Assembly (NCBI RefSeq): GCF_027111295.1
Contig: NZ_CP114287.1
Coordinates: 4,712,001-4,776,000, forward strand
Length of the DNA: 64,000 nucleotides
Reading direction: 5' to 3'
Origin: Flavobacterium gelatinilyticum
GTDB lineage: Bacteria; Bacteroidota; Bacteroidia; Flavobacteriales; Flavobacteriaceae
Made by a program: the position numbers and the translations under genes. Of this stretch, positions 1 through 64,000 are shown in pieces; position 1 is the stretch's first letter, and each line of letters opens with the position of its first letter. The notes under the pieces were generated by a model. The model was not told where the DNA came from, did not search any database, and worked only from the letters and a program-made list of their open reading frames with translations.

Positions 1-224
1 TGGCAGCTTATATTTTAGTAAATGCAATTTTGATCTTCATCAATTTGTATACATCACCAAAATATTTATGGTTTTTCTGGCCGTTAATGTGGTGGGGAGC
101 AGGAGTTGTTTTTCACGGATTAAAAGTCTTTGAAGTATTTCCGGTTCTTGGAAAAGAATGGGAAGAAAGAAAAATCAAAGAATTCATGGAAAAAGAAAAA
201 GAGAATAAAAACAAGTGGAAATAA
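1..224 (+). CDS. 2TM domain membrane protein (5' end outside window)
   Basis: The frame is open from the first bases of the window, so the N-terminus is missing. The visible 74 or so residues hold two hydrophobic helices (one around LVNAILIFINLY, one around WFFWPLMWWGAGVVF) and a charged tail with the motif WEERKIKEFM. This is the arrangement of the 2TM domain family, small inner-membrane proteins of Bacteroidota with no settled function. The next gene, 16 bp downstream, is a paralogue with the same tail motif. The two lie directly upstream of a LytTR response regulator, a context in which membrane sensor components are common, but a sensory role is only inferred. Confidence 0.75.
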   Translation, partial: AAYILVNAILIFINLYTSPKYLWFFWPLMWWGAGVVFHGLKVFEVFPVLGKEWEERKIKEFMEKEKENKNKWK

Positions 225-240
225 TTAATAAAATAAAGAG

Positions 241-609
241 ATGGGACGTTTTAGAAGACGCATGTACGAAGAATATGCACAAGAATTTAGTTCAGATGAA
301 AGCTATAACAATGCTTACAGAAAGGTAAAAAGATTAAAAGGATTTTACTCGCATTTACGAGTGTACATCATTGTAAACATCATTATCATTGTGGCAAACC
401 TGAATAAAGATATTTTTACAGAAGGAATCCACGCAAGTGCATTAACAGAATGGCATACCTATTCGACAGCATTTTTCTGGGGAATTGGTTTAGTCGCTCA
501 TGCCTTATCTGTATTTGGCCGTGATATTTTTTTCAGCTCTGACTGGGAAGAAAGAAAAATTAAAAAATATATGCAGAAAGAAGCTGCAAATACAAACAAA
601 TGGGAGTAA
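241..609 (+). CDS. 2TM domain membrane protein
   Basis: This 122-residue protein has a charged N-terminus with a basic RRR stretch, two transmembrane helices (about residues 40-55 and 78-95) and a C-terminal WEERKIKKYM motif shared with the preceding gene. It therefore belongs to the same 2TM family. The pair looks like a tandem duplication in which this copy kept a longer N-terminal extension. The gene lies 38 bp before the LytTR regulator and is probably co-transcribed with it. No enzymatic motif is visible. A role beside the regulator in signalling is inferred from position only. Confidence 0.75.
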   Translation: MGRFRRRMYEEYAQEFSSDESYNNAYRKVKRLKGFYSHLRVYIIVNIIIIVANLNKDIFTEGIHASALTEWHTYSTAFFWGIGLVAHALSVFGRDIFFSSDWEERKIKKYMQKEAANTNKWE

Positions 610-647
610 TTTTGATTTAATATTTTTCAAATTTTACAATATAGTAA

Positions 648-1412
648 ATGATCACATTAATTATAGAAGACGAGAAACCAGCTGCAAGATTGCTGCAAAG
701 AAAACTTGAAAAGTTAGATGTTACAGTAGAAACGATGCTTCATTCTGTTGAAGAATCGGTAGAATGGTTTTCGAAAAACCAGCATCCGGATTTGATTTTT
801 CTGGATATTCAGCTCTCAGATGGTCTATCATTTGAAATTTTTGAAAAAATAGATATTAAAAGCGCTATTATATTTACAACGGCATACGATGAGTATGCCT
901 TAAAAGCTTTTAAACTCAACAGTATCGATTATCTTCTAAAACCAATTGATGAAGATGATCTGGAAACAGCGGTTTCAAAATTTAAATCGCGGCTTCCTAA
1001 AGCAGCAGAAACTTCAAATCTGCAATTGGATTTTGAACAAATCCGACAGATGTTGTCAAACCCATTTGAGAAATCGTATAAAAAGCGGTTTACAGTTAAA
1101 ATCGGGCAGCATTTAAAAGTTATTACTACAGAAGAAATCGAATGTTTTTTTAGTGAAAATAAAGGAACATACATTCATACCTTCGACAATCGGGATTATT
1201 TAATCGATTCAACCCTCGAAATTCTGGAACAGGAACTGGACAAGAAGGATTTCTTTCGCGTAAGCAGAAAATTCATTGTTCCGTTAAAAGCAATCAAAGA
1301 AATCCAGGTATACACCAATTCACGTTTAAAAGTTATTTTACCAAGTTATAAAGACGATGAGGTAATTGTAAGCCGTGAAAAAGTTCAGGATTTTAAAAGC
1401 TGGCTGGGGTAG
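648..1412 (+). CDS. LytTR-family response regulator
   Basis: The protein is a two-domain response regulator of 254 residues. The receiver domain (about 1-120) has the acidic pair E8-D9, the phospho-acceptor D53 in LIFLDIQ, and the conserved K98 in LLKPID. The C-terminal half (about 150-250) is a LytTR DNA-binding domain, recognised by FRVSRKFIVPLKAI and the basic strand that follows. Such proteins are activated by 7TM/LytS-type or other membrane kinases; no kinase is in view, but one may precede the 2TM genes outside the window. It is the last gene of its run and is followed by a terminator shared with convergent ctaA. Confidence 0.9.
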   Translation: MITLIIEDEKPAARLLQRKLEKLDVTVETMLHSVEESVEWFSKNQHPDLIFLDIQLSDGLSFEIFEKIDIKSAIIFTTAYDEYALKAFKLNSIDYLLKPIDEDDLETAVSKFKSRLPKAAETSNLQLDFEQIRQMLSNPFEKSYKKRFTVKIGQHLKVITTEEIECFFSENKGTYIHTFDNRDYLIDSTLEILEQELDKKDFFRVSRKFIVPLKAIKEIQVYTNSRLKVILPSYKDDEVIVSREKVQDFKSWLG

Positions 1413-1420
1413 TTTTTTTT

Positions 1421-1471
1421 GTTAGATGTTAGATGTTAGATGTTAGAAGAAAGATGTTAGAAGAAAGATTT
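1421..1471. repeat. Heptamer tandem repeat
   Basis: Seven consecutive 7-bp units, variants of GTTAGAT/GTTAGAA/GAAAGAT, follow the LytTR gene. The last four units form an exact 14-bp duplication (GTTAGAAGAAAGAT twice). It lies in a 269-bp intergenic space and has no visible coding role. Slippage could change its copy number. Confidence 0.8.
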
Positions 1472-1631
1472 GGAATTTATCTTGTCATTACTTTCGGTAT
1501 TATTTTTCATTTCTGCGGAATTTCTTTTAGTGTAGAAAATTAATTTTTTACAAATGCAAAAGAGCCATCGGCTTGATAAATATTGCAGGACCGAATTTAA
1601 TCCGGTCTTAATTATATAGAACGTACCTAAA

Positions 1632-1660
1632 AAAAAGAGCCGAAATTTTCGGCTCTTTTT
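1632..1660. terminator. Bidirectional terminator between LytTR gene and ctaA
   Basis: The 9-bp stem GAGCCGAAA/TTTCGGCTC is flanked by A-rich and T-rich runs on both sides, so it can act as an intrinsic terminator on either strand. It lies between two convergent genes. Confidence 0.8.
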
Positions 1661-1681
1661 AATATCTAATATTTTCTGTGA

Positions 1682-2707
1682 TTATTTACTCAATCTGTGT
1701 AATGTATATGTCATGGCACTTAAAAGGAAAAATGCCATAATCTGGTGAATTAATCCTAATGCCAAAGGAACGCTGTACAATAAAGTGAAAACCCCAAGTA
1801 AAAACTGAATGAAAACAAAAACTACCAAAGTTTTGATTCCGTTTGCCTGAGTATGCGTAAGCGTATATTTTTTGCTTTTGAAGAAAAGAAAAAGAATAAT
1901 GGCCACTACAACATAAGCAAAAGTTCTGTGTACAAACTGAACGCCGCTTTTTCCTTCAATTAAATTTTTTACCAAAGTCGACTGTTCAATAAAAACCGAT
2001 TCGTGAATAAATTCGCCATCGCTCATTAAAGGCCAGTGATTGTGAATTAATCCTGCATTTAATCCTGCAACAAATCCGCCGTAAATAATCTGGATTAATA
2101 AAGCAGCTAAAGCATAACGGGCAATAGTGCGAAGTGGTAATATTTTATTGATATTTCTTTCCGGATAAATTAAATCTAATGCAACCCAAAGTGTGTATGC
2201 GAAAGTGATAAATGCAAAAGTAAGATGTAAAGAAAGTCTGAAGTGGCTCACGTCCGGATTATCAATTAAACCGCTTCGAACCATAAACCAGCCTAAAAAC
2301 CCCTGAAAACCACCCATTGCAAAAAGAACGATACATTTTTTGATGGTATCCGTATCTAATTTCTTTTTAGCTAAAAAGTAAACAAAAGGCACAAAAAACA
2401 CAAGTCCGATAATGCGCCCGATGAAACGGTGAAACCATTCCCAGAAATAGATAAATTTATAATCTGATAGCTGAAAATCATTGTGAATATTGATTTTTTG
2501 GTATTCAGGGAATTTCTTGTATTCATCAAAAGCAGCCTGCCATTTAGCATCTGTTAAAGGAGGGAAAGTGTCGGTTACTAAATGCCAGTCCGTCATTGAT
2601 AAACCTGAATTGGTCAAACGTGTGATACCGCCCACGACAACCATTAAAAATAATAAAACACAACCCGATAGTAACCAAATGATTACTGATTTATTTTCTT
2701 TTTTCAT
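1682..2707 (-). CDS. ctaA: Heme A synthase (COX15/CtaA family)
   Basis: CtaA oxidises heme O to heme A for aa3-type cytochrome oxidases in the inner membrane. The 341-residue protein has about eight hydrophobic helices. Heme-ligand and active-site histidines occur in the expected contexts: H93 in EWFHRFIGR, H161 in LHLTFAF, H260 in FVHRTFAYV and H321 in IHQIMAFF. The N-terminal GGITRLTNSGLSM segment is a family signature. It begins 13 bp after the end of the CCA-adding enzyme gene on the same strand, so the two may be co-transcribed although their functions are unrelated. Confidence 0.93.
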   Translation of the reverse strand: MKKENKSVIIWLLSGCVLLFLMVVVGGITRLTNSGLSMTDWHLVTDTFPPLTDAKWQAAFDEYKKFPEYQKINIHNDFQLSDYKFIYFWEWFHRFIGRIIGLVFFVPFVYFLAKKKLDTDTIKKCIVLFAMGGFQGFLGWFMVRSGLIDNPDVSHFRLSLHLTFAFITFAYTLWVALDLIYPERNINKILPLRTIARYALAALLIQIIYGGFVAGLNAGLIHNHWPLMSDGEFIHESVFIEQSTLVKNLIEGKSGVQFVHRTFAYVVVAIILFLFFKSKKYTLTHTQANGIKTLVVFVFIQFLLGVFTLLYSVPLALGLIHQIMAFFLLSAMTYTLHRLSK

Positions 2708-2720
2708 TTTATTAAATAAC

Positions 2721-4154
2721 TTATTTATCTACTTTTTTTAAGCCTAATTTTTCAGCTCGTTTAATTACAAAATCGTAAGCAGCCTGATATTCATTTGGAA
2801 TATCTCCTTCTAAAATAGCTTCTTTTACGGCTTCTTTTAAAATTCCGATTTCGCGAGAAGGCTTCAAATCAAACATTTCCATAATTTCCTCCCCAGAAAT
2901 TGGCGGCTGGAAATTACGTACATGATCACGTTCTTCGACTTCTATAATTTTTTGACGAACTACTTCGAAGTTTTTGTGATACTTTTTAAATTTTGCCGGA
3001 TTTTTGGTTGTAATATCAGCAGCACACAAAGTCATTAAACTTTCAACATCTTCGCCGGCATCAAAAACCAAACGACGAACGGCACTGTCAGTTACAATAT
3101 CTTCTGCCAAAACAATCGGACGTGAACTCATAATCACCATTTTTTGCACAAATTTCATTTTGTGATTTAGCGGCATGTGTAAACGTTCGAAGATTTTCTT
3201 AGTCATTTTTCCGCCTAAAAATTCATGTCCATGAAAAGTCCATCCCTGTTTTTTATTAAAACGTTTCGTTGGTGCTTTCCCAATATCATGTAATAATGCT
3301 GCCCAGCGTAACCACACATCATCTGTATTCGGGCAGATATTATCTACGACTTCAAGTGTATGATAGAAGTTGTTTTTATGTGTATGACCTTCGATTTCTT
3401 CGACCTGATTCAATGCTGTTAATTCAGGTAAAATAATATCAAGAAGCCCGGTTTTGTATAAAAGTAAAAATCCTGTAGATGGCTTAGGAGTCGAAAGAAT
3501 CTTATTTAATTCATCTACTATTCTTTCACCCGAAATGATCGTAATACGTTCCGCATTTTTCGTTATCGCATTCAGTGAATTTTCTTCGATTTCAAAATGC
3601 AGCTGAGTCGCAAAACGAATGGCACGAAGCATACGCAATGGATCATCAGAATATGTAATATCCGGGTCAAGAGGCGTTTTGATAGTTTTATTTTCTAAAT
3701 CGGTTAAACCGTCGAATGGATCCAGAAGATCTCCAAAGTTATTCTCGTTTAAAGACAAAGCAAAAGCATTGATCGTAAAATCACGACGATTTTGATCGTC
3801 CTGTAAAGTTCCGTTCTCAACAATTGGATTTCGGCTGTCACGGTTATACGATTCTTTTCGTGCACCTACGAACTCAATATCAGTGTCTTCAAAACGAAGC
3901 ATTGCGGTTCCGTACGATTTAAAAACCTGTACTTTTGGTTTATTCGGAAGTAATTCAGAAACCTTCAACGCTAATTCAATACCGCTTCCAACTGCTACAA
4001 CATCAATATCTTTTTTTGATCCTCTTTTTAAAAGTAAATCACGAACAAAACCTCCTATAACATACGAGTCAACATTTAATTCCTGAGAAGCTTTGGAAAT
4101 GATACCGAAGATTTTATTCTGTAGTGCAGTTTTATAGTTTGTTTGTATAGCCAC
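2721..4154 (-). CDS. cca: CCA tRNA nucleotidyltransferase with HD domain
   Basis: This enzyme adds or repairs the CCA 3' end of tRNAs. The polymerase head carries GGFVRD (34-39) and the metal-binding acidic pair D49/D51 in KDIDVVAVG, with RRDFTINA at 123-130. A C-terminal HD phosphohydrolase domain is marked by H289-D290 in LLHDIGK. At 477 residues it fits the HD-containing class common in Bacteroidota. The reading frame opens with GTG at 4154; there is no in-frame ATG before the conserved N-terminus, so GTG is taken as the start. It is the first gene of a pair with ctaA. Confidence 0.9.
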   Translation of the reverse strand: MAIQTNYKTALQNKIFGIISKASQELNVDSYVIGGFVRDLLLKRGSKKDIDVVAVGSGIELALKVSELLPNKPKVQVFKSYGTAMLRFEDTDIEFVGARKESYNRDSRNPIVENGTLQDDQNRRDFTINAFALSLNENNFGDLLDPFDGLTDLENKTIKTPLDPDITYSDDPLRMLRAIRFATQLHFEIEENSLNAITKNAERITIISGERIVDELNKILSTPKPSTGFLLLYKTGLLDIILPELTALNQVEEIEGHTHKNNFYHTLEVVDNICPNTDDVWLRWAALLHDIGKAPTKRFNKKQGWTFHGHEFLGGKMTKKIFERLHMPLNHKMKFVQKMVIMSSRPIVLAEDIVTDSAVRRLVFDAGEDVESLMTLCAADITTKNPAKFKKYHKNFEVVRQKIIEVEERDHVRNFQPPISGEEIMEMFDLKPSREIGILKEAVKEAILEGDIPNEYQAAYDFVIKRAEKLGLKKVDK

Positions 4155-4345
4155 GAATTCAGTAATTTTTTGAGTAAAAATGCAATTTGAATTTCAGATG
4201 AAATAAAATGCACGCAAATTTACAACATAGAAAATGCCTATTATAATCTATTGCTCACTTTTTTGAATAAATTCACAATTTTTCAATTGAATTTTATGAA
4301 AATAAAAAACAGTGGCGGGACTATACGAATTAATCTAAATTTTCT

Positions 4346-4461
4346 GCCGCGAATTCACGAATTATTTTAATTAATTTTAAAAACATGTAATAGTGAATTA
4401 CCCGAATTCATTCGAAACTAAACGCAAAGATTTTAAAAGATAAATTCGTGAATTCGTGGCG
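4346..4461. repeat. Inverted repeat of the CGAATTCACGAAT type
   Basis: The 399-bp space between cca and yaaA holds this element. Its arms share a 13-bp perfect core, CGAATTCACGAAT at 4350-4362 and its complement at 4444-4456, extended imperfectly by GCCGC/GTGGCG. A further CCCGAATTCATTCG lies between the arms. It is one of several distinct long palindromes in this window; no gene is seen in it. Confidence 0.7.
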
Positions 4462-4525
4462 AAAAAAAAATATACGCTCATAGAACAAATCAATTGCAAA
4501 TAATAATTTTTAGAATTTCAATTTG

Positions 4526-4533
4526 TATTTTTG
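4526..4533 (+). promoter_or_regulatory. Candidate -7 box for yaaA
   Basis: TATTTTTG matches the Bacteroidota -7 consensus TAnnTTTG and lies 20 bp before the ATG at 4554. It supports that ATG over the upstream in-frame TTG at 4494, which would precede the promoter. No good -33 TTG was found at standard spacing. Confidence 0.5.
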
Positions 4534-4553
4534 AATCATACAAAAACGTACAA

Positions 4554-5312
4554 ATGAAAATTGTTATATCTCCGGCGAAGTCCCTGAATTTCGAAAAAGA
4601 ATTACCAACATCTCAATATACTGAACCTTCTTTTTTAAAAGAAGCCCGAATAGTTCATAAAGTGGTTAAACAGAAAAAGCCGTCTGAATTATCAGAATTA
4701 ATGTCAATTTCAGACAAACTGGCCGATTTAAACTGGAAACGTAATCAGGACTGGAAAACACCTTTTACACCAGAAAATGCCCGTCCGGCCGTTTATACTT
4801 TTGATGGCGATGTTTATACAGGATTGGATGCGTATACGATTCCGTTAGATAAATTAGATGCTTTGCAGGATAAATTAAGAATCTTATCAGGTCTTTACGG
4901 ACTTTTAAAACCACTTGATTTAATGCAGGCGTACCGTTTGGAAATGGGAACCAAAATGCCGGTTGCCGAATCTAAAAATCTGCATGAGTTCTGGAAACCT
5001 ACCGTTACAAAAGCTTTAAATAAGGAATTGAAAAAAGACGAGTTATTTGTGAATTTAGCAAGTAACGAATATTTCTCTGCTGTAGATGTAAAAGCTTTGA
5101 AAGTTCCTGTTATTACTCCTGATTTTAAAGATTATAAAGACGGAAAACTGAAAATGATCAGTTTCTTTGCTAAAAAGGCGAGAGGTATGATGGTGCGTTA
5201 TATTATCGATACCAATGCCGAAACTATTGACGACCTAAAAGGATTTAATTACGAAGGCTACCAGTTTGATGCGAATCTGTCTAAAGGGAATCATTTGGTT
5301 TTTACAAGGTAG
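4554..5312 (+). CDS. yaaA: Peroxide stress protein YaaA (DUF328/UPF0246)
   Basis: The 252-residue product begins with the family signature MKIVISPAKSLNF and contains LSGLYGLLKPLD and the YRLEMG motif typical of YaaA. In E. coli this protein limits intracellular iron and DNA damage under hydrogen peroxide stress, and related proteins bind unusual DNA structures; these roles are transferred by family. The reading frame could be extended 20 codons upstream to a TTG, but the extension has no family counterpart and lies upstream of the likely -7 box. It is a single-gene unit closed by a strong terminator. Confidence 0.93.
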   Translation: MKIVISPAKSLNFEKELPTSQYTEPSFLKEARIVHKVVKQKKPSELSELMSISDKLADLNWKRNQDWKTPFTPENARPAVYTFDGDVYTGLDAYTIPLDKLDALQDKLRILSGLYGLLKPLDLMQAYRLEMGTKMPVAESKNLHEFWKPTVTKALNKELKKDELFVNLASNEYFSAVDVKALKVPVITPDFKDYKDGKLKMISFFAKKARGMMVRYIIDTNAETIDDLKGFNYEGYQFDANLSKGNHLVFTR

Positions 5313-5327
5313 TTTTTTGCTTTGAAA

Positions 5328-5396
5328 TTTTAACCGCAAATATCGCAATCCCGATAGCTATCGGGAAGCAAGGTTCGCAAAGTTTTGAAAACTGCG
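5328..5396. repeat. AACCGCAAA-type repeat carrying a nested CCCGATAGCTATCGGG palindrome
   Basis: A degenerate copy of the AACCGCAAA..GGTTCGCAAAG repeat seen again at 23640 and 48836 is interrupted by the perfect 16-bp palindrome CCCGATAGCTATCGGG (5350-5365). The palindrome appears to have been placed inside an older element. Confidence 0.65.
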
Positions 5397-5417
5397 GCTG
5401 AACACTGAATATTAAAT

Positions 5418-5454
5418 AAAAAGCCGAGTTCCAGGAAAGTGAACTCGGCTTTTT
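5418..5454. terminator. Bidirectional terminator between yaaA and the efflux operon
   Basis: A 14-bp perfect stem, AAAAAGCCGAGTTC against GAACTCGGCTTTTT, with a 9-base loop separates the convergent genes yaaA and the DHA2 permease gene. Confidence 0.9.
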
Positions 5455-5478
5455 CGTATTATAAATAATCATTAACCA

Positions 5479-7065
5479 TTAATGCATTGCGTCGGCTGCA
5501 TTAATTTTGTTCTTCCCTTTTTTAATAAAGAGAATAATTGGTATACAGCATAAAAACATAATTCCCAGATAAAGAAAAATATCCATGTATGCCATAACAG
5601 TACTTTGTTTCATAACAGAATGTTCTATAGCCTGATAGGCTTTTTTCAAAGCAACATCAGCACTGTATCCTTTTGCCATAAAGGCATGCTGCATTCCTGC
5701 AATACGCTGCTGCACTTCAAATTTTGCAGGATCTAAATTATTAATCAGATCTACCCGGTGTGACTGGCTGAAACGAGTGATAAAAGTGGTAATAATCGCA
5801 ATACCAAAAGATCCTCCTAGCTGGCGCATCATTCCGGTAAACGCAGCTCCTTCACCAATTTGTTTTCCTTTTAAAGTTGAAAGAGAAAGTGTTGTAATAG
5901 GTACAAAAAGTAATCCTAAACCAACTCCTCTTAAAATTAAAGGCCAGTACATATGTTCAACACCGGTATCAGGTGTCATACGGCTGTACATCATAAAAGT
6001 AAAGAAGAAGAAAATTAAAAATCCTACTCCCACCATATATCCCTGAGGTACACCTTTCTGGATCATATTTCCAACAAACGGCATCATAAGGGCAGTTGTA
6101 ATAGATCCCGGAATTAATAATAAACCGGCATCAGTTGCTGTCCATCCTAAAATTGACTGCGTATAAATTGGAATAATCAAAGTCGAACCGTACAAACCAA
6201 AACCAAGAATGAAACACATTATAGTTCCAATTCTTAAATTTCCGTCTTTTAAAACACTCAGGTTTACGATTGGATGCTTGTAAGTAAGCTCTCTCCAAAT
6301 AAATAAAACCAATCCAAGAACAGTAACAACACTTAAGGTTACGATTAAAGAATCGTTAAACCAGTCATCCTGCTGTCCGTGCTCCAGTACAAATTGTAAA
6401 GAACCAATAAAGGTGCTCAACAAAATAATTCCCCACCAGTCAACCTGATTGGCTTTTAATTTCTCTCCATATTTTGGACTTCTGACAAAAGTCAGCGCCA
6501 AAACAGTAGCGATAATTCCTAACGGAATATTGATGTAGAAAATATATGGCCATGAATAATTATCTACTAAATAACCTCCCAGAGGCGGTCCTAAAGTTGG
6601 ACCTACAATTACACCCATTCCGTAAATAGCCTGGGCCATACCGCGTTTTGCAACCGGATAACTTTCGGTAATAATGGTCTGGGCTGTTACAAGTAATGCC
6701 CCGCCGCCCATACCTTGTACGAAACGGAAAGCTACAAGTTCCCATATATTTGAGGCATTCCCACACAAAAAGGAACAAACGGTAAATATGATGATCGAAG
6801 CCACAAAATAATTACGTCGTCCAAATTGTTGTGACAGCCAGCTCGTCATCGGAATTACAATAACATTCGCAATCGCGTATGCTGTAATTACCCATGCAAC
6901 GTCAGTCAGGGTTGCCCCAAGACTTCCTCGCATGTCTGTTAGTGCTACGTTTACAATCGTAGTGTCAACAATTTCCAGCAGCGCACAAAGTACTGCCGTA
7001 ATCGTAATGACAACACGTCTAAAACCGTATTCTACTAAATCGTCGTCTTGTACTGCTGTTGCCAT
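5479..7065 (-). CDS. DHA2-family MFS efflux permease (EmrB type)
   Basis: This 528-residue integral membrane protein has the 14-helix profile of drug:H+ antiporter-2 transporters. Family features are DTTIVNVALTDMRG near the first helix, RFVQGMGGG after the fourth, and GPTLGPPLGGYL in helix five (the antiporter motif). It is the inner-membrane member of a tripartite pump, with the HlyD-type adaptor 5 bp upstream and the TolC-type channel before that. The operon is headed by a TetR regulator, so export of a toxic compound sensed by that regulator is inferred; the substrate cannot be read from sequence. Confidence 0.92.
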   Translation of the reverse strand: MATAVQDDDLVEYGFRRVVITITAVLCALLEIVDTTIVNVALTDMRGSLGATLTDVAWVITAYAIANVIVIPMTSWLSQQFGRRNYFVASIIIFTVCSFLCGNASNIWELVAFRFVQGMGGGALLVTAQTIITESYPVAKRGMAQAIYGMGVIVGPTLGPPLGGYLVDNYSWPYIFYINIPLGIIATVLALTFVRSPKYGEKLKANQVDWWGIILLSTFIGSLQFVLEHGQQDDWFNDSLIVTLSVVTVLGLVLFIWRELTYKHPIVNLSVLKDGNLRIGTIMCFILGFGLYGSTLIIPIYTQSILGWTATDAGLLLIPGSITTALMMPFVGNMIQKGVPQGYMVGVGFLIFFFFTFMMYSRMTPDTGVEHMYWPLILRGVGLGLLFVPITTLSLSTLKGKQIGEGAAFTGMMRQLGGSFGIAIITTFITRFSQSHRVDLINNLDPAKFEVQQRIAGMQHAFMAKGYSADVALKKAYQAIEHSVMKQSTVMAYMDIFLYLGIMFLCCIPIILFIKKGKNKINAADAMH

Positions 7066-7070
7066 TTATT

Positions 7071-8150
7071 TTATTTCAAATGTACGTCTACATCAACATT
7101 CATTCCCGGTCTTAAAAGTTTTACTTTTTCAGGATCGTTTGATTCGTCTAAGTTAATTTTTACAGGTAATCTCTGAATTGTTTTTACGAAGTTTCCTGTT
7201 GCATTGTCAGGAGGTAATAATGAAAAACGAGAACCTGTCGCAGGTGAAAATGATGTTACAGTTCCTTTGAATTCGTAATTTGGATAAGCATCTACTTTTA
7301 AGCTTACTTTTTGTCCTACAACCATTTTGTTTAATTGTGTTTCTTTAAAGTTTGCTACAACCCATGCTTCATTGTTATTGATGATGTAGAACAAAGATTG
7401 TCCCGGCTGAACCAATTGTCCAGGCTGAATATCAACTTTAGAAACCTGACCGTCAATAGCAGCTGTTACTACAGTATAAGAAAGATTTAGGTGAGCAACA
7501 TCCAGCATTGTTTTTGCTTTTTTGATGTTTGCCGCTGCAACTTCAGTCTGTTTATCAGAGACTTTAGATTTTGACTGAATAACTGATTTTTGGTAAGAAC
7601 TTGCTCTTTGTTGCTGCTCTAAAACTCTTACCTGATTTTCGGCTTCATCTTTTGCAGTCTGAGCCTGCTCAAATTGCTGTTTTGTAATAGTATGCGTTTT
7701 GTATAAATTGTTATAACGGTTAAAATCGTTTGTAAGCTGTCTCAATCTGATTTTTGCACTTTCGATAGAACCTCCTGCAGATCTCATTTGCGCATCAGAA
7801 ACCGAAATACTTGCATAAGCGCTTCCAATATCGGCTTTTGCTGCTTCATATTGACCTTCAGCACCTAATAAAGCAGCATTAGCCTCATCAATTTTCAACT
7901 GGTAATCTCTTTTATCAATAGTAAATAAAGTATCTCCTTTTTTTACAAAATCATTATCTTTCACATAAACTTTGCTGATATATCCGGAAACTCTCGGAAT
8001 AATCGGGTTCATTCGTTTTTCAATCTGAGCATCATCAGTTTCTTCGTGCGCCTGAGAGTGTAAATATTTAGATATTCCGTAAGTTCCGCCTCCTAAGATC
8101 AGAACTGCAAGTATGATGATGAATTTTTTATTTGTCTTTTTCTTTTCCAT
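7071..8150 (-). CDS. HlyD/EmrA-type membrane fusion protein
   Basis: The 359-residue adaptor has one N-terminal transmembrane helix (about 9-27), a lipoyl half-motif around VSGYISKVYVKDNDFVKKGD, a long central coiled-coil hairpin (about 80-210) and a second lipoyl/barrel region with ATGSRFSLLPPDNATGNFVK, which is characteristic of EmrA adaptors. It bridges the DHA2 permease (5 bp downstream) and the TolC-family channel (12 bp upstream). The gene is the third of a four-gene operon, tetR-tolC-hlyD-emrB. Confidence 0.92.
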   Translation of the reverse strand: MEKKKTNKKFIIILAVLILGGGTYGISKYLHSQAHEETDDAQIEKRMNPIIPRVSGYISKVYVKDNDFVKKGDTLFTIDKRDYQLKIDEANAALLGAEGQYEAAKADIGSAYASISVSDAQMRSAGGSIESAKIRLRQLTNDFNRYNNLYKTHTITKQQFEQAQTAKDEAENQVRVLEQQQRASSYQKSVIQSKSKVSDKQTEVAAANIKKAKTMLDVAHLNLSYTVVTAAIDGQVSKVDIQPGQLVQPGQSLFYIINNNEAWVVANFKETQLNKMVVGQKVSLKVDAYPNYEFKGTVTSFSPATGSRFSLLPPDNATGNFVKTIQRLPVKINLDESNDPEKVKLLRPGMNVDVDVHLK

Positions 8151-8162
8151 GAGAACTGTCGA

Positions 8163-9488
8163 TTATATTTTTGAAAGATTGAATGATTGTGATAATTGTC
8201 CTGATACTGAAAGTAATTCGTAATATTTTTGAATAATAGTTGCTTTAGATAAAGCTGTATTGATTTTGGCACTTAAATGCTCAACATCAGCTTCAACCAA
8301 ATCGTTTGTGTCTGATAAACCATTATCAAATTTGTCTTTTACCAATCTGTAATTTTCAGCAGCCTGCTGCAATGCTTCGTCGTAAACCACACTTTGGTTG
8401 ATAGCTAAATCGTAATCTTCGATAGATTTCTGAACTTCAACTTTAATACGGTCTGTCAAAATTAATTCTGAATTTTTTACTTCAAGAGCTTTGCTTTCAG
8501 CTTCTCTAACGTGCGAATTGTTTTTTAGAATACCTGATAAGTCATACGTCAAACCTACTCCAAAATTCATGGCATATTTTACTGTAATAAAATCTTTAAG
8601 ATCTAAAGCAGTGTAACCTCCTAATAAAGCAAGTGTAGGATAGTATCCTGCTCTGGCTATTCTAATGTTGGCTTCGCTGGCTTTTGACTGAAAACGTAAA
8701 GCTTCTAAATCTTTTCTGCTTTCCAGTGCCAAAGCATCAGTTGTTGGGGCATTGTTTGTTTTTAAATTAAAGAAATCATCTTCATTAACCTGAAGTTTAA
8801 CTGATGGCTCTAATTTAAGCAATGTTGTTAGATAATAGTTGATGTTATTAATATTATTATTAGCTTCATCGATAGATAACTGTGTTTTAGAAACTAGTAA
8901 TTGCGCCTTCAATAAATCATTTCTTGGAATGATTCCGTTTTTTTCTAATTCGGTAAAATCAGTAACACGCTGTTTGGCTTGTTTCTGGTTTTCGTTTAAA
9001 AGATCAAGCGTTTTTTGAGCTTTGTATAAAGCAGTGTAATAGGTAATTACACGAAGCGCAACATCTTCTTTCGTTTTTGCTGCGTTAGCCGTTTCTGCTT
9101 CGTAAAGATTATCGTAAGCATTGATGCTGCTTTGGATTTTAAATCCTGAGAAGATTGGCAGACTTAGATTTGCCATTCCAAGCATTGCCTGATCCGGAGA
9201 CGGCATTGATCCTGATGCGGCCTCATCGCCATTGTGCATATCGATTGAAGCTTTTGTTAATCGCTGGTACTGACCTGAAATTTTTAAGTCAGGATATTGA
9301 TTGTTCTTAACGGACTGCAGTTCGTATTTTTTCGAGTTTACTTTAGTGTTGGCAAGCGCAACTTCATTGCTCTTTTCCCAAGCCAGTTTAACGGCTTCAT
9401 CTAAAGTTAAACTTGTTTTTTCTTGTGCTTCTATTGAAGATATTCCTATAAAGAAAACTCCAAAGAGCATTAATTGACTAATTTTCAT
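8163..9488 (-). CDS. TolC-family outer membrane channel
   Basis: This 441-residue protein has an N-terminal signal peptide ending near SSIEAQ and two long alpha-helical halves typical of the TolC/OEP fold, with ARAGYYPTLALLGGY and LVEADVEHLSAK as landmarks. It supplies the outer-membrane exit duct for the pump encoded downstream. The start is taken at ATG 9488 rather than the in-frame TTG six bases earlier. The first 11 bases overlap the end of the tetR gene, which suggests translational coupling and places the regulator first in the operon. Confidence 0.92.
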   Translation of the reverse strand: MKISQLMLFGVFFIGISSIEAQEKTSLTLDEAVKLAWEKSNEVALANTKVNSKKYELQSVKNNQYPDLKISGQYQRLTKASIDMHNGDEAASGSMPSPDQAMLGMANLSLPIFSGFKIQSSINAYDNLYEAETANAAKTKEDVALRVITYYTALYKAQKTLDLLNENQKQAKQRVTDFTELEKNGIIPRNDLLKAQLLVSKTQLSIDEANNNINNINYYLTTLLKLEPSVKLQVNEDDFFNLKTNNAPTTDALALESRKDLEALRFQSKASEANIRIARAGYYPTLALLGGYTALDLKDFITVKYAMNFGVGLTYDLSGILKNNSHVREAESKALEVKNSELILTDRIKVEVQKSIEDYDLAINQSVVYDEALQQAAENYRLVKDKFDNGLSDTNDLVEADVEHLSAKINTALSKATIIQKYYELLSVSGQLSQSFNLSKI

Positions 9489-10107
9489 AAACAAGTAGCG
9501 CTTTTATAGTTTGTTGAATGTGCTTTGTGAGATTGGTTTTAATGTAATTGTTATACAGTTCTTCTGTATTTAAATTCAGTAATTCTACATAGAAAGATTT
9601 GTTCATATGAAAATGAAAAAAGGTTCCGATTATCGTAGGTGTAATAAGCGGAATGATGACGTCTTTTCTAAAAACGCCCTTTGACTGTCCCTGAACAATA
9701 ATGCTTTCAACAGACTTTAAGTTTCCTTTTTTTAGTTCTGTAAAAGCATTCAGACTTTTTTCTCTTTTTTTGGAGTTGATTTCAAAATGAAGAACCCTGA
9801 AAATTCCTTTATTACAACTAATTCTGTTAATGTAGATTTCAATTAACTTATTGACTTTTTCAATCGGTTCCAGGTTTTCCTGAAGCAGATTTTCAAGCTG
9901 TAATTTTAAATCAGAAGTTTTGTAAATAATTAAAGATTCAAGTAATCTGTCTTTTGAACCAAAATAATACGAAACCATGGCGATATTGATTTTTGCCTCT
10001 TTGGATATGTCTCGTATAGAAGTCCCTTCAAATCCTTTCTCAGAAAATAGCTTTTCAGCAACATTAAGAATCTGAATTTTTTTATCGTTTAATTCGATGT
10101 TTGACAT
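9478..10107 (-). CDS. TetR/AcrR-family transcriptional regulator
   Basis: A 209-residue repressor with an N-terminal helix-turn-helix (about 28-50, containing TSIRDISKEAKINIAMVSYYF) and a helical ligand-binding C-terminal domain. The frame continues 24 bases upstream to a TTG, but the ATG at 10107 gives the normal family N-terminus and leaves the operators outside the gene. Two near-identical palindromes lie 27-59 bp upstream of the ATG. They fit autoregulation of this gene and of the co-transcribed TolC/HlyD/DHA2 pump. The inducer is unknown. Confidence 0.92.
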   Translation of the reverse strand: MSNIELNDKKIQILNVAEKLFSEKGFEGTSIRDISKEAKINIAMVSYYFGSKDRLLESLIIYKTSDLKLQLENLLQENLEPIEKVNKLIEIYINRISCNKGIFRVLHFEINSKKREKSLNAFTELKKGNLKSVESIIVQGQSKGVFRKDVIIPLITPTIIGTFFHFHMNKSFYVELLNLNTEELYNNYIKTNLTKHIQQTIKALLVYEN

Positions 10108-10133
10108 GGTATTGTTTCTAATCGAATGCAAAA

Positions 10134-10166
10134 TTAAACACTTGTTTAATTTAAACGCTTGTTTAA
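10134..10166 (-). promoter_or_regulatory. Double operator of the TetR efflux operon
   Basis: Two 16-bp palindromes, TTAAACACTTGTTTAA at 10134-10149 and TTAAACGCTTGTTTAA at 10151-10166, lie 17 bp apart centre to centre just upstream of the tetR start. The first has perfect 7-bp half-sites TTAAACA/TGTTTAA around CT. They have the size and symmetry of TetR-family operators, and the spacing would allow two dimers to bind cooperatively. Confidence 0.75.
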
Positions 10167-10235
10167 TTTTGTTTTAACAAAATATTAACAGAAAACATTT
10201 TCGATGATTTGTGCTTTTAAAAGTCTTTTTTATAA

Positions 10236-10269
10236 TAAAAAAAGCTGAAACATCATGATGTTTCAGCTT
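10236..10269 (-). terminator. trpA: Terminator of the trp operon after trpA
   Basis: A perfect 28-bp palindrome (arms AAGCTGAAACATCA/TGATGTTTCAGCTT) is followed on the minus strand by a run of T. It lies 31 bp after the trpA stop codon. Confidence 0.9.
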
Positions 10270-10299
10270 AAATGAATATTATATATTTAATTGAAAAAA

Positions 10300-11061
10300 T
10301 TATCGAATCTCTCCAACAAATTCAGCAATTTTCCCACTTCCGCTTTCGCTTAAATGTTTAATAAAAGCACTTCCAATAATAGCCCCCTTTGCATATTTAG
10401 TTGCCTGATTGAAAGTTTCTTTATTTGAAATTCCGAAACCAACTATCTGAGGATTTTTTAAATTCAGATTTGAAATTCTTTCAAAATATTCTTCCTGAAC
10501 GTTTCCAAAACCAGATTGCGATCCTGTAACACTTGCAGAGCTTACCATATAAATAAATCCGTTTGAAACGCTGTCGATAAAACGAATTCTTTCATCTGAA
10601 GTTTGCGGTGTAATAAGGAAAACATTAATTAATCCGTATTTTTCGAAAATAGCTTTGTATTCATCTGCATAAACGTCAACCGGAAGATCCGGAATAATTA
10701 AACCATCAATTCCAATTTCAGCGCATTTTTGACAAAAAGCTTCAACGCCGTACTGTAACATCGGGTTAAAATATCCCATAATAATCAACGGAATTTTTAC
10801 GCTTTCGCGGATGTTTTGCAGCTGGTCGAAAAGAATTTGAGTAGTCATTCCGTTATGAAGTGCCTGTGTAGAACTTGCCTGAATCGTTGGTCCGTCTGCC
10901 AAAGGATCACTGAAAGGAAGTCCGATTTCGATTAAATCGACTCCGTTTTTTTCTAAATCCTGAATAATCTGCACAGTATCGTTTAAGTTTGGATATCCGG
11001 CAGAAAAATAAATAGAAAGTATCTTTTTATCTTCCTGTAATTTCTGAGTTATTCTGTTCAT
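10300..11061 (-). CDS. trpA: Tryptophan synthase alpha chain
   Basis: TrpA cleaves indole-3-glycerol phosphate to indole and glyceraldehyde 3-phosphate, passing indole to TrpB. The 253-residue TIM barrel has the catalytic Glu in DLIEIGLPFSDPLADGP and the catalytic Asp in LIIPDLPVD, plus the phosphate-binding GFGISN segment near the C-terminus. It is the last gene of the trp cluster and ends before a strong terminator. A gamma-glutamylcyclotransferase gene separates it from trpB, which is unusual because the two subunits are normally encoded next to each other. Confidence 0.97.
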   Translation of the reverse strand: MNRITQKLQEDKKILSIYFSAGYPNLNDTVQIIQDLEKNGVDLIEIGLPFSDPLADGPTIQASSTQALHNGMTTQILFDQLQNIRESVKIPLIIMGYFNPMLQYGVEAFCQKCAEIGIDGLIIPDLPVDVYADEYKAIFEKYGLINVFLITPQTSDERIRFIDSVSNGFIYMVSSASVTGSQSGFGNVQEEYFERISNLNLKNPQIVGFGISNKETFNQATKYAKGAIIGSAFIKHLSESGSGKIAEFVGEIR

Positions 11062-11075
11062 TTTTTATTTTTTAT

Positions 11076-11104
11076 CCTAACAGGTTTTTAAAACCTTTCA
11101 GGTA
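11076..11104. repeat. AGGTTTTTAAAACCT palindrome
   Basis: A 15-bp self-complementary core at 11082-11096 with flanking CAGG words lies in the 69-bp gap between trpA and the cyclotransferase gene. A related palindrome with a CAAGGTTTTAGAAACCTTG core sits at 27348. Confidence 0.55.
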
Positions 11105-11130
11105 TTGTTTTTTAACTTAATTTATTTGTT

Positions 11131-11448
11131 CTAACTCTCCAGATAAACCCATGCCGTTGTTCCGGATTTCAGTGTTACCTGAACTCTTCTGTAGGCATTT
11201 GATTCAAATAAATCTACTTTGGCTAGATCTGAAGGAGTAACATTAAAAACTACGCCGTGTATAATATCTGCGGGATTTTCGCTTGCTACCACCACAACAT
11301 AATCTGCCATTCCAAATTCTTCTTCTATCTGCAGACTTTTAAGTTTGTAACCCAGCAGCTGATCCTGAGTACCGGTTAGTACCTTATTAAAAAGGCGCAT
11401 CTGAATTTCTTTTGACCGTAATGTTCCGTAAGAGAATAACTTTTCCAT
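11131..11448 (-). CDS. Gamma-glutamylcyclotransferase-like (AIG2/GGCT) protein
   Basis: The 105-residue product starts MEKLFSYGTLRS, the YGTLR motif of the GGCT/AIG2 fold, and has the acidic EE in the IEEEFG region and the VFNVTPSDLAKVDLFE segment usual for these enzymes. Members cleave gamma-glutamyl amine or peptide bonds to release 5-oxoproline. The gene lies between trpB and trpA, flanked by palindromic repeats on both sides, so it looks inserted into the operon. No link to tryptophan synthesis is evident. Confidence 0.85.
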   Translation of the reverse strand: MEKLFSYGTLRSKEIQMRLFNKVLTGTQDQLLGYKLKSLQIEEEFGMADYVVVVASENPADIIHGVVFNVTPSDLAKVDLFESNAYRRVQVTLKSGTTAWVYLES

Positions 11449-11477
11449 AATTACTATTTTTCTCGTTATTTATTGCG

Positions 11478-11560
11478 TTAGGGATGGGAGCGGCATCCTT
11501 TTTATTTTTTCTTTAAAAATAAAAAGATATAGCGGACAGCCCGACCATAGGGAACGCCCA
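11478..11560. repeat. GCGGCATCC...GATATAGCGG hairpin element
   Basis: A long hairpin lies between trpB and the cyclotransferase gene: arms CATCCTTTTTATTTTT and AAAAATAAAAAGATAT, with outer GAGCGG and AGCGGACAG words. I recall similar GCGGCATCC/GATATAGCGG sequences in other Flavobacterium intergenic regions, but this cannot be checked here. It may also terminate or attenuate transcription before trpA. Confidence 0.6.
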
Positions 11561-11574
11561 AATTACGATTTTTA

Positions 11575-12756
11575 TTACAATTTAAAATAGTCAATATAAT
11601 TATCTAAATCTTTATCACCGCGGCCGGAAAGACTGATAACGACAACATCTGAAGGTTTGAATTTTTTCTGATCCAAAACCGCAAAAGCGTGTGCGCTTTC
11701 GATTGCCGGAATAATTCCTTCTAATTTTGTTAATTGTAAACCTGCATTCATGGCGTCATCATCTGTTACTGAGAAAAATTCCCCGCGTCCGCTTTGTGCC
11801 AAATGCGCATGCAAAGGCCCGACTCCTGGATAATCCAAACCTGCAGAAATTGAATACGGTTCTGTAATCTGCCCATCAGGAGTCTGCATTAAAAGCGTTT
11901 TACAACCATGAATAACCCCCACTTTTCCTAATTTACTTGTTGCAGCACTATGTCCGCTGTCGACCCCTTTTCCGGCAGCTTCAACGGCAATGATTCCTAC
12001 TTCTGGTTCGTGTAAAAAGTGATAATAGGTTCCGGCAGCGTTACTTCCGCCGCCAATACAAGCAACTACATAATCCGGGTTTTCACGTCCTTCTTTCTCT
12101 TTTAACTGCCATTTGATTTCTTCGGAAATAATACTCTGAAAACGTGTTACCATATCCGGATAAGGATGCGGCCCAATTGCCGATCCGATGATATAATGTG
12201 TATCAACCGGATTGTTGATCCAATCGCGAATGGCTTCGTTTGTAGCATCTTTTAAAGTTCTTGAACCCGAAAGTGCCGGACGTACTTCTGCACCCAGCAT
12301 TTTCATACGAGCTACGTTTGGTGCCTGACGCGCAATGTCGATTTCGCCCATATATACGATACACTCAATTCCCATTAAAGCGCAGACCGTAGCAGTTGCT
12401 ACACCGTGTTGTCCGGCTCCTGTTTCGGCAATGATTCTTTTTTTGCCTAAACGTTTTGCAAGCAGGATCTGACCAATGGTATTGTTTACTTTGTGTGCAC
12501 CTGTATGGTTTAAGTCTTCTCTTTTCAGGTAAACTTTAGTATTGTATTTCTCAGATAAGCGTTTTGCAAAATACAACGGACTTGGGCGTCCAACGTAATC
12601 TTTCAGCAATTGGTTAAACTCTGCTTTAAAATCAGGTTCATCCATTATACTTAGGTATTGCTGACGTAATTCTTCTACATTTGGATATAACATTTCAGGT
12701 ATGTAAGCTCCTCCAAATTCTCCGTAATATCCTTTTTCGTTAACGTTAAAACTCAT
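11575..12756 (-). CDS. trpB: Tryptophan synthase beta chain
   Basis: TrpB condenses indole with serine to form tryptophan using pyridoxal phosphate. The PLP lysine is in LNHTGAHKVNN, the phosphate cup is GGGSNAAGTYYHF, and the N-terminus GYYGEFGGAYIPEML is typical of the TrpB1 class that works with TrpA. Length (393) is normal. It begins 12 bp after trpF ends on the same strand, indicating tight co-transcription. Confidence 0.98.
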   Translation of the reverse strand: MSFNVNEKGYYGEFGGAYIPEMLYPNVEELRQQYLSIMDEPDFKAEFNQLLKDYVGRPSPLYFAKRLSEKYNTKVYLKREDLNHTGAHKVNNTIGQILLAKRLGKKRIIAETGAGQHGVATATVCALMGIECIVYMGEIDIARQAPNVARMKMLGAEVRPALSGSRTLKDATNEAIRDWINNPVDTHYIIGSAIGPHPYPDMVTRFQSIISEEIKWQLKEKEGRENPDYVVACIGGGSNAAGTYYHFLHEPEVGIIAVEAAGKGVDSGHSAATSKLGKVGVIHGCKTLLMQTPDGQITEPYSISAGLDYPGVGPLHAHLAQSGRGEFFSVTDDDAMNAGLQLTKLEGIIPAIESAHAFAVLDQKKFKPSDVVVISLSGRGDKDLDNYIDYFKL

Positions 12757-12768
12757 TTTATTTAAATT

Positions 12769-13401
12769 TTAAAAGTTGGCAACATCAAATTTTCGTTTGA
12801 AATTGCTAAATAGATTTTTATTCTTAAGCCCCGGTTCGATCTCAAATTTACTATTTACATCGACAGCATAAATAGGTAAATTGCTTTTTGAAATTTCTTC
12901 GATGGCTTTTAATTCGTTCATTCCGATGCCGCCGCTTAAAAAGAAAGGCTTTTTCGAATTGTATTTTTTTAATATCGTCCAGTCGAAAGTTGTTCCGTTT
13001 CCGCCGGGTAATTTTCCTTTGGTGTCGAAGAGAAAATAATCGCAGACATCTTCGAAAGGTTTAATAACTTCAAAATCAAAATTTTCATTGGCCGAAAATA
13101 CTTTAATAATTTCGATTTTCTTTGGCAGCTGTTTTTTTAATTCTGAACAAAATTCAACAGATTCATCTCCATGTAACTGAACGGCTTGTAAATTGTGTTT
13201 TTCGACTTTTTCCAGAATTTCTTCCTGACTCTGCTTGACGAAAATACCGACTTTTTTAATTGTTTTTATGAGTTCCGGAATATTTCCGTCACAGTATCTT
13301 GCGGATTTTTCCCAGAAAATAAATCCCATATAATCGGGTAGGAGTGCGCCTACTTCGAGGATATTTTCAGGATATTTCATGCCGCATATTTTGAGTTTCA
13401 T
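12769..13401 (-). CDS. trpF: Phosphoribosylanthranilate isomerase
   Basis: TrpF converts N-(5'-phosphoribosyl)-anthranilate into the carboxyphenylamino-deoxyribulose phosphate that feeds TrpC. The 210-residue barrel begins MKLKICGMKYPENI with the catalytic Cys in KICGMK, contains LQAVQLHGDES and the catalytic Asp in DYFLFDTKG, and ends with the LSGGIGMNEL phosphate-binding loop. It is a stand-alone enzyme here, not fused to TrpC as in enterobacteria. Confidence 0.96.
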   Translation of the reverse strand: MKLKICGMKYPENILEVGALLPDYMGFIFWEKSARYCDGNIPELIKTIKKVGIFVKQSQEEILEKVEKHNLQAVQLHGDESVEFCSELKKQLPKKIEIIKVFSANENFDFEVIKPFEDVCDYFLFDTKGKLPGGNGTTFDWTILKKYNSKKPFFLSGGIGMNELKAIEEISKSNLPIYAVDVNSKFEIEPGLKNKNLFSNFKRKFDVANF

Positions 13402-13412
13402 TTTTTTGATGC

Positions 13413-13545
13413 TTTAAGCAGTAGGCAATAAGCTTTAAGCTCTTTGCTTTGTGCTGATTTTTTTTGATGCTTTATGCTTTTTTATTGTGTGTCTTTTCGC
13501 TGTTTTTTTAAGCTTACAGCCTAAAGCTTATTGCCTACAGCTGAC
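13413..13545. repeat. Inverted repeat of the GTAGGCAATAAGCTTT type
   Basis: The arms GTAGGCAATAAGCTTT (13421-13436) and its exact complement (13523-13538) form a 16-bp perfect stem. The AAGCTT/TTAAGC words continue outside it, and AT-rich filler with repeated TTTGCTTT/ATGCTTT words lies in the loop. The right arm runs into the trpC gene and supplies its TAG stop codon. Confidence 0.8.
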
Positions 13546-14314
13546 TTATAAAGTCAATAGCTGCTTGGCCTGCGTTGTCGGTTTTCATGAAGTTTTCTCC
13601 AATTAAGAAACCTTTGTAACCGTAAGGTTTTAGTTCCTGAATTGCTTCTACGGATGAAATACCGCTTTCTGATACTTTTACAAATTCATTTGGAATCTTT
13701 GATGCCAGTTCTTTGCTGAAATCTAAGCTTACTTCGAATGTTTTCAGGTTTCTGTTATTCACGCCAATCATGTCCAAAGTCGGCATAATTGATTTTTCTA
13801 GTTCTTCCTGATTGTGGACTTCTAGAAGCACTTCCAGACCTAAACTTTTTGCAAATTCAGATAAAGATTTGATTTCTTCTCGGGTCAAAACCGCTGCGAT
13901 TAATAAAATCAAATCGGCTCCGTGTGCTTTTGCTTCTAAAATCTGGTATTCGTCTACAATAAATTCTTTCCTTAAAAGCGGAATATTTACTGATGCTCTT
14001 GCTAAAAGTAAATCGTCTAAAGATCCGCCGAAGTATTTTCCGTCTGTTAAAACTGAGATACCGCATGCACCGGCATTTTCGTAACCTTTCACTACTTCTT
14101 CAACTGTAAAATTATTGTTGATAACTGATTTTGAAGGAGAGCGGCGTTTGTGTTCCGCGATAATTCCGGAATTGCTTTCTCTTAATTTCTGACTAAGGGA
14201 AATGGTTTGTTTTCCAAAAAATACAGAAGCTTCCAATTGAGAAACCGGAATTATCGATTTCTTTAAAATCACTTCTTGTTTTTTATCTACGATTATTTTA
14301 TCTAAAATGTTCAT
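13535..14314 (-). CDS. trpC: Indole-3-glycerol phosphate synthase
   Basis: TrpC closes the indole ring to form indole-3-glycerol phosphate. The protein of 259 residues has the catalytic Lys/Glu region in IIAEHKRRSPSKS, ISVLTDGKYFGGS, LLRKEFIVDEYQI and the VNNRNLKTFEV segment. The start is taken at ATG 14314 (MNILDKIIV); the TTG 18 bases upstream lies in a repeat. The last codons and the TAG stop are embedded in the 13413-13545 palindrome, so the C-terminal tail may have been reshaped by that element. Confidence 0.96.
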   Translation of the reverse strand: MNILDKIIVDKKQEVILKKSIIPVSQLEASVFFGKQTISLSQKLRESNSGIIAEHKRRSPSKSVINNNFTVEEVVKGYENAGACGISVLTDGKYFGGSLDDLLLARASVNIPLLRKEFIVDEYQILEAKAHGADLILLIAAVLTREEIKSLSEFAKSLGLEVLLEVHNQEELEKSIMPTLDMIGVNNRNLKTFEVSLDFSKELASKIPNEFVKVSESGISSVEAIQELKPYGYKGFLIGENFMKTDNAGQAAIDFISQL

Positions 14315-14325
14315 TGTCTTTATTT

Positions 14326-14394
14326 GTTTCAAGTTTCAAGTCTTTTTAGTTTCACGTTCCAACAACCTGAAACTTGAAACCTGAAACTTGAAAC
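14326..14394. repeat. GTTTCAAG-type palindromic element (trpC/trpD spacer)
   Basis: GTTTCAAGTTTCAAG at 14326-14340 faces copies of its complement, CTTGAAACCTGAAAC and CTTGAAAC, at 14373-14394. Arms are built from a 7-bp word (GTTTCAA) repeated in tandem. The same family occurs at 15416, 16055, 16637, 23598 and 44092. Confidence 0.8.
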
Positions 14395-14401
14395 TAAAAA
14401 A

Positions 14402-15394
14402 TTATTTACTTAATTCTTGTAATTTTTGTAAAGCTTTTAATCCTTTTCCAGAGAATAAACTTTCTTTTGCCAGTTCAAAACCTTCTTGCGGTGTGCATTT
14501 GTTAACCGTTGCGATTGCCATAGCTGCATTGGCACAAACGACATTATTCTGCGCGTCGTTTCCTTTTCCTGAAATAATATTGGTGAATATTTCTGCCGAT
14601 TCTTCGATGGTTTTTCCTCCTTCTATTTCGGTTTGTGATAAAAGACGAACACCAAAATCTTCCGGTTTTATCATGCCTTCCATGTGACTGGTGATAATTT
14701 TTGTTGGGCCAGTAAGGGAAATTTCGTCATAGCCGTCAAGCGAATGCAGGATTGTGAAATTGGTATTCGTATTTTGATATAAATACGCGTACATTCTTGC
14801 CAATTCTAAGTTGAAAACTCCAACTAATTGATTTTGTGGAAAAGCCGGATTTACCATTGGTCCTAACATATTAAAGAAGGTTTTTACCGCCAGTTCTTTT
14901 CTAATTGGTCCAACATTTTTCATCGCTGGATGAAATAGGGGAGCATGCAGCACACAAATTCCTGCCTGATCGATACATTTTTCTAAAAATGCGGGATCAT
15001 TGCTGAATTTAATTCCCATTTTCTCCATTACGTTACTTGATCCCGAAATAGATGAAACACCGTAATTTCCGTGTTTTGCCACTTTAATTCCAGCTCCTGC
15101 TGATACAAAAGAGGCTAAAGTCGAGATATTGAAAGTATCTTTTCCGTCACCGCCCGTTCCGCATAAATCGATTGTATTGTAAGCTGATAAATCAACCCGA
15201 ACACACAATTCTAATAAAGCTTCACGAAAGCCCGAAAGTTCATCAATGGTAATGCTTCGCATCATAAAAACAGTCAAAAATGCCGAAATCTGACTTGGAT
15301 TATACTGACCGCTAGAAATATTAATCAATACGTTTTTTGCTTCTTCTTTTGTAAGCACTTCGTGGTTGATTAATTTGTTTAATATAGTTTTCAT
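14402..15394 (-). CDS. trpD: Anthranilate phosphoribosyltransferase
   Basis: TrpD transfers phosphoribose from PRPP to anthranilate. The 330-residue protein has the family signature CGTGGDGKDTFNIST, the KHGNYGVSSISGSSN segment and the LGPMVNPA motif, all typical of a stand-alone TrpD. It lies between trpG and trpC on the same strand, with GTTTCAAG-type palindromes in both spacers instead of the short gaps usual in a compact operon. Confidence 0.97.
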   Translation of the reverse strand: MKTILNKLINHEVLTKEEAKNVLINISSGQYNPSQISAFLTVFMMRSITIDELSGFREALLELCVRVDLSAYNTIDLCGTGGDGKDTFNISTLASFVSAGAGIKVAKHGNYGVSSISGSSNVMEKMGIKFSNDPAFLEKCIDQAGICVLHAPLFHPAMKNVGPIRKELAVKTFFNMLGPMVNPAFPQNQLVGVFNLELARMYAYLYQNTNTNFTILHSLDGYDEISLTGPTKIITSHMEGMIKPEDFGVRLLSQTEIEGGKTIEESAEIFTNIISGKGNDAQNNVVCANAAMAIATVNKCTPQEGFELAKESLFSGKGLKALQKLQELSK

Positions 15395-15415
15395 TTTTTT
15401 ATTTTTAGTTTTTTT

Positions 15416-15468
15416 GTTTCAGGTTTCAAGTTTCACGTTCCATTAACTTGAAACCTGAAACTTGAAAC
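15416..15468. repeat. GTTTCAAG-type palindromic element (trpG/trpD spacer)
   Basis: GTTTCAGGTTTCAAG (15416-15430) pairs perfectly with CTTGAAACCTGAAAC (15447-15461), and a further CTTGAAAC lies beyond. The short loop makes this the most compact copy of the family. Confidence 0.8.
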
Positions 15469-15477
15469 AAAAAGCTT

Positions 15478-16044
15478 CTAACTCTTAATCCAATTCTCTA
15501 AAATCCTTTTTCCTTCTGGTGTCAGAACGCTTTCCGGGTGAAACTGAACGCCTCTTACATCGTAATTTTTGTGTCTTAGGGACATAATCTGACCATTTTC
15601 GTCGATTGAAGTAGCTTCTAAAACGTCAGGCAGATTAGCATCGACAACCCAGGAATGGTATCTTCCAACTTCGAATTCGTTTCCTAGACCTTCAAACAAA
15701 ATTTCGTCTGAAACGACTGTTTTTACGTTTGTAGCTACGCCGTGATATACTTTGTCAAGGTTTGAAAGTGTCCCGCCAAAAACTTCTCCAATGGCTTGCT
15801 GTCCTAAACAAACTCCAAGAATACTTTTCGTTGGACTGTATTTTTCGATTACAGCTTTTAATAAACCTGCTTCATCCGGAATTCCAGGTCCCGGAGAAAG
15901 TAATATTTTCTCGAAAGATGCAATTTCATCAATATCAAATTCGTCGTTTCTGTAAACAGTTACTTCGCAGTTTAAATCTTCTAAATAGTGCACTAAATTG
16001 TAAGTGAAACTATCGTAATTGTCTATAACTAAAATCTTTTTCAT
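15478..16044 (-). CDS. trpG: Anthranilate synthase component II (glutamine amidotransferase)
   Basis: TrpG releases ammonia from glutamine for the TrpE reaction. The class I amidotransferase triad is visible: nucleophile Cys in GVCLGQQAIG and His/Glu in VQFHPESVLTPEG. The N-terminus MKKILVIDNYDSFTYNL is canonical, so ATG 16044 is preferred to the TTG 24 bases upstream, which lies in the GTTTCAAG repeat. It is separated from trpE by a lipoprotein gene and two near-identical repeats, an unusual break between two subunits of one enzyme. Confidence 0.97.
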   Translation of the reverse strand: MKKILVIDNYDSFTYNLVHYLEDLNCEVTVYRNDEFDIDEIASFEKILLSPGPGIPDEAGLLKAVIEKYSPTKSILGVCLGQQAIGEVFGGTLSNLDKVYHGVATNVKTVVSDEILFEGLGNEFEVGRYHSWVVDANLPDVLEATSIDENGQIMSLRHKNYDVRGVQFHPESVLTPEGKRILENWIKS

Positions 16045-16054
16045 TTCTATTTTT

Positions 16055-16156
16055 GTTTCAAGTTTCAAGTTTTTTTGGTTTCACGTTCCAACAACTTGAC
16101 CCGAGCGATAGCGAACTGGCGAAGCAAACCTGAAACGAAGAAAACCTGAAACTAAA
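16055..16156. repeat. Composite GTTTCAAG element with CCCGAGCGATAGCGAAC insert (left copy)
   Basis: GTTTCAAGTTTCAAG (16055-16069) and CCTGAAAC near 16143 form the arms. Between them lies a 29-bp block starting CCCGAGCGATAGCGAAC. A second composite of the same order and content lies at 16637-16739, so the two form roughly 100-bp direct repeats bracketing the lipoprotein gene. Confidence 0.8.
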
Positions 16157-16161
16157 TTTTC

Positions 16162-16605
16162 TTATTTTTCTCGAACGTATTTCTCGATAATAACTCGATC
16201 TACGCCTAATTTTTCTATTTTTTCTACTCCTTTTTGAATTAATGTGTCGTTTTGCACTTTCACTACAAATTCAAATTTGTTGTTTTCCCAATCACGGTTG
16301 TTGAAGAATTCTAAGTTTTCTGTGTAAATACTGTCTTTTAAAGTATATTTTCCTCCTCCGGCGAAATACACCGCTGTTGTCGAATCTTTTCCGTTTTTTA
16401 AATCATGATTCAAAAAAGCAAAATGTGTATCATTAATAATCTTAATCATTTTTGTTTTTGAATTGAAAGTGGAAAAAGTGGAATCTTTTTCTATTGTTTC
16501 AGCTGATATAAGACGCCAGGTTCCTTCAATCGGGTTGTGCTTTTTTTCAGAATTGCAAGATGTCATCGTAATGATTAAAACTAAAATTGATACTGCTTTT
16601 TTCAT
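16162..16605 (-). CDS. Putative lipocalin-like lipoprotein inside the trp operon
   Basis: The 147-residue product has a lipoprotein signal (MKKAVSILVLIITMTSC, Cys17) and then IEGTWRLISAE, the opening seen in small lipocalin-like or DUF4488-type Bacteroidota lipoproteins. The rest is a beta-rich pattern ending in DRVIIEKYVREK. No enzymatic residues are evident, and a specific function cannot be assigned. It sits between trpE and trpG and is bracketed by two nearly identical repeats, so it looks like a passenger inserted into, or at least mobilisable within, the operon. Confidence 0.75.
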   Translation of the reverse strand: MKKAVSILVLIITMTSCNSEKKHNPIEGTWRLISAETIEKDSTFSTFNSKTKMIKIINDTHFAFLNHDLKNGKDSTTAVYFAGGGKYTLKDSIYTENLEFFNNRDWENNKFEFVVKVQNDTLIQKGVEKIEKLGVDRVIIEKYVREK

Positions 16606-16636
16606 GGGTTTATAGGTTGGTTGTTAATTGTTTTAG

Positions 16637-16739
16637 GTTTCAAGTTTCAAGTTTCAGGTTGTTTCACGTTTCAACCAACTTGACCCGAGCGATAGCGAAC
16701 TGGCGAAGCAAACTTGAAACAAAACAAACTTGAAACTAA
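16637..16739. repeat. Composite GTTTCAAG element with CCCGAGCGATAGCGAAC insert (right copy)
   Basis: The left arm GTTTCAAGTTTCAAGTTTCA (16637-16656), the same 29-bp CCCGAGCG block, and right arms CTTGAAAC at 16713 and 16729 repeat the organisation of the 16055 copy. Its end contributes the TAG stop codon of trpE (16736-16738). Confidence 0.8.
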
Positions 16740-18136
16740 ATTTGTTCTGCCATTTCCAGCGCGGTATTTAATGCTCTTAATTTGTTATAAACTTCCTGCA
16801 TTTCACTTTCTTCATCAGAACTTGCTACGATTCCGGCTCCGGCCTGACAATGTAATTGATGATTTTTAGAAAGGAAAGTACGAATCATAATGGCGTGGTT
16901 AAAGTTTCCGTCAAAATCCATAACTCCAATGGCACCACCGTAGAAATTACGATTAGTTTTTTCATAGTCTTCGATCAATTGCATCGCTCTGTGTTTTGGA
17001 GCGCCGCTTAAAGTTCCGGCTGGGAAAGTATCAGCAACGACCTGCATTGTAGTTGCTTTGTCGTGTAGATGTCCTGTGACTTTTGAAACCAGGTGAATTA
17101 CGTGAGAGAAAAACTGAACTTCTCTGTATTTTTCTACATTTACATCGTGTCCGTTGCGGCTTAAATCATTTCGGGCTAAATCGACAAGCATGACGTGTTC
17201 GCTGTTTTCTTTTTTATCTTCCGAAAGTTCTTTGGCTAAAAGTGCATCACGTTCGTCATTTCCGGTTCTTTTGAAAGTTCCGGCAATTGGGTGAATTTCG
17301 GCTTTTCTGTTTTTTACAATAATTTGTGCTTCGGGCGAAGAACCAAATATTTTGAAATCCCCGTAATCAAAAAAGAACAAATACGGAGAAGGATTAATGC
17401 TTCTTAAAGCTCTGTAAACATTAAATTCATCTCCTTTAAAGCCTTGTGTAAAACGTCGAGATAATACTAATTGAAATACATCTCCTCTAAAACAATGTTT
17501 TTTAGCCAAAGCTACATTGTGTTTGAATTCCTCATCGGTCAGGTTAGAGAAACCTTCGCCTTCTTTGGTGAATTTGTATAAAGCGATATTTCTTGACTGT
17601 AGTAATTGTTCAATTTCAGAGATATTGTTTCTTCCATCAACACTGTGGCAGAAAATATAGGCTTCGTTTTTGAAGTGGTTAATGGCAATGATGTTTTGGT
17701 AAACTGCATAAAACACATCCGGAATTGAAGTGGCATTGTCTTTTTTTGCAATAGATACCTTCTCGAAATAACGTACAGCATCATAAGAAATGTATCCGAA
17801 TAGGCCGTTATTGATAAATTTAAAATCGTTTTTTTCCGATTTAAATTGATTTGAAAAATCCTGGATTACTTCTGGAATGTTTGTTGAAGCATCAATTTTA
17901 GTTTGTTCCGAAGTTCCGTCAGGAAAAGTTTTTGAGATTACTTCGTTTTCAATTTTAATTGTTGCGATAGGATTACAGCAGATATAAGAAAAACTGTTAT
18001 CATTTCCGTGATAATCACTACTTTCAAGTAACAAACTATTTGGGAATTTATCTCTTATTTTAAAATAAATACTTACCGGCGTAATGGTGTCTGCCAGAAT
18101 CTGCTTGTAATGTGTGTTGAGTATAAAAGGTTTCAA
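16736..18136 (-). CDS. trpE: Anthranilate synthase component I
   Basis: TrpE makes anthranilate from chorismate with ammonia from TrpG. The 466-residue protein has the LLES motif of the tryptophan feedback site near residue 35, and the catalytic core motifs FKRTGNDERDALL, ENSEHVMLVDLARND and PAGTLSGAPKHRAM. The conserved N-terminus MKPFILNTHYKQIL starts with TTG at 18136: reading upstream in frame a stop codon appears before any ATG, and the first internal Met is deep in the fold. A TTG start could lower basal translation. Transcription is controlled by the leader peptide and attenuator immediately upstream. Confidence 0.95.
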   Translation of the reverse strand: MKPFILNTHYKQILADTITPVSIYFKIRDKFPNSLLLESSDYHGNDNSFSYICCNPIATIKIENEVISKTFPDGTSEQTKIDASTNIPEVIQDFSNQFKSEKNDFKFINNGLFGYISYDAVRYFEKVSIAKKDNATSIPDVFYAVYQNIIAINHFKNEAYIFCHSVDGRNNISEIEQLLQSRNIALYKFTKEGEGFSNLTDEEFKHNVALAKKHCFRGDVFQLVLSRRFTQGFKGDEFNVYRALRSINPSPYLFFFDYGDFKIFGSSPEAQIIVKNRKAEIHPIAGTFKRTGNDERDALLAKELSEDKKENSEHVMLVDLARNDLSRNGHDVNVEKYREVQFFSHVIHLVSKVTGHLHDKATTMQVVADTFPAGTLSGAPKHRAMQLIEDYEKTNRNFYGGAIGVMDFDGNFNHAIMIRTFLSKNHQLHCQAGAGIVASSDEESEMQEVYNKLRALNTALEMAEQI

Positions 18137-18186
18137 AGTGTGTTGTTTTTTAGTTTTTAATATATTTCTCTGCTAAAGTTTTGGCC

Positions 18187-18220
18187 AAAAAAAAGGGCTT
18201 GTCGTGATGACAAGCCCTTT
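18187..18220 (-). terminator. trp attenuator terminator
   Basis: On the minus strand a 12-bp perfect stem, AAAGGGCTTGTC paired with GACAAGCCCTTT, has a 5-base loop and ends in eight T. It lies between the leader peptide and trpE. The stretch TCACGAC in its loop and 3' arm (18201-18207) is exactly complementary to GTCGTGA at the end of the leader coding region (18257-18263). The two can pair to form an antiterminator. Confidence 0.9.
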
Positions 18221-18256
18221 ATATTTATAGTTTAACAGTACCATAGGAAGCTTCGT

Positions 18257-18313
18257 TCACGACGTTTGACGTAAATTCTTCCACCACCAAGTATTGTTCA
18301 TTAATGTTTTCAT
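18257..18313 (-). CDS. trpL: trp operon leader peptide with three consecutive Trp codons
   Basis: An 18-codon open frame, MKTLMNNTWWWKNLRQTS, starts 10-20 bases after a good -7 box and ends 37 bases before the attenuator stem. Three adjacent TGG codons (18281-18289) are the hallmark of a tryptophan-sensing leader. A ribosome stalled there leaves GTCGTGA (18257-18263) free to pair with the terminator. A ribosome reaching the TGA stop covers that segment and lets the terminator fold. GGAAG, which includes the last Trp codon's GG, can also pair with CTTCC downstream. A shorter version from the second Met (18301) is possible. It is too small for usual gene callers. Confidence 0.9.
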   Translation of the reverse strand: MKTLMNNTWWWKNLRQTS

Positions 18314-18330
18314 ATCTGTTTTTGTTGAGA

Positions 18331-18338
18331 CAAATATA
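18331..18338 (-). promoter_or_regulatory. Candidate -7 box of the trp operon promoter
   Basis: The minus strand reads TATATTTG, a perfect match to TAnnTTTG. An upstream TTC (not TTG) lies 18 bp away. Transcription would begin near 18324, about 10 bases before the leader ATG. Confidence 0.65.
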
Positions 18339-18435
18339 TAAATGTAATTTGAATTAGAATGCATAAATTTTCAAAAAAAACTTTTCTAAAACTTGAAATT
18401 TGTTACATTTTAATTTTAAATATTAGTTTAAAAGC

Positions 18436-19713
18436 TTAATTACCAATAGCTATAGTATTGTTTGAATTAGCTCTGAAATCTGGAGCTCCTTTAATGTTTG
18501 GAGTTACAAATAACTCTGAATTTTTCATTTTTGTGTATGAAATTCCTGAGTTCGGGTTGTAAAAATTCTGAATAGCTGTGTCTGAACTTGATGATTCGCT
18601 TGTAATTCCTCCGTTACAATTGTTAACTATAGTGTTTTTAAAACTCATTTTTGATAAGTTTTCATTTCCGCTTCCAATATTTCCTTCTAATAAAACAAAA
18701 GGCGAAAAACCAGCAACAATACTATTGCTTAAGTTGAAAAATGTATTTTCTCTTACATAAATAGATTCCCTAACCAATCCCTGATTGTTTTCTTCCAAAT
18801 TTATTAAAGTGATATTTGAAGCATCAATTTTTGTCATTTTTTTGGTCATATCTGTATTTTGAATTTTATCATACGAATCTACTTCAAAACATCTTGATCC
18901 TGAGATATCTGACGAGAATGGATGACGAACAGCAATACTATTAGAAATGTTGATTTGTGCACCTTGTGTAAAATCAAAATCATCATCTGTTGTTCTGTAT
19001 GATATTAAGTTACTCATATTTAAGTCGCCTCCATAACATTCAAAAGAATCATCATTTGAAAAACTGATTTGTATGTTGTTTAAAACTGTTTTTCTTCCTA
19101 CTCCGGCTAAAGAAAGTCCATTTAACTCCTTAGAAGCACTTAATTTTCGTCCTGCATATTCAATTCTAACATATTTCAAAATTCCAGAATTGTCTTCAGG
19201 GTCTTGACCTCCATAATGATTTAAAGTTGGGTCTAAATCAAAAGGTAAAGTGTGAATGCCTCCTAAAGTATTTATAGGCGCTTTACCTAAAATAATAATG
19301 CCTCCCCAGTCGCCCGGCTTTCTATTGTTTTTTTCATTTTCTGATGTAAAAACAATTGGATCGGTTTCAAGACCTTCAGCCATAATTTTTGCTCCGTTTG
19401 TAATTACAAGAGTTCCGCAGGTTTTATCGTCACCTCGAATTACTGTTCCTGGTTCTATGGTTAAAGTGGCATTATTTGTAACATACACCACACCAACTAA
19501 ATGATAAGTATTACGTTTTACTAATCGGGTATCTTTATCGATTGTTCCGGCAATTATGTTGGTTGCTTCATTATATTCATTTACGGCTGGTTTAAAATTG
19601 GTCCAGTTGTTCATCCAATTACTGGTGCCAATAATTCCTTTTACCTGTTGCTGGGCGTGTAAAAAAAATGTACTTAAAAGTGTAATAATTGTAACTTGTA
19701 ATTTTGTTTTCAT
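18436..19713 (-). CDS. Secreted right-handed beta-helix protein
   Basis: The 425-residue product has a signal peptide (MKTKLQVTIITLLSTFFLHA) and a body rich in short repeated beta turns: TLTIEPGTVIRGDD, LVITNGAKIMAEG, DPIVFTSENE, WGGIIILGKAPIN and INISNSIAVRHPF. This is the pattern of the Bacteroidota surface/secreted family with a parallel beta-helix. Homologues are sometimes labelled multidrug transporter, which the sequence does not support: there are no membrane helices. No clear type IX sorting domain is visible at the C-terminus. It is a single gene followed at a distance by the trp promoter; its substrate is unknown. Confidence 0.75.
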   Translation of the reverse strand: MKTKLQVTIITLLSTFFLHAQQQVKGIIGTSNWMNNWTNFKPAVNEYNEATNIIAGTIDKDTRLVKRNTYHLVGVVYVTNNATLTIEPGTVIRGDDKTCGTLVITNGAKIMAEGLETDPIVFTSENEKNNRKPGDWGGIIILGKAPINTLGGIHTLPFDLDPTLNHYGGQDPEDNSGILKYVRIEYAGRKLSASKELNGLSLAGVGRKTVLNNIQISFSNDDSFECYGGDLNMSNLISYRTTDDDFDFTQGAQINISNSIAVRHPFSSDISGSRCFEVDSYDKIQNTDMTKKMTKIDASNITLINLEENNQGLVRESIYVRENTFFNLSNSIVAGFSPFVLLEGNIGSGNENLSKMSFKNTIVNNCNGGITSESSSSDTAIQNFYNPNSGISYTKMKNSELFVTPNIKGAPDFRANSNNTIAIGN

Positions 19714-19851
19714 AACTATAATTTTAATTTCTAGTTTTTGATTTATATTTCCTTCAAAATTATAGGGCGAATGTTAATCAATACGAGGGTACTTGTTATG
19801 AAAGGGTTATATTAAAGTTAAGAATGTTATCTTTTTGAAAATTTTCTAAAT

Positions 19852-19889
19852 AAAACAGCCCCGGCAGCAAGTGCTGTCGGGGCTGTTTT
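19852..19889 (-). terminator. Terminator after the YceI gene
   Basis: A GC-rich stem, AACAGCCCCGGCAGC against GCTGTCGGGGCTGTT, lies 27 bp after the YceI stop. It is followed on the minus strand by a T-rich stretch and also has T5 on the plus strand. Confidence 0.85.
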
Positions 19890-19915
19890 TGATGTAGGAA
19901 TTAGTAAGCCTGAAA

Positions 19916-20482
19916 TTAGAATTTAAGAGTTACAGCTAATTCGAAATCATCGCTGATAGTTTTGTCTCCTAAGTTTTCGAAGAAGTTACCAGAATTGTAT
20001 TTAATATCGTATTTAGTTCTGTCAACTTTGAATGCAGTTGTAGCAGTGTTTCCGTTTACTGTGATATCAAAAGTTACCGGTTTAGTGATTCCTTTGATAG
20101 TTAAATCAGCAGTAACTGTGTAAACATCAGCAGATTTAGCACCAATTGTTTTGAAAACTAATTTAGAAGTTGGGTATTTGTCAGTTCCAAAGAAATCGTC
20201 AGCTTTTAAGTGACCGTTTAATTTACCTTGGTATTCTCCAGTTAAATCTGTAGCAGTTAATGAAGTCATATCAACTGTAAAGCTTCCTCCAGTTAATTTT
20301 TTTCCTTTGAAAACTACAGCACCTTCTTTAAAGTTTACAGTTCCTGAGTGCTCTCCTGTTACTTTTTTACCTACCCATTTAATAGTAGATGCTTTTACGT
20401 CGATTTTTTTAGTTTGTGCGTTTACTGTTAAACCAGCCGCTGCTACGAATAATGCTATTGCAATTGTTTTTAAATTTTTCAT
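19916..20482 (-). CDS. YceI-family periplasmic protein
   Basis: The 188-residue protein has a signal peptide (1-22, ending VNAQ) followed by the YceI lipocalin-like barrel: STIKWVGKKVTGEHSGTVNF, FTVDMTSL, HLKADDFFGTDKYPTSKLVF and DLTIKGITKPVTFDI. YceI proteins bind isoprenoid or amphiphilic ligands in the periplasm and are often induced by stress. The gene follows the nitroreductase gene by 31 bp on the same strand, so it may belong to the MarR-controlled unit; a terminator closes the unit. Confidence 0.93.
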   Translation of the reverse strand: MKNLKTIAIALFVAAAGLTVNAQTKKIDVKASTIKWVGKKVTGEHSGTVNFKEGAVVFKGKKLTGGSFTVDMTSLTATDLTGEYQGKLNGHLKADDFFGTDKYPTSKLVFKTIGAKSADVYTVTADLTIKGITKPVTFDITVNGNTATTAFKVDRTKYDIKYNSGNFFENLGDKTISDDFELAVTLKF

Positions 20483-20513
20483 GTGTAAAAAAAATAATTT
20501 TGATTAATAATAA

Positions 20514-21146
20514 TTATAGAGTGATAAATAATTCTTCTTGAGATTTTCTAACTTTTTTGTAATGCTGAGCGTCGTCCTCATCATGTCTGTATCCTACAGT
20601 TGCAATAACTGCAGCATTTAAGCCTAATTTATCGAAACCTAAGATTTCGTTGAAACTTGCTGCATTGAAACCTTCCATTGGTGTAGCATCGATTTTTAAT
20701 TCAGCAGCAGCTCCTAATAAGTTTCCTAAAGCAATATAAGTTTGTTTTGCCGTCCATGTATTTTTTGCATCAGCCGCAAGACTTGCAATCTGACCTTTCA
20801 TCATGTCGCTGAATCCGCCAAGAGCTTCTGCAGGAACGCCTCTTGTTTCACTGATATTAGCGATATATTTGTCTACAGAACCAGCGTCCAGATTTACATC
20901 ATTTGCAAAAATGAACAGGTGAGAAGCATCTGTAATTTGAGTTTGTCCCCAGGCAACAGCTTTTAATTGCTCTCTTAATTCCGGATTTTCAACAATAACT
21001 ACTTTGTAGGGTTGTAATCCGTAAGAAGAAGCACTTAATCTAACTGCTTCTTTTAAAGTGTTTAAATCTGCATCAGAGATTTTTTTTGTTGCATCAAATC
21101 TTTTTGTTGCATATCTCCAATTCTGACTTTCTAAAAATGTGCTCAT
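20514..21146 (-). CDS. NAD(P)H-dependent nitroreductase family protein
   Basis: This 210-residue FMN flavoenzyme has the nitroreductase features: RYATKRFD near the N-terminus, SASSYGLQPYKVVIVENPELR, and the C-terminal FDKLGLNAAVIATVGYRHDEDD segment. Members reduce nitro compounds, quinones or similar electrophiles. It begins 3 bp after the MarR regulator gene ends, so the regulator and enzyme form an operon. A MarR that senses an electrophile and induces this enzyme is the simplest reading; the substrate is unknown. Confidence 0.9.
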   Translation of the reverse strand: MSTFLESQNWRYATKRFDATKKISDADLNTLKEAVRLSASSYGLQPYKVVIVENPELREQLKAVAWGQTQITDASHLFIFANDVNLDAGSVDKYIANISETRGVPAEALGGFSDMMKGQIASLAADAKNTWTAKQTYIALGNLLGAAAELKIDATPMEGFNAASFNEILGFDKLGLNAAVIATVGYRHDEDDAQHYKKVRKSQEELFITL

Positions 21147-21149
21147 AGC

Positions 21150-21611
21150 TTAATTTTTTTGAGTTCGGTATTTTTCTAATAATTTATTTAATAATTCTAA
21201 TTCTTCCGGGCTTATATTCTCGGCAAATCTGCGTTCGTGCGCATCAATTTTCGGATCTAATTCTTTTAAAACATCCAGCCCTTTTTGTGTAATTAAAACT
21301 TCAATTTTTCGACGGTTGTCCGGACAGACATTTCTCGTTACGAATTCTTTCAATAATAATTTGTCTACTAATCGGGTAGTATTGCTCGTTTTAGCCAGCA
21401 TACGTTCTTGTATGACACACATATTAGCAGGATTTCCTTTTTGTCCTCTTAATATACGCAGCACATTATATTGCTCTCCGGATAAATCATACGGTTTTAT
21501 TAACTCGTTGAAATGATCCTGAATCACATTTTGTGTGTACATGATATTCAGAATAACTTTTTTCGCATTATCCATCTTAACTGTACTCTTAATAACTTCT
21601 TCAATTGTCAT
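21150..21611 (-). CDS. MarR-family transcriptional regulator
   Basis: A 153-residue winged-helix repressor. The recognition region spans LSGEQYNVLRILRG through MLAKTSNTTRLVDKLLLKEFV, and the wing NVCPDNRRKIEVLIT has the DxRxxxv signature in variant form (DNRRK). It heads an operon with the nitroreductase gene and possibly YceI. Two identical 16-bp palindromes upstream, one overlapping the -7 box, indicate autorepression. Confidence 0.92.
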   Translation of the reverse strand: MTIEEVIKSTVKMDNAKKVILNIMYTQNVIQDHFNELIKPYDLSGEQYNVLRILRGQKGNPANMCVIQERMLAKTSNTTRLVDKLLLKEFVTRNVCPDNRRKIEVLITQKGLDVLKELDPKIDAHERRFAENISPEELELLNKLLEKYRTQKN

Positions 21612-21626
21612 AGTCGTAAGTGTATA

Positions 21627-21672
21627 ATTTGTATATACAAATGTATAACTTTTAATATTTGTATATACAAAT
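21627..21672 (-). promoter_or_regulatory. Two MarR operators overlapping a promoter
   Basis: The perfect palindrome ATTTGTATATACAAAT occurs at 21627-21642 and 21657-21672, 30 bp (about three helical turns) apart. On the minus strand the -7 box TACATTTG (21638-21645) overlaps the inner copy, and a TTG inside the outer copy lies 22 bp upstream of the box. Binding would block both promoter elements. The rest of the 310-bp space up to 21921 shows nothing else I can support. Confidence 0.85.
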
Positions 21673-21921
21673 GTTTTGTTAATTTTTTGTTAATACATGA
21701 ATTGACATTTATAGCATTATAAAAGTATTGCTTTTACGAAGATTAAAATTAGCGTATTTTTGGTTTTAAATATCTGATATTTTGATATTTAACTTAAAGT
21801 TAATCTGGAAGGTTTTTATTTTGCGCTTTTAATTTGAAGTTGTGTTTTTGTAAGATAAATTTTTGAGCACGAATAGGATAGAACTTGATATTTATGCTGT
21901 TTTTGAGCTGATTAGGAGAAT

Positions 21922-23499
21922 TTATCTGAATTCTGAAAGAAAAAATCCTTTAGAAATCGCTTTATAATCTGCAATTTCCTTAGTAATCCAATTTTCATCG
22001 TGTCCCAATTCTTTTGCAATTACTCTGGCTGTTTTTTCAGAAGCTTCAACTGCTGCTCTGGCATCCAAAAATAATAATCGGACGCGTCTTGCTAAAATAT
22101 CATCGACAGTTCTGGCCATTTCATTACGAACCGCCCAAACTACTTCGGCCATTGTAAATTCATGATCAGGGTGCAGTTTTTCTTTTAATTCAGGTTCGTT
22201 TTCCTGCAATTCGAGTATTTTCGGAATATCAGAACCATATATATACAGGTGATTTTCTCTGTCAGTAGAAGTAGTTGGTTTATTTCCGTGAATAGCTAAA
22301 TGTTCTGTAATACAAGGTTTATGAAGAAGTTTTCCTTTCGAGATGGCTTTGTCAATTATTTCTTCAGCCATTTTTCTGTACGTTGTCCATTTTCCTCCCG
22401 TGATTGTGATTAAGCCAGTTTCTGAAACAATAATTTTATGACTTCTTGAAACTTCTTTGGTACTTTTTCCTTCTTCTTTCGGCGCAGCTAAGGGACGCAA
22501 TCCTGCAAAAACCGATAGGACATCGGCTCTTGTCGGCTTTTTTGCCAGGAATCGCTGTGCTGTTTCTAAAACGAATTGAATTTCGCTTTCTAATGCAATA
22601 GGTTCTAAACTTTGTTTTTTAATTAAAGTATCAGTAGTTCCTACAACAACGCGATTATGCCATGGAACGGCAAATAAAACTCTTCCGTCTTTTGTTTTCG
22701 GAATCATTAAAGCATGTTCGCCCGGAAGAAAGGATTTATCAAAAACCAAATGTATTCCCTGACTAGGAACGATATATTTTTTATAAACTTTATCGTTTAA
22801 TTTCATAATGGCGTTTGTAAAAACTCCTGTTGCATTTATTACAACAGTACCTTTAATATCGTGAATCGTCCCAGTTTCCTGATCGATGGCATGAACGCCG
22901 ATAATTTGATTTCTATCGTCTTTTAATAAATTGACAACCTTTACATAATTTAAAACACAGGCATCTTTTTCTACAGCAGTCTGAGCCAGATTTATAGCTA
23001 AACGAGAATCGTCAAATTGACCATCATGATAAATAACACCATTTACCAATCCGCTTTCTTCGACATTTGGAAGCATTTCGATCGTTTTCTTTTTTGAAAG
23101 ATATTTAGAACTTCCCAAACTCAGAAAACCGGATAATAAATCGTAAACTTTTAATCCGATAGTATAAATAAAACTGCTGAACCAATTATAATTAGGAATA
23201 ACAAAAGATTGATTTTTAACTAAGTGCCCGGCATTTTGAGCTAGTAATCCTCTTTCTTTTAAGGCTTCTCTTACCAAGTGTACATTTCCCTGCTCTAAAT
23301 AACGTACGCCGCCATGAACTAATTTGGTACTTCTGCTTGAAGTTCCTTTGGCAAAATCTACGGCTTCAAATAAAACTGTTTTATAACCGCGGCTTGCAGC
23401 ATCAACAGCTGTTCCGAGTCCGCTTGCTCCTCCGCCAATTATTATTACATCCCATTTTTCGGTATTTTGTAGTTTAGATAACTGTTCAGAGCGATTCAT
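21922..23499 (-). CDS. glpD: Glycerol-3-phosphate dehydrogenase (FAD-dependent)
   Basis: GlpD oxidises glycerol 3-phosphate to dihydroxyacetone phosphate and passes electrons to the quinone pool. The 525-residue protein has the FAD dinucleotide fold DVIIIGGGASGLGTAVDAASRG, the RSTKLVHGGVRYLEQG signature, and ITGGKWTTYRKMAEE in the middle, with the C-terminal helical DAO_C region. No glpF or glpK lies next to it. Length and motifs are normal. It is preceded by a large nested palindrome and appears to be a single-gene unit. Confidence 0.95.
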   Translation of the reverse strand: MNRSEQLSKLQNTEKWDVIIIGGGASGLGTAVDAASRGYKTVLFEAVDFAKGTSSRSTKLVHGGVRYLEQGNVHLVREALKERGLLAQNAGHLVKNQSFVIPNYNWFSSFIYTIGLKVYDLLSGFLSLGSSKYLSKKKTIEMLPNVEESGLVNGVIYHDGQFDDSRLAINLAQTAVEKDACVLNYVKVVNLLKDDRNQIIGVHAIDQETGTIHDIKGTVVINATGVFTNAIMKLNDKVYKKYIVPSQGIHLVFDKSFLPGEHALMIPKTKDGRVLFAVPWHNRVVVGTTDTLIKKQSLEPIALESEIQFVLETAQRFLAKKPTRADVLSVFAGLRPLAAPKEEGKSTKEVSRSHKIIVSETGLITITGGKWTTYRKMAEEIIDKAISKGKLLHKPCITEHLAIHGNKPTTSTDRENHLYIYGSDIPKILELQENEPELKEKLHPDHEFTMAEVVWAVRNEMARTVDDILARRVRLLFLDARAAVEASEKTARVIAKELGHDENWITKEIADYKAISKGFFLSEFR

Positions 23500-23597
23500 G
23501 CTGGCTTTTAGTATTTATTTTGCGGAAGTGCTGTTAAAAGCAAACTTAATGAAATGAAATTAAAAATTGGTGAAGAAAAGAAATGTGGTTTAATTTT

Positions 23598-23779
23598 GTT
23601 TCAAGTTTCAAGTTTCAGGTTGATTGACATTGAACATATTTAACCGCAAAGCACGCAAGGTTTTTTATAAATAAGACTTTTATAAAACGCAAAGTTCGCA
23701 AAGCTTTGTAATTAAAACTTTGCGAACTTTGCGTATGTCTTTGTGTGCTTTGCGGTTAAATCAACCAGAAACTTGAAAC
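23598..23779. repeat. Triple-nested palindrome
   Basis: Three inverted repeats lie one inside another in the 305-bp space before glpD. The outer arms are GTTTCAAG/CAGGTTGATT words at 23598-23625 and AATCAACC..GAAACTTGAAAC at 23759-23779. The middle arms are AACCGCAAAGCAC (23642-23654) and its exact complement (23745-23757). The inner arms are ACGCAAAGTTCGCAAAG (23687-23703) and its exact 17-bp complement (23718-23734). The single strand could fold into one long stem with bulges. Confidence 0.85.
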
Positions 23780-23804
23780 AAGCAAAACTTTGAAACAAAT
23801 TCTT

Positions 23805-24281
23805 TTAATGAGGAAGTTTATCTTTAATCAAGCCATAAAACCAGGTTCCCGCAATCGCACTTACTAACGTCACAACAATTACAGTTGCTCCGGTACCAAT
23901 CTGAGCGAAAAGCGGTCCCGGACATGCTCCGGTAATTGCCCATCCGAATCCGAATAATAACCCGCCATAGATTTGTCCTTTGTTGAAAGTCTTTGGCTGA
24001 ATTTCGATTTTTTCGCCATCCAGAGTTTTAATGTTTAATTTTTTTATCAATTGCACTGATAGTAATCCAACAGCTACAGCGCATCCAATCACACCATACA
24101 TGTGAAATGATTCAAGGTTGAACATTTCCTGAATACGGAACCAGCTGATAATTTCGGCTTTTACGAATACAATTCCGAAAAAGATACCCACGATTAAATA
24201 TTTCAGTTTTCCAAATGCAGTTTCTTTTTTCTCGCTTGCGTTGATTCCTTCGCCGTCAATATTTTTATTTTCTAAACTCAT
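23805..24281 (-). CDS. YeeE/YedE-type sulfur transport membrane protein (DUF6691)
   Basis: The 158-residue protein has four or five hydrophobic helices and the family motif GWAITGACPGPLFAQIG, where the Cys is thought to relay sulfur species. Together with the 189-residue partner 10 bp upstream it makes up the two halves of a YeeE/YedE thiosulfate/sulfur uptake unit. The neighbourhood (persulfide dioxygenase with rhodanese domains directly upstream) supports sulfur trafficking. The N-terminal 25 residues are polar and cytoplasmic. Confidence 0.88.
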   Translation of the reverse strand: MSLENKNIDGEGINASEKKETAFGKLKYLIVGIFFGIVFVKAEIISWFRIQEMFNLESFHMYGVIGCAVAVGLLSVQLIKKLNIKTLDGEKIEIQPKTFNKGQIYGGLLFGFGWAITGACPGPLFAQIGTGATVIVVTLVSAIAGTWFYGLIKDKLPH

Positions 24282-24291
24282 TTTTAAAATT

Positions 24292-24861
24292 TTAAAGTGA
24301 AAGAATATAAGGTAAAATCAAAAGTGCCATGACAAAACCGCCAATCATAAAACAGATGGTAGCAACTAACGAAGGCCACTGTAAATTTGATAATCCCATA
24401 ATCGCGTGCCCGCTCGTACAGCCTCCTGCATAACGGGTTCCAAAACCAACCAGAAAGCCGCCTATAACAATCATAATAAATCCGCGAAGCGTTAATAAAC
24501 TTTCCCAGGAAAATAATTGTGCAGGAACTAAACCACTATGATCTGTGATTCCGTAAGTGGCTAATTTATCTGAGAGTTCAGGCGCAATTTCTACCGGATT
24601 TGGATTTGATAAGAAAGATGCAGCTATGAATCCGCCAAGAAATATTCCTAAAACGAAGAATAAATTCCAGCTTTCTTTTTTCCAGTCGTATTTAAAAAAC
24701 GAAATATTCGCAGGAATACAAGCCGCACAAATATGACGCAACGAAGAACTAATCCCGAAAGATTTATTCCCAATAATTAATAAAATAGGAACAGTTAATC
24801 CAATTAACGGACCTGCAACGTACCAAGGCCAAGGTTCTTTAATGATTTCTAATATACTCAT
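24292..24861 (-). CDS. YeeE/YedE-type sulfur transport membrane protein
   Basis: This 189-residue membrane protein holds the second conserved Cys motif of the family, YAGGCTSGHAIMGLS, in a membrane helix, plus an IRHICAACIPANISFF-like segment with paired Cys residues near residue 45. It is probably the partner of the following DUF6691 protein for moving thiosulfate or other reduced sulfur across the inner membrane. A 27-bp perfect inverted repeat separates it from the metallo-hydrolase gene upstream, which may fine-tune transcription between them. Confidence 0.88.
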   Translation of the reverse strand: MSILEIIKEPWPWYVAGPLIGLTVPILLIIGNKSFGISSSLRHICAACIPANISFFKYDWKKESWNLFFVLGIFLGGFIAASFLSNPNPVEIAPELSDKLATYGITDHSGLVPAQLFSWESLLTLRGFIMIVIGGFLVGFGTRYAGGCTSGHAIMGLSNLQWPSLVATICFMIGGFVMALLILPYILSL

Positions 24862-24888
24862 AATTAAAATTAAGTGTTTTGGGTTTTT

Positions 24889-24995
24889 ACCATTAAGACA
24901 TTAAGTTAATTAAGTTCGAAAGCTTAATTTTTCTTAACCTTCTTTGAAAAGTTTCATTAAGCACAAACACTTAATTAACTTAATGTCTTAATGGT
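24889..24995. repeat. 27-bp perfect inverted repeat (CATTAAGACATTAAG type)
   Basis: The arms at 24889-24915 and 24969-24995 match without mismatch and are built from the word CATTAAG repeated at 9-bp spacing, then TTAATTAAGT. The 53-bp loop is AT-rich. It lies between the metallo-hydrolase and YeeE genes. Confidence 0.9.
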
Positions 24996-25006
24996 GAAAT
25001 TTATAT

Positions 25007-26425
25007 TTATGCTTTCAGAACTTTACTTTGGCAAACAAAATCTGATTTTGGAATATTCGTTTTTGAAATCGCTCCAAAACCGCCTTCAACCTCAGAGAAA
25101 TTTCTGAAACCTCTTGCCTGAAGGATAGAAGCGGCAATCATACTTCTGTAACCTCCTGCGCAATGTAAATAAAAATGTTCATTTGGGTTAATGTCTTTTA
25201 CCCAGTCATTAATGTAAGCCAGAGGTTTACTGTAAGCATCTTCAATATGTTCTGCTTCGTATTCTGATTCTTTACGAATGTCGATTATTTTATCCTCTTT
25301 AATATTTACATCATTTGCAAATTGTTCAGCCGAAATTCGGTTAACAGAATCTGTTTCAAAACCAGCTTTTTCCCACGCTTCGAAACCACCTTCCAAATGT
25401 CCGATGATCGTGTCGAAACCTACACGGCTTAAACGCGTTACAGTTTCTTCTTCAAGACCAGCTTCAGTTACCAGTATGATAGGCTGTTTTACATCCCCGA
25501 TTAAAGTCCCGACCCAAGGAGCGAAATCGCCGTTGATTCCAATATTAATCGACTGCGGAATAAAAGCTTTATAGAAATCACCGCTTTTTCTGGTGTCAAG
25601 AATCAAAGCTCCGGTTTCTTCGGCTACCGCTTCAAATTCTTCTGCTTTTATAGCTTTCATGCCGTTGTGCAAAACCGTTTCAAAACTTTCGTACCCTTGT
25701 TTGTTCATGGCAACGTTCATGCTGAAATAGGCTGGAGGAGGCAGTAAACCATCAGTAACTTCTTTGATGAATTCTTCTTCGGTCATATTGGCACGCAAAG
25801 CATAATTAGTAGCTTTTTGATTCCCAATAGTCGAAACGGTTTCTTTACTCATGTTTTTTCCGCAGGCACTTCCTGCCCCGTGAGCGGGATAAACGATTAC
25901 GTCATCGGCAAGTGTCATGATCTTATCTCTTAAGGAATGAAATAAAATTCCCGCGAGTTGATCCTGAGTCATTCCGGAAGCTTTTTGAGCCAGATCCGGT
26001 CTTCCGACATCGCCAATAAATAAAGTATCTCCGGAGAAAATGGCGTGATCTTTTCCGTTTTCATCAATTAATAAAAAAGTGGCACTTTCCATAGTATGTC
26101 CCGGAGTGTGCAGTACTTTAATAGTTACTTTTCCAATTTTGAATTCCTGCCCGTCTTTTGCAGAAATGCAGTCAAATTCGCAGGAGGCATTGGGACCATA
26201 AATAATTGGTGCTCCGGTTTCTTTGCTTAAGTCAACATGGCCCGAAACGAAATCGGCATGGAAATGCGTTTCAAAAATATATTTCAGTTTTACCTGATCG
26301 CGTTCTAAACGATCCAGATAAGGCTGAATTTCTCTAAGCGGATCAATAATGGCCGCTTCGCCATTTGAAGTGATATAATATGCACCCTGAGCAAGGCATC
26401 CGGTGTAAATTTGTTCTATTTTCAT
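25007..26425 (-). CDS. Persulfide dioxygenase-like metallo-hydrolase fused to two rhodanese domains
   Basis: The N-terminal 250 or so residues are a metallo-beta-lactamase fold of the ETHE1/persulfide dioxygenase type with metal ligands H54, H56, D58 and H63 in THFHADFVSGH, then HTPGHTMES and GDTLFIGDVGRPDL. Two rhodanese domains follow. The first (LILDTRKSGDF) lacks a catalytic Cys. The second has the active-site loop HCAGGYRS with C422. The protein probably oxidises glutathione- or low-molecular-weight persulfides and transfers the sulfur. The upstream region has a good -7 box and a Crp-like palindrome, so it is likely activated by the Crp/Fnr protein encoded at 34.5 kb. Confidence 0.9.
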   Translation of the reverse strand: MKIEQIYTGCLAQGAYYITSNGEAAIIDPLREIQPYLDRLERDQVKLKYIFETHFHADFVSGHVDLSKETGAPIIYGPNASCEFDCISAKDGQEFKIGKVTIKVLHTPGHTMESATFLLIDENGKDHAIFSGDTLFIGDVGRPDLAQKASGMTQDQLAGILFHSLRDKIMTLADDVIVYPAHGAGSACGKNMSKETVSTIGNQKATNYALRANMTEEEFIKEVTDGLLPPPAYFSMNVAMNKQGYESFETVLHNGMKAIKAEEFEAVAEETGALILDTRKSGDFYKAFIPQSINIGINGDFAPWVGTLIGDVKQPIILVTEAGLEEETVTRLSRVGFDTIIGHLEGGFEAWEKAGFETDSVNRISAEQFANDVNIKEDKIIDIRKESEYEAEHIEDAYSKPLAYINDWVKDINPNEHFYLHCAGGYRSMIAASILQARGFRNFSEVEGGFGAISKTNIPKSDFVCQSKVLKA

Positions 26426-26451
26426 GATAGGTATTGTAAAATAATGGGATA

Positions 26452-26497
26452 CAAAGGTAACTTTGTTTTTTAAAAAAATAGGTGACTAATGTTACAG
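26452..26497 (-). promoter_or_regulatory. Promoter and Crp/Fnr-like site of the metallo-hydrolase operon
   Basis: The minus strand reads TACCTTTG at 26452-26459, a perfect -7 box. The palindromic GTGACTAATGTTACAG at 26482-26497 is centred 34 bp upstream of it, near position -41 relative to the start, where class II activators bind. The TauE/SafE promoter at 34.1 kb has the same motif at the same distance. Confidence 0.65.
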
Positions 26498-26533
26498 AAA
26501 TTAGGTTTTTGTGTAAAAAAAATGGTAGTTTAT

Positions 26534-26639
26534 CCATATAAGTAATATAAGTTCACTTAGATTCGGGTCTGCTTATATTTACTTTAATTTAGACAATATG
26601 AAGAACTTCTGCTGGTAATTACTTATATCATTTATATGG
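26534..26639. repeat. CCATATAAGT-type inverted repeat, copy 1
   Basis: CCATATAAGTAATATAAGT at 26534-26552 faces ACTTATATCATTTATATGG at 26621-26639, 17 of 19 positions pairing. A perfect-armed relative lies at 27277-27404; the two flank the HD-domain gene. Confidence 0.8.
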
Positions 26640-26655
26640 TAGAAAAAAATCTTTG

Positions 26656-26663
26656 TAATTTTG
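26656..26663 (+). promoter_or_regulatory. Candidate -7 box for the HD-domain gene
   Basis: TAATTTTG matches TAnnTTTG and lies 22 bp before the ATG at 26686. The palindromic repeat ends 16 bp upstream, so any -33 element falls inside the repeat. Confidence 0.5.
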
Positions 26664-26685
26664 CATTTTCCTAAAAAACATCACC

Positions 26686-27276
26686 ATGAATACAGAAGAT
26701 TTATTGAATCAGATTGCTTTTATAAAAGAAATTGATAAAGTAAAATACATTCAGCGCAAAACCAAACTCTTTAACAGCGACAGATGCGAAAATGATGCCG
26801 AACACAGCTGGCATTTGGCTTTAATGGCCATTGTTCTGGCAGAACATTCGAATGAACCGATTGATGTTTTGAAAGTCGTAAAAATGGTTCTGATTCATGA
26901 TATTGTAGAAATAGATGCAGGTGATGTTTTTATTTATGATACAGCAAAAAATCACTGCAATACCGATGAAGAAAGAATTGCCGCAAATCGAATCTTCGGT
27001 TTATTACCAAAAAAACAAGCAGAGGAAATGATTTCAATCTGGGAAGAATTTGAAGCCGGAGAAACCAGCGAAGCCAAATTTGCAAAATCAATGGACAGAT
27101 TAGAACCTTTATTACAAAATACTTCGAACAACGGCGGTACCTGGAAAGAATTTGGGGTGAAATATGATAAAGTCTACGAAAAGAAAAGTGTCATAAAAGA
27201 AGGTTCAAAATCGATATGGAATTACGCTGAAGGTTTGATCAATGAAAGTGTAGAAAAAGGGATTTTAGAGAAATAG
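26686..27276 (+). CDS. HD-domain phosphohydrolase (YfbR/HDDC2-like)
   Basis: The 196-residue protein carries the HD-domain metal ligands in order: a His in NDAEHSWHLALMA, the HD pair in VLIHDIVEIDAGDVF, and a downstream Asp in SMDRLEP. This arrangement matches the HDDC2/YfbR group of 5'-deoxynucleotidases, which dephosphorylate deoxynucleoside monophosphates. It is a single-gene unit flanked on both sides by CCATATAAGT-type palindromes and has no functional link to the sulfur genes or to cydAB on either side. Confidence 0.88.
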   Translation: MNTEDLLNQIAFIKEIDKVKYIQRKTKLFNSDRCENDAEHSWHLALMAIVLAEHSNEPIDVLKVVKMVLIHDIVEIDAGDVFIYDTAKNHCNTDEERIAANRIFGLLPKKQAEEMISIWEEFEAGETSEAKFAKSMDRLEPLLQNTSNNGGTWKEFGVKYDKVYEKKSVIKEGSKSIWNYAEGLINESVEKGILEK

Positions 27277-27404
27277 TTTTAAACCATATAAGTTATATAA
27301 GTAAATATAATTTTTTGTTTTTTTTAATCTTGTCAGATTTGCTCCCGCAAGGTTTTAGAAACCTTGTAGGAAGAATGAACTTATATAACTTATATGGTTT
27401 AAAA
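27277..27404. repeat. CCATATAAGT-type inverted repeat, copy 2, with a nested palindrome
   Basis: Arms of 26 bp at 27277-27302 and 27379-27404 pair perfectly (TTTTAAACCATATAAG and so on). The loop contains a second palindrome, CAAGGTTTTAGAAACCTTG at 27348-27366, with a CTTGTCAG word nearby. It begins right after the stop codon of the HD-domain gene and ends about 50 bp before the cydA promoter. Confidence 0.85.
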
Positions 27405-27452
27405 TTTTAAAAAGAAACTTTTGTTTTAAGAGGCAATTCGGGTTGTAATGGT

Positions 27453-27460
27453 TAAATTTG
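27453..27460 (+). promoter_or_regulatory. Candidate -7 box for cydAB
   Basis: TAAATTTG is a perfect TAnnTTTG match 27 bp before the ATG at 27488. The in-frame TTG at 27458 lies inside this box and therefore cannot be the start if the promoter is real. Confidence 0.55.
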
Positions 27461-27487
27461 TGGAACTTCATAAACAAATTACCACTT

Positions 27488-28834
27488 ATGGAAGAAATGC
27501 TCTTTTATGACCGAATGCAGTTCGCATTCACCATTACTTTTCATTATCTTTTTCCACAGCTTACAATGGGTCTTTCGCTCATCATTGTGTACTTCAAGTG
27601 GAAATATCTCAAAACCAAAGACGAACAATACAACCACGCCACACATTTCTGGATGAAGATTTTTGCCCTCAATTTTGCAATGGGTGTGGTTACGGGAATC
27701 CCAATGGAATTTCAGTTTGGAACCAACTGGGCAAAATTCTCCGAATTAACCGGAGGAATCATCGGCCAGACACTCGCAATGGAAGGAATGTTTTCTTTCT
27801 TTCTCGAATCTTCTTTTCTTGGTTTATTTTTATTTGGAGAAAAACTTCTTGGACATAAATTACACTTTGTAACCGGATTATTAATCTGTATAGGTTCCTG
27901 GGCAAGTGGTTACCTAATTATCGCCACACATTCCTGGATGCAGAATCCTGTTGGTTACGAAATCTTAGAAAACGGAAAATTTGTACTGAATAATTTTCAG
28001 GCTCTATTCCTTAATCCGTGGCTTTGGCCTTCTTATCTTCATAATCAGGCTGCTTCTTTGGTAACCAGTTCGTTTGTTGTGGCGGGAATTGGCGCTTTCT
28101 ATATTTTAAGTAATAAAAATGTTGGTTTTGGGAAATTGTTCCTAAAAACAGGCGTTATCTTCGGATTGATTTCGAGCGTTATTGTAGCTGTTCCAACGGG
28201 AGATTTACTGGCGAAAAATGTTGTAAAATACCAGCCCGTAACTTTTGCTGCGATGGAAGGAATTTTTCATACCGAAAAAAGAGGTTCTGAAATTGTCTTA
28301 ATAGGCCAGCCCGATGTAAAAGACAAAAAACTGGACAATAAAATTGCCGTTCCCAACATCCTGAGTTTTCTTACTTACGGAAACTGGGATCAGGAAATTA
28401 AAGGTTTAGACCAGTTCGAAGAAGATCTTCACCCAACTAATATTTCCGGATTGTATTATGCGTATCATATTATGGTAGGACTCGGAACTGTTTTTATAGG
28501 TCTGATGGTGATTGCGCTTTTTCAGCTTATCAGAGGAAAATTGTTTCAAACCAAATGGATTTTATGGTCTTTGATGTTCATGATGCCGTTTCCTTACATT
28601 GCCAATACAACAGGCTGGTACACGGCCGAATTAGGAAGACAGCCCTGGTTAGTTTATAATTTATTACGAACTTCTGCAGGTGCTTCGCCAACGGTTTCAT
28701 CAGGAAATACCTTGTTTACATTACTTGGTTTTATTGGTTTGTACCTTTTACTGGGAATGCTGTTTTTGCTTTTGGTTGGAAAAATTATCAATAAAGGACC
28801 GCATAATGTGGATCTTTCAACAGAAAAAATATAA
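27488..28834 (+). CDS. cydA: Cytochrome bd quinol oxidase subunit I
   Basis: CydA binds hemes b558, b595 and d and carries the quinol site of the high-affinity terminal oxidase. The 448-residue protein begins MEEMLFYDRMQFAFTITFHYLFPQLTMG with the conserved axial His in the first helix, and includes GIPMEFQFGTNW, GQTLAMEGMFSFFLES, HSWMQNPVG and the C-terminal GWYTAELGRQPW motif. The Q-loop is of the short type (FEEDLHPTN region). It lies 2 bp upstream of cydB. The start at ATG 27488 is chosen over the TTG at 27458. Confidence 0.95.
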   Translation: MEEMLFYDRMQFAFTITFHYLFPQLTMGLSLIIVYFKWKYLKTKDEQYNHATHFWMKIFALNFAMGVVTGIPMEFQFGTNWAKFSELTGGIIGQTLAMEGMFSFFLESSFLGLFLFGEKLLGHKLHFVTGLLICIGSWASGYLIIATHSWMQNPVGYEILENGKFVLNNFQALFLNPWLWPSYLHNQAASLVTSSFVVAGIGAFYILSNKNVGFGKLFLKTGVIFGLISSVIVAVPTGDLLAKNVVKYQPVTFAAMEGIFHTEKRGSEIVLIGQPDVKDKKLDNKIAVPNILSFLTYGNWDQEIKGLDQFEEDLHPTNISGLYYAYHIMVGLGTVFIGLMVIALFQLIRGKLFQTKWILWSLMFMMPFPYIANTTGWYTAELGRQPWLVYNLLRTSAGASPTVSSGNTLFTLLGFIGLYLLLGMLFLLLVGKIINKGPHNVDLSTEKI

Positions 28835-28836
28835 GT

Positions 28837-29913
28837 ATGGAATTTTTTTGGTACGTAGTTTTAATGGGAATCCTGGCTGTTTATCTGGTTTTAGACGGTT
28901 ATGATTTTGGTGCAGGAATTATTCATTTATTTTTTGCCGATACAGAAAAAGATAAAAAAGCAATTACAAACTCAATTGGTCCGTTTTGGGATGCCAATGA
29001 AGTCTGGCTGATTGCGGCAGGAGGAGTTTTGTTTTTTGCTTTTCCAACTTTATATGCTTCCTCTTTCAGCGGTTTTTATCTGCCTCTGATTATGATTTTG
29101 TGGCTTTTGATTTTCCGCGCCATCGGACTCGAAATGCGTGGACAGATTCACAATCACATGTGGGAAAGTATCTGGGACAAAGCTTTCGGGATTGCGAGTC
29201 TGCTTTTGGCGCTTTTCTTCGGAATTGCTTTAGGAAATATTGTTCGCGGTGTCAATCTCGGAATGGTACAAAACGGCGTTTCTACACAGGAAGCGCATTA
29301 TTTCTTCCTGCCTTTATGGAATCCCACTTTTAGTCCGCAGGCAGATGAACTGGGAATTATCGACTGGTTTACGCTTTTTCTTGGTATTGTGAGTGTTGTC
29401 GCGCTTACGATTCACGGAGCGAACTGGATTATTTATAAAACCAATTCGGCTTTAAACCCGAAATTGAAAAATGTAGTTTTTAAACTGAATTTTGTTTTGC
29501 TGATTTTGGTCTTTATTTCATTGGGAATTTGGCATTTTATCGAGCCGAAACCATTTCATAATTTTGTAGAAAATCCAATTCTTTGGTTTTTTCCTTTGTT
29601 GACTTTTGCTGGGATTGCCGGATTATTTAAAGTCCGTTCTTTCAAAAAAGACGGTCATGGATTTTTGTTTTCGACCTTGTTTCTGGTGGGTGGATTTGCT
29701 TCGACAGCCGTTTCTATTTTCCCGAATGTGCTGCCTTCAACCAATAAAGTAAACCCGTCGTTGACGATTTACAATACCGCCGCTCACGAATACGGATTAA
29801 ATGCCGGCTTGAGCTGGTTTTTTATCGCTTTGTTTCTTGTGATAGTTTATTTTATTATTCAGTATCGCGTTTTTAGCGGAAAAATGGATGATATTGGGTA
29901 TGGGGAACACTAA
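28837..29913 (+). CDS. cydB: Cytochrome bd quinol oxidase subunit II
   Basis: CydB is the structural partner of CydA. The 358-residue membrane protein has the diagnostic LDGYDFGAGIIHL near residue 20, NSIGPFWDANEVWLIAAGGVLFFAFP, and IFRAIGLEMRGQ. It follows cydA after only two bases, so the two are co-transcribed and probably translationally coupled. No cydX-like small subunit was recognised directly after it: the gene at 29937 is larger and unrelated. Confidence 0.95.
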   Translation: MEFFWYVVLMGILAVYLVLDGYDFGAGIIHLFFADTEKDKKAITNSIGPFWDANEVWLIAAGGVLFFAFPTLYASSFSGFYLPLIMILWLLIFRAIGLEMRGQIHNHMWESIWDKAFGIASLLLALFFGIALGNIVRGVNLGMVQNGVSTQEAHYFFLPLWNPTFSPQADELGIIDWFTLFLGIVSVVALTIHGANWIIYKTNSALNPKLKNVVFKLNFVLLILVFISLGIWHFIEPKPFHNFVENPILWFFPLLTFAGIAGLFKVRSFKKDGHGFLFSTLFLVGGFASTAVSIFPNVLPSTNKVNPSLTIYNTAAHEYGLNAGLSWFFIALFLVIVYFIIQYRVFSGKMDDIGYGEH

Positions 29914-29936
29914 AGTTCTAAATTAAATAAATAGCA

Positions 29937-30392
29937 ATGAATGTATTTTTGACGATTAATTTAGATGTAAACGATAAAGTTTTTGATGGTTTTTCCGGTT
30001 TTTACAAAGCTAATATTGACAAAATAATTGAAAAATATAATTATGATATGTTTGTGGATGAATATCAACTTAAACTCAAATATTTAGTTGAAGAAATAAA
30101 AGTCTTAAATAGAGACGTTCTAATTGGAAATGTTTGTCATAGTTTAGAAGATTTAAAATTGATTATTAGTTTGGCTGATGAAAATCGTTTTGAAATTGAA
30201 AAAGTTTTTATTCCTTCAGTCAGCAGGAGAATTCTAACTTTATTAGAAGGGCAAAGAATTTACAGTGAATTAAACAGATGGATTGATTTTTACCCCGGAC
30301 AAATTGAAGAAGTACATCAAAAGAATGAGGATAATTATTTGGAAATAATAAAATATTTTGAAAATAATAAGACAAGAATAATTGAAATTTAG
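29937..30392 (+). CDS. Protein of unknown function
   Basis: I do not recognise this 151-residue protein. It is soluble, rich in Ile, Glu, Lys and Asn, with alternating predicted strands and helices (MNVFLTINLDVND, DVLIGNVCHSLEDLKLIISLADENRFEIEKVFIPSV) suggesting an alpha/beta fold, and it has no signal peptide. It begins 23 bp after cydB. The AT-rich codon use resembles the DUF1444 genes that follow more than cydAB, so it may belong with that accessory stretch. A cloverleaf-like repeat follows it immediately. Confidence 0.6.
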   Translation: MNVFLTINLDVNDKVFDGFSGFYKANIDKIIEKYNYDMFVDEYQLKLKYLVEEIKVLNRDVLIGNVCHSLEDLKLIISLADENRFEIEKVFIPSVSRRILTLLEGQRIYSELNRWIDFYPGQIEEVHQKNEDNYLEIIKYFENNKTRIIEI

Positions 30393-30411
30393 AATATCAA
30401 AAGTATAAAAA

Positions 30412-30544
30412 TCAATTGCCTCCAGTTTTAACTGGAGGTTTTTTGTAGATATGAATTAGGGCTTTAGCTAAATTTTATAATTTTTGGCTAAAGCCTTTTT
30501 TTGTATAGATTTGTTTACCTCCAGCTAAAGCCGGAGGCAATTGA
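30412..30544. repeat. Cloverleaf-like repeat, copy 1
   Basis: The outer arms TCAATTGCC (30412-30420) and GGCAATTGA (30536-30544) enclose three hairpins. These are CCTCCAG..CTGGAGG (30419-30438), GGCTTTAGC..GCTAAAGCC (30460-30495) and CCTCC..GGAGG (30518-30537). T-runs follow the first two hairpins, so they could also terminate transcription. A diverged copy with preserved pairing lies at 31426-31546, before the second DUF1444 gene. Confidence 0.8.
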
Positions 30545-30576
30545 AAAAAAATAAAACTGCTTAAATATTTCTATCT

Positions 30577-31359
30577 ATGTTTTTCAAAAAGAGATTGCTG
30601 ACAGAAACAGAATTTGCTGTAAAATTTGCCAAGAAATTAATTAAAAAAGTAAACGATCTAAAAATCATTTCAATTGAAGAATTACATGTGAAAACTCAAT
30701 TGAACGGTGTTGAGCATCAGTATTTTTTAAATAATGCTTATTCGGAATATTTGATGGATTCAAAGCTGATTAAAGAAACAATGGAGAAATATTTACAGTC
30801 TGCATCTGAAGCATTTAAACCCAAAGAGGCCGTTAATATTGAAAATGTTTTTCCAGTTGTTAAAGACATGAGATTCTTTAATAATTTAAAGGAATTAAAA
30901 CCAGAATTTGAAACGAAACATATTTATGAGTTTTATAATGAGGAACTTGTGGTTTTTTACGCAGAAGATAAGGAATATTCAATTCAGTATATTTCAAAAG
31001 AAGATTTAGCAGCAGTAGATTTTCCTTTAGAAAGTTTAAGAGAAAAGGCTGTTGAAAATCTTCAAAATCATTTAAAACTAGAGCGTCACGGAGAAAATGG
31101 ATTTTATATGATAACCGCCGGAGGGAATTATGAGTCAAGTTTGATATTGTTGAATATTTGGCATGAAGAAAATTTTCCTGTAAACGGTGATTTTGTTGTT
31201 GGAATTCCTGCCAGAGATTTACTGTATGTTACAGGAAGCAGGGATTCTAAAAACCTGCATCAGCTTTATGATTTGATTGAGAAAATGAATGAAACCGGAG
31301 ATCATCTTGTTTCAGATAAGATTTTTGAAATGAGAAATGGCAAATTTGAAATTCTATGA
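30577..31359 (+). CDS. DUF1444 (YtpQ-like) protein
   Basis: The 260-residue soluble protein follows the DUF1444 pattern: an N-terminal MFFKKRLLTETEFAVKF, a central ENVFPVVKDMRF and EELVVFYAEDKEYSIQYI, then AGGNYESSLILLNIW, VNGDFVVGIPARDLLYVTGSRD and a C-terminal ISDKIF-like strand. The function of DUF1444 is unknown. The next gene contains two more copies of the same unit, so this locus has three in tandem. It is preceded by a cloverleaf-like repeat. Its stop codon overlaps the start of a truncated signal-peptide frame by four bases. Confidence 0.85.
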   Translation: MFFKKRLLTETEFAVKFAKKLIKKVNDLKIISIEELHVKTQLNGVEHQYFLNNAYSEYLMDSKLIKETMEKYLQSASEAFKPKEAVNIENVFPVVKDMRFFNNLKELKPEFETKHIYEFYNEELVVFYAEDKEYSIQYISKEDLAAVDFPLESLREKAVENLQNHLKLERHGENGFYMITAGGNYESSLILLNIWHEENFPVNGDFVVGIPARDLLYVTGSRDSKNLHQLYDLIEKMNETGDHLVSDKIFEMRNGKFEIL

Positions 31360-31424
31360 AAAAAGTAATTTTTATACTATTTCAGATATTTCTAATTAAT
31401 TTTTTTTTAGGACAAGACATATAA
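31356..31424 (+). pseudogene. Truncated signal-peptide frame
   Basis: A 22-codon frame overlaps the DUF1444 stop as ATGA and encodes MKKVIFILFQIFLINFFLGQ followed by DI and a stop. This is a normal Bacteroidota signal peptide with nothing attached. The stop falls two bases before the cloverleaf-like repeat begins at 31426, which suggests that a secreted-protein gene was cut when the repeat or the duplicated block arrived. Confidence 0.5.
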
Positions 31425-31425
31425 A

Positions 31426-31546
31426 TCAATTGCCTCCAGTTTTAACTGGAGGTTTTTTGTTTGAATTTTAGCCAAAACTTAAAGTTTGGCTAAAACCTTT
31501 TTTTATATATATTTGGTTAACTTCAGTTTCAACAGAAGACAATTGA
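31426..31546. repeat. Cloverleaf-like repeat, copy 2
   Basis: It begins with the same TCAATTGCCTCCAGTTTTAA sequence as copy 1 and ends with CAATTGA (31540-31546). The first hairpin (31433-31452) is identical. The second has changed to TTTTAGCCAAA/TTTGGCTAAAA (11-bp perfect), and the third to CTTC..GAAG (31521-31538). Sequence has drifted but all three stems are kept. Confidence 0.75.
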
Positions 31547-31577
31547 TAAAGAGTAAACGGTTTTTAAAATTTCATGT

Positions 31578-33173
31578 ATGTTTTTTAAAAAGAAAAAGAA
31601 AAATAAAGACGAAAGGCTGACACAAGAAGAGTTTCTTGAAATGATTAAGGAAAAATTGCCTAAACATGTGAAAGGTCTAAAAGTTTCTTACGCATCTAAA
31701 TATAGCTTGTCTTTAGATTATGAAAATAATAACTATGTATTTAGTTATCCTAATGAGTATTCAAAGTATTTAGATAACCCTGATTCAACAGATGAAATAC
31801 TTGAAATTATAAAATCTGATTTTTTTGAGCATATAAAATTTCTTAAAGTAGATATTGAAAAGATCTATCCAGTTATTGAAACTAAGGAATTTGTAAAAGA
31901 GAATATTATAGAAGATGTAGAACTTGAGAATGTCGTTTATCATCAGCTTAATGAAGAACTGTTTGTAATTTTTTTCGAAAAACGTGGAGATTCTAAATAT
32001 CCTATTCAAAAAAGTCATTTGAAAAATTTAGGTTATACGCCTCTTGATTTATTTAACAAAGCATCAGAGAATCTTGCAAATTTACCTGATATCATAAGTC
32101 ATAACACCAACGGGCTTGTTCAAATTAGTGCCGGTGGAGAATTTGAATCTAGTTTAATAATTTTGAATTTACTGCTTCGACAACAGTACTATTCTGTTCC
32201 AGGAGATATTGTTGTCGCACTTCCTACTCGAAATACATTTTTTCTTACAGGAAGTGAAGATTTGAGCAATCTACTAAAACTTCGTGAAATTATAAAAGAT
32301 TTGAAAAATGAAGGTAATGTACTTATTACAGATAAGTTATTTAGATTAAATGACTACAACAATTTTGTAGTTTTTGATGAAAACAGCAGTAATACAGATG
32401 GATTTCTGTCGCAGGATGAATTTGCCGAAATAATTATTAAAAAGCTTATTCAAAAAATTGAGGGTGTAAAAATTGTTTACCATGACAGATTGCATATTGT
32501 CACGGAGTATAGAGGCCAAAAAATTAATTATAAGTATTATAAGTGTTATGATGATTATGTAAAACATCCTGAAAAGCTGGAGAGTATTATAAATTCATAT
32601 TTTAATGTGACTTATGATGCACATATGCATGCAGGAGTTTCTATCGATCCTTCAAAAATATTTCCAATAATCAGAAATAAAGGATTTAGAGAAAAGCTTT
32701 CAGAATCTGAGCCAGAATCTGAAAAAATTATTTTTGATAGTTGCAACGAAGAATTATTTGTTTTTTATATAGTCGACAGAGATCACTCAATGTATTTTAT
32801 AAGAGAAGCAGATATGCTTAATTTGAATTATTCAAAAGAGGAATTAAAAACTATATCCATACAAAATCTAACTGCTGATTGGGATGTAAGTCTCTCTAAG
32901 GGCGAAGGCCTTCATTCAATAACTTCGAATGTGAAATATGTTACCAGTTTGATTTTAGTAGATATGTGGGGAAGTGAACTTATAGAAGTAATGGGAGATC
33001 CTGTTGTAACAATCGTGAATCCAAAGATGATATATGTTACGGGAAGCAATGATCAGGCTAATTTGTTTAGGATTTATGATTATATACGCACAGTGAAACA
33101 AGAAGCATGGCAGCCTGTTATTTCGGATAAATTATTTGTTTATCGAAATCATGCTTTTCATGTTTTTGAATAA
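31578..33173 (+). CDS. Tandem DUF1444 protein (two fused units)
   Basis: The 531 residues are two DUF1444 units fused head to tail, about 1-265 and 273-531. Landmarks occur twice: KIYPVIETKEF and KIFPIIRNKGF; EELFVIFFEKRGD and EELFVFYIVDRDH; GGEFESSLIILNLL and VKYVTSLILVDMW; GDIVVALPTRNTFFLTGSED and GDPVVTIVNPKMIYVTGSND. The linker is DENSSNTDG. It resembles the single-unit gene upstream, so gene duplication followed by fusion is likely. Its 5' spacer also duplicates the spacer of the first gene. No catalytic residue can be named. Confidence 0.82.
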   Translation: MFFKKKKKNKDERLTQEEFLEMIKEKLPKHVKGLKVSYASKYSLSLDYENNNYVFSYPNEYSKYLDNPDSTDEILEIIKSDFFEHIKFLKVDIEKIYPVIETKEFVKENIIEDVELENVVYHQLNEELFVIFFEKRGDSKYPIQKSHLKNLGYTPLDLFNKASENLANLPDIISHNTNGLVQISAGGEFESSLIILNLLLRQQYYSVPGDIVVALPTRNTFFLTGSEDLSNLLKLREIIKDLKNEGNVLITDKLFRLNDYNNFVVFDENSSNTDGFLSQDEFAEIIIKKLIQKIEGVKIVYHDRLHIVTEYRGQKINYKYYKCYDDYVKHPEKLESIINSYFNVTYDAHMHAGVSIDPSKIFPIIRNKGFREKLSESEPESEKIIFDSCNEELFVFYIVDRDHSMYFIREADMLNLNYSKEELKTISIQNLTADWDVSLSKGEGLHSITSNVKYVTSLILVDMWGSELIEVMGDPVVTIVNPKMIYVTGSNDQANLFRIYDYIRTVKQEAWQPVISDKLFVYRNHAFHVFE

Positions 33174-33184
33174 GTTCTGATTTT

Positions 33185-33246
33185 TTTAGTTTCATCCTTG
33201 TCAAAGTATAAACTTTGACAAAGATTACTCTACAAGTGAAACTAAA
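33185..33246. repeat. Nested hairpin between convergent genes
   Basis: The outer arms TTTAGTTTCA and TGAAACTAAA (10 bp, perfect) enclose the inner stem TTGTCAAAGT/ACTTTGACAA (33198-33221). It lies between the DUF1444 gene and the convergent TauE/SafE gene and may also serve as a terminator. Confidence 0.7.
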
Positions 33247-33293
33247 TTCAAAATAATTAAAAACTCTACGCAGATTGCGTGAAACTATTCAGG

Positions 33294-34079
33294 CTAGAAC
33301 AAAACTTCTTTTGTAATGATGTAAAATCCCATTACGAGAACAAACCAGCCAAAGAGCGGTTTTAGTTTTGTTCCGTCAATTTTTTTAGAAAGCCGGCTTC
33401 CTATTATCATTCCCAGGAGTGCCATTCCGGAAACGCCCAGTAAAAAGGTATAATTTATAGGTGTGCCAATGTATAAATCGCCTCCAAAACCTATAGAGGA
33501 ATTTATGGTAATGATTAATAATGAGGTTCCAACGGCTTGTTTCATGGGCAGTTTTGCGAAAAACAAAAGTGCAGGGATTATTAAAAATCCGCCTCCCGCG
33601 CCCAGAAATCCCGTTACGATTCCAACCAGAAAACCTATTAATCCAAGTTGTACATAATTGGTTTGGAAGCCTGTAACTTCGGGCTGGTTTTTTCTGATCA
33701 TTGATATAGCGGCCGTTATCATTAAGACCGAAAATACGATCATGATTAAAAAATCTTTTGAAACTTTGTAAGATGCCACAGAAAAAAGAGTTGCAGCAAT
33801 CTGAGGGAAAATAACTTCGCGGATTATCAGAATCGAAACTACAGAAGGCACAGCAAAATACAATGCCGATTTTAATTTTAGATTCCCCATTTTATAATGG
33901 CTGTAACTGCCAAATAATGCGGTAAGCCCCACAATAAATAAGGAATAGGAAGTTGCCTGATCCGGATTTACTTTAAATAAATACACCAGAATTGGAATGG
34001 TCAATATAGAGCCGCCTCCGCCAATTAATCCCAGCGAAATCCCAATTATGATTGAAGCAAAATAGCCTAAATATTCCAT
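33294..34079 (-). CDS. TauE/SafE-family sulfite/organosulfur exporter
   Basis: The 261-residue membrane protein has about eight helices and the two family repeats: GISLGLIGGGGSILTIPILVYLFKV near the N-terminus and GIVTGFLGAGGGFLIIPALLFFAKLPMKQAVGTSL in the second half. Members export sulfite, sulfoacetate or related anions. The gene has a Crp-like palindrome at the same position relative to the -7 region as the persulfide dioxygenase/rhodanese operon. The Crp/Fnr gene lies 390 bp upstream. Export of sulfite formed by persulfide oxidation is a reasonable inference. Confidence 0.92.
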   Translation of the reverse strand: MEYLGYFASIIIGISLGLIGGGGSILTIPILVYLFKVNPDQATSYSLFIVGLTALFGSYSHYKMGNLKLKSALYFAVPSVVSILIIREVIFPQIAATLFSVASYKVSKDFLIMIVFSVLMITAAISMIRKNQPEVTGFQTNYVQLGLIGFLVGIVTGFLGAGGGFLIIPALLFFAKLPMKQAVGTSLLIITINSSIGFGGDLYIGTPINYTFLLGVSGMALLGMIIGSRLSKKIDGTKLKPLFGWFVLVMGFYIITKEVLF

Positions 34080-34095
34080 TGCATTTATTTTGCTG

Positions 34096-34139
34096 CAAAG
34101 GTGCTTCAGAAATTAGAATCCCACAGTAACATTTATCAC
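34096..34139 (-). promoter_or_regulatory. Promoter and Crp/Fnr-like site of the TauE/SafE gene
   Basis: The minus strand reads GTGATAAATGTTACTG at 34124-34139, close to the site before the metallo-hydrolase operon (GTGACTAATGTTACAG). A -7-like CACCTTTG at 34096-34103 has its centre 32 bp downstream. Confidence 0.6.
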
Positions 34140-34154
34140 AGAGGAGTTTTTTTG

Positions 34155-34447
34155 TTTTTTTCGCCGCGACCCGAGTGACAGCGAACAGACGACGCAAGTC
34201 GCGAATAAGGATTAAGTATTTTATGCGTGGATTATTTTAACACATAGAAACATAGATATAGAAAAATGAATAAAAGACGTTTCACTTACATAAATGCACA
34301 TAGCTATTGTAAATAATGAAATATTTATTCTCTCCTCTTTTTGAGAAAATTATAAATCTATGTTTCTATGTGTTTAAATTTATTTGCAAAGTAAAATTCG
34401 TAAATTTCTTCCCCTCTTTTGCTATCGCTTGGTTTGCGGCGAAAAAA
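34155..34447. repeat. Composite nested inverted repeat before the Crp gene
   Basis: The outer arms TTTTTTCGCCGC (34155-34166) and GCGGCGAAAAAA (34436-34447) enclose a CCCGAGTGACAGCGAAC block (34170 on), related to the CCCGAGCG block in the trp region. They also enclose an inner palindrome: ACACATAGAAACATAGAT (34240-34257) paired perfectly with its complement (34356-34373). This fills most of the 389-bp gap; no gene is seen there. Confidence 0.75.
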
Positions 34448-34468
34448 CCTCGCAGTAAAAAATCTGTA

Positions 34469-35110
34469 TTAATTAGTGAAATTCTTGTTTAATAATTCTA
34501 TCTGGTTTCGGTTGAGTTTTACCAGACCGCGCTGCTCCATTTTTTTGAGTAATCTCGAAACAACTTCTCTCGAAGTATTTAATTCTGTTGCGATTTCCTG
34601 ATGCGAAAGTTTGACTTCAGAACAGCCGCAGGCATCAGAATGTCTTTTTAAATAAAACTCCAAACGTTCGTCCATAGAACGAAAAGCGATATTATCGACC
34701 ACTTCCAGAACCTCTTCAAAACGGCTTCGGTAGGTTTCGATTACAAATTCGTACCACGATCTGTGTTCCATCATCCATTTGTCCATTAAATGCAGCGGAA
34801 TCATCATAACCGAAACATCTTCGACCACCTTTGCCATTATCTGGCTTTTTTCGCTTTTGGCCGTGCAGATCATCGAAATGGCACAGGCTTGTCCCGGCTG
34901 CAGGTAATACATTAAAAATTCGCCTCCGTCTTCGCCTTCACGGTAAATCTTGATTTTTCCTCTGGTAATTAAAACCGTGTTTTTAATGTACTGTCCGGTG
35001 CGCATTAAGATGGTTCCGGCTTCGAAATCCTGATGCGTTCCGTTTTCTTCGATCGTGGCAATGAGTTCTGTAGAGAAACTCGGGAAGATGGCTTTTAATG
35101 AATTTTGCAT
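34469..35110 (-). CDS. Crp/Fnr-family transcriptional regulator
   Basis: The 213-residue regulator has an N-terminal cyclic-nucleotide-binding-type barrel (DFEAGTILMRTGQYIKNTVLI; GEFLMYYLQPGQACAISMI) and a C-terminal winged helix (KLSHQEIATELNTSREVVSR, LLKKMEQRGLV). It has CGC in SDACGCSEV between the domains and a Cys in MICTAK, which could be redox- or persulfide-sensing, but this is inference. An ATG at 35167 would add 19 residues; ATG 35110 matches the family N-terminus better. Likely targets are the TauE/SafE gene and the persulfide dioxygenase operon, judged from shared palindromes. Confidence 0.9.
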   Translation of the reverse strand: MQNSLKAIFPSFSTELIATIEENGTHQDFEAGTILMRTGQYIKNTVLITRGKIKIYREGEDGGEFLMYYLQPGQACAISMICTAKSEKSQIMAKVVEDVSVMMIPLHLMDKWMMEHRSWYEFVIETYRSRFEEVLEVVDNIAFRSMDERLEFYLKRHSDACGCSEVKLSHQEIATELNTSREVVSRLLKKMEQRGLVKLNRNQIELLNKNFTN

Positions 35111-35271
35111 GGGGGTATATTTAAAAAAAGATACTAAAGTTTTAACCATTAAGATTTTAAGTTTCATTAGTGGTAATGCCTCTTCTTTTTCTTAAATGGC
35201 CGGATTTGGTAAATCATGTTTTTTTTGATCTCTTTTTTTATTAAAAAGAAAGTAAAAAACGCAATTGATTG

Positions 35272-35279
35272 CAAAGATA
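35272..35279 (-). promoter_or_regulatory. Candidate -7 box of the Crp/Fnr gene
   Basis: The minus strand reads TATCTTTG, a perfect TAnnTTTG. A small palindrome, GCAATTGATTGC (35261-35272), lies just downstream over the likely start point. The remaining part of the 407-bp gap between 35111 and 35517 shows only AT-rich sequence. Confidence 0.5.
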
Positions 35280-35517
35280 CTAGAATGAATCGGGATTAAT
35301 TGTCAGAAAACAGGATTTAAGCATTATTTTATGCAAATGAAAAAATCCTATTTTCTATCGATTTTGCAGACTATAATTTTAAAAATAGTAACTAAATTTG
35401 TATTTCACTGATTATAATCCTTTCTCTAAAACGTTTTCTGAGAATAATAATCGAAATCGCATTTGGTACGTTTTTTATAAATAGAAACGTCGTAATTTTA
35501 CAAAAACACATTTAACT

Positions 35518-35829
35518 ATGAATTTATCACAAGAAGATTGGGTTGCTCAGTTACAGGCTGACGAAAATGCAGTTATACTTGATGTAAGAACTGAAGACGA
35601 ATTTAATGACGGCTATATTGAAAATGCTTTAAACATTGATATCAATAAAGGTCAGGCTTTTATTTACGAAATCGAAGAATTAGATAAAAACAAAAATTAT
35701 TACGTGTATTGCCGTTCTGGTGCCAGAAGTGCCAAAGCATGTCAGATTATGAATGAGTTAGGTATAGATAATGCCTACAATCTGCTTGGAGGTATACTAG
35801 ACTGGGAAGGCGAAACCGTACAACCATAA
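35518..35829 (+). CDS. Single-domain rhodanese
   Basis: The 103-residue cytoplasmic protein is one rhodanese domain: VILDVRTEDEFNDGYIENALNID, then the active-site loop YCRSGARS with its catalytic Cys, and NLLGGILDWEGE at the end. It transfers sulfane sulfur between small thiols or proteins. It lies divergently from the Crp/Fnr gene, which fits the sulfur theme of 24-26 kb and 33-35 kb. A clear terminator follows, so it is not co-transcribed with gapN. Confidence 0.92.
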   Translation: MNLSQEDWVAQLQADENAVILDVRTEDEFNDGYIENALNIDINKGQAFIYEIEELDKNKNYYVYCRSGARSAKACQIMNELGIDNAYNLLGGILDWEGETVQP

Positions 35830-35838
35830 AAATAGAAG

Positions 35839-35864
35839 AAGAGGCGAAAAAAAGCCTCTTTTTT
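35839..35864 (+). terminator. Terminator after the rhodanese gene
   Basis: AAGAGGC and GCCTCTT pair across an A-rich loop and are followed by T6, nine bases after the stop codon. Confidence 0.85.
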
Positions 35865-35904
35865 CATTATAAATGCTATTAATAAACCAACAAATTACCA
35901 GATT

Positions 35905-37485
35905 ATGAGTTTAATACCAGAAGAGTTTGAAATTAAAACCCTTATAAATCAAGATACCTACCTTGTAAATGGAGAATTAAAAGAATGGACAGGACAAACA
36001 ACACCTGTTTTTTCGACTATTTCTTCGACAGAAAAATATACGCCGACATTGTTAGGTTCAATTCCTTTTATGGGAGAAAAAGAAGCGGCCGAAGTGGTAG
36101 AAGCGGCTAATGCTGCTTATGATAAAGGACAGGGACTATGGCCTACAATGAAAGTAGCTGACCGCATTAAATGCATGGAAAGTTTCGTTTCGCAAATGAA
36201 AGAAACCCGTGAAGAAGTAGTGAAATACTTAATGTGGGAAATTGGAAAAACGTTAGGCGATTCTCAAAAAGAATTTGACAGAACAGTTGAATACATTTAC
36301 GATACAATTGCGAGTTATAAAGAATTAAACGGACGCAGTTCGCATTTTGAAAAAGTACAGGGAGTAAACGCCATGATTCGCCGCGGACCTCTTGGAGTTG
36401 TATTGTGTCTTGGACCTTACAACTATCCATTAAACGAAACTTTTTCATTGTTGATTCCGGCTTTGATTATGGGGAATACCGTAATCTTTAAACCGGCTAA
36501 ACATGGTGTATTATGCATTTCGCCATTATTGGAAGCATTTAGAAACAGTTTCCCGAAAGGGGTTATCAATATCGTGTACGGAAGAGGACGCGAAGTGGCT
36601 TCTCCAATCATGAAATCAGGAAAAATCGATGTTCTGGCTTTAATTGGTAACAGTAAATCTGCGATTGCTTTACAGGATCAGCATCCAAACAAAAACAGAT
36701 TACGTTTAATTTTAGGTCTTGAAGCTAAAAACCCGGCAATAATACTTCCGGATGCCGATTTGGATTTGGCTATTCAGGAATGCATCACCGGAACATTATC
36801 TTTTAACGGACAGCGTTGTACAGCCCTAAAAGTATTATACGTTCATGAATCTATTGCCGAAGAGTTTAATAAAAGATTCTCTGAAAAAGTAGATTCTCTT
36901 AAATTTGGAAACCCTTGGGAAGCAGGCGTGGCGTTAACACCGCTTCCTGAAACCGAAAAACCAAATTATATTCAGGGATTAATTGACGATGCCACAAGCA
37001 AAGGCGCTAAAATCCTGAACGAAAAAGGAGGCAAACATTCTGAAAATTATATTTTCCCTGCTGTATTATATCCTGTAAACAGCAAAATGCGTGTGTATCA
37101 CGAAGAACAATTTGGTCCTGTAGTTCCGGTAATTTCTTTTAAAGATATTCAGGAACCACTAGAAGATATGGCAGAATCTAATTATGGACAACAGGTAAGT
37201 TTGTTTGGCAAAGATATTAAAACGCTTGCACCGCTTATCGATGCACTTGTAAATCTTGTGTGTCGTGTAAACCTGAACAGCTCTTGCCAGAGAGGACCTG
37301 ATGCGTTCCCTTTTACAGGACGTAAAGATTCTGCTGTAGGAACATTAAGTATTCCGGATGCTTTACGTTCATTCTCAATCCGTACGTTTGTCGCTTCAAA
37401 AGATATTGCTTACAACAATGAAATACTGCAGGAATTGTTGAATAGCAAAGAGTCGAATTTTATCAATACCGACTATATTTTGTAG
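35905..37485 (+). CDS. gapN: NADP-dependent non-phosphorylating glyceraldehyde-3-phosphate dehydrogenase
   Basis: GapN oxidises glyceraldehyde 3-phosphate directly to 3-phosphoglycerate, making NADPH and bypassing ATP formation. The 526-residue protein is an aldehyde dehydrogenase superfamily member with the catalytic C305 in FNGQRCTA and [24 protein letters not shown], and the GapN-specific C-terminal segment [23 protein letters not shown]. The glutamate loop reads [10 protein letters not shown] in place of the usual ELGGK. It is a single-gene unit with its own terminator. Confidence 0.93.
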
Positions 37486-37513
37486 CATCAAGGTTATATA
37501 TTAATTGTAGAGG

Positions 37514-37552
37514 CCGTCTTTTTCTTCTGAATCAGACGGTTTTTCTTTTTTT
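37514..37552 (+). terminator. Terminator after gapN
   Basis: CCGTCT and AGACGG pair across a 14-base loop, followed by a long T-rich run. Confidence 0.75.
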
Positions 37553-37555
37553 AAA

Positions 37556-37589
37556 GGTTCTGAGGCTCTAAGAGACTGAGGTTCTGAGG
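37556..37589. repeat. GGTTCTGAGG-type short repeat
   Basis: GGTTCTGAGG occurs at both ends, with GGCTCTAAGAGACTGA between, where CTCTAAGAG is itself palindromic. It is another example of a short repeated word in an intergenic gap. Confidence 0.55.
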
Positions 37590-37746
37590 TTTTTTCTTTA
37601 CTTTGAAAGGTTGTTAATTTTGCGTGGTGCTTTTCTCTTTTTGATTTTCTGTTAAAAAAATATAATTTTATAACGATTTGTAACATTGTTTTGTAAAGAC
37701 AGTCTTATACTTATCAATTAAAATTACCAGAACCAAAAAACATCTT

Positions 37747-39618
37747 ATGAAAAAACTTTCACTTCATTTCGCCTTAACTGCTTTTTTGTTTTTGGCCGAA
37801 ACAAGCTTTGCGCAGGAACTTTATATGCCCAGAAATATTAAAGAGGCTTATGCCAAAGGAACCCGATCGGCAGACGGAAAACCGGGCAAAAACTATTGGC
37901 AGAATCATGGTAAATATACAATGGATATCACGGTAGATGCCAAAACCAAAATAGTAAGCGGAACCGAAACAATTATTTACGAAAACAACAGCGATAAAAC
38001 ACTGGAAAATCTGGTAATTCGTTTTGTAAACAATCTTCATAAACCATCTTCGCCAAGAAGCGGGGTAGTAAGTGATGATTTTTTAAGCAGCGGCTTAACC
38101 ATTACGTCTCTTAAAATTAATGGTGAAACTTATAAAGAAGATGCCAGAAGCTGGGGAACGGTGGGAAATGTAAAGCTAAACAAGGCCATTGCACCCCATT
38201 CTAAAACTACAATCAATATCGACTGGAACTATCCTTTGTCTAAAGAAAGCGGCAGAGAAGGGCAGATAGACGAATCTACTTTTTTTGTAGCCTACAGCTA
38301 TCCGCGTGTTTCGGTTTTGGATGATTATAACGGCTGGGACAGATTACCGCACACAGATCGTCAGGAGTTTTACAACGATTTTAATGATTATGTATATTCG
38401 GTTAAAGCACCCAAAAACTATGTAGTTTACGCAACAGGAGATTTCCTGAATCCGGATGAAGTATTACAGCCGGAATTTGCTGCGCGCCTTAAAAGATCTT
38501 ATGTAACAGATGAAATTCTGCACATAGCAAACGAACAGGAAATGAAAAGCGGTGTTGTAACCAAACAAAACGAATGGAATACATGGAAATTTGAAGCCAA
38601 AAATATTCCGGATGTCTGCTTTGGTTTAAGCGATCATTATTTATGGGATGCAAGCAGTGTTTTGGTCGATAAAAAAACAAATCGTCGTGCAAGTGTTCAG
38701 GCTGCGTATGATATTAAAGGAACCGATTTTGTAAACTCGGTTAAAAATAATCAGTTTGCTTTGGATTGGTTTTCAAACAACTGGCCCGGAATTCCGTATC
38801 CGTATTCTAAAATGACAGCTTTTCAGGGTTTTGCCGATATGGAATATCCAATGATGTGCAACGACTCACAGATGGGCGATCCAAAATTTGCGCAATTGGT
38901 TCAGGATCATGAAGTAGCACATACCTATTTTCCGTTTTATATGGGAATAAACGAAACCCGTTATGCGTATATGGATGAAGGCTGGGCAACAACATTCGAA
39001 TATTTAATTGGAATTGCCGAACACGGAAAAAAAGCCGCAGATGATTTCTACAAGGAATTCAGAGTTAAACATTACATAAACGATTTATCTACCGAAGAAG
39101 ATCAGCCGATTATTTCAATGTCAACACAGGTTTCAGGACCCGGATACGGCAATAACTCCTACGGGAAAGCATCACTTTCATATCTGGCTTTAAAAGATAT
39201 GCTGGGCGATGATTTGTTCAAAAAAACGCTTCATTATTATATGGATACCTGGAACGGAAAACACCCAATTCCGTGGGATTATTTCAATTCGATGAATACA
39301 GGTTCGGGGAAAAATCTGAACTGGTTTTTCAATAACTGGTTTTTTACAAACAATTACATTGATCTTGCAGTAAAAGAAGTTTCAAAAAACACGGTTTTAA
39401 TTGAAAATAAAGGAGGTTTTGCCATTCCTTTTGATGTGATCGTGGTTTACGATGATAATTCGACTGACACGCTGCATAAAACGCCTGCGGTTTGGGAAAA
39501 AAATCAGAAGAGAACAACTGTTACGATTTCTTCTAAAAAAACAATCAAAAACGTCACGCTTGACGGAGGCATATTTATGGATGCCACACCGGAAAATAAT
39601 GCGTGGGCAGCCAAATAA
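37747..39618 (+). CDS. Secreted M1-family metallopeptidase
   Basis: The 623-residue protein has a signal peptide (1-23, ending TSFAQ) and an M1 catalytic core. The zinc site is H388-E389-xx-H392 in QDHEVAHTYFPF, with the third ligand E411 in MDEGWATTFE, exactly 19 residues after H392. The substrate-recognition loop reads GFADMEYP instead of the GAMEN motif of classical aminopeptidases, as in the periplasmic Bacteroidota branch. It probably trims peptides in the periplasm or at the cell surface. It lies 60 bp before the esterase gene on the same strand. Confidence 0.92.
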   Translation: MKKLSLHFALTAFLFLAETSFAQELYMPRNIKEAYAKGTRSADGKPGKNYWQNHGKYTMDITVDAKTKIVSGTETIIYENNSDKTLENLVIRFVNNLHKPSSPRSGVVSDDFLSSGLTITSLKINGETYKEDARSWGTVGNVKLNKAIAPHSKTTINIDWNYPLSKESGREGQIDESTFFVAYSYPRVSVLDDYNGWDRLPHTDRQEFYNDFNDYVYSVKAPKNYVVYATGDFLNPDEVLQPEFAARLKRSYVTDEILHIANEQEMKSGVVTKQNEWNTWKFEAKNIPDVCFGLSDHYLWDASSVLVDKKTNRRASVQAAYDIKGTDFVNSVKNNQFALDWFSNNWPGIPYPYSKMTAFQGFADMEYPMMCNDSQMGDPKFAQLVQDHEVAHTYFPFYMGINETRYAYMDEGWATTFEYLIGIAEHGKKAADDFYKEFRVKHYINDLSTEEDQPIISMSTQVSGPGYGNNSYGKASLSYLALKDMLGDDLFKKTLHYYMDTWNGKHPIPWDYFNSMNTGSGKNLNWFFNNWFFTNNYIDLAVKEVSKNTVLIENKGGFAIPFDVIVVYDDNSTDTLHKTPAVWEKNQKRTTVTISSKKTIKNVTLDGGIFMDATPENNAWAAK

Positions 39619-39678
39619 AAGTTTTTTTTTCAGGCGATTTCGAAAAATTTTATCAATCCATTTCTAAAATACACATCT

Positions 39679-40938
39679 ATGGCAATCCGCTTACAGAAGA
39701 TTATAAACAAAACGTTTTTCGTTTTTATTTTGATGATGCAGAGCAACTTTGGCTCTGCCCAGAATAAAAACAAAATAGAAATTGGAACGATTGACAGTAT
39801 TTCTTCAAAAATACTGCATGAAGACCGCAAAATATGGATTCATCTTCCTAAAAGTGCACAATACAGCGGTTTTGCCAAACAAAAATATCCTGTAGTGTTT
39901 TTGCTTGACGGCGACAGTCATTTTAGTTCGGTTGTGGGAATGATTGAAGAACTTAGTGAAGTAAACGGAAATACGATTGTGCCGGAAATGATAGTAGTAG
40001 GAATTCCAAATACCAATCGCAATCGTGATTTAACGCCTTCACCTTCTGATGTTGATCTTCCGTTTGTGCCAAAAAATCTCAGTGAACAATCCGGCGGAGG
40101 CGAAAAATTTACAGCATTTTTAGAAAAAGAACTTATTCCGTATATCGACAGTAAATACCCCGCAGCGCCTTACAGAACCCTGATCGGGCATTCTTTTGGA
40201 GGGTTAACGGTAATGAATATTTTAACAAATCATACTTCGTTGTTTAATTCCTATGTGGCAATCGATCCTAGTATGTGGTGGGATCACGATCGATTTTTGA
40301 AAGAAACAACTAAAAAATTAGCGGCCAAAAAGTTTGAGAATGTTTCTTTGTTTTTAGCAGCAGCAAATACCATGGATGCAAATATGGATCTGGTGAATGT
40401 TAGAAAAGATACGACTGCTTTTAACAGACATATACGATCAATTTTGAATCTGAATGATTTTTTAAGCCAAAACAAAACGACCAATCTTAATTACGAATAT
40501 AAATATTATAACGAAGACGATCACGGTTCTGTACCGTTTCCTGCCACGTATGATGCATTGCGATTTATCTTCAAATTCAATAAACTGAAACTTTCGATAA
40601 CAGAGCAGATGAATTTTAATAAAGACGTTTTTGCAAAAATCGAAAAGCATTTTGACAACGTTTCGAAATATTTAGGCTATAAAGTACACGTGCCGGAAAA
40701 TACAGTAAATGTTTATGCGTATCAGTCAATGTCTAAAAAAGATATGAATTTTGCCGGATATTTGTTCAAAATCAATGTCAGCAATTATCCGCAGAGTCCA
40801 AATGTGTATGATTCCCTGGGCGATTTTTATGAAGCAAGCGGTGATAAAAAAAATGCAATTGCCAATTATCAAAAAACATTAACATTAGATAAAAACTTTC
40901 CTGAGACAAAGGGAAAACTGGAAAAACTTTTAAAATAA
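39679..40938 (+). CDS. Secreted alpha/beta-hydrolase (esterase D/enterochelin esterase-like) with C-terminal TPR
   Basis: After a signal peptide (to about residue 28, FGSAQ) comes a PF00756-type esterase domain with the nucleophile S172 in IGHSFGG, an Asp in AIDPSMWW and the catalytic His in EDDHGSVPF. The last 60 residues contain a tetratricopeptide unit (NVYDSLGDFYEASGDKKNAI). Such proteins hydrolyse ester bonds of siderophores, acyl groups or feruloyl/acetyl polysaccharides; the substrate here is not identifiable. It is probably co-transcribed with the M1 peptidase. Confidence 0.88.
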   Translation: MAIRLQKIINKTFFVFILMMQSNFGSAQNKNKIEIGTIDSISSKILHEDRKIWIHLPKSAQYSGFAKQKYPVVFLLDGDSHFSSVVGMIEELSEVNGNTIVPEMIVVGIPNTNRNRDLTPSPSDVDLPFVPKNLSEQSGGGEKFTAFLEKELIPYIDSKYPAAPYRTLIGHSFGGLTVMNILTNHTSLFNSYVAIDPSMWWDHDRFLKETTKKLAAKKFENVSLFLAAANTMDANMDLVNVRKDTTAFNRHIRSILNLNDFLSQNKTTNLNYEYKYYNEDDHGSVPFPATYDALRFIFKFNKLKLSITEQMNFNKDVFAKIEKHFDNVSKYLGYKVHVPENTVNVYAYQSMSKKDMNFAGYLFKINVSNYPQSPNVYDSLGDFYEASGDKKNAIANYQKTLTLDKNFPETKGKLEKLLK

Positions 40939-41031
40939 AAGCACCTTAAAATACCAAGATAACCTGATTGCATTTTCGAATTAAAAAAAACAGCATTAAA
41001 AAGACAAAATTATTTTAATTGAATTATCTAT

Positions 41032-41058
41032 AAACCGTCTAAAATAGGCGGTTTTTTT
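41032..41058 (+). terminator. Terminator before the TPR protein gene
   Basis: The AAACCGTCT/GGCGGTTT stem with T7 closes the peptidase-esterase unit about 95 bp after its last stop codon. Confidence 0.8.
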
Positions 41059-41137
41059 GATATTTTACGGGAAACCGTAAGGTTAATAATATAAAATTGT
41101 TAAGTTTGCATATAACACAAAAAAACGCCCCAAAATA

Positions 41138-41755
41138 ATGAGAAATTGTTTAATTCTTATTTTCTTGCTTATATCAGTAAGAAATATTGCACAGGATGAC
41201 CCTAAAGTCAAGTTTCAAAAAAACAAATACGATCTGGCGGTTTCCTATTTAAAAAAATCTGATTTTGTTAAAGCGCTGGACCAGTTTTCGATAGCGTCAA
41301 AAATTAAACCCGAAAATGAAATCGGGCAGGAATCTTTAAAGAAAGTAGATACTTTAAAAGAAATATTGAGAAAAGATATTTTGTCAAAAGTAAACGGAAC
41401 ATGGCTCTTTACTGGAGACAAACCAAGCTGGACCGTAAATGCCGATAACGAATTTAAAAACAAACAGGTTGATAAACTTGTAGAAGTATCAGATAAGCAG
41501 CTATTGTTTTATGAGCAGAATCGTAAAACCAAAGAGAAAAAACTCGTTAAGACAGAAGACATCGTGTATTTTAATGCCGACAGATCTGATGCCCTGTATT
41601 CGGCCATTATTTTATCAAATGGCATGATCTGGAACTGTACTCTGGATGAAAACGCCAAAACACTCCGAGCCATTAATATTGCTAAACAAAACGAAAACGG
41701 AATCGAAAAAATAAGCCAAAGCAACGAGGAAGTTTTTTACACAAGAGCATTATAA
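41138..41755 (+). CDS. Secreted TPR-like protein of unknown function
   Basis: The 205-residue product starts with a signal peptide (MRNCLILIFLLISVRNIAQ). Residues 30-75 resemble one or two tetratricopeptide units (NKYDLAVSYLKKSDFVKALDQFSIASKIKPEN). The rest is a beta-rich domain starting KVNGTWLFTGDKPSW, which looks like a small lipocalin-type sheet. It is transcribed alone between two terminator-like stretches. I cannot assign a function. Confidence 0.7.
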   Translation: MRNCLILIFLLISVRNIAQDDPKVKFQKNKYDLAVSYLKKSDFVKALDQFSIASKIKPENEIGQESLKKVDTLKEILRKDILSKVNGTWLFTGDKPSWTVNADNEFKNKQVDKLVEVSDKQLLFYEQNRKTKEKKLVKTEDIVYFNADRSDALYSAIILSNGMIWNCTLDENAKTLRAINIAKQNENGIEKISQSNEEVFYTRAL

Positions 41756-41807
41756 GTTAAAAAAAGAAGGAATCTGGATTTGGGTTCCTTTTTTTATGGA
41801 TAAGGTT

Positions 41808-41840
41808 TTGGGATAAAGTTTTTCAAAACCTATAATTTTG
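41808..41840 (+). promoter_or_regulatory. Candidate promoter of the GNAT gene
   Basis: TTG at 41808-41810 and TAATTTTG at 41833-41840 are 22 bp apart, within the loose spacing tolerated in Flavobacterium. The ATG follows 22 bp downstream. Confidence 0.5.
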
Positions 41841-41862
41841 CATTTCAGATAAGATAAATAAA

Positions 41863-42267
41863 ATGGAAATAAAAGAAATTCAGGCATCCGATACCTGGCA
41901 GATCAGACATGATGTAATGTGGCCCGATCAGCCTTTTGAATTTGTACAGCTGGCAGAAGATAATTCCGGACAGCATTACGGCGTTTTTGAAGATGGAAAA
42001 CTGGTTTCGATTGTTTCCTGTTTTATCAAAGGCAAAGAAATGCAGTTTAGAAAACTCGCGACTTTAGAAACGCATCAGGGCAGAGGAATTGCTTCTTTTC
42101 TTTTAGAATATATCTTACACTCTGCCAAAGAAAAAAACCTGGAAAAAGTCTGGTGCAATGCCAGAAGCAGTAAGAAATCTTTCTATGAAAAATTTGGAAT
42201 GAAAGATACTTTTAAAACCTTTGTAAAAGAGAATCAGGAGTTTACAATTATGGAAATAATTCTCTAG
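41863..42267 (+). CDS. GNAT-family N-acetyltransferase
   Basis: The 134-residue protein has the GNAT core with the acetyl-CoA loop in ETHQGRGIASFLLEYIL, preceded by the central strand MQFRKLATLE and followed by KSFYEKFGMKDTF. The N-terminal region (IRHDVMWPDQPFEF) resembles acetyltransferases of small molecules. It is a stand-alone gene; the acceptor is unknown. Confidence 0.9.
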   Translation: MEIKEIQASDTWQIRHDVMWPDQPFEFVQLAEDNSGQHYGVFEDGKLVSIVSCFIKGKEMQFRKLATLETHQGRGIASFLLEYILHSAKEKNLEKVWCNARSSKKSFYEKFGMKDTFKTFVKENQEFTIMEIIL

Positions 42268-42454
42268 AACTTCAATTTTTTATATAATATTTTGTTCTAT
42301 AAGTATTTATATTCTTAATTTGATTAAAATAATGATTGTTTTAACACTGAGTTTAATATAATAAAACCCTGAAAACGTTTTCGTTTTATATAACTGTTAA
42401 ACCTTGTTAAAAATTCTTTTTTTGTTTTGATAGTTTTACTACTTTCGCACCGAA

Positions 42455-42832
42455 ATGAGAAAAATAATCGTATTTCTGGTATTCATGAATTTGCTTCTGC
42501 TGGGCGGAGGCCAATATTTAAATGCCAATACTTTAGATTCTCATCATCATAATCTTGCACAGAAACACAGAGTAAAATTCACCAATCAGGACAAAGGAAC
42601 TTCAATTATTGAAGATGCCGATCTTGATATCGAAGAAGATCTTCTGGGCAGTGATGATATTGATACACTTACGAACAAATTTTTTGCAGCTTCGTACAGT
42701 TTGGTAGACACTTTGTATCTGGCACTTTCAGATCAGTCTGCAGCGAATGATTCCACTCGTCTAAAAATTTCTACGCCTTTCTTTGGGCATTCAAATCCTA
42801 TCTATATTACGCAGCGCGTTTTAAGAATTTGA
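42455..42832 (+). CDS. Small secreted or membrane-anchored protein of unknown function
   Basis: The 125-residue product has a hydrophobic N-terminus (IIVFLVFMNLLLLGGG) compatible with a signal peptide or anchor, a His-rich stretch SHHHN, and an acidic segment DADLDIEEDLLGSDDID. A TACTTTCG box close to the -7 consensus lies 8 bp upstream of the ATG, so the mRNA leader would be very short. It precedes the RND efflux genes by 173 bp. A link to efflux (for example metal sensing through the His cluster) is speculation from position and composition. Confidence 0.65.
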   Translation: MRKIIVFLVFMNLLLLGGGQYLNANTLDSHHHNLAQKHRVKFTNQDKGTSIIEDADLDIEEDLLGSDDIDTLTNKFFAASYSLVDTLYLALSDQSAANDSTRLKISTPFFGHSNPIYITQRVLRI

Positions 42833-43005
42833 TTTACAAGTATACATCGGTTACCTGAGTTGCGTTCTGCATATTCTGCTGTTGTATATCTTACTGCTTC
42901 CGCATATATGAAAATTAAGATCTGACCAAGGCTTACCGGTGCATTTAACATCCAAAGGAATTTTTATTCCAAAGCATTCAATCGCTTAATTTCCAAACTA
43001 AATCA

Positions 43006-44085
43006 ATGAAAAAAATCATGTTCGCAGGCTTTATTGCCTTGGTGTGCTTAACGAGCTGTACATCTAAAAAAGAAGAAAAAGAAGAAGTAGAAAAATTTAC
43101 GGTTACCAATCCCGTTAGAATCGACACTTCATTCACAAAAGAATATGTTTCACAAATAAAATCGGTTCGAAATATCGAACTGCGAGCTCAGGAAAAAGGT
43201 TTCCTGCAGAATATTTATGTTGATGAAGGCCAGTTTGTAAAAGCGGGTCAGCTGTTGTTTAAAATTATGCCGAATATGTATCAGGCAGAATTGCTGAAAG
43301 CGCAGGCGGAGCAAAAATCAGCAGAAATCGAATTGCAGAATGCCAAATTACTGGCAGATAAAAATATCGTTTCAAAAAACGAATTAAGCGTGGCGCAGGC
43401 AAAACTGCAGTCAGCAAAAGCCGAAGTATCACTGGCAAAACTTCATTTATCATTTACAGAAATCCGAGCTCCGTTTGACGGAACTATCGACCGTATTCCA
43501 CTAAAACTGGGAAGTTTAATCGACGAAGGCGAATTACTGACCAGTCTTTCAGACAACAGCCAGATGTTTGCTTACTTCAACGTTTCGGAACCTGAATATC
43601 TTCAGTATGAAACGAATGTAAAAGACCGTGCCGATAATAAAGTGGCATTGGTTTTAGCCGATGGACAAACTTTTAAAGAAAAAGGAAATGTTGAGGTTAT
43701 CGAAAGTGAATTTAACAACGAAACCGGAAACATCGCCTTCAGAGCCCGATTCCCAAATTCAGGAAAATTATTAAGAAACGGTGAAACAGGACAGGTTCAA
43801 ATGCTTGTGCCTCTTAAAAATGCAGTGGTAATTCCGCAGAAAGCGACTTACGAAATACAGGACAAAAAATATGTTTTTGTGGTTGGTAAGGACAACAAAG
43901 TAAGTTCAAGAGAAATTACAATTACTGGTGAAATTCCTGATTTATATGTGATTAAAAGCGGTGTTTCAGAAAACGACCGAATTTTACTTGAAGGAGTTCA
44001 GAAAGTAAAAGAAAACGACAAAATTCAATTCGAATTTGAATCTCCTAAAGAAGTTATGAATCATTTACGCTTAAAGGCAGAATAG
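43006..44085 (+). CDS. RND efflux periplasmic adaptor lipoprotein
   Basis: The 359-residue membrane fusion protein has a lipoprotein signal (CLTSC, Cys17-18 region), barrel-sandwich halves around IELRAQEKGFLQNIYVDEGQFVKAGQLLF and LSFTEIRAPFDGTIDRIPLKLGSLI, and a helical hairpin between them (about 90-140). It couples the RND permease downstream to the outer-membrane channel. The order adaptor-permease-channel at 43.0-48.8 kb is the standard HAE-1 efflux operon. A GTTTCAAG-type repeat lies in the 85-bp gap to the permease. Confidence 0.93.
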   Translation: MKKIMFAGFIALVCLTSCTSKKEEKEEVEKFTVTNPVRIDTSFTKEYVSQIKSVRNIELRAQEKGFLQNIYVDEGQFVKAGQLLFKIMPNMYQAELLKAQAEQKSAEIELQNAKLLADKNIVSKNELSVAQAKLQSAKAEVSLAKLHLSFTEIRAPFDGTIDRIPLKLGSLIDEGELLTSLSDNSQMFAYFNVSEPEYLQYETNVKDRADNKVALVLADGQTFKEKGNVEVIESEFNNETGNIAFRARFPNSGKLLRNGETGQVQMLVPLKNAVVIPQKATYEIQDKKYVFVVGKDNKVSSREITITGEIPDLYVIKSGVSENDRILLEGVQKVKENDKIQFEFESPKEVMNHLRLKAE

Positions 44086-44091
44086 TTTTTT

Positions 44092-44134
44092 TAGTTTCAA
44101 GTTTCAAGTTTCACGTTGAGCTGAACCTGAAACA
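44092..44134. repeat. GTTTCAAG-type repeat (partial copy) in the RND operon
   Basis: GTTTCAAGTTTCAAGTTTCA at 44094-44113 faces a short CCTGAAAC at 44127. It is the only copy of this family outside the trp/glp region in the window. Confidence 0.7.
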
Positions 44135-44170
44135 CTTTCTAACTTCAATTAATCATTAAAAAATATACAA

Positions 44171-47100
44171 ATGTTTAATAAATTTATACAAAGACCTGTT
44201 CTGTCGATTGTTATATCGCTGATAATTGTCTTTTTAGGAGTTTTGTCGGTACTTAATTTACCAATTACACAATTTCCTACCATTTCGCCTCCAATGGTGA
44301 ATGTAACAGCAGATTATCCTGGTTCTAACGGTGAATTAATGGTTAAGGCGGTTGTAATTCCTTTGGAAAGAGCCTTAAACGGAGTTCCGGGAATGAAATA
44401 TATGGCTTCTGATGCTGGAAACGATGGAGAAGCAACAATAAAAGTGGTTTTTAATTTGGGGACAGATCCTAATCAGGCCGCCATTAACGTACAGAACCGT
44501 GTGGCTTCGGTTACTAATAAACTTCCTCCTTTGGTAATTCGTGAAGGAATTAAAATTACACGAGAAGTACCAAGTATGTTAATGTATGTAAACCTTTACA
44601 GTACAGACAAAAATACCGACATGAAGTTTTTATACAACTATGCCGATATAAACGTACTTTCTGAATTAAAAAGGGTAAACGGAATTGGTTCCGGAGATAT
44701 TCTGGGAACACGTGAATATGCTATGCGTATCTGGCTGAAACCAGATCGTATGCTGGCATATAAAATTTCTGCCGATGAGGTAATGGAAGCATTATCAAGC
44801 CAGAGTTTAGAAGCTTCTCCCGGTAAAACAGGAGAAAGTTCTGGTAAACGTTCGCAGGCATTTGAATATGTATTGAAATATTCCGGACGTTTTACAACAA
44901 AAGAACAATATGAAAACATCGTTGTAAAATCAAATTCTAACGGAGAACTTTTACGATTAAAAGATATTGCCAAAGTTGAATTTGGAAGTTCGATGTATGA
45001 TATCTATTCGAATTTGAACGGAAGACCATCAGCTGCAATTGTATTGAAACAATCTTTTGGAAGTAACGCGAATCAGGTAATTGAAGAAGTAAAAGCGAAA
45101 CTGGAAAAAATCAAACAAAAATTTCCAAAAGGAATGGATTATGAGATTTCGTATGACGTTTCTAAATTCCTTGATGCTTCTATCGAAAAAGTAATTCACA
45201 CACTGGTTGAAGCCTTTATTCTGGTAGGTCTGGTAGTTTTCCTTTTCCTTGGAGACTGGCGTTCTACGGTTATTCCGGCTATTGCAGTTCCGGTTTCGTT
45301 AGTTGGAACCTTTGTATTTATGCAGTTTTTTGATATTTCATTAAACTTAATCACCTTATTTGCTCTTGTATTGGCTATTGGGGTCGTGGTCGATGACGCG
45401 ATTGTGGTTATCGAAGCCGTCCATGCCAAGATGGAAGAGGAACATCTGTCGCCATTTAAAGCAACTAAAAAAGCAATGCACGAGATTGCGGGGGCAATTA
45501 TTGCTATTACGTTCCTTATGGCGGCAGTATTTATTCCGGTGGCATTTATGTCAGGTCCTGTTGGGGTTTTCTACAGACAGTTCTCTGTAACTATGGCAAC
45601 GGCAATTATACTTTCGGGTATTGTGGCATTGACCTTAACACCTGCACTTTGTGCCATGATGCTGAAAAACAATCACGGTCAGCCTAAAAGGAAAACACCT
45701 GCAAACCGATTTATTGATGCTTTTAATGATAAGTTCAATTTAGCACAAGGAAAATATCAGAACCTGTTAGGGAAAATTGTTAACAGAAGAGTTGTAACCA
45801 TAGCGGCGCTTCTTGTATTTTGTGCGGGAACATGGTTGATAAGCAGTAACGTACCATCTGGATTTATCCCGAATGAGGATCAGGGAATGTTCTATGCGGT
45901 TATTCAGACGCCGCCTGGATCATCATTAGAAAGAACCAATAATATTGCTGAAAGACTGCAGAAAATTGCAGAAAAAATCGACGGCGTAAAATCAGTTTCT
46001 TCACTGGCGGGTTACGAAATTTTGTCTGAAGGTACAGGAGCCAACTCAGGAACCTGTCTGGTTAACCTTAAAGACTGGAGCGACAGAAAACATTCGGTTC
46101 TTGAAATTATGAAAGAACTGGAAGAAAAATCCAAAGATATTGCAGGTGCTAATATCGAATTTTTCCAGCCGCCTGCGGTACCGGGATATGGAGCTGCCGG
46201 AGGATTTGAGCTTCGATTGTTAGATAAAACAGGTTCAGGAGATTATAAGAGAATGGAACAGGTAAACAACGATTTTGTTGCCGAGCTGAATAAACAGCCT
46301 GAATTATCAAATGTATTCAGTTTTTACAGTTCCAGTTTCCCTCAGTACATGATGAAAGTAGATAATGATCTGGCGCAGCAAAAAGGCGTTTCTATCGAAA
46401 ATGCCATGAATACGCTTTCGACTCTTGTGGGAAGTAACTACGAAATCAGTTTTATTAAATACGGAATCAACTATAAAGTAATCGTTCAGGCTTCTCCCGA
46501 ATATCGTGCCCAGCCGGATGATATTTTAAAATTGTATGTAAAAAATGACCGCGACGAAATGGTACCGTATTCTGCTTTTATGCGATTAGAAAAAGTGTAC
46601 GGACTTTCGGAAATTACACGTCATAATATGTACACTTCAACACAAATCAGCGGTTCTCCTGCAGCGGGTTACAGTTCAGGTACAGCGATTAAAGTAATTC
46701 AGGAAATAGCGGCAAAAAAACTGCCGAGAGGCTATGATATTGACTGGGCCGGTATTTCTGCCGATGAGGTGGCGCAGGGCAATCAGGCAATCTGGGTATT
46801 CCTGATTTGTTTAGGATTTGTTTATCTGGTTTTAGCAGCACAATACGAAAGTTTTATTTTGCCTTTGTCAGTAATTTTCTCTTTGCCGGCAGGTATTTTT
46901 GGAGCATTCCTTTTATTGAAAATAGCAGGATTAGAAAACAATATTTATGCTCAGGTTGCCATGGTAATGCTTATTGGACTATTGGGTAAAAATGCCGTGC
47001 TGATTGTAGAGTTTGCTATTCAAAGACACGCAGCAGGATTATCTGTTTTACAGGCAGCAATGGAAGGGGCAAAAGCAAGGTTTCGTCCTATTTTGATGAC

Positions 47101-47338
47101 TTCATTTGCCTTTATTGCAGGGTTAATTCCGCTTGTATTTGCAACTGGTCCGGGTAAAATTGGTAACAGAACCATTGGAACCGCGGCGGCCGGAGGTATG
47201 CTTATAGGAACCATTTGTGGTGTATTTGTAATTCCGGGCTTGTATTTCATATTTGCTAAAATTGCCGAGAAACACAAACTGGTAAAACATGAAGAAGAGA
47301 ATCCATTAACAGAAGAAATTGACAACAATCATGTATAA
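44171..47338 (+). CDS. RND multidrug efflux permease (HAE-1 family)
   Basis: This 1055-residue proton-driven pump has twelve transmembrane helices and two large periplasmic loops. Landmarks are FIQRPVLSIVISLIIVFLGV at the N-terminus, the proton-relay Asp pair in GVVVDDAIVVIEAVH (helix 4), GPVGVFYRQFSVTMA, GFIPNEDQG at the start of the second half, and GLLGKNAVLIVEFA with the helix-10 Lys. It belongs to the AcrB/MexB type that exports hydrophobic drugs rather than metals. Its last eight bases overlap the start of the channel gene. Confidence 0.96.
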   Translation: MFNKFIQRPVLSIVISLIIVFLGVLSVLNLPITQFPTISPPMVNVTADYPGSNGELMVKAVVIPLERALNGVPGMKYMASDAGNDGEATIKVVFNLGTDPNQAAINVQNRVASVTNKLPPLVIREGIKITREVPSMLMYVNLYSTDKNTDMKFLYNYADINVLSELKRVNGIGSGDILGTREYAMRIWLKPDRMLAYKISADEVMEALSSQSLEASPGKTGESSGKRSQAFEYVLKYSGRFTTKEQYENIVVKSNSNGELLRLKDIAKVEFGSSMYDIYSNLNGRPSAAIVLKQSFGSNANQVIEEVKAKLEKIKQKFPKGMDYEISYDVSKFLDASIEKVIHTLVEAFILVGLVVFLFLGDWRSTVIPAIAVPVSLVGTFVFMQFFDISLNLITLFALVLAIGVVVDDAIVVIEAVHAKMEEEHLSPFKATKKAMHEIAGAIIAITFLMAAVFIPVAFMSGPVGVFYRQFSVTMATAIILSGIVALTLTPALCAMMLKNNHGQPKRKTPANRFIDAFNDKFNLAQGKYQNLLGKIVNRRVVTIAALLVFCAGTWLISSNVPSGFIPNEDQGMFYAVIQTPPGSSLERTNNIAERLQKIAEKIDGVKSVSSLAGYEILSEGTGANSGTCLVNLKDWSDRKHSVLEIMKELEEKSKDIAGANIEFFQPPAVPGYGAAGGFELRLLDKTGSGDYKRMEQVNNDFVAELNKQPELSNVFSFYSSSFPQYMMKVDNDLAQQKGVSIENAMNTLSTLVGSNYEISFIKYGINYKVIVQASPEYRAQPDDILKLYVKNDRDEMVPYSAFMRLEKVYGLSEITRHNMYTSTQISGSPAAGYSSGTAIKVIQEIAAKKLPRGYDIDWAGISADEVAQGNQAIWVFLICLGFVYLVLAAQYESFILPLSVIFSLPAGIFGAFLLLKIAGLENNIYAQVAMVMLIGLLGKNAVLIVEFAIQRHAAGLSVLQAAMEGAKARFRPILMTSFAFIAGLIPLVFATGPGKIGNRTIGTAAAGGMLIGTICGVFVIPGLYFIFAKIAEKHKLVKHEEENPLTEEIDNNHV

Positions 47339-48770
47339 ATTCAAACCTTATCAATACAGTATTGCAGCAGCGTTATGTCTTGCCGCGACCGCATGTAAAG
47401 CGCCTGTGGCCGAGACAGCAAGCACAAGCGCTCCGGTTCCTGAAGCATTTGGAAATGTAAAATCTCAGGATACGACAAATATATCGGCTTTAAAATGGAA
47501 AGACTTTTTTAAAGACCAAAATCTGGTTGAACTGATCGATATTGCCCTGAAAAACAATCAGGAACTAAATATGACTTTGCAGGAAATTGAAATTGCAAAA
47601 AATGATATTCGCATTCGTAAGGGAGCTTTACTGCCGTCTGTAGGCGTTCGTGCAGGAGCGGGAGTAGAGAAAGTAGGCCGTTATACAAGTCAGGGTGCCG
47701 GTGATGCCACAACCGATATTAAACCGGGAATAAAGACACCGGATCCTTTACCAGATTATACTATTGCTGCTTATGCAAACTGGGAAGTAGATATTTGGAA
47801 AAAACTGCGTAATTCTAAAAAAGCAGCCGTAAACCGTTATTTAGCAACAGTTGAAGGTAAAAATTTTGTAATTACAAATTTAATTGCCGAAATCGCTGAT
47901 TCGTATTATGAATTATTGGCTCTAGATAGTCAGCTTGATATTGTAAAGCAGACTATTGAATTACAAAGTAATGCATTAGAAATTGTAAAAGTTCAAAAAC
48001 AGGCTGCAAGAGCAACAGAATTAGGAGTTCAGAAATTTCAGGCTGAGGTTTTAACTTCAAAAAGTTTAGAGTTTGATATTCTTCAGAAAATAAAAGAGAA
48101 CGAAAACAAAATCAACTTTTTGTTAGGGCGTTATCCGCAGGAAATCAAAAGAGGGAAAACCAATTTTACAGACTTGCTTCCGGCAGCTGTAAACTCAGGA
48201 ATTCCGTCTCAATTGTTAACGAACCGTCCGGATGTAAAACAAGCCGAACTGGAATTGGTTGTAGCAAAACTGGATGTAAAAGTGGCTCGCGCTGAATTTT
48301 ATCCTTCACTGGATATTTCGGCTGCGTTAGGAGTTCAGGCTTTCAAACCATCGTATTTGTTTACTTTTCCTGAATCGCTTTTGTATTCATTAGCCGGAGA
48401 TATTGCCGCACCGCTTATTAACAGAAACGCTATTAAAGCTGAGTTTTCGAGTGCCAATGCAAGACAGCTTCAGGCTTTGTACAATTATGATAAAACGATT
48501 CTTAATGCCTATTTAGAAGTTTCAACACAGCTTTCTAAAATCGAAAACCTTCAAAAAGGCTACGATTTAAAATCACAGCAGGTTGATGCTTTAAATAAAT
48601 CTATTGATGTATCGAATGATTTGTTTAAATCGGCAAGAGTAGATTATTTCGAAGTTTTAATGACGCAGAGAGATGCATTAGAAGCAAAACTGGAATTAAT
48701 CGATACCAAAAAAGAGCAATTAAATGCTGCTGTTCATGTTTACAGAGACCTGGGCGGCGGATGGAAATAA
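47331..48770 (+). CDS. RND efflux outer-membrane channel (NodT/OprM family)
   Basis: The 479-residue lipoprotein channel has a signal ending LAATAC and two OEP repeats. Landmarks are LKNNQELNMTLQEIEIAKND, YANWEVDIWKKLRNSKKAA, PSQLLTNRPDVKQAELELV and ARAEFYPSLDISAALG. It completes the tripartite pump with the two preceding genes. ATG 47331 is chosen over the TTG at 47319; it overlaps the permease stop by eight bases, indicating translational coupling. Confidence 0.95.
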   Translation: MYKFKPYQYSIAAALCLAATACKAPVAETASTSAPVPEAFGNVKSQDTTNISALKWKDFFKDQNLVELIDIALKNNQELNMTLQEIEIAKNDIRIRKGALLPSVGVRAGAGVEKVGRYTSQGAGDATTDIKPGIKTPDPLPDYTIAAYANWEVDIWKKLRNSKKAAVNRYLATVEGKNFVITNLIAEIADSYYELLALDSQLDIVKQTIELQSNALEIVKVQKQAARATELGVQKFQAEVLTSKSLEFDILQKIKENENKINFLLGRYPQEIKRGKTNFTDLLPAAVNSGIPSQLLTNRPDVKQAELELVVAKLDVKVARAEFYPSLDISAALGVQAFKPSYLFTFPESLLYSLAGDIAAPLINRNAIKAEFSSANARQLQALYNYDKTILNAYLEVSTQLSKIENLQKGYDLKSQQVDALNKSIDVSNDLFKSARVDYFEVLMTQRDALEAKLELIDTKKEQLNAAVHVYRDLGGGWK

Positions 48771-48794
48771 TTTTGCCAATTAATTTGTAGAGGG

Positions 48795-48838
48795 AAAGCC
48801 TTTCGGGAGTAAAATTCTGAAAGGCTTTTTATTTTTTT
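48795..48838 (+). terminator. Terminator of the RND operon
   Basis: A 10-bp perfect stem, AAAGCCTTTC/GAAAGGCTTT, is followed by a long T-rich run 24 bases after the last stop codon. Confidence 0.9.
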
Positions 48839-48958
48839 AACCGCTGTGTTCGCAAAGTGTTTTTAAGCTGGACTTTTTATAAACGCAAAGTTCACAAAGC
48901 TGTCTGTTGAACAGGCTTTGCGGACTTTATGTAATTCTTTGTAAAATTTGCGGTTAAA
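48836..48958. repeat. AACCGC-type inverted repeat
   Basis: The outer arms TTTAACCGC (48836-48844) and GCGGTTAAA (48950-48958) enclose diverged ACGCAAAGTTCACAAAGC and GGCTTTGCGGACTTTATG words. It is a decayed relative of the middle and inner layers of the 23598-23779 element. Confidence 0.75.
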
Positions 48959-48961
48959 TCA

Positions 48962-50314
48962 TTAAGATAAAAAATCCTTAAACCACAACCCGGAATTTTT
49001 GATGGTTCGTTTCTGGGTTTCAAAATCAACATGAATCAGACCAAATCGGGCGTTGTAACCTTCGGCCCATTCGAAGTTATCGGTAAGGCTCCAGACGAAA
49101 TATCCTTCGACATTTAAACCGTCTTTTTTCGCTTTTAAGATTTGTTCTAAATGATCCTGAATGTAATGTGTTCGTTTTATATCGTACACTTTTCCGTTTG
49201 TAACCGTATCTGGAAAAGCGGCTCCGTTTTCTGTAATAATGATTTTTCTGATTCCCTCATATTCATTGAATTTTTTTAGAACATGATACAGGGCAGGCGG
49301 GTAGACTTCCCAGCCCATTTCGGTAGAAATAACATTTCTTTTTACGGCACTTACCAATTCGGCGCCAATGTAGGGAGTCAGAAGAGAATATTTTACAACT
49401 TCGCGTGTGTAACACTGCAGACCTATAAAGTCAAAATCGAAGTCGAGATTATTTAAATCATCTTCTAAAATATAGTTGTTTAGTTTTTTAAGAACCGGAA
49501 GATCTTTCTGCGGATAACCCAATCCTAAAATAGGTTCGATAAACGTTCGGTTGAGTAAAGTATCGACACGTTTTGCAGCTTCAACATCTTTTGTACTCTC
49601 GGTTGCGGGTTCGATATGAGTGCAGGAAAATGTAGTTCCAATATGAGCCTGCGGAATATGTTTACGAATTATTTTGGCTCCTGCAGCAGTTGCAAGCGTA
49701 ACGTGGTGCATCGCTTTCAAATAATTGGTAATCCCTTTTTTGCCAGGTGCGTGAATGCCTAAAAAATATCCGGCCCCCGTAAATACCGAAGGTTCGTTAA
49801 TTACCATCCAGTTCTTGACACGATTGCCAAAATGCTGTACGCAGACTTCGACATATTCTTTAAACCAGGAAACCGATTCACGGTTTGTCCAGCCTCCTTT
49901 TACTTCCAGTTCATGCGGCAGATCCCAATGATACAAAGTAATCCAGGGTTCGATTCCCGAAGCTAGCAGTGCGTCTATAATTTTATTGTAATAATCGATT
50001 CCGGTCTGATTTACAGGATGAACTCCGGTTGGCATAATACGCGGCCAGCTGATAGAAAATCTGAAATTGGGAATGTTTAATTCTCGGATTAGATTAATAT
50101 CGTCCTGATAACAGTTGTAGAAATCGCAGGCTGTCAGGGCATGATGTCCGTTTTTTATTTTTCCTTTTTGAGATGTAAAAACATCCCAGATAGAAGAACC
50201 TTTTCCGTCAGAATCATGAGCACCTTCAATTTGGAAAGCGGCGGTTGATACACCCCACAAGAAATCGTCACCAAATTGGTTTTTGTTTAAAAATGAGCTT
50301 TCAATTTTATTCAT
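48962..50314 (-). CDS. GH1-family beta-glucosidase
   Basis: The 450-residue cytoplasmic glycosidase has both GH1 catalytic glutamates: acid/base E174 in VINEPSVF and nucleophile E362 in IITENGAAFPD. The N-terminal DDFLWGVSTAAFQIEGA and the C-terminal SLTDNFEWAEGY motif are family signatures. It hydrolyses beta-linked glucosides, galactosides or similar disaccharides. No transporter or regulator lies next to it. It carries no signal peptide. Confidence 0.94.
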   Translation of the reverse strand: MNKIESSFLNKNQFGDDFLWGVSTAAFQIEGAHDSDGKGSSIWDVFTSQKGKIKNGHHALTACDFYNCYQDDINLIRELNIPNFRFSISWPRIMPTGVHPVNQTGIDYYNKIIDALLASGIEPWITLYHWDLPHELEVKGGWTNRESVSWFKEYVEVCVQHFGNRVKNWMVINEPSVFTGAGYFLGIHAPGKKGITNYLKAMHHVTLATAAGAKIIRKHIPQAHIGTTFSCTHIEPATESTKDVEAAKRVDTLLNRTFIEPILGLGYPQKDLPVLKKLNNYILEDDLNNLDFDFDFIGLQCYTREVVKYSLLTPYIGAELVSAVKRNVISTEMGWEVYPPALYHVLKKFNEYEGIRKIIITENGAAFPDTVTNGKVYDIKRTHYIQDHLEQILKAKKDGLNVEGYFVWSLTDNFEWAEGYNARFGLIHVDFETQKRTIKNSGLWFKDFLS

Positions 50315-50510
50315 TCAATAGTACTTTCCTTTATTTTAAACGGTTTATTAGTGTAGGAAAGAAGATTGCATTGCTCTTAAAAAAAGCCATTCTTTGAATG
50401 ATACCAAAAATTTTAGATTGAAGAATTTCATAACGATTAGTTTTTATTCAAATTAAGAAAACTAATGTGAAATTATTGTAAACTCATTATTATCAAATGA
50501 TTAAATGTAA

Positions 50511-50537
50511 AAAATGGGAAGATGTTAATCTTCCCAT
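50511..50537 (-). terminator. Terminator overlapping the end of the 70-residue gene
   Basis: ATGGGAAGAT and ATCTTCCCAT form a 10-bp perfect stem whose 4-base loop contains the TAA stop of the gene at 50525. T6 follows on the minus strand. The stop codon and terminator are thus fused. Confidence 0.85.
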
Positions 50538-50737
50538 CTGCAAAGTGTAAGGCCGTAGCCTCTGGCTTGTTTAAGTGATGTTTTTACGACTTCGCTTCGG
50601 CAGGAACTAAGTCCGCGGCAGGTTTCTTTAAGATGGTATTTTTTTGATCCTGTCGAACCGCACATATAGACTTTGGTATCCTGCGGTCGAAATGAGGTTA
50701 GAAAAACCATAATCAGTACGAGTAAAGTATATTTCAT
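50525..50737 (-). CDS. Small secreted Cys/His protein
   Basis: The 70-residue product has a signal peptide (to about residue 18) and a compact Cys/His domain: MCGSTGSKKYHLKETCRGLS, then SC, then a Lys/Gly-rich linker and LCRW. The H-x4-C-x4-C spacing followed by a C-terminal Cys suggests a metal site or disulfides. I recognise the pattern as a recurring small domain of Bacteroidota but can give no function. It follows the lipoprotein gene at 50750 by 12 bp and shares its operon. Confidence 0.7.
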   Translation of the reverse strand: MKYTLLVLIMVFLTSFRPQDTKVYMCGSTGSKKYHLKETCRGLSSCRSEVVKTSLKQARGYGLTLCRWED

Positions 50738-50749
50738 TGCTGTATTTTT

Positions 50750-51163
50750 TTATTTAACAACCAGATTGTATTGATTTCCTTTTTTATCAAGAGCCTTGAG
50801 TTTTCCGTGCGAAACCCATTCGGTATTGATTTCAATTTCGGCAACCGTGTCACCAATTAAAATTCCGGCGCCGTATTTTCCTTCAGTATTAATATTTCCA
50901 AAAACCGAATCGCCGCTGCTATTTATTCCTTTTACATCATAATTGTACTTATACTTTCCCGGATTTCCGGTTCTGTATTGGTATTTATAGGTTGTATTTA
51001 CATGATAGGTCTTGGCTTCTTCGGGTGTAATCGTCTTGCGGTCATCTGCCGTAATTACCGGTTTATAAAGCGAATTGATCTGCGGAACCGGAGGCGGTGC
51101 TTCGATATTTCGGCAGGAAATTATAAATAGTAATAAGACTAGAATGGAGTAGTTTTTTGGCAT
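50750..51163 (-). CDS. Small lipoprotein of unknown function
   Basis: The 137-residue product starts with a lipoprotein signal (LVLLLFIISC, Cys17). The mature part has proline-rich APPPVPQ and then beta-strand repeats (YKYQYRTGNPGKYKYNYDVKG; GKYGAGILIGDTVAEIEIN). It probably folds into a small sheet domain at the outer leaflet of a membrane. It is co-transcribed with the Cys/His protein at 50525. No known family was recognised. Confidence 0.65.
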   Translation of the reverse strand: MPKNYSILVLLLFIISCRNIEAPPPVPQINSLYKPVITADDRKTITPEEAKTYHVNTTYKYQYRTGNPGKYKYNYDVKGINSSGDSVFGNINTEGKYGAGILIGDTVAEIEINTEWVSHGKLKALDKKGNQYNLVVK

Positions 51164-51257
51164 AGACGTTAGATTAATATTTTTAATTAGATAGAAGCGA
51201 TAAATCTAACCAGAAAAAGGAAGTTTTGACTGAGTAGTTATACTGGATTTTATTTTC

Positions 51258-51410
51258 TTAATGGATTAATCTTTCGGCAATTTCTTCCTTCTCAATTATT
51301 ATCTGGGAAGGAAGAATCATTTGAATATTATGAGTTATTGGATTTTTAAAGATTTGAAAACCGCCCCTGCAATTTTTGTATCGAAAATAAAATGCTTTTA
51401 ATCCATTCAT
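51258..51410 (-). CDS. Possible small protein (50 residues)
   Basis: An ATG-initiated frame, beginning MNGLKAFYFRYKNCRGGF and ending EEIAERLIH, fills part of the otherwise empty 371-bp gap between 51164 and 51534. Its basic aromatic N-terminal part could be real coding sequence or the remnant of a longer gene, since the frame is open for 17 codons before the ATG. No homologue is recognised. Confidence 0.25.
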   Translation of the reverse strand: MNGLKAFYFRYKNCRGGFQIFKNPITHNIQMILPSQIIIEKEEIAERLIH

Positions 51411-51534
51411 AAAACCTTCTTTTTGAGTGATTTCAAAAACGTATTTCGAGCAGGATTTTTAAAAATGCATTTTCTTCTGTTTGAAGCAGGAATAAATCTC
51501 CAATAAATCTGAATAGCAAATAGTATTAGATGTT

Positions 51535-51768
51535 TCATTTTTTCTGAAAAACAACCATTTGATTATTTGTTGTATAACCCGGACGTGCGCCAAATCCAAA
51601 ACATCCTGTATCGGGATGAACAAATGTTGAAACGCTTTCTAAACGAACATATTCCCATCCTTGATTTGTGAAGTTTTTAATTAAGCTTTCAAGTTGTTCC
51701 GCAACATGATTTGTATTTCCTTTTTTAGGATCAATCGAAGCGATAAAGGGTACTACTTTGTATTCCAT
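51535..51768 (-). CDS. DUF4177-like small cytoplasmic protein
   Basis: The 77-residue protein begins MEYKVVPFIASIDP and contains LIKNFTNQGWEYVRLESV, the pattern of DUF4177-type proteins, in which a short helix is followed by GWE and a beta strand. The C-terminal half (CFGFGARPGYTTNNQMVVFQ) is longer than in the minimal family. No function is known. Its promoter region is a near-copy of the one that drives the six-gene TerB/VWA operon upstream, so the two are probably co-regulated. It is separated from that operon by a terminator. Confidence 0.7.
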   Translation of the reverse strand: MEYKVVPFIASIDPKKGNTNHVAEQLESLIKNFTNQGWEYVRLESVSTFVHPDTGCFGFGARPGYTTNNQMVVFQKK

Positions 51769-51807
51769 AATTTTTAGTTTTTAGTTATTATTTGAATTTT
51801 TAGTGAC

Positions 51808-51852
51808 CCAAAAGTAAAACCAATCCAAAACAATATTTTATGGAAATCCGTA
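51808..51852 (-). promoter_or_regulatory. Promoter copy A (shared with 55364-55408)
   Basis: A 45-bp stretch matches 55364-55408 at 40 of 45 positions. On the minus strand it contains the -7 box TACTTTTG (51809-51816) and ends about 40 bp before the ATG at 51768, as in the other copy. Confidence 0.75.
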
Positions 51853-51891
51853 TTCTCAAAGGTTTTTTGATAGAATTTTATAAAAAACAAA

Positions 51892-51917
51892 AAAGAGGAA
51901 ATGCAAAATTCCTCTTT
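51892..51917 (-). terminator. Terminator of the TerB/VWA operon
   Basis: AAAGAGGAA and TTCCTCTTT pair around an 8-base loop, followed on the minus strand by a T-rich run, 20 bp after the VWA lipoprotein stop. Confidence 0.85.
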
Positions 51918-51936
51918 AATATTACAGTTGTAATTT

Positions 51937-52836
51937 TTAGTCGTGATCCAGAATAAAATCTTTAATAATTTTATCCATGTTTGAGGGCAGGTCGGCATTT
52001 TTAATTTCAAAATGTTTAATTTTCATTTCGGAAAGCCATTTTGTCCAGTACGTTTTAATAATCTTTTCTTCAAACGGATTATTTTTAGAAGGATTAATTC
52101 CTAAGACTAAAACTTCAAGATTAGATAAGTCTTTATCAATTTTTATAAATCCAAAGTTTTCTTTTTCCATTTTTTTCTGCCAGTCGTTTGTATTTAAGCC
52201 GCTTTTTTTGATTAGCTGAGGAGTTAAATAACTGGATAAATTACCGTCTTTGATCTGCGTACCTTGATAAAACATATAACCGTCAGTGAGAATAATTAAA
52301 ATGTTTCGGTACCCGGCATCAATACACTGATCATTTACTTTATTGTCAAAAAAGTTCCATATATCAGATCCAATGTATTTATCATCTTTAATAGCCGATT
52401 CGTAAATGGCTGTTGTTTTTGATGCATAGGTATTGCTTATTGAATTTAATAATTCTTTTGAAGCGTTATCTTTATCAACGGTAATCCTTAAATCTTTTGA
52501 AATAGAATTAATTTCAGGGTTTTCGGGTTCAGGATTAAAGAATAACTGCATTTTATCATCAATCTGTCTCATCCTTTTTGATTTTAAATGCTGGCTGAAA
52601 GCTTCAGCAGCAGATTTTATGTATCCTAAATCTCTTTGGTAAAATTCCATGGTAGGATTTGGATTTTTTTTAGTGCTTATTCTGTCTGATAAGTCAACAA
52701 GAATACTGATGTTGTAATTTTCTGAAACGCTACTTTTTGCAACAGTTTCTTTTTCTTCGTTTTTGTTTTCTTCTTTACATGAAAAAAACAAAATAAGGCA
52801 CAGTATTACAAGAGATTTGTGTAATGTGTTTTTCAT
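51937..52836 (-). CDS. VWA-domain lipoprotein
   Basis: The 299-residue product has a lipoprotein signal (LCLILFFSC, Cys20) and a von Willebrand factor A-type fold. The first strand carries a MIDAS-like ILVDLSDRIS (D48, S50), in which the usual second Ser of DxSxS is replaced by Arg. A later strand has ILIILTDGYMFYQG with the conserved Asp-Gly. VWA domains bind proteins through a metal. It ends the operon that also encodes the coiled-coil membrane protein (5 bp upstream) and TerB-like protein, so it may be the envelope-facing partner in a complex. Confidence 0.75.
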   Translation of the reverse strand: MKNTLHKSLVILCLILFFSCKEENKNEEKETVAKSSVSENYNISILVDLSDRISTKKNPNPTMEFYQRDLGYIKSAAEAFSQHLKSKRMRQIDDKMQLFFNPEPENPEINSISKDLRITVDKDNASKELLNSISNTYASKTTAIYESAIKDDKYIGSDIWNFFDNKVNDQCIDAGYRNILIILTDGYMFYQGTQIKDGNLSSYLTPQLIKKSGLNTNDWQKKMEKENFGFIKIDKDLSNLEVLVLGINPSKNNPFEEKIIKTYWTKWLSEMKIKHFEIKNADLPSNMDKIIKDFILDHD

Positions 52837-52841
52837 AATTG

Positions 52842-54110
52842 TTAGTTTTTAGAATAGACCAAATGTTGAAAATCGGGATCTACCAGATTTAATCGTCCTA
52901 AATGTTCTTCAGACAAACTTTCGCAGTTTTCAAGCAGTTCGACTTTTTCTTTATGAGGCAGTGCAATTTCTGTATTGATAGCCTGAAACCATCCTTCTTT
53001 GTATTGGTGATGATAATGCAGATATTCCTTTACCGGGAAAACAAAACCGTCAATTTTTGACTGGAGTTCTGAAATTTTACCGTTTATAGTAACAATCTGC
53101 TGTTTAAAATCATTGATTTTATTGTTGTAATCTGCTTTTAGTTTTTCCAAGTTGATCAGGTTTTCTTTTTTGCCTCTAATAAAAGCTCTGATTTTATCGA
53201 TGTTTTCAAATTCTTTCATCACAAAATCAAATACAAGTCCCCAGATTATGTAGACAACAAATCCGGCAAAAATGATCATCCAGAATTCAGGTTCTCCCAG
53301 AGCGATATTTAAATTGTAAGGAGAAGATTCTGTTGTTTTATTAAACTCATAAATCTTTTTTTCGATGATGTAAGCTAAAAGCGAATCAAATAAAAAGGTA
53401 ATCAGAAAAAGTGCCGCGAGTCTGAGAATGTTTTTTATGCCTTTTCCTTTTTGAACCATGTGAATTACATAGCCTAATCCCATAAATACAAACGGAATAG
53501 TGACAACCAAAACTCCTTCCAGCCAGCTTGCTTTAAAAGCATTGGTAAAAGCATCTGCATCAAAAATGGCTGCTGTTAGACTGTCATTTGAAAATTCTTT
53601 GAAAAAAGCCGAGTAAGAAGCTGAAATATAGAAAACCAAAACATATAAGGTTATAGGAAGCAAAAGAATCAGACCAATATAAAATTGCGCTTTTAAGCCT
53701 TTTCCTTCTTCAATTCCGTATTTATCCGGATTGCGTTTTACCTCGATAATTTCGTTTTTGATCTGGTCGATAGTATCATTAACATCCTGTTCTTTTTTTT
53801 CGAAAATGCCAATTGCAGCTTCAGATTTTTTAAGTTCTGTTCTGTTTTTTTCCTGCTCTTCGCGATACGGCTGTTTCAACCTGTCCTGTTCCATTTTTTG
53901 TTTTCGGCACTGATCTTCAAAACTCATATATAAATTTTGCAGACATGCTTTTAAAACAATTGGTTTTCCGGTTGCTTTTACCGAAGCTGCAAAACCGCTT
54001 TGGTAATAGGTGATTCTAATTTGTTCTCTTTCTTCCTCGTTTTCTTCATGAGGTTTAAATGAGGAATCTTCGGATTTTTTTAAACTAAATAATTGTGAAA
54101 GTGGTTTCAT
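52842..54110 (-). CDS. Coiled-coil membrane protein of unknown function
   Basis: The 422-residue protein has a long N-terminal cytoplasmic region with a charged coiled coil (about 66-128), four membrane helices (about 143-163, 198-218, 228-250, 277-297), a second coiled coil (about 300-355), and a C-terminal tail with HYHHQY and LVDPDFQHLVYS. I recognise no named family. It is placed between TerB-like and VWA genes with 3- and 5-bp gaps, the arrangement expected for subunits of one membrane complex; a scaffold or mechanosensory role is speculation. Confidence 0.7.
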   Translation of the reverse strand: MKPLSQLFSLKKSEDSSFKPHEENEEEREQIRITYYQSGFAASVKATGKPIVLKACLQNLYMSFEDQCRKQKMEQDRLKQPYREEQEKNRTELKKSEAAIGIFEKKEQDVNDTIDQIKNEIIEVKRNPDKYGIEEGKGLKAQFYIGLILLLPITLYVLVFYISASYSAFFKEFSNDSLTAAIFDADAFTNAFKASWLEGVLVVTIPFVFMGLGYVIHMVQKGKGIKNILRLAALFLITFLFDSLLAYIIEKKIYEFNKTTESSPYNLNIALGEPEFWMIIFAGFVVYIIWGLVFDFVMKEFENIDKIRAFIRGKKENLINLEKLKADYNNKINDFKQQIVTINGKISELQSKIDGFVFPVKEYLHYHHQYKEGWFQAINTEIALPHKEKVELLENCESLSEEHLGRLNLVDPDFQHLVYSKN

Positions 54111-54113
54111 AAT

Positions 54114-54509
54114 TTAAGCGTTTAGTTGACTAATAATTTCTTCTTTACCAATGTTTTTCTGCACACAGTCAATGAGATAATCAGATAAGTCGTTGATGTT
54201 CTCGTCAAGGAAATCAAATTTTCGGCAGTATTTGCGCAGCATATTTAATTCATCGTCGGTTACTTTTCCGTCGGCCCAGATAAGCCGTGTCAGATCATAC
54301 AGATATTCAATTTTTGTATTTAAACTTTCCGGAACTATAAACTCGGTAGTAACCGGGTTGAGGAAAAGTTTATCGAGTTCTTCTCTTGGAATTCCTCTTT
54401 CGTCTGCAAAATGATACAGCATTTGAAGTTCTAATACATCAAAATGATCATCTGCCAATGCCATTTGGTATAATCGTAAAAAATGGCTTTTAAGTTCTAG
54501 TGTTATCAT
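54114..54509 (-). CDS. TerB-like helical protein
   Basis: This 131-residue all-alpha protein shows the TerB pattern: LRLYQMALADDHFDVLELQMLYHFADERGI and, in a second half-repeat, LTRLIWADGKVTDDELNMLRKYCRKF. The two acidic loops (ADDHFD, ADGKVTDDE) are where TerB/DjlA domains bind metal. TerB domains occur in stress and membrane-linked complexes often together with VWA proteins. Both are in this operon, although no TerC or TerD is present. Confidence 0.78.
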   Translation of the reverse strand: MITLELKSHFLRLYQMALADDHFDVLELQMLYHFADERGIPREELDKLFLNPVTTEFIVPESLNTKIEYLYDLTRLIWADGKVTDDELNMLRKYCRKFDFLDENINDLSDYLIDCVQKNIGKEEIISQLNA

Positions 54510-54524
54510 GTTTTTTAGGATTGT

Positions 54525-54872
54525 TTATTTTAAAGATTCGCAGGCTCTGCCGTCGCCGTCCGCATCAAGATTTTTGTAACACTTTCTGTTACTGTCGTAA
54601 ACAGCTTGTGCTTCTGCCCGTGTTTTAAAACTGGCACAGGTTTTTGTTGGACAATCTGAATTTGAACCTGAGCTTGAATTTGAATTTGAACCTGAGTTAG
54701 AAATATCATCAGCTGAATCTGAGCAGGAAATGATTGAAGTAAGCATAATGAAAACCAGAATTAGTAATACACAGCCGTTATTTTTTCCTGAAAAAGATCT
54801 GGATCTGTTATTTGTAAAGTGTCCCTGAACATACGTTCCGTTTTTTCTGTAATATCCTTTTCGATATCCCAT
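54525..54872 (-). CDS. Membrane-anchored excalibur-type calcium-binding protein
   Basis: The 115-residue product has a basic N-terminus with GYRKGYYRKNGTYVQGH, one membrane helix (about 34-50, CVLLILVFIMLTSIIS), a Ser/Asn/Gly-rich linker (51-74), and a C-terminal excalibur-like domain with CPTKTCASFKTRAEAQAVYD and the calcium loop LDADGDGRACESL. Excalibur domains are small extracellular calcium-binding modules. It overlaps neither neighbour but lies 10-15 bp from each in the same operon. Confidence 0.85.
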   Translation of the reverse strand: MGYRKGYYRKNGTYVQGHFTNNRSRSFSGKNNGCVLLILVFIMLTSIISCSDSADDISNSGSNSNSSSGSNSDCPTKTCASFKTRAEAQAVYDSNRKCYKNLDADGDGRACESLK

Positions 54873-54882
54873 AATTAGTATA

Positions 54883-55110
54883 TTAAAATTTAAGTGTATA
54901 GATTAAAAATGTAAGAAGTCCTGTGAAGACAAAGAAAACAAGGCAACCGCTGTTTTGGTAACGTACGCCGGGAATGCCTGTTTTTGTAGAATAGCCTCTT
55001 TTGCTAAATGTGCCCATTTTGGTTCTTAAACTTGGAGAGATTCCGGATTTACTAATGTTAAGTCCAAGTCCGCCTCCAAGTTTAATTCTTTTTTGAAATC
55101 GAAAGCCCAT
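54883..55110 (-). CDS. DUF4236 membrane protein
   Basis: The 75-residue protein starts MGFRFQKRIKLGGGLGLNIS and continues KSGISPSLRTKMGTFSKRGY, the DUF4236 signature, and ends with one membrane helix (CLVFFVFTGLLTFLIYTL). DUF4236 is a short domain of unknown function often found at protein N-termini or in small membrane proteins in accessory regions. It lies 6 bp after the Cys-rich gene and 10 bp before the excalibur gene. Confidence 0.82.
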   Translation of the reverse strand: MGFRFQKRIKLGGGLGLNISKSGISPSLRTKMGTFSKRGYSTKTGIPGVRYQNSGCLVFFVFTGLLTFLIYTLKF

Positions 55111-55116
55111 GGCACA

Positions 55117-55323
55117 TTAGCTTGTATGGCATGCATTGCAGCAGGTTTTGCAGCCATTAGATTTTGAGTACGTTTTTTTAGCTTCAACAACAGCTGGTTT
55201 ACAATCAGAAAACTGACCTAGATATTTTCTGTTTAGTGATGAAGGCAAATATGTGCAGTCTTCGGTATGAACTTCATGATCGCCATTTAGCTGCGCATTC
55301 TCATTTACATAGTATTTTTTCAT
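55117..55323 (-). CDS. Small Cys-rich protein (first gene of the TerB/VWA operon)
   Basis: The 68-residue cytoplasmic-looking protein has HEVHTEDCTYLPSS, LGQFSDCKPAVVEAKKTY and GCKTCCNACHTS: six cysteines and three histidines. The pattern H-x3-C-x3-L, a central C-x2-AVxxAK helix and a terminal GCxxCxxxCH is shared by a family of short Bacteroidota proteins and probably binds zinc. It has no signal peptide. It is the promoter-proximal gene of six, so it should be the most highly expressed. Confidence 0.72.
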   Translation of the reverse strand: MKKYYVNENAQLNGDHEVHTEDCTYLPSSLNRKYLGQFSDCKPAVVEAKKTYSKSNGCKTCCNACHTS

Positions 55324-55363
55324 GGTTTTAAAGTTTTAATTAGTATTTATTTTTTTTGATAAT

Positions 55364-55408
55364 CCAAAAGTAAAACCAATCAAAATCAGTATTTTACGGA
55401 AATCCATA
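55364..55408 (-). promoter_or_regulatory. Promoter copy B (six-gene TerB/VWA operon)
   Basis: This is the 45-bp counterpart of 51808-51852. The -7 box TACTTTTG lies at 55365-55372 on the minus strand, about 42 bp before the ATG at 55323. The conserved block extends about 35 bp upstream of the -7 box, further than core promoter elements need, which suggests a shared activator site. Confidence 0.75.
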
Positions 55409-55437
55409 ATTCGTAAGATTTAAGCAGAAGAAATAAA

Positions 55438-55459
55438 AAAAGCTCCCGAAGGAGCTTTT
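55438..55459 (-). terminator. Terminator after the response regulator gene
   Basis: AAAAGCTCC and GGAGCTTTT pair across a 4-base loop, with a T-rich run on the minus strand, 21 bp after the response regulator stop. Confidence 0.9.
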
Positions 55460-55480
55460 ACGCAGTTAAAAAAATAGAAG

Positions 55481-56146
55481 TTAAATGATTCCCATATCTT
55501 TTGTGATGGAAACCAAATGAACTGTATTGTTCGCTTTAAAAAAGTCTTTGAGCTTCGAAAGTCTTTTTTCTATGGCACTTTTGCTGTTGGGTTTTACGTC
55601 TGAATTTTTAAAAATCTCTATGATTTCATCTTGTGAAGTTCCGTTTGCCAGATATTTTAAAATTCGAATATCCAGATCGTCTATTTCGAAATTGTTTTTC
55701 TCCTGCAAAGCAGAAGCAACCTCCGGTGAAATAAATTTTTGATCAGAAGTCGAAATGAGTCTAATTGCTTTTTTCAGCTCTTCAATACTGTGAAGACCTT
55801 TTAATACAAAGGCATCAATGTCTGCATTTTCAAAAAGTGATTTGATGCGGAAACTTTTATCTTCGACAGAATAGGCTGCAATTTTAATATCCGGCTGTAA
55901 TTCGCGAACCTTTTTTACCAATTCATCTCCGCTTTCGATTTTTGCTTCGCGGTCTGTTTTAAACGAAAGATCACTGATTAGTAAATCATAAGGATCATTG
56001 TCCTGAATCGCTTTTCGTATTTTTAAAAAGGCTTCATCGCAATATTTTGAGTGCTGGAAATTAGTAATGTCCAAATCTTTCAGAACTTGTATAATTCCTA
56101 AATTCATTGCGTCAAGATCCTCGGCTATTATTACTTTTTTAAACAT
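55481..56146 (-). CDS. DNA-binding response regulator (NarL-like)
   Basis: The 221-residue protein has a receiver domain (about 1-125) with E9-D10, phospho-acceptor D59 in LLISDLSF, and a Lys in FVLKGLHS, followed by a helix-turn-helix (about 150-205) containing DIRILKYLANGTSQDEIIEIF and SAIEKRLSKLKDFF. It is 6 bp downstream of the TPR histidine kinase gene and is its cognate partner. Targets are unknown; the neighbouring TerB/VWA operon lies directly after the terminator. Confidence 0.9.
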   Translation of the reverse strand: MFKKVIIAEDLDAMNLGIIQVLKDLDITNFQHSKYCDEAFLKIRKAIQDNDPYDLLISDLSFKTDREAKIESGDELVKKVRELQPDIKIAAYSVEDKSFRIKSLFENADIDAFVLKGLHSIEELKKAIRLISTSDQKFISPEVASALQEKNNFEIDDLDIRILKYLANGTSQDEIIEIFKNSDVKPNSKSAIEKRLSKLKDFFKANNTVHLVSITKDMGII

Positions 56147-56152
56147 GGGCTT

Positions 56153-57853
56153 TTATTTAGGCATTGTTATTTTTACTTTGAAACCATTATTGGGTTCAGT
56201 GTCAAAAGTAATAGTTCCTTTATTAGACAAAATACGGTTTTCCATATTTTGCATGCCATTTTTAATAATTTTTTCTTTTTCGCAGCCTTTTCCGTTATCA
56301 CTGTAATTTATAAATAAGGTATTGGAATTACTCTCAAACTTTAAAGCAACTACCGACGCCTCGCTGTGTTTTTTCATATTTACCATTAATTCATGTAAAA
56401 CGCGCTGCACAGCCACTTTTTTTAGATCATCCATAACTTCCCAATTTACTTTTTCGATACCATTGATAATAACATTTGTAGTATTGTTGTTATAAGTCGA
56501 AAGCATATCTTTTAAAATTTTTGGAAAGTTTGGTCCCGTATCAATATCATTGTTTTCTCTGGAAATACCTCTAACACGAATATAAATATCATCTAGTTTT
56601 TTCAATAAGCTTTCTTTATCTTTTTGAGTAACTAAAGGTTGTGTCTGGGTAAAGGTAATGGCATGAAAAACATCATTTGCCAATCCGTCGTGAATGTCTT
56701 TTGCAATTCGGGTTTCAGTTTTATAAGAAGTTTTGATTTCAGTAATTCTATTTTTATTTCTGAAGTAAATCACCAATATTATAATTAAAATTACTAAAGA
56801 AGTTATGCCGATTCCTAAAAATATCCTTTGATATTTTGCTTCCTGAAGCGATAATTCATTCTCTATTTTTTCCAGTCGAAGTTTCTGATTTTCGTCTTTT
56901 TCTTTTTTTGAATCGTATTTTATTTTGGCAAATTTGTTTTTAAAGTTGTTTCTGATTTTAATGATGCTGTCGTTCAGAGTAATGTATTGCTGTCCGTATT
57001 TGGTTCCGGCATCATTAGAAATTAAAAAAGATAAAGCTTTTAATCTTTCATCTACGCTGTTGGTCTCAGTTGCTATTCTGTACGCAATGAGTGCAGATTC
57101 ATTTGATTTCTTTCTATTAGTGTGAGAGTAATATTCGGCTAAATGCAGGTAACTTTCGATACTTCCGTATGAATCATTTATTTGTTTTCGTAAGGCAAGA
57201 CTTTCAGTCATTAATTGTATACCTTTCTCATTTAAATCTTTTTTAAAATACGCATATCCAAGATTATCGATTACTCTAGATTTACTTTTCCAATGTTCCT
57301 TGTCATCAAATATTTTTTTATTTAAGATAGCTTCTAAAATTTCAATTGCTTCGTTATATTTTTTTTGTTTGATATAAACAACGGCTATATTATTTAACGG
57401 CGATTGTTTTGATATGGAGTCATTAGAATCCTTAATTGCTTCATTATAATAGAAAATAGCATCATCATAAACGGCTAGTTCTTTGTCTGCAATTCCAAAG
57501 AAATTATTAATGGCGGCTTTATAATTATTATCATTTTTTCCGTAAGGCAAGGCTTCTGTAAGGGTTTCCTTGCTTCCGTAATAATCACCATTTATTTGCT
57601 GTATGTAAGCCATCTGTATTAGATTGTAAACAACATTGCTGCTGTCTTTAATGCTCTCAAATCTTATTTTTGATTTATTAAAATAGTAAAAGGCACTATT
57701 ATAATTGCTTTTCTTAAAATGATCAATGGCTTTTTTCTGCAGCATTACAGCTGTTTTTTTATTCAGACCAGGTTTGATTTGAACAGTTGCTTTCTCTTCA
57801 CAAGAAAGGAAAAACAGAAAGATTAATAAAATAAAAAACGGGGATCGTACCAT
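56153..57853 (-). CDS. TPR-containing sensor histidine kinase
   Basis: The 566-residue kinase has an N-terminal lipoprotein or signal sequence (LFFLSC, Cys18) and a periplasmic region of about six tetratricopeptide repeats (35-280). A coiled segment (300-342), one membrane helix (344-364), and a HisKA_3-type dimerisation domain with phospho-acceptor H388 in TRIAKDIHDGLAND follow. The HATPase domain has VLHELMVNMKKHSEAS and YSDNGKGCE. The TPR sensor is expected to bind a peptide or protein. A 59-residue lipoprotein gene with a proline-rich tail lies 54 bp upstream and is an obvious candidate partner. Confidence 0.92.
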   Translation of the reverse strand: MVRSPFFILLIFLFFLSCEEKATVQIKPGLNKKTAVMLQKKAIDHFKKSNYNSAFYYFNKSKIRFESIKDSSNVVYNLIQMAYIQQINGDYYGSKETLTEALPYGKNDNNYKAAINNFFGIADKELAVYDDAIFYYNEAIKDSNDSISKQSPLNNIAVVYIKQKKYNEAIEILEAILNKKIFDDKEHWKSKSRVIDNLGYAYFKKDLNEKGIQLMTESLALRKQINDSYGSIESYLHLAEYYSHTNRKKSNESALIAYRIATETNSVDERLKALSFLISNDAGTKYGQQYITLNDSIIKIRNNFKNKFAKIKYDSKKEKDENQKLRLEKIENELSLQEAKYQRIFLGIGITSLVILIIILVIYFRNKNRITEIKTSYKTETRIAKDIHDGLANDVFHAITFTQTQPLVTQKDKESLLKKLDDIYIRVRGISRENNDIDTGPNFPKILKDMLSTYNNNTTNVIINGIEKVNWEVMDDLKKVAVQRVLHELMVNMKKHSEASVVALKFESNSNTLFINYSDNGKGCEKEKIIKNGMQNMENRILSNKGTITFDTEPNNGFKVKITMPK

Positions 57854-57907
57854 AACTGTTACTTTCCCCGAATTTAATAATTTATTAAAAATTATAAGAT
57901 TTTATTA

Positions 57908-58087
57908 CTAATTTTTTGGTGGCTGCACCGTTATTGGATCATCACCGGGACCCTGTGGCGCATTTGCATGTGTTTCATCCTTTTTTATTTCGGTTTTTTG
58001 CTCCGCAGTTTCTAATTCATCAGCAGAACAAGAGAATAAACTCATTGACAAAAGCGCGCACGCTCCCAATACATATAATGTTTTCAT
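57908..58087 (-). CDS. Small lipoprotein with Gly/Pro-rich tail (possible kinase ligand)
   Basis: The 59-residue product starts at ATG 58087 (MKTLYVLGACALLSMSLFSC) with a lipobox Cys20 and has a short mature part of 40 residues: charged ADELETAEQKTEIKKDE and a C-terminal APQGPGDDPITVQPPKN. The frame extends 27 codons upstream without an ATG and the extension has no signal-like sequence, so it is rejected. I recall short Bacteroidota proteins with similar proline-rich ends beside TPR histidine kinases, but that cannot be checked here. A role as a secreted peptide signal or kinase accessory is inferred. Confidence 0.7.
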   Translation of the reverse strand: MKTLYVLGACALLSMSLFSCSADELETAEQKTEIKKDETHANAPQGPGDDPITVQPPKN

Positions 58088-58358
58088 TTTTTTTAATTTT
58101 AAAAATTTGACAAAAGGCGCTGCTGTCCGGAATCTTTTTCCGGGTTTTTGGTTAGGGTGCAGCACCACATTTTTTTTGGGAAGTGAAGTGTGTAGAACAG
58201 TAAGATTTTCATCTATACTTCCCGGATAAAATCCGTCTTACGGTTTTCCACACTTTTTGAATAAACTAGTTTTGTACATTTGTTCTGATCGCGATGCAGA
58301 ACAGTAACTGATTCATTTACAAGGCAAAGTAACGGTGCTAATTCGAGGATGATAATAT
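58088..58358. other. Hairpin-rich region upstream of the small lipoprotein
   Basis: The gap between two divergent genes holds several short palindromes: CCGGAATCTTTTTCCGG near 58126, GGTGCAGCACC near 58156, CGGATAAAATCCG (58223-58235) and GTTCTG..CAGAAC near 58280. If the lipoprotein mRNA begins far upstream, its leader would be strongly structured. No coding frame is supported here. Confidence 0.4.
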
Positions 58359-58414
58359 GGAATTCCCGGAATTCCTAAGATGTTTAATAATTACTAGGAA
58401 TTCCTAAGAATTCC
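58359..58414 (+). repeat. Four GAATTCC palindromes in two pairs
   Basis: GGAATTCC occurs at 58359, 58368 and 58397, and AGAATTCC at 58407. Within each pair the spacing is 9-10 bp (one helical turn), and GGAATTCCTAAGA is repeated exactly at 58368 and 58397. The array ends 18 bp before the ATG at 58433, where an operator could control that gene. Confidence 0.65.
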
Positions 58415-58432
58415 TGAAAAAAAGATTAGCCT

Positions 58433-59434
58433 ATGCCTAACTTTACTATTGAAGATTATAAAAAAGCTATTCATGCTAAATATGAAAAAGAGCTTAGAGA
58501 GGAAAAATTTCCAAACCCTTCCCAAGCAAATCTTAGAAATGTATGCTGGGATCTGTTTGAAAAAAATGAGAATTCAGACGACTTAATGGTTTTTCAAACT
58601 TTTTTTGGATTTGAGTTTGATCTAACAAAAAGAAATCAATTTAAAGTACATACGGATAGATTTAGACCTATTGGGAATTTTTTTAAAGGTAAAAGTGATT
58701 TAGCTGATAAAGATGCTGCAAATCTTGCGGCTGTATTGGTTGACTTTAAACCAAGGCCTTTTAGGAATTTTAGAGAGAAAGGAGTCGGTGTCAATTATGA
58801 AACTCAGCCAAATCCAGGGAACTCAAGTCCTCCTCAGCCATTTATTATTATTGACAAGGAGAAATCAAATTTCAAAATAGAAAAGGAAGAGCCCAAAAAG
58901 CCACTGCCTTTTATTTGTAAAAGTGAAGGAGAAGAATCTGATTTTGAATTTATTGAGGAATCAGAAAATATTATGGATAATAATCAAAGTATGATTTTGC
59001 CTCAAATACAAAATCCAAAAGAAATAGAAAGAATTAAAAATACTAAAGAAAAAGTTACAAAGTATTTCAAAGGAATTTTTATTACTTTTTTAATTTTCTC
59101 TGTTGTTGGGACAATGGGGTATTTCGCTTTCTTCCAAAAACAATGCATGCAATGGTCCGGTGATCATTACGAAAAAGTAAGCTGCGATTTAAAAGTGCAG
59201 GGGATAGGATTGGCTAATATCATAGAACCGCTGGATGAAACTATTTTTAATCTGAAGAAAGTAAAAGTCTGCGATACCACGCCTTGTTTCGATAAAAATG
59301 GAGAAGCGGTAATATGGTACGGAAAGACGGCAAACGGCATTGATTTCTTTGATGGGCACGGAAGGCATCCTGAGAATAATAAGCCTTTGAGGCCTGTTAC
59401 GCAGTATATTTTGAATAAATATGTAAGGAAGTAG
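58433..59434 (+). CDS. Modular single-pass membrane protein of unknown function
   Basis: The 333-residue protein has an N-terminal globular domain (1-125) with FTIEDYKKAIHAKYEKELRE, NLRNVCWDLFEKN, FFGFEFDLTKRNQF and DKDAANLAAVLVDFKPRPF. A Pro/Glu-rich linker (126-205), one membrane helix (about 214-234, IFITFLIFSVVGTMGYFAFF) and a C-terminal domain of about 95 residues with three Cys and CDTTPCFDKNGEAVIWYGK follow. It looks like an anti-sigma or sensor layout: cytoplasmic effector domain, membrane anchor, external domain. No named family is certain. The GAATTCC array upstream may be its operator. Confidence 0.7.
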   Translation: MPNFTIEDYKKAIHAKYEKELREEKFPNPSQANLRNVCWDLFEKNENSDDLMVFQTFFGFEFDLTKRNQFKVHTDRFRPIGNFFKGKSDLADKDAANLAAVLVDFKPRPFRNFREKGVGVNYETQPNPGNSSPPQPFIIIDKEKSNFKIEKEEPKKPLPFICKSEGEESDFEFIEESENIMDNNQSMILPQIQNPKEIERIKNTKEKVTKYFKGIFITFLIFSVVGTMGYFAFFQKQCMQWSGDHYEKVSCDLKVQGIGLANIIEPLDETIFNLKKVKVCDTTPCFDKNGEAVIWYGKTANGIDFFDGHGRHPENNKPLRPVTQYILNKYVRK

Positions 59435-59543
59435 TCATTTGCTGCTAAAAATGAAATTTATGTAAATCAAAACAAAAATCATGGAAATTATTATAGGATT
59501 ATACATCTAATTTAGCAGTATAATTTTTAAACAGAAAAACACC

Positions 59544-59957
59544 ATGAAAATTAAAGCAATATTATTAGGAATGTTATCAATCGGATTTTTAGCTACATCT
59601 TGCAGCAGCGATGATAATGAAGGGGAAACAATCGTTCCATTACAAGGGAAATACAATTTGAGCCAAACGGGATCAATTGTTGATGGAAAAGAAGTATTAA
59701 TTGATGCAGTTCAAAATGAAGAAGGATGCAGCAGAGACTACTTAGAACTTCGATTAAGTAATGCGGCCGTTATTGGGGATTACAGCGGCGATAATTGTGC
59801 CTTAGTAGAAACAACCGGAACTTACGTAAGATCTCACAATGATTTAACGATTACTATAGGTGCTATCAGTACTACAAGTGATATTATGAATCTTACGAAC
59901 AAAGAGTTAAAACTGAAAGATAAAGCAACAGGTTTTATCACAGTTTATACGAGATAA
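59544..59957 (+). CDS. Lipocalin-like lipoprotein
   Basis: The 137-residue product has a lipoprotein signal (GFLATSC, Cys20) and a beta-rich domain: VPLQGKYNLSQTGSIVDG, a Cys pair (GCSRDYLEL and DNCALVETTG) and LTITIGAISTTSD. This is the profile of small Bacteroidota lipocalin-like lipoproteins with about 120-residue barrels. It is transcribed alone and is followed by a strong terminator. The ligand is unknown. Confidence 0.75.
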   Translation: MKIKAILLGMLSIGFLATSCSSDDNEGETIVPLQGKYNLSQTGSIVDGKEVLIDAVQNEEGCSRDYLELRLSNAAVIGDYSGDNCALVETTGTYVRSHNDLTITIGAISTTSDIMNLTNKELKLKDKATGFITVYTR

Positions 59958-60007
59958 GAAAAAATTGTTTTTGAGATAATTTCAATTCGATCCGAACTGA
60001 AATGGAA

Positions 60008-60042
60008 AACGGAAATAACTCTAATGTTATTTCCGTTTTTTT
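60008..60042. terminator. Terminator between convergent genes
   Basis: A 12-bp perfect stem, AACGGAAATAAC/GTTATTTCCGTT, with a 6-base loop and T7 closes the lipoprotein gene on the plus strand and faces the end of the PAS kinase. Confidence 0.9.
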
Positions 60043-60067
60043 ATGCTGTTTTATATTTCTTTTTTGA

Positions 60068-63000
60068 TTAATCTAAAGGAATATAAATATCAAAAGCGGC
60101 GCCTTTGTTTTGTTCACCTTTTGCGGTTATGATTCCGTTATGGTTTTCGACTATTTTTTTTACGATTGCCAGGCCAATTCCGGTTCCGTTATAATGATCC
60201 CTTCCGTGCAGACGCTGAAAAACATCAAATATTTTTTTGCTGTAATGCGGTTCAAAACCAATTCCGTTGTCAGAAACGGTAATATGACAGTATAAGGTTT
60301 CTTTTGCCAAACCTTCGTTTTTAAAATCAGAGCCTTTTGAAATTTCGCTGTTGATTTTTATGACAGGCGGTACATCCGGTTTTGAAAATTTAAGTGAATT
60401 GCTCACCAGATTATAAAGCAGCTGTCTGAACTGAAACGGAATAATATTGATTTCCTGAGTTTCGTTGTTTTCAATATGGGCATTTTTGTGTTCGAGTTCT
60501 TCTTTTAAATCTTCTCTTACTTCATTAATAATTTTGGAAAGTTTGGTTTTTTCAAATTTTCTTTCCTGAATATTCGTTCTCGAATAGGAGAGCAGGTCGT
60601 TGATTAAAGTCTGCATGCGCTGCGCGGCATTTTGCATTCTTTGAAATTTATCTTTCCCGTATTCGGATAAATTTTGAGATTCCTTGTCGATAATCTGCGA
60701 GGCAAAAGTCTGGATTTTTCGTAAAGGTTCCTGTAAATCGTGACTCGAAATATAAGCAAAAGACTGAAGCTCTTTATTCATGTGTTCCAGTTCAATATTC
60801 TTCTGTTCCAGTTCGAGTGCATTGCGTTTTATTTTGTCATCGGCTTTTTTCTTTTCGGTCAGATCGTGTGTTACTTTCGAAAAACCAATGACTTCGTTGT
60901 TTTTATTATGAACGGCAGTAATAACAACACTTGCCCAGAATAGACTTTTGTTTTTACGAATACGCCATCCTTCCTGAACGGCGCGACCGGTTTGTCTGGC
61001 CCTTTCGAGCAGCGTATTCGGAAGATCGTTTTTTTGATCTTCGGGAGTGTAAAAAACAGAAAAATATTTCCCTACTATTTCTTCGGCTTTATAACCTTTT
61101 ATTTTTTCGGCACCTACATTCCAGTTTTCGATAATACCGTCGTGGTTGAGATATAAAATAGAGTAATCCTGAACTTCTTCGACCATTAAATGATACCGTT
61201 CCTCGCTTTTTTTGAGCGATTCGTACATCTGGCTTAACTCTCTGGTTCTGGCCGTTACCTGTTGTTCTAATTCGTGTGTAAAAGCTTTTTCGGTATGCAC
61301 ATCGGTAAATGCACCCACCCATTTGATAATTTTATTCTCGGTATCCAGAACAGGTTCACCAATTACGACATGCCATCTATAACTGCCGTCTTTTCTAAGA
61401 ACCCGTACATCATATCTAAAAACCTGTCCGGTAACAAGGCTGTGTTTCCATATTTTCATGCCTTCCTGCAGATCTTCGGGATGAATCATCGCTTTCCAGT
61501 CGGTATCGGCAACGGGTTTTACTCCGGTATATTCCAGCCATTTTCCGGATGCAAACAGGCCGTTTCCTTTTTCATCGGTTTCCCAGATTAACTGCGGAAT
61601 ACTTTCGGTTAAGGATCTGAAACGTTTACTGCTTTCTTCTATTTTTTTTCGGGCTTCAACTTTTTCAGTCACATCGATCATGGTCGCTCGTATTCCTGAA
61701 ATATTATTTTCTGAATCATAAAGCGGTGCGTATTCGAAATCAATATAAAATTGTCTTTCGCTTTCATCATTTTTGATGATGATCTGCGATTCAATTTCAG
61801 AATATACCTTACCGGTTTTATACACTTCTTCTAATAATTCACTGTATTTTTGTTCCGTCAGCTCAGGAAAAATTTCAAATAGCTTTTTGCCCTCAACATC
61901 TTTTTCTTCTTTTCTCCAGATATTTTGCAATAAAGCTACATTGGCCATTTCAACCACCATTTCGGGGCCTTTTAAAATAGCTTTTGGAACGGGAGACTGC
62001 ATAATGAGGTTTCGGAATCTTTTTTCGCTTTGTTCAAGTTCTTCCTGATGATTTTTTTCGGATGTTATATCTCGTACTGTACCAATTAATTTATCAGGAC
62101 TGCCGTTTTCATCATAAAAAACTTTTCCTTTTCCTTCCATCCAGTGAATCGTGTTGTCTGTCCAGATGGTTCGGGCTTCGTAATGAAGATTTCCGGATGT
62201 CAGCGCATCTTTAAACGACTGATTACGGATAAACATATCATCAGGATGTAAATGCTGGAGTAATTGTTCGTGCGTCAGTTTTACATTTTCTTTGTAACCG
62301 CCCACAATTTCAAGGTATCTTTGGGAATAGAACGGTTCACGGGTTTTGGCATTTAGTTCCCAGGTGCCCAGTTCACTTGCTTCTACTATTATTTTTAAAC
62401 GGTCTTCGTTTTGTTCGATTTTTTTTCTTACTTCGACTTTTTCGCTTACTTCGGTTACGGTAACAATAATGCCGGATATTTCTCCATTTTCTTCACGCAA
62501 AGGCGAATAAAGAAAATCAAAGTACGAAACTTCAAATTTTCCATGTCTTTTTAAAGGAACAGGCATTTCGTTTCCATAATACGGAATTCCGGTATTTAGA
62601 ACATTTTCTAAAAGATCGTTTACCGTTTCTTCGACTTCGGGTATGGATTCAAACAAGGGACGTCCGATGAAACCGGATTCTTCTCGGTCTACGATTTTTA
62701 AGTAGGCTTCGTTTGCAGATTCTACAATATATTGAGGGCCTCGCAGAATGGTAATTCCAAGCGGCGCCTGTTTTACGGTATCTCGGAAACGTTTATCGGC
62801 AATTTCAATTTTTTTAGAAGCCATGTGCAGGTCCGTAACATCTGCCGCAGTGTTCATAACGCCGTATACATTACCGTTTGTATCGTACAAAGGGGTAAAA
62901 CTGTAATGAAAATAAAAGGATTCTAATTTATTATTTATGTTGATGTTAATTTGAGCATTTTTGTTGTGGAAGGATTTTCCGGTTTTATAAACACCTTCAA

Positions 63001-64000
63001 TCTGCTCAAAAACCGACTGGTTTTCTAATTCCGGCAGAATTTCTTTGTATGATTTGCCAATTACATCAGGACCTTTTCCCCAGACTTCTATAATTGATTC
63101 ATTGGCCAGTTCGATCCGCATTTCTTCACCCACATAAACCCCAATAGGGAAAGGAGCATTTTCAACCAGCTGCCTTATTTTCTGTTCGCTTTCTTCAAGC
63201 TTTGTTCTGGCTACAACCTGATCGGTAACTTCTATGGCAAGCGCTACTACGCCGGAAATACTGCCGTCTGCTTCTGTTAGCGCTTCGTATACAAAATTAA
63301 CATACGTATTTTCGGTTTTTCCATTTCGAGAAAGCTGCACGAACCGTTCGTTGGCCACAAACTTTTTACCCGTTGCATATACATTCTGAATGAGTTCTTC
63401 TAATCCCTGATCTTTTATTTCCGGAAGTACATCAAAAATCGATTTATTAATAACCTTTTCAGATTCGGTTTCCCAAAGGTCAATCATTTTTTTATTGGCA
63501 ATTTCTACCACATGATCTTTTCCTCTAAAAACGCACATGGCAAGCGGCGCCTGCATGATGTTGTTTTTAAAGCGCGTATTTTTTTCTTCCAGAAGATCGG
63601 CGGCTTTTTTCTTGGCTGTTGTTTCGATAACCGTTACAAGAACACCGCCTACTTCGCCGTCTTCTTTTTTTATGGGCGAATAGGAAAAATCAAAATAACA
63701 GGTTTCGATGATTCCGTTTTTGTTTAAAGGCACCATGAAATCAGTAAAACTTACAGGTTTTCCGTGTTTTACATCATTGAAGATTTCATGTGTAAGATTC
63801 CATATTTCCGGAAAAGTTTCTTTTGGATTATTGCCAAGAGCTTCCGGATGTTTTTCTGAACCAATAATATTGCAGAAAGCGTCGTTGTATAGCTGAGTCA
63901 GTTCAAGTCCCCAGGCGATATACATGCCAAATGGGTTATTAAGCATAACCGAAACCATTGTACGCAGACTTTGAGGCCATATATCAGGACTGCCTAAAGG
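60068..64000 (-). CDS. Multi-PAS sensor histidine kinase (5' end outside window)
   Basis: The frame stays open to the last base of the window, so the N-terminus is missing. The visible 1310 residues contain eight consecutive PAS units. The first begins SPDIWPQSLRTMV and continues YIAWGLELTQLYNDAF. Four are of the RFRN-IMQSP-ANxAL type, two are PAS_3 type (ELGTWELNAKTREPFY; PQLIWETDEKGNG), and one is a classical PAS (DYSILYLNHDGIIENWN). A HisKA domain with the phospho-acceptor His in YISSHDLQEPLRKIQTFA and a HATPase domain with the N-box LVSNSLKFSKPD and GTGIGLAIVKKIVENH close it. No membrane helix is visible, so it is probably a soluble redox, light or ligand sensor. Confidence 0.93.
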   Translation of the reverse strand, partial: PLGSPDIWPQSLRTMVSVMLNNPFGMYIAWGLELTQLYNDAFCNIIGSEKHPEALGNNPKETFPEIWNLTHEIFNDVKHGKPVSFTDFMVPLNKNGIIETCYFDFSYSPIKKEDGEVGGVLVTVIETTAKKKAADLLEEKNTRFKNNIMQAPLAMCVFRGKDHVVEIANKKMIDLWETESEKVINKSIFDVLPEIKDQGLEELIQNVYATGKKFVANERFVQLSRNGKTENTYVNFVYEALTEADGSISGVVALAIEVTDQVVARTKLEESEQKIRQLVENAPFPIGVYVGEEMRIELANESIIEVWGKGPDVIGKSYKEILPELENQSVFEQIEGVYKTGKSFHNKNAQINININNKLESFYFHYSFTPLYDTNGNVYGVMNTAADVTDLHMASKKIEIADKRFRDTVKQAPLGITILRGPQYIVESANEAYLKIVDREESGFIGRPLFESIPEVEETVNDLLENVLNTGIPYYGNEMPVPLKRHGKFEVSYFDFLYSPLREENGEISGIIVTVTEVSEKVEVRKKIEQNEDRLKIIVEASELGTWELNAKTREPFYSQRYLEIVGGYKENVKLTHEQLLQHLHPDDMFIRNQSFKDALTSGNLHYEARTIWTDNTIHWMEGKGKVFYDENGSPDKLIGTVRDITSEKNHQEELEQSEKRFRNLIMQSPVPKAILKGPEMVVEMANVALLQNIWRKEEKDVEGKKLFEIFPELTEQKYSELLEEVYKTGKVYSEIESQIIIKNDESERQFYIDFEYAPLYDSENNISGIRATMIDVTEKVEARKKIEESSKRFRSLTESIPQLIWETDEKGNGLFASGKWLEYTGVKPVADTDWKAMIHPEDLQEGMKIWKHSLVTGQVFRYDVRVLRKDGSYRWHVVIGEPVLDTENKIIKWVGAFTDVHTEKAFTHELEQQVTARTRELSQMYESLKKSEERYHLMVEEVQDYSILYLNHDGIIENWNVGAEKIKGYKAEEIVGKYFSVFYTPEDQKNDLPNTLLERARQTGRAVQEGWRIRKNKSLFWASVVITAVHNKNNEVIGFSKVTHDLTEKKKADDKIKRNALELEQKNIELEHMNKELQSFAYISSHDLQEPLRKIQTFASQIIDKESQNLSEYGKDKFQRMQNAAQRMQTLINDLLSYSRTNIQERKFEKTKLSKIINEVREDLKEELEHKNAHIENNETQEINIIPFQFRQLLYNLVSNSLKFSKPDVPPVIKINSEISKGSDFKNEGLAKETLYCHITVSDNGIGFEPHYSKKIFDVFQRLHGRDHYNGTGIGLAIVKKIVENHNGIITAKGEQNKGAAFDIYIPLD

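Follow-up and report, generated by a model that had tools for sequence, protein, structure and literature searches.

The leader in front of trpE in the genome of Flavobacterium gelatinilyticum very probably forms, to judge from comparison of its sequence with those of relatives, a ribosome-mediated attenuator of the tryptophan operon, in which a leader peptide and a terminator act together with a short antiterminator strand (R2), and whose core appears to be exchangeable to lysine codons. The parts that define this mechanistic class, that is leader peptide, sensor codons, terminator and competing helix, are all present, and regulation of the trp operon by the leader is considered likely. The element was found in a stretch of 64,000 nucleotides, referred to here as the window. 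The window copy itself is an ordinary member of a known RNA family; the variant lies in copies with lysine codons and in the use of the terminator loop as a target of R2. In 16 related genomes, nearly the same RNA core has Lys codons instead of the Trp codons and stands upstream of an aspartokinase gene, so that a single design of switch would act for two amino acids.

The trp leader of the window

The -7 box, the 18-codon leader, the three TGG codons and the complement of R2 were found on the minus strand between 18338 and 18187 with the positions and letters of the original prediction (Table 1). The terminator had been described as a 12-bp stem with T8; the hairpin is there, while the count uses three T twice, and the site is better read as 12 bp followed by 5 unpaired T, or as 9 bp followed by 8 T. 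The distance from the leader stop to the hairpin is 36 nt. Two terminator-like sites were detected in the region against a mean of 0.1 in shuffled sequences, the second being the same hairpin read on the plus strand. Tested against shuffled R2, the helix between R2 and the hairpin gives p = 0.003. R2 complements the loop and the 3' arm, and the 5' arm was rejected as the partner of the antiterminator strand in the window.

Table 1. Features of the trp leader and the trp operon, in window coordinates
Feature	Position	Strand	Remarks
-7 promoter box TATATTTG	18331..18338	-	Bacteroidota type TAnnTTTG; box starts 25 nt 5' of the leader ATG
Leader ORF, 18 codons and stop, MKTLMNNTWWWKNLRQTS*	18257..18313	-	ATG at 18313, TGA ending at 18257
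Regulatory codons TGG TGG TGG	18281..18289	-	Read from the sequence
R2, candidate antiterminator strand, GTCGTGA	18257..18263	-	Includes the leader stop codon; begins 17 nt past the last Trp codon
Predicted R2-covering hairpin	18256..18275	-	TTTACG (18275-18270) with CGTGAA (18261-18256); in the MFE structure of the full-length ribosome-free RNA
Terminator hairpin AAAGGGCTTGTC-ATCAC-GACAAGCCCTTT	18192..18220	-	Arms 18220-18209 and 18203-18192, loop 18208-18204
R3, TCACGAC, complement of R2	18201..18207	-	Loop and top of the 3' arm
T8 tract	18187..18194	-	First three T double as partners in the 12-bp stem
trpE	16736..18136	-	TTG start, 120 nt behind the leader stop codon; Pfam PF00425 and PF04715
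trpG, trpD, trpC, trpF, trpB, GGACT-domain ORF, trpA	10300..16068	-	Rest of the operon

A member of the Bacteroid-trp family

The covariance model of the Rfam family RF01692 (Bacteroid-trp) matches 18209..18333 on the minus strand with 70.7 bits, the gathering threshold being 49. The definition of this family includes a short ORF with Trp codons, and the window agrees with it in score, in its Trp-codon ORF (MKTLMNNTWWWKNLRQTS*) and in its site before tryptophan biosynthesis genes. In the accessible part of Weinberg et al. 2010 (PMC2864571), Table 1 lists Bacteroid-trp with a y for RNA and for cis-regulatory and an n for switch, and this earlier listing, together with the match, makes the window copy a member of a known family and not a new one. 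A trp leader of F. psychrophilum had also been noted in print (PMC6414381), with neither its terminator nor the pairing of the leader analysed in the available text of that paper. With RF01692, as far as its accessible description goes, the window has in common the sequence, the structure model, the Trp-codon ORF and the position before trp genes. Since the model goes no further than the terminator's 5' arm (GGCUUGUC), the 3' arm and the pairing of R2 with the loop lie outside it. What is new, as far as the literature searched shows (the loop pairing was not queried by name), is the loop-plus-arm target at a near-fixed spacing and the codon-swapped lysine version.

Other known leader types were looked for in the window. 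A T-box or a lysine riboswitch as the identity of the element was ruled out, neither having a gathering-level Rfam match in the window, and the E. coli-type Trp_leader (RF00513) is absent from the window's two matches at that level.

Conservation of the leader and terminator

How widely such attenuators occur in Bacteroidota was a question that the original prediction had raised, and it can now be answered in part. RF01692 matches were found in 78 of 121 genomes of the genus and 42 of 395 genomes of the phylum (both at E 0.001), and in 231 of 299 genomes of the family and 32 of 101 genomes of another family of the class (both at E 0.01). Among the 43 genus genomes without a match, only 8 contain a TrpE at E 1e-60 (43-52% identity to that of the window), and in all 8 (L171-L178) it is preceded by a Trp-codon leader and terminator of the same layout but of different sequence. 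RF01692 gave no match to these eight divergent leaders at gathering level. Some of these divergent trp regions may have come from elsewhere.

The distribution also bears on the idea that the hairpin simply terminates transcription of the upstream gene, the Trp codons being incidental. A 425-aa ORF (19713-18436) does lie upstream on the same strand, but the conserved -7 box, the Trp run and R2 sit between it and the hairpin, and the other 35 of the 43 genus genomes without an RF01692 match are also without TrpE at E 1e-60, which leaves this explanation with almost no credence beside attenuation of the trp operon.

The leaders compared number 178 with duplicates and 170 when only distinct ones are counted, and the set takes in one lysine leader (L103, of genome G072). 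A trp gene follows 177 of the 178 (trpE in 140, trpB in 35 and trpD in 2), and 167 have a TAnnTTTG box at most 70 nt from the leader ATG, which is true of 6.1% of shuffled upstream regions. The TGG run is three codons long in 148 of the 170 distinct leaders, two in 21 and one in a single leader, and this sole exception to a run of two or three is the lysine leader L103. At 38 of the 178 loci (e.g., L063, L067, L079 and L153) only 9-16 nt separate the start of the -7 box from the leader ATG, a distance so short that the mRNA of the leader peptide may start at or next to the ATG, i.e., be leaderless. The Trp leader L217 (G918) apparently starts with GTG instead of ATG.

An alignment of relatives had been proposed as the way to check the prediction, and in it the TGG run, the terminator and the R2 complement are all kept, with compensatory changes in the terminator. 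This alignment (A1) comprises 88 of 161 distinct leaders, L103 and L171-L178 having been left out. For the terminator, 99.7% of cells are paired and double changes occur at 10 of 12 pairs, with 0 of 500 shuffles reaching this; in the fold-back hairpin that covers R2, 81.6% of cells are paired in the same 88 leaders, with double changes at 4 of 6 pairs. The stem drawn by Rfam for RF01692 is 69.6% paired, and it was rejected as main evidence because 408 of 500 shuffles equal its count of double-changed pairs. A local hairpin of at least 5 bp behind the Trp codons is present in 171 of the 178 leaders, yet also in 71% of shuffles.

R2 and the competing helix

The target of R2 was the loop together with the top of the 3' arm in 152 of the 170 distinct leaders; in the others listed it was the 3' arm only (6), the 5' arm plus the loop (4), a spanning site (4) or the 5' arm only (4). 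In A1 the helix between R2 and its target R3 is 92.8% paired, compared with at most 46.6% when the strands are slid, and its covariation score was reached by 0 of 500 shuffles. Only 1 of its 7 pairs varies on both sides, with G-C replaced by A-U in 18 of the 88 leaders, and all of 500 shuffles have at least as many double-changed pairs. Beyond this one covarying pair, the sequences lend R2:R3 support from unrelated letters in the same layout: in L171 the pairing is CTTGGAA with TTCCAAG, and in L174 it is GTGAACAGC with GCTGTTCAC, on the 5' arm plus the loop.

Against shuffled R2, p < 0.05 was obtained in 147 of the 170 distinct leaders and not reached in 23, among the poor fits being L110 (p 0.86), L114 (p 0.32) and L131 (p 0.14). 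Taken as 21 clusters of R2, the same comparison gives a nominal Fisher p of 2.8e-13, which is not an exact probability since the clusters are related. In a swap control, 0-18 of 20 foreign R2 segments score equally high, and this control discriminates poorly because many R2 clusters share letters.

The geometry is nearly constant: 155 of 170 leaders have 17-20 nt between the last Trp codon and the start of R2. In all 170 the best R2 helix requires at least two pairs at the top of the terminator to be opened, which fits mutual exclusion of the two structures. The position of the leader stop codon is more variable: in 124 of 170 leaders its last base falls 6-7 nt beyond the start of R2, in 14 at or before that start, and in 9 as far as 32-45 nt beyond it, where a ribosome on the stop codon would not cover R2.

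These differing ends of the leader frames also count against a function in trans for the peptide or for the leader RNA that ends at the terminator, of the kind described for peTrpL and rnTrpL of Sinorhizobium meliloti in the text available of two reports (PMC7298713, PMC10117765). A short transcript ending at the terminator is indeed predicted here and the peptide is conserved, but its conservation past the Trp run can stem from the RNA sequences of R2 and of the fold-back hairpin. Such a role is very unlikely, and it would be compatible with attenuation.

Proposed mechanism of attenuation

The reading of the trpE leader as an attenuator thus stands on the sequence side as originally predicted, with the partner of R2 now placed at the loop plus 3' arm and with the stop codon found inside R2 in some leaders and outside it in others. 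According to the proposed mechanism, a ribosome that reaches the stop codon would cover R2, the terminator would form and transcription would end before trpE. With no ribosome on the leader, R2 would fold back on the preceding codons, and the outcome would again be a terminator and an end of transcription before trpE. When Trp-tRNA is short, a ribosome stalled at the Trp codons would not cover R2, and R2, lying free in front of the ribosome, would capture the loop and the top of the 3' arm as these emerge from the polymerase; this capture would block nucleation of the hairpin, and trpE would be transcribed.

Folding energies were computed with the ribosome footprint masked, on the assumption that it extends 14 nt beyond the first base of the A-site codon. 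If the ribosome occupies the third Trp codon, the antiterminator has the lowest energy up to the point where about six bases of the 3' arm have emerged (-16.9 vs -9.5 kcal/mol), whereas once the terminator is complete it wins by about 6 kcal/mol (-23.2 vs -17.1). Since the complete terminator is the more stable, the switch must be kinetic, with R2 meeting the loop before the 3' arm is finished. In the masked folding, a ribosome at the stop codon covers R2, and the terminator is formed. In ribosome-free RNA the antiterminator still has the lowest energy once three bases of the 3' arm have emerged (-19.3 vs -17.1), and at six bases it comes within 0.9 kcal/mol of the lowest (-20.5 vs -21.4); energetically, therefore, folding back is a weak step.

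About nine lower pairs of the terminator stay intact when R2 is paired, and the complementarity of R2 to the loop could instead reflect a pseudoknot, compatible with the lower stem, which tunes or stabilises the terminator without acting as an antiterminator. That R2:R3 takes up no more than 2-7 arm bases, all at the terminator's top, which would allow the lower stem to persist, and that the complete terminator wins thermodynamically would both suit a pseudoknot. However, the best helix enters the stem, and is not confined to the loop, in 170 of 170 leaders, which means that R2 and the top terminator pairs exclude each other, and Trp and Lys leaders place R2 at similar distances from their sensor codons, an arrangement that suggests gating by a stalled ribosome. 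The pseudoknot is accordingly regarded as unlikely, and antitermination by R2 remains the preferred account.

Copies with lysine codons

A weak second RF01692 match in genome G072 (L103; 46.2 bits, below the cut-off of 49) lies before an aspartokinase gene. A search pattern made of the core, that is R2, 5' arm, loop and 3' arm, matches 149 of 249 genus genomes and none in a reversed-pattern control. Of the 30 genus loci listed from this search, 28 stand before trpE and 2 before aspartokinase, and a further 16 genus regions, picked for unusual letters or places, divide equally (8 and 8); with both sets of loci together, the core is found before aspartokinase in 8 genomes. In the family, a similar core pattern matches 200 of 299 genomes and 0 in the control, and 20 regions chosen from these matches comprise 18 before trpE and 2 before aspartokinase.

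When the aspartokinase protein was searched for at E 1e-100, it was found in 9 of 121 genus genomes, that of the window (G000) not being one of them, and a lysine leader precedes the gene in 9 of 9. At E 1e-90 its relatives are present in 103 of 299 family genomes, and 30 of the 103 upstream regions were read by a simple scan for a terminator and an ORF, by which a lysine leader was judged present in 3, from two other genera, and absent in 27. On the model for 'lysine-sensitive aspartokinase 3' the protein scores 396.6 bits, short of the cut-off of 455, and it passes the general aspartate kinase model; in both operons read, lysA comes next (386.5 and 383.1 bits; cut-off 297.9).

The motif Lys-Lys-x-Lys-Lys is present in 13 of 16 lysine leaders and three of its four Lys in the other 3, with 43 AAG and 18 AAA codons in all. 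All 16 have R2 starting 16-18 nt behind their last Lys codon, and 14 of 16 reach p < 0.05 against shuffled R2 (nominal Fisher p 1.3e-13). Fifteen of them have 21-25 of the 30 nt behind the sensor codons in common with a Trp leader, where the shuffled maximum is 19. The remaining one, L260, has 16 of 30 nt in common and other R2 letters; its stop codon ends 15 nt after the last Lys codon, and its helix spans the 5' arm, the loop and one base of the 3' arm.

No lysine riboswitch (RF00168) was found in 16 genomes, namely 13 leader-bearing genus genomes, G628, G693 and the window's own (G844 was left out), while the same family is present in 4 of 14 control genomes. In the 15 lysine-leader loci scanned (L212 was left out), no Rfam family, RF01692 included, matched at gathering level. 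A lysine-leader scan of named organisms, whose pattern lacked one base in the stretch from the Arg codon to R2, gave 13 matches; by a simple pattern none of the 13 has a terminator core nearby, and for that reason they were not counted as lysine leaders.

Four of the 121 genus genomes (G072, G020, G058 and G041) have both a Trp and a Lys attenuator. The frames of their Trp leaders (L099, L100, L104 and L177) end 33-45 nt past the start of R2, as is the case in only 9 of 170.

It is probable, on the whole, that a single attenuator cassette, made up of the fold-back hairpin, R2 and a terminator with a capturable loop at a near-fixed distance behind the sensor codons, is common to the two operons, with only the sensor codons exchanged: Trp-Trp-Trp for trp and Lys-Lys-x-Lys-Lys for aspartokinase-lysA. 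If so, a lysine-codon leader peptide would be the lysine sensor where no lysine riboswitch was found, and loop capture would be a distinct antitermination geometry of Bacteroidota. The lysine copies are what looks like a natural codon swap. Taken together, the results turn a table entry of 2010 into a testable mechanism whose sensor codons, spacing behind them, R2 and loop can each be mutated, and they provide a simple rule for finding other amino-acid leaders of Bacteroidota that sequence models miss.

Relation to other leaders

The E. coli trp attenuator (RF00513) likewise combines a leader peptide bearing sensor codons, competing antiterminator and terminator helices and an intrinsic terminator. 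As described in the available text of PMC1183508, the trp and his attenuators follow a classical order of segments, with II:III as antiterminator and III:IV as terminator, and in E. coli trp segment III is common to both helices. The partner of the antiterminator strand thus differs, being the loop plus the 3' arm in the window and segment III, mainly the 5' arm of the terminator, in E. coli.

For the lysine copies, the literature searched (titles, beginnings of abstracts and passages, with subscription papers largely outside its scope) contained no lysine-codon leader of lysC or lysA. SEP5 of S. meliloti, in the part of PMC10117765 that is accessible, resembles them as a small ORF in a 5' UTR with lysine codons and a suggested leader peptide, but it has six Thr and three Lys codons, precedes an aspartate dehydrogenase gene and is not linked there to an RF01692-like core. 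The accessible passages of two other papers list lysC as a riboswitch target in Shewanella (PMC2659441) and describe short ORFs in 5' UTRs of Bacteroides thetaiotaomicron as reminiscent of leader peptides (PMC7366714).

The trp operon and neighbouring features

The best NCBIfam model for the window TrpE is TIGR00564, with 440.8 bits, below the cut-off of 517.7, and the window TrpF reaches no NCBIfam cut-off. Between trpE and trpG lies a 147-aa ORF (16162-16605, minus strand) with a lipoprotein-like start and no match in NCBIfam or Pfam. A Flavo-1 RNA (RF01705, 66.3 bits) is found at 11470-11550 on the plus strand, inside the trp operon on the opposite strand and between trpB and the GGACT-domain ORF.

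Elsewhere in the window's own genome (G000:C1), an ORF MKSNSIKYHSTSITAQTEAAIAATTISTTTTTTP* (L284) lies about 226 nt 5' of an 819-aa ORF at 1440051 on the plus strand, which contains an aspartokinase domain and is probably thrA. Rich in Thr, this small ORF is a thrL-type leader that carries a small CCCC/GGGG hairpin at its end.
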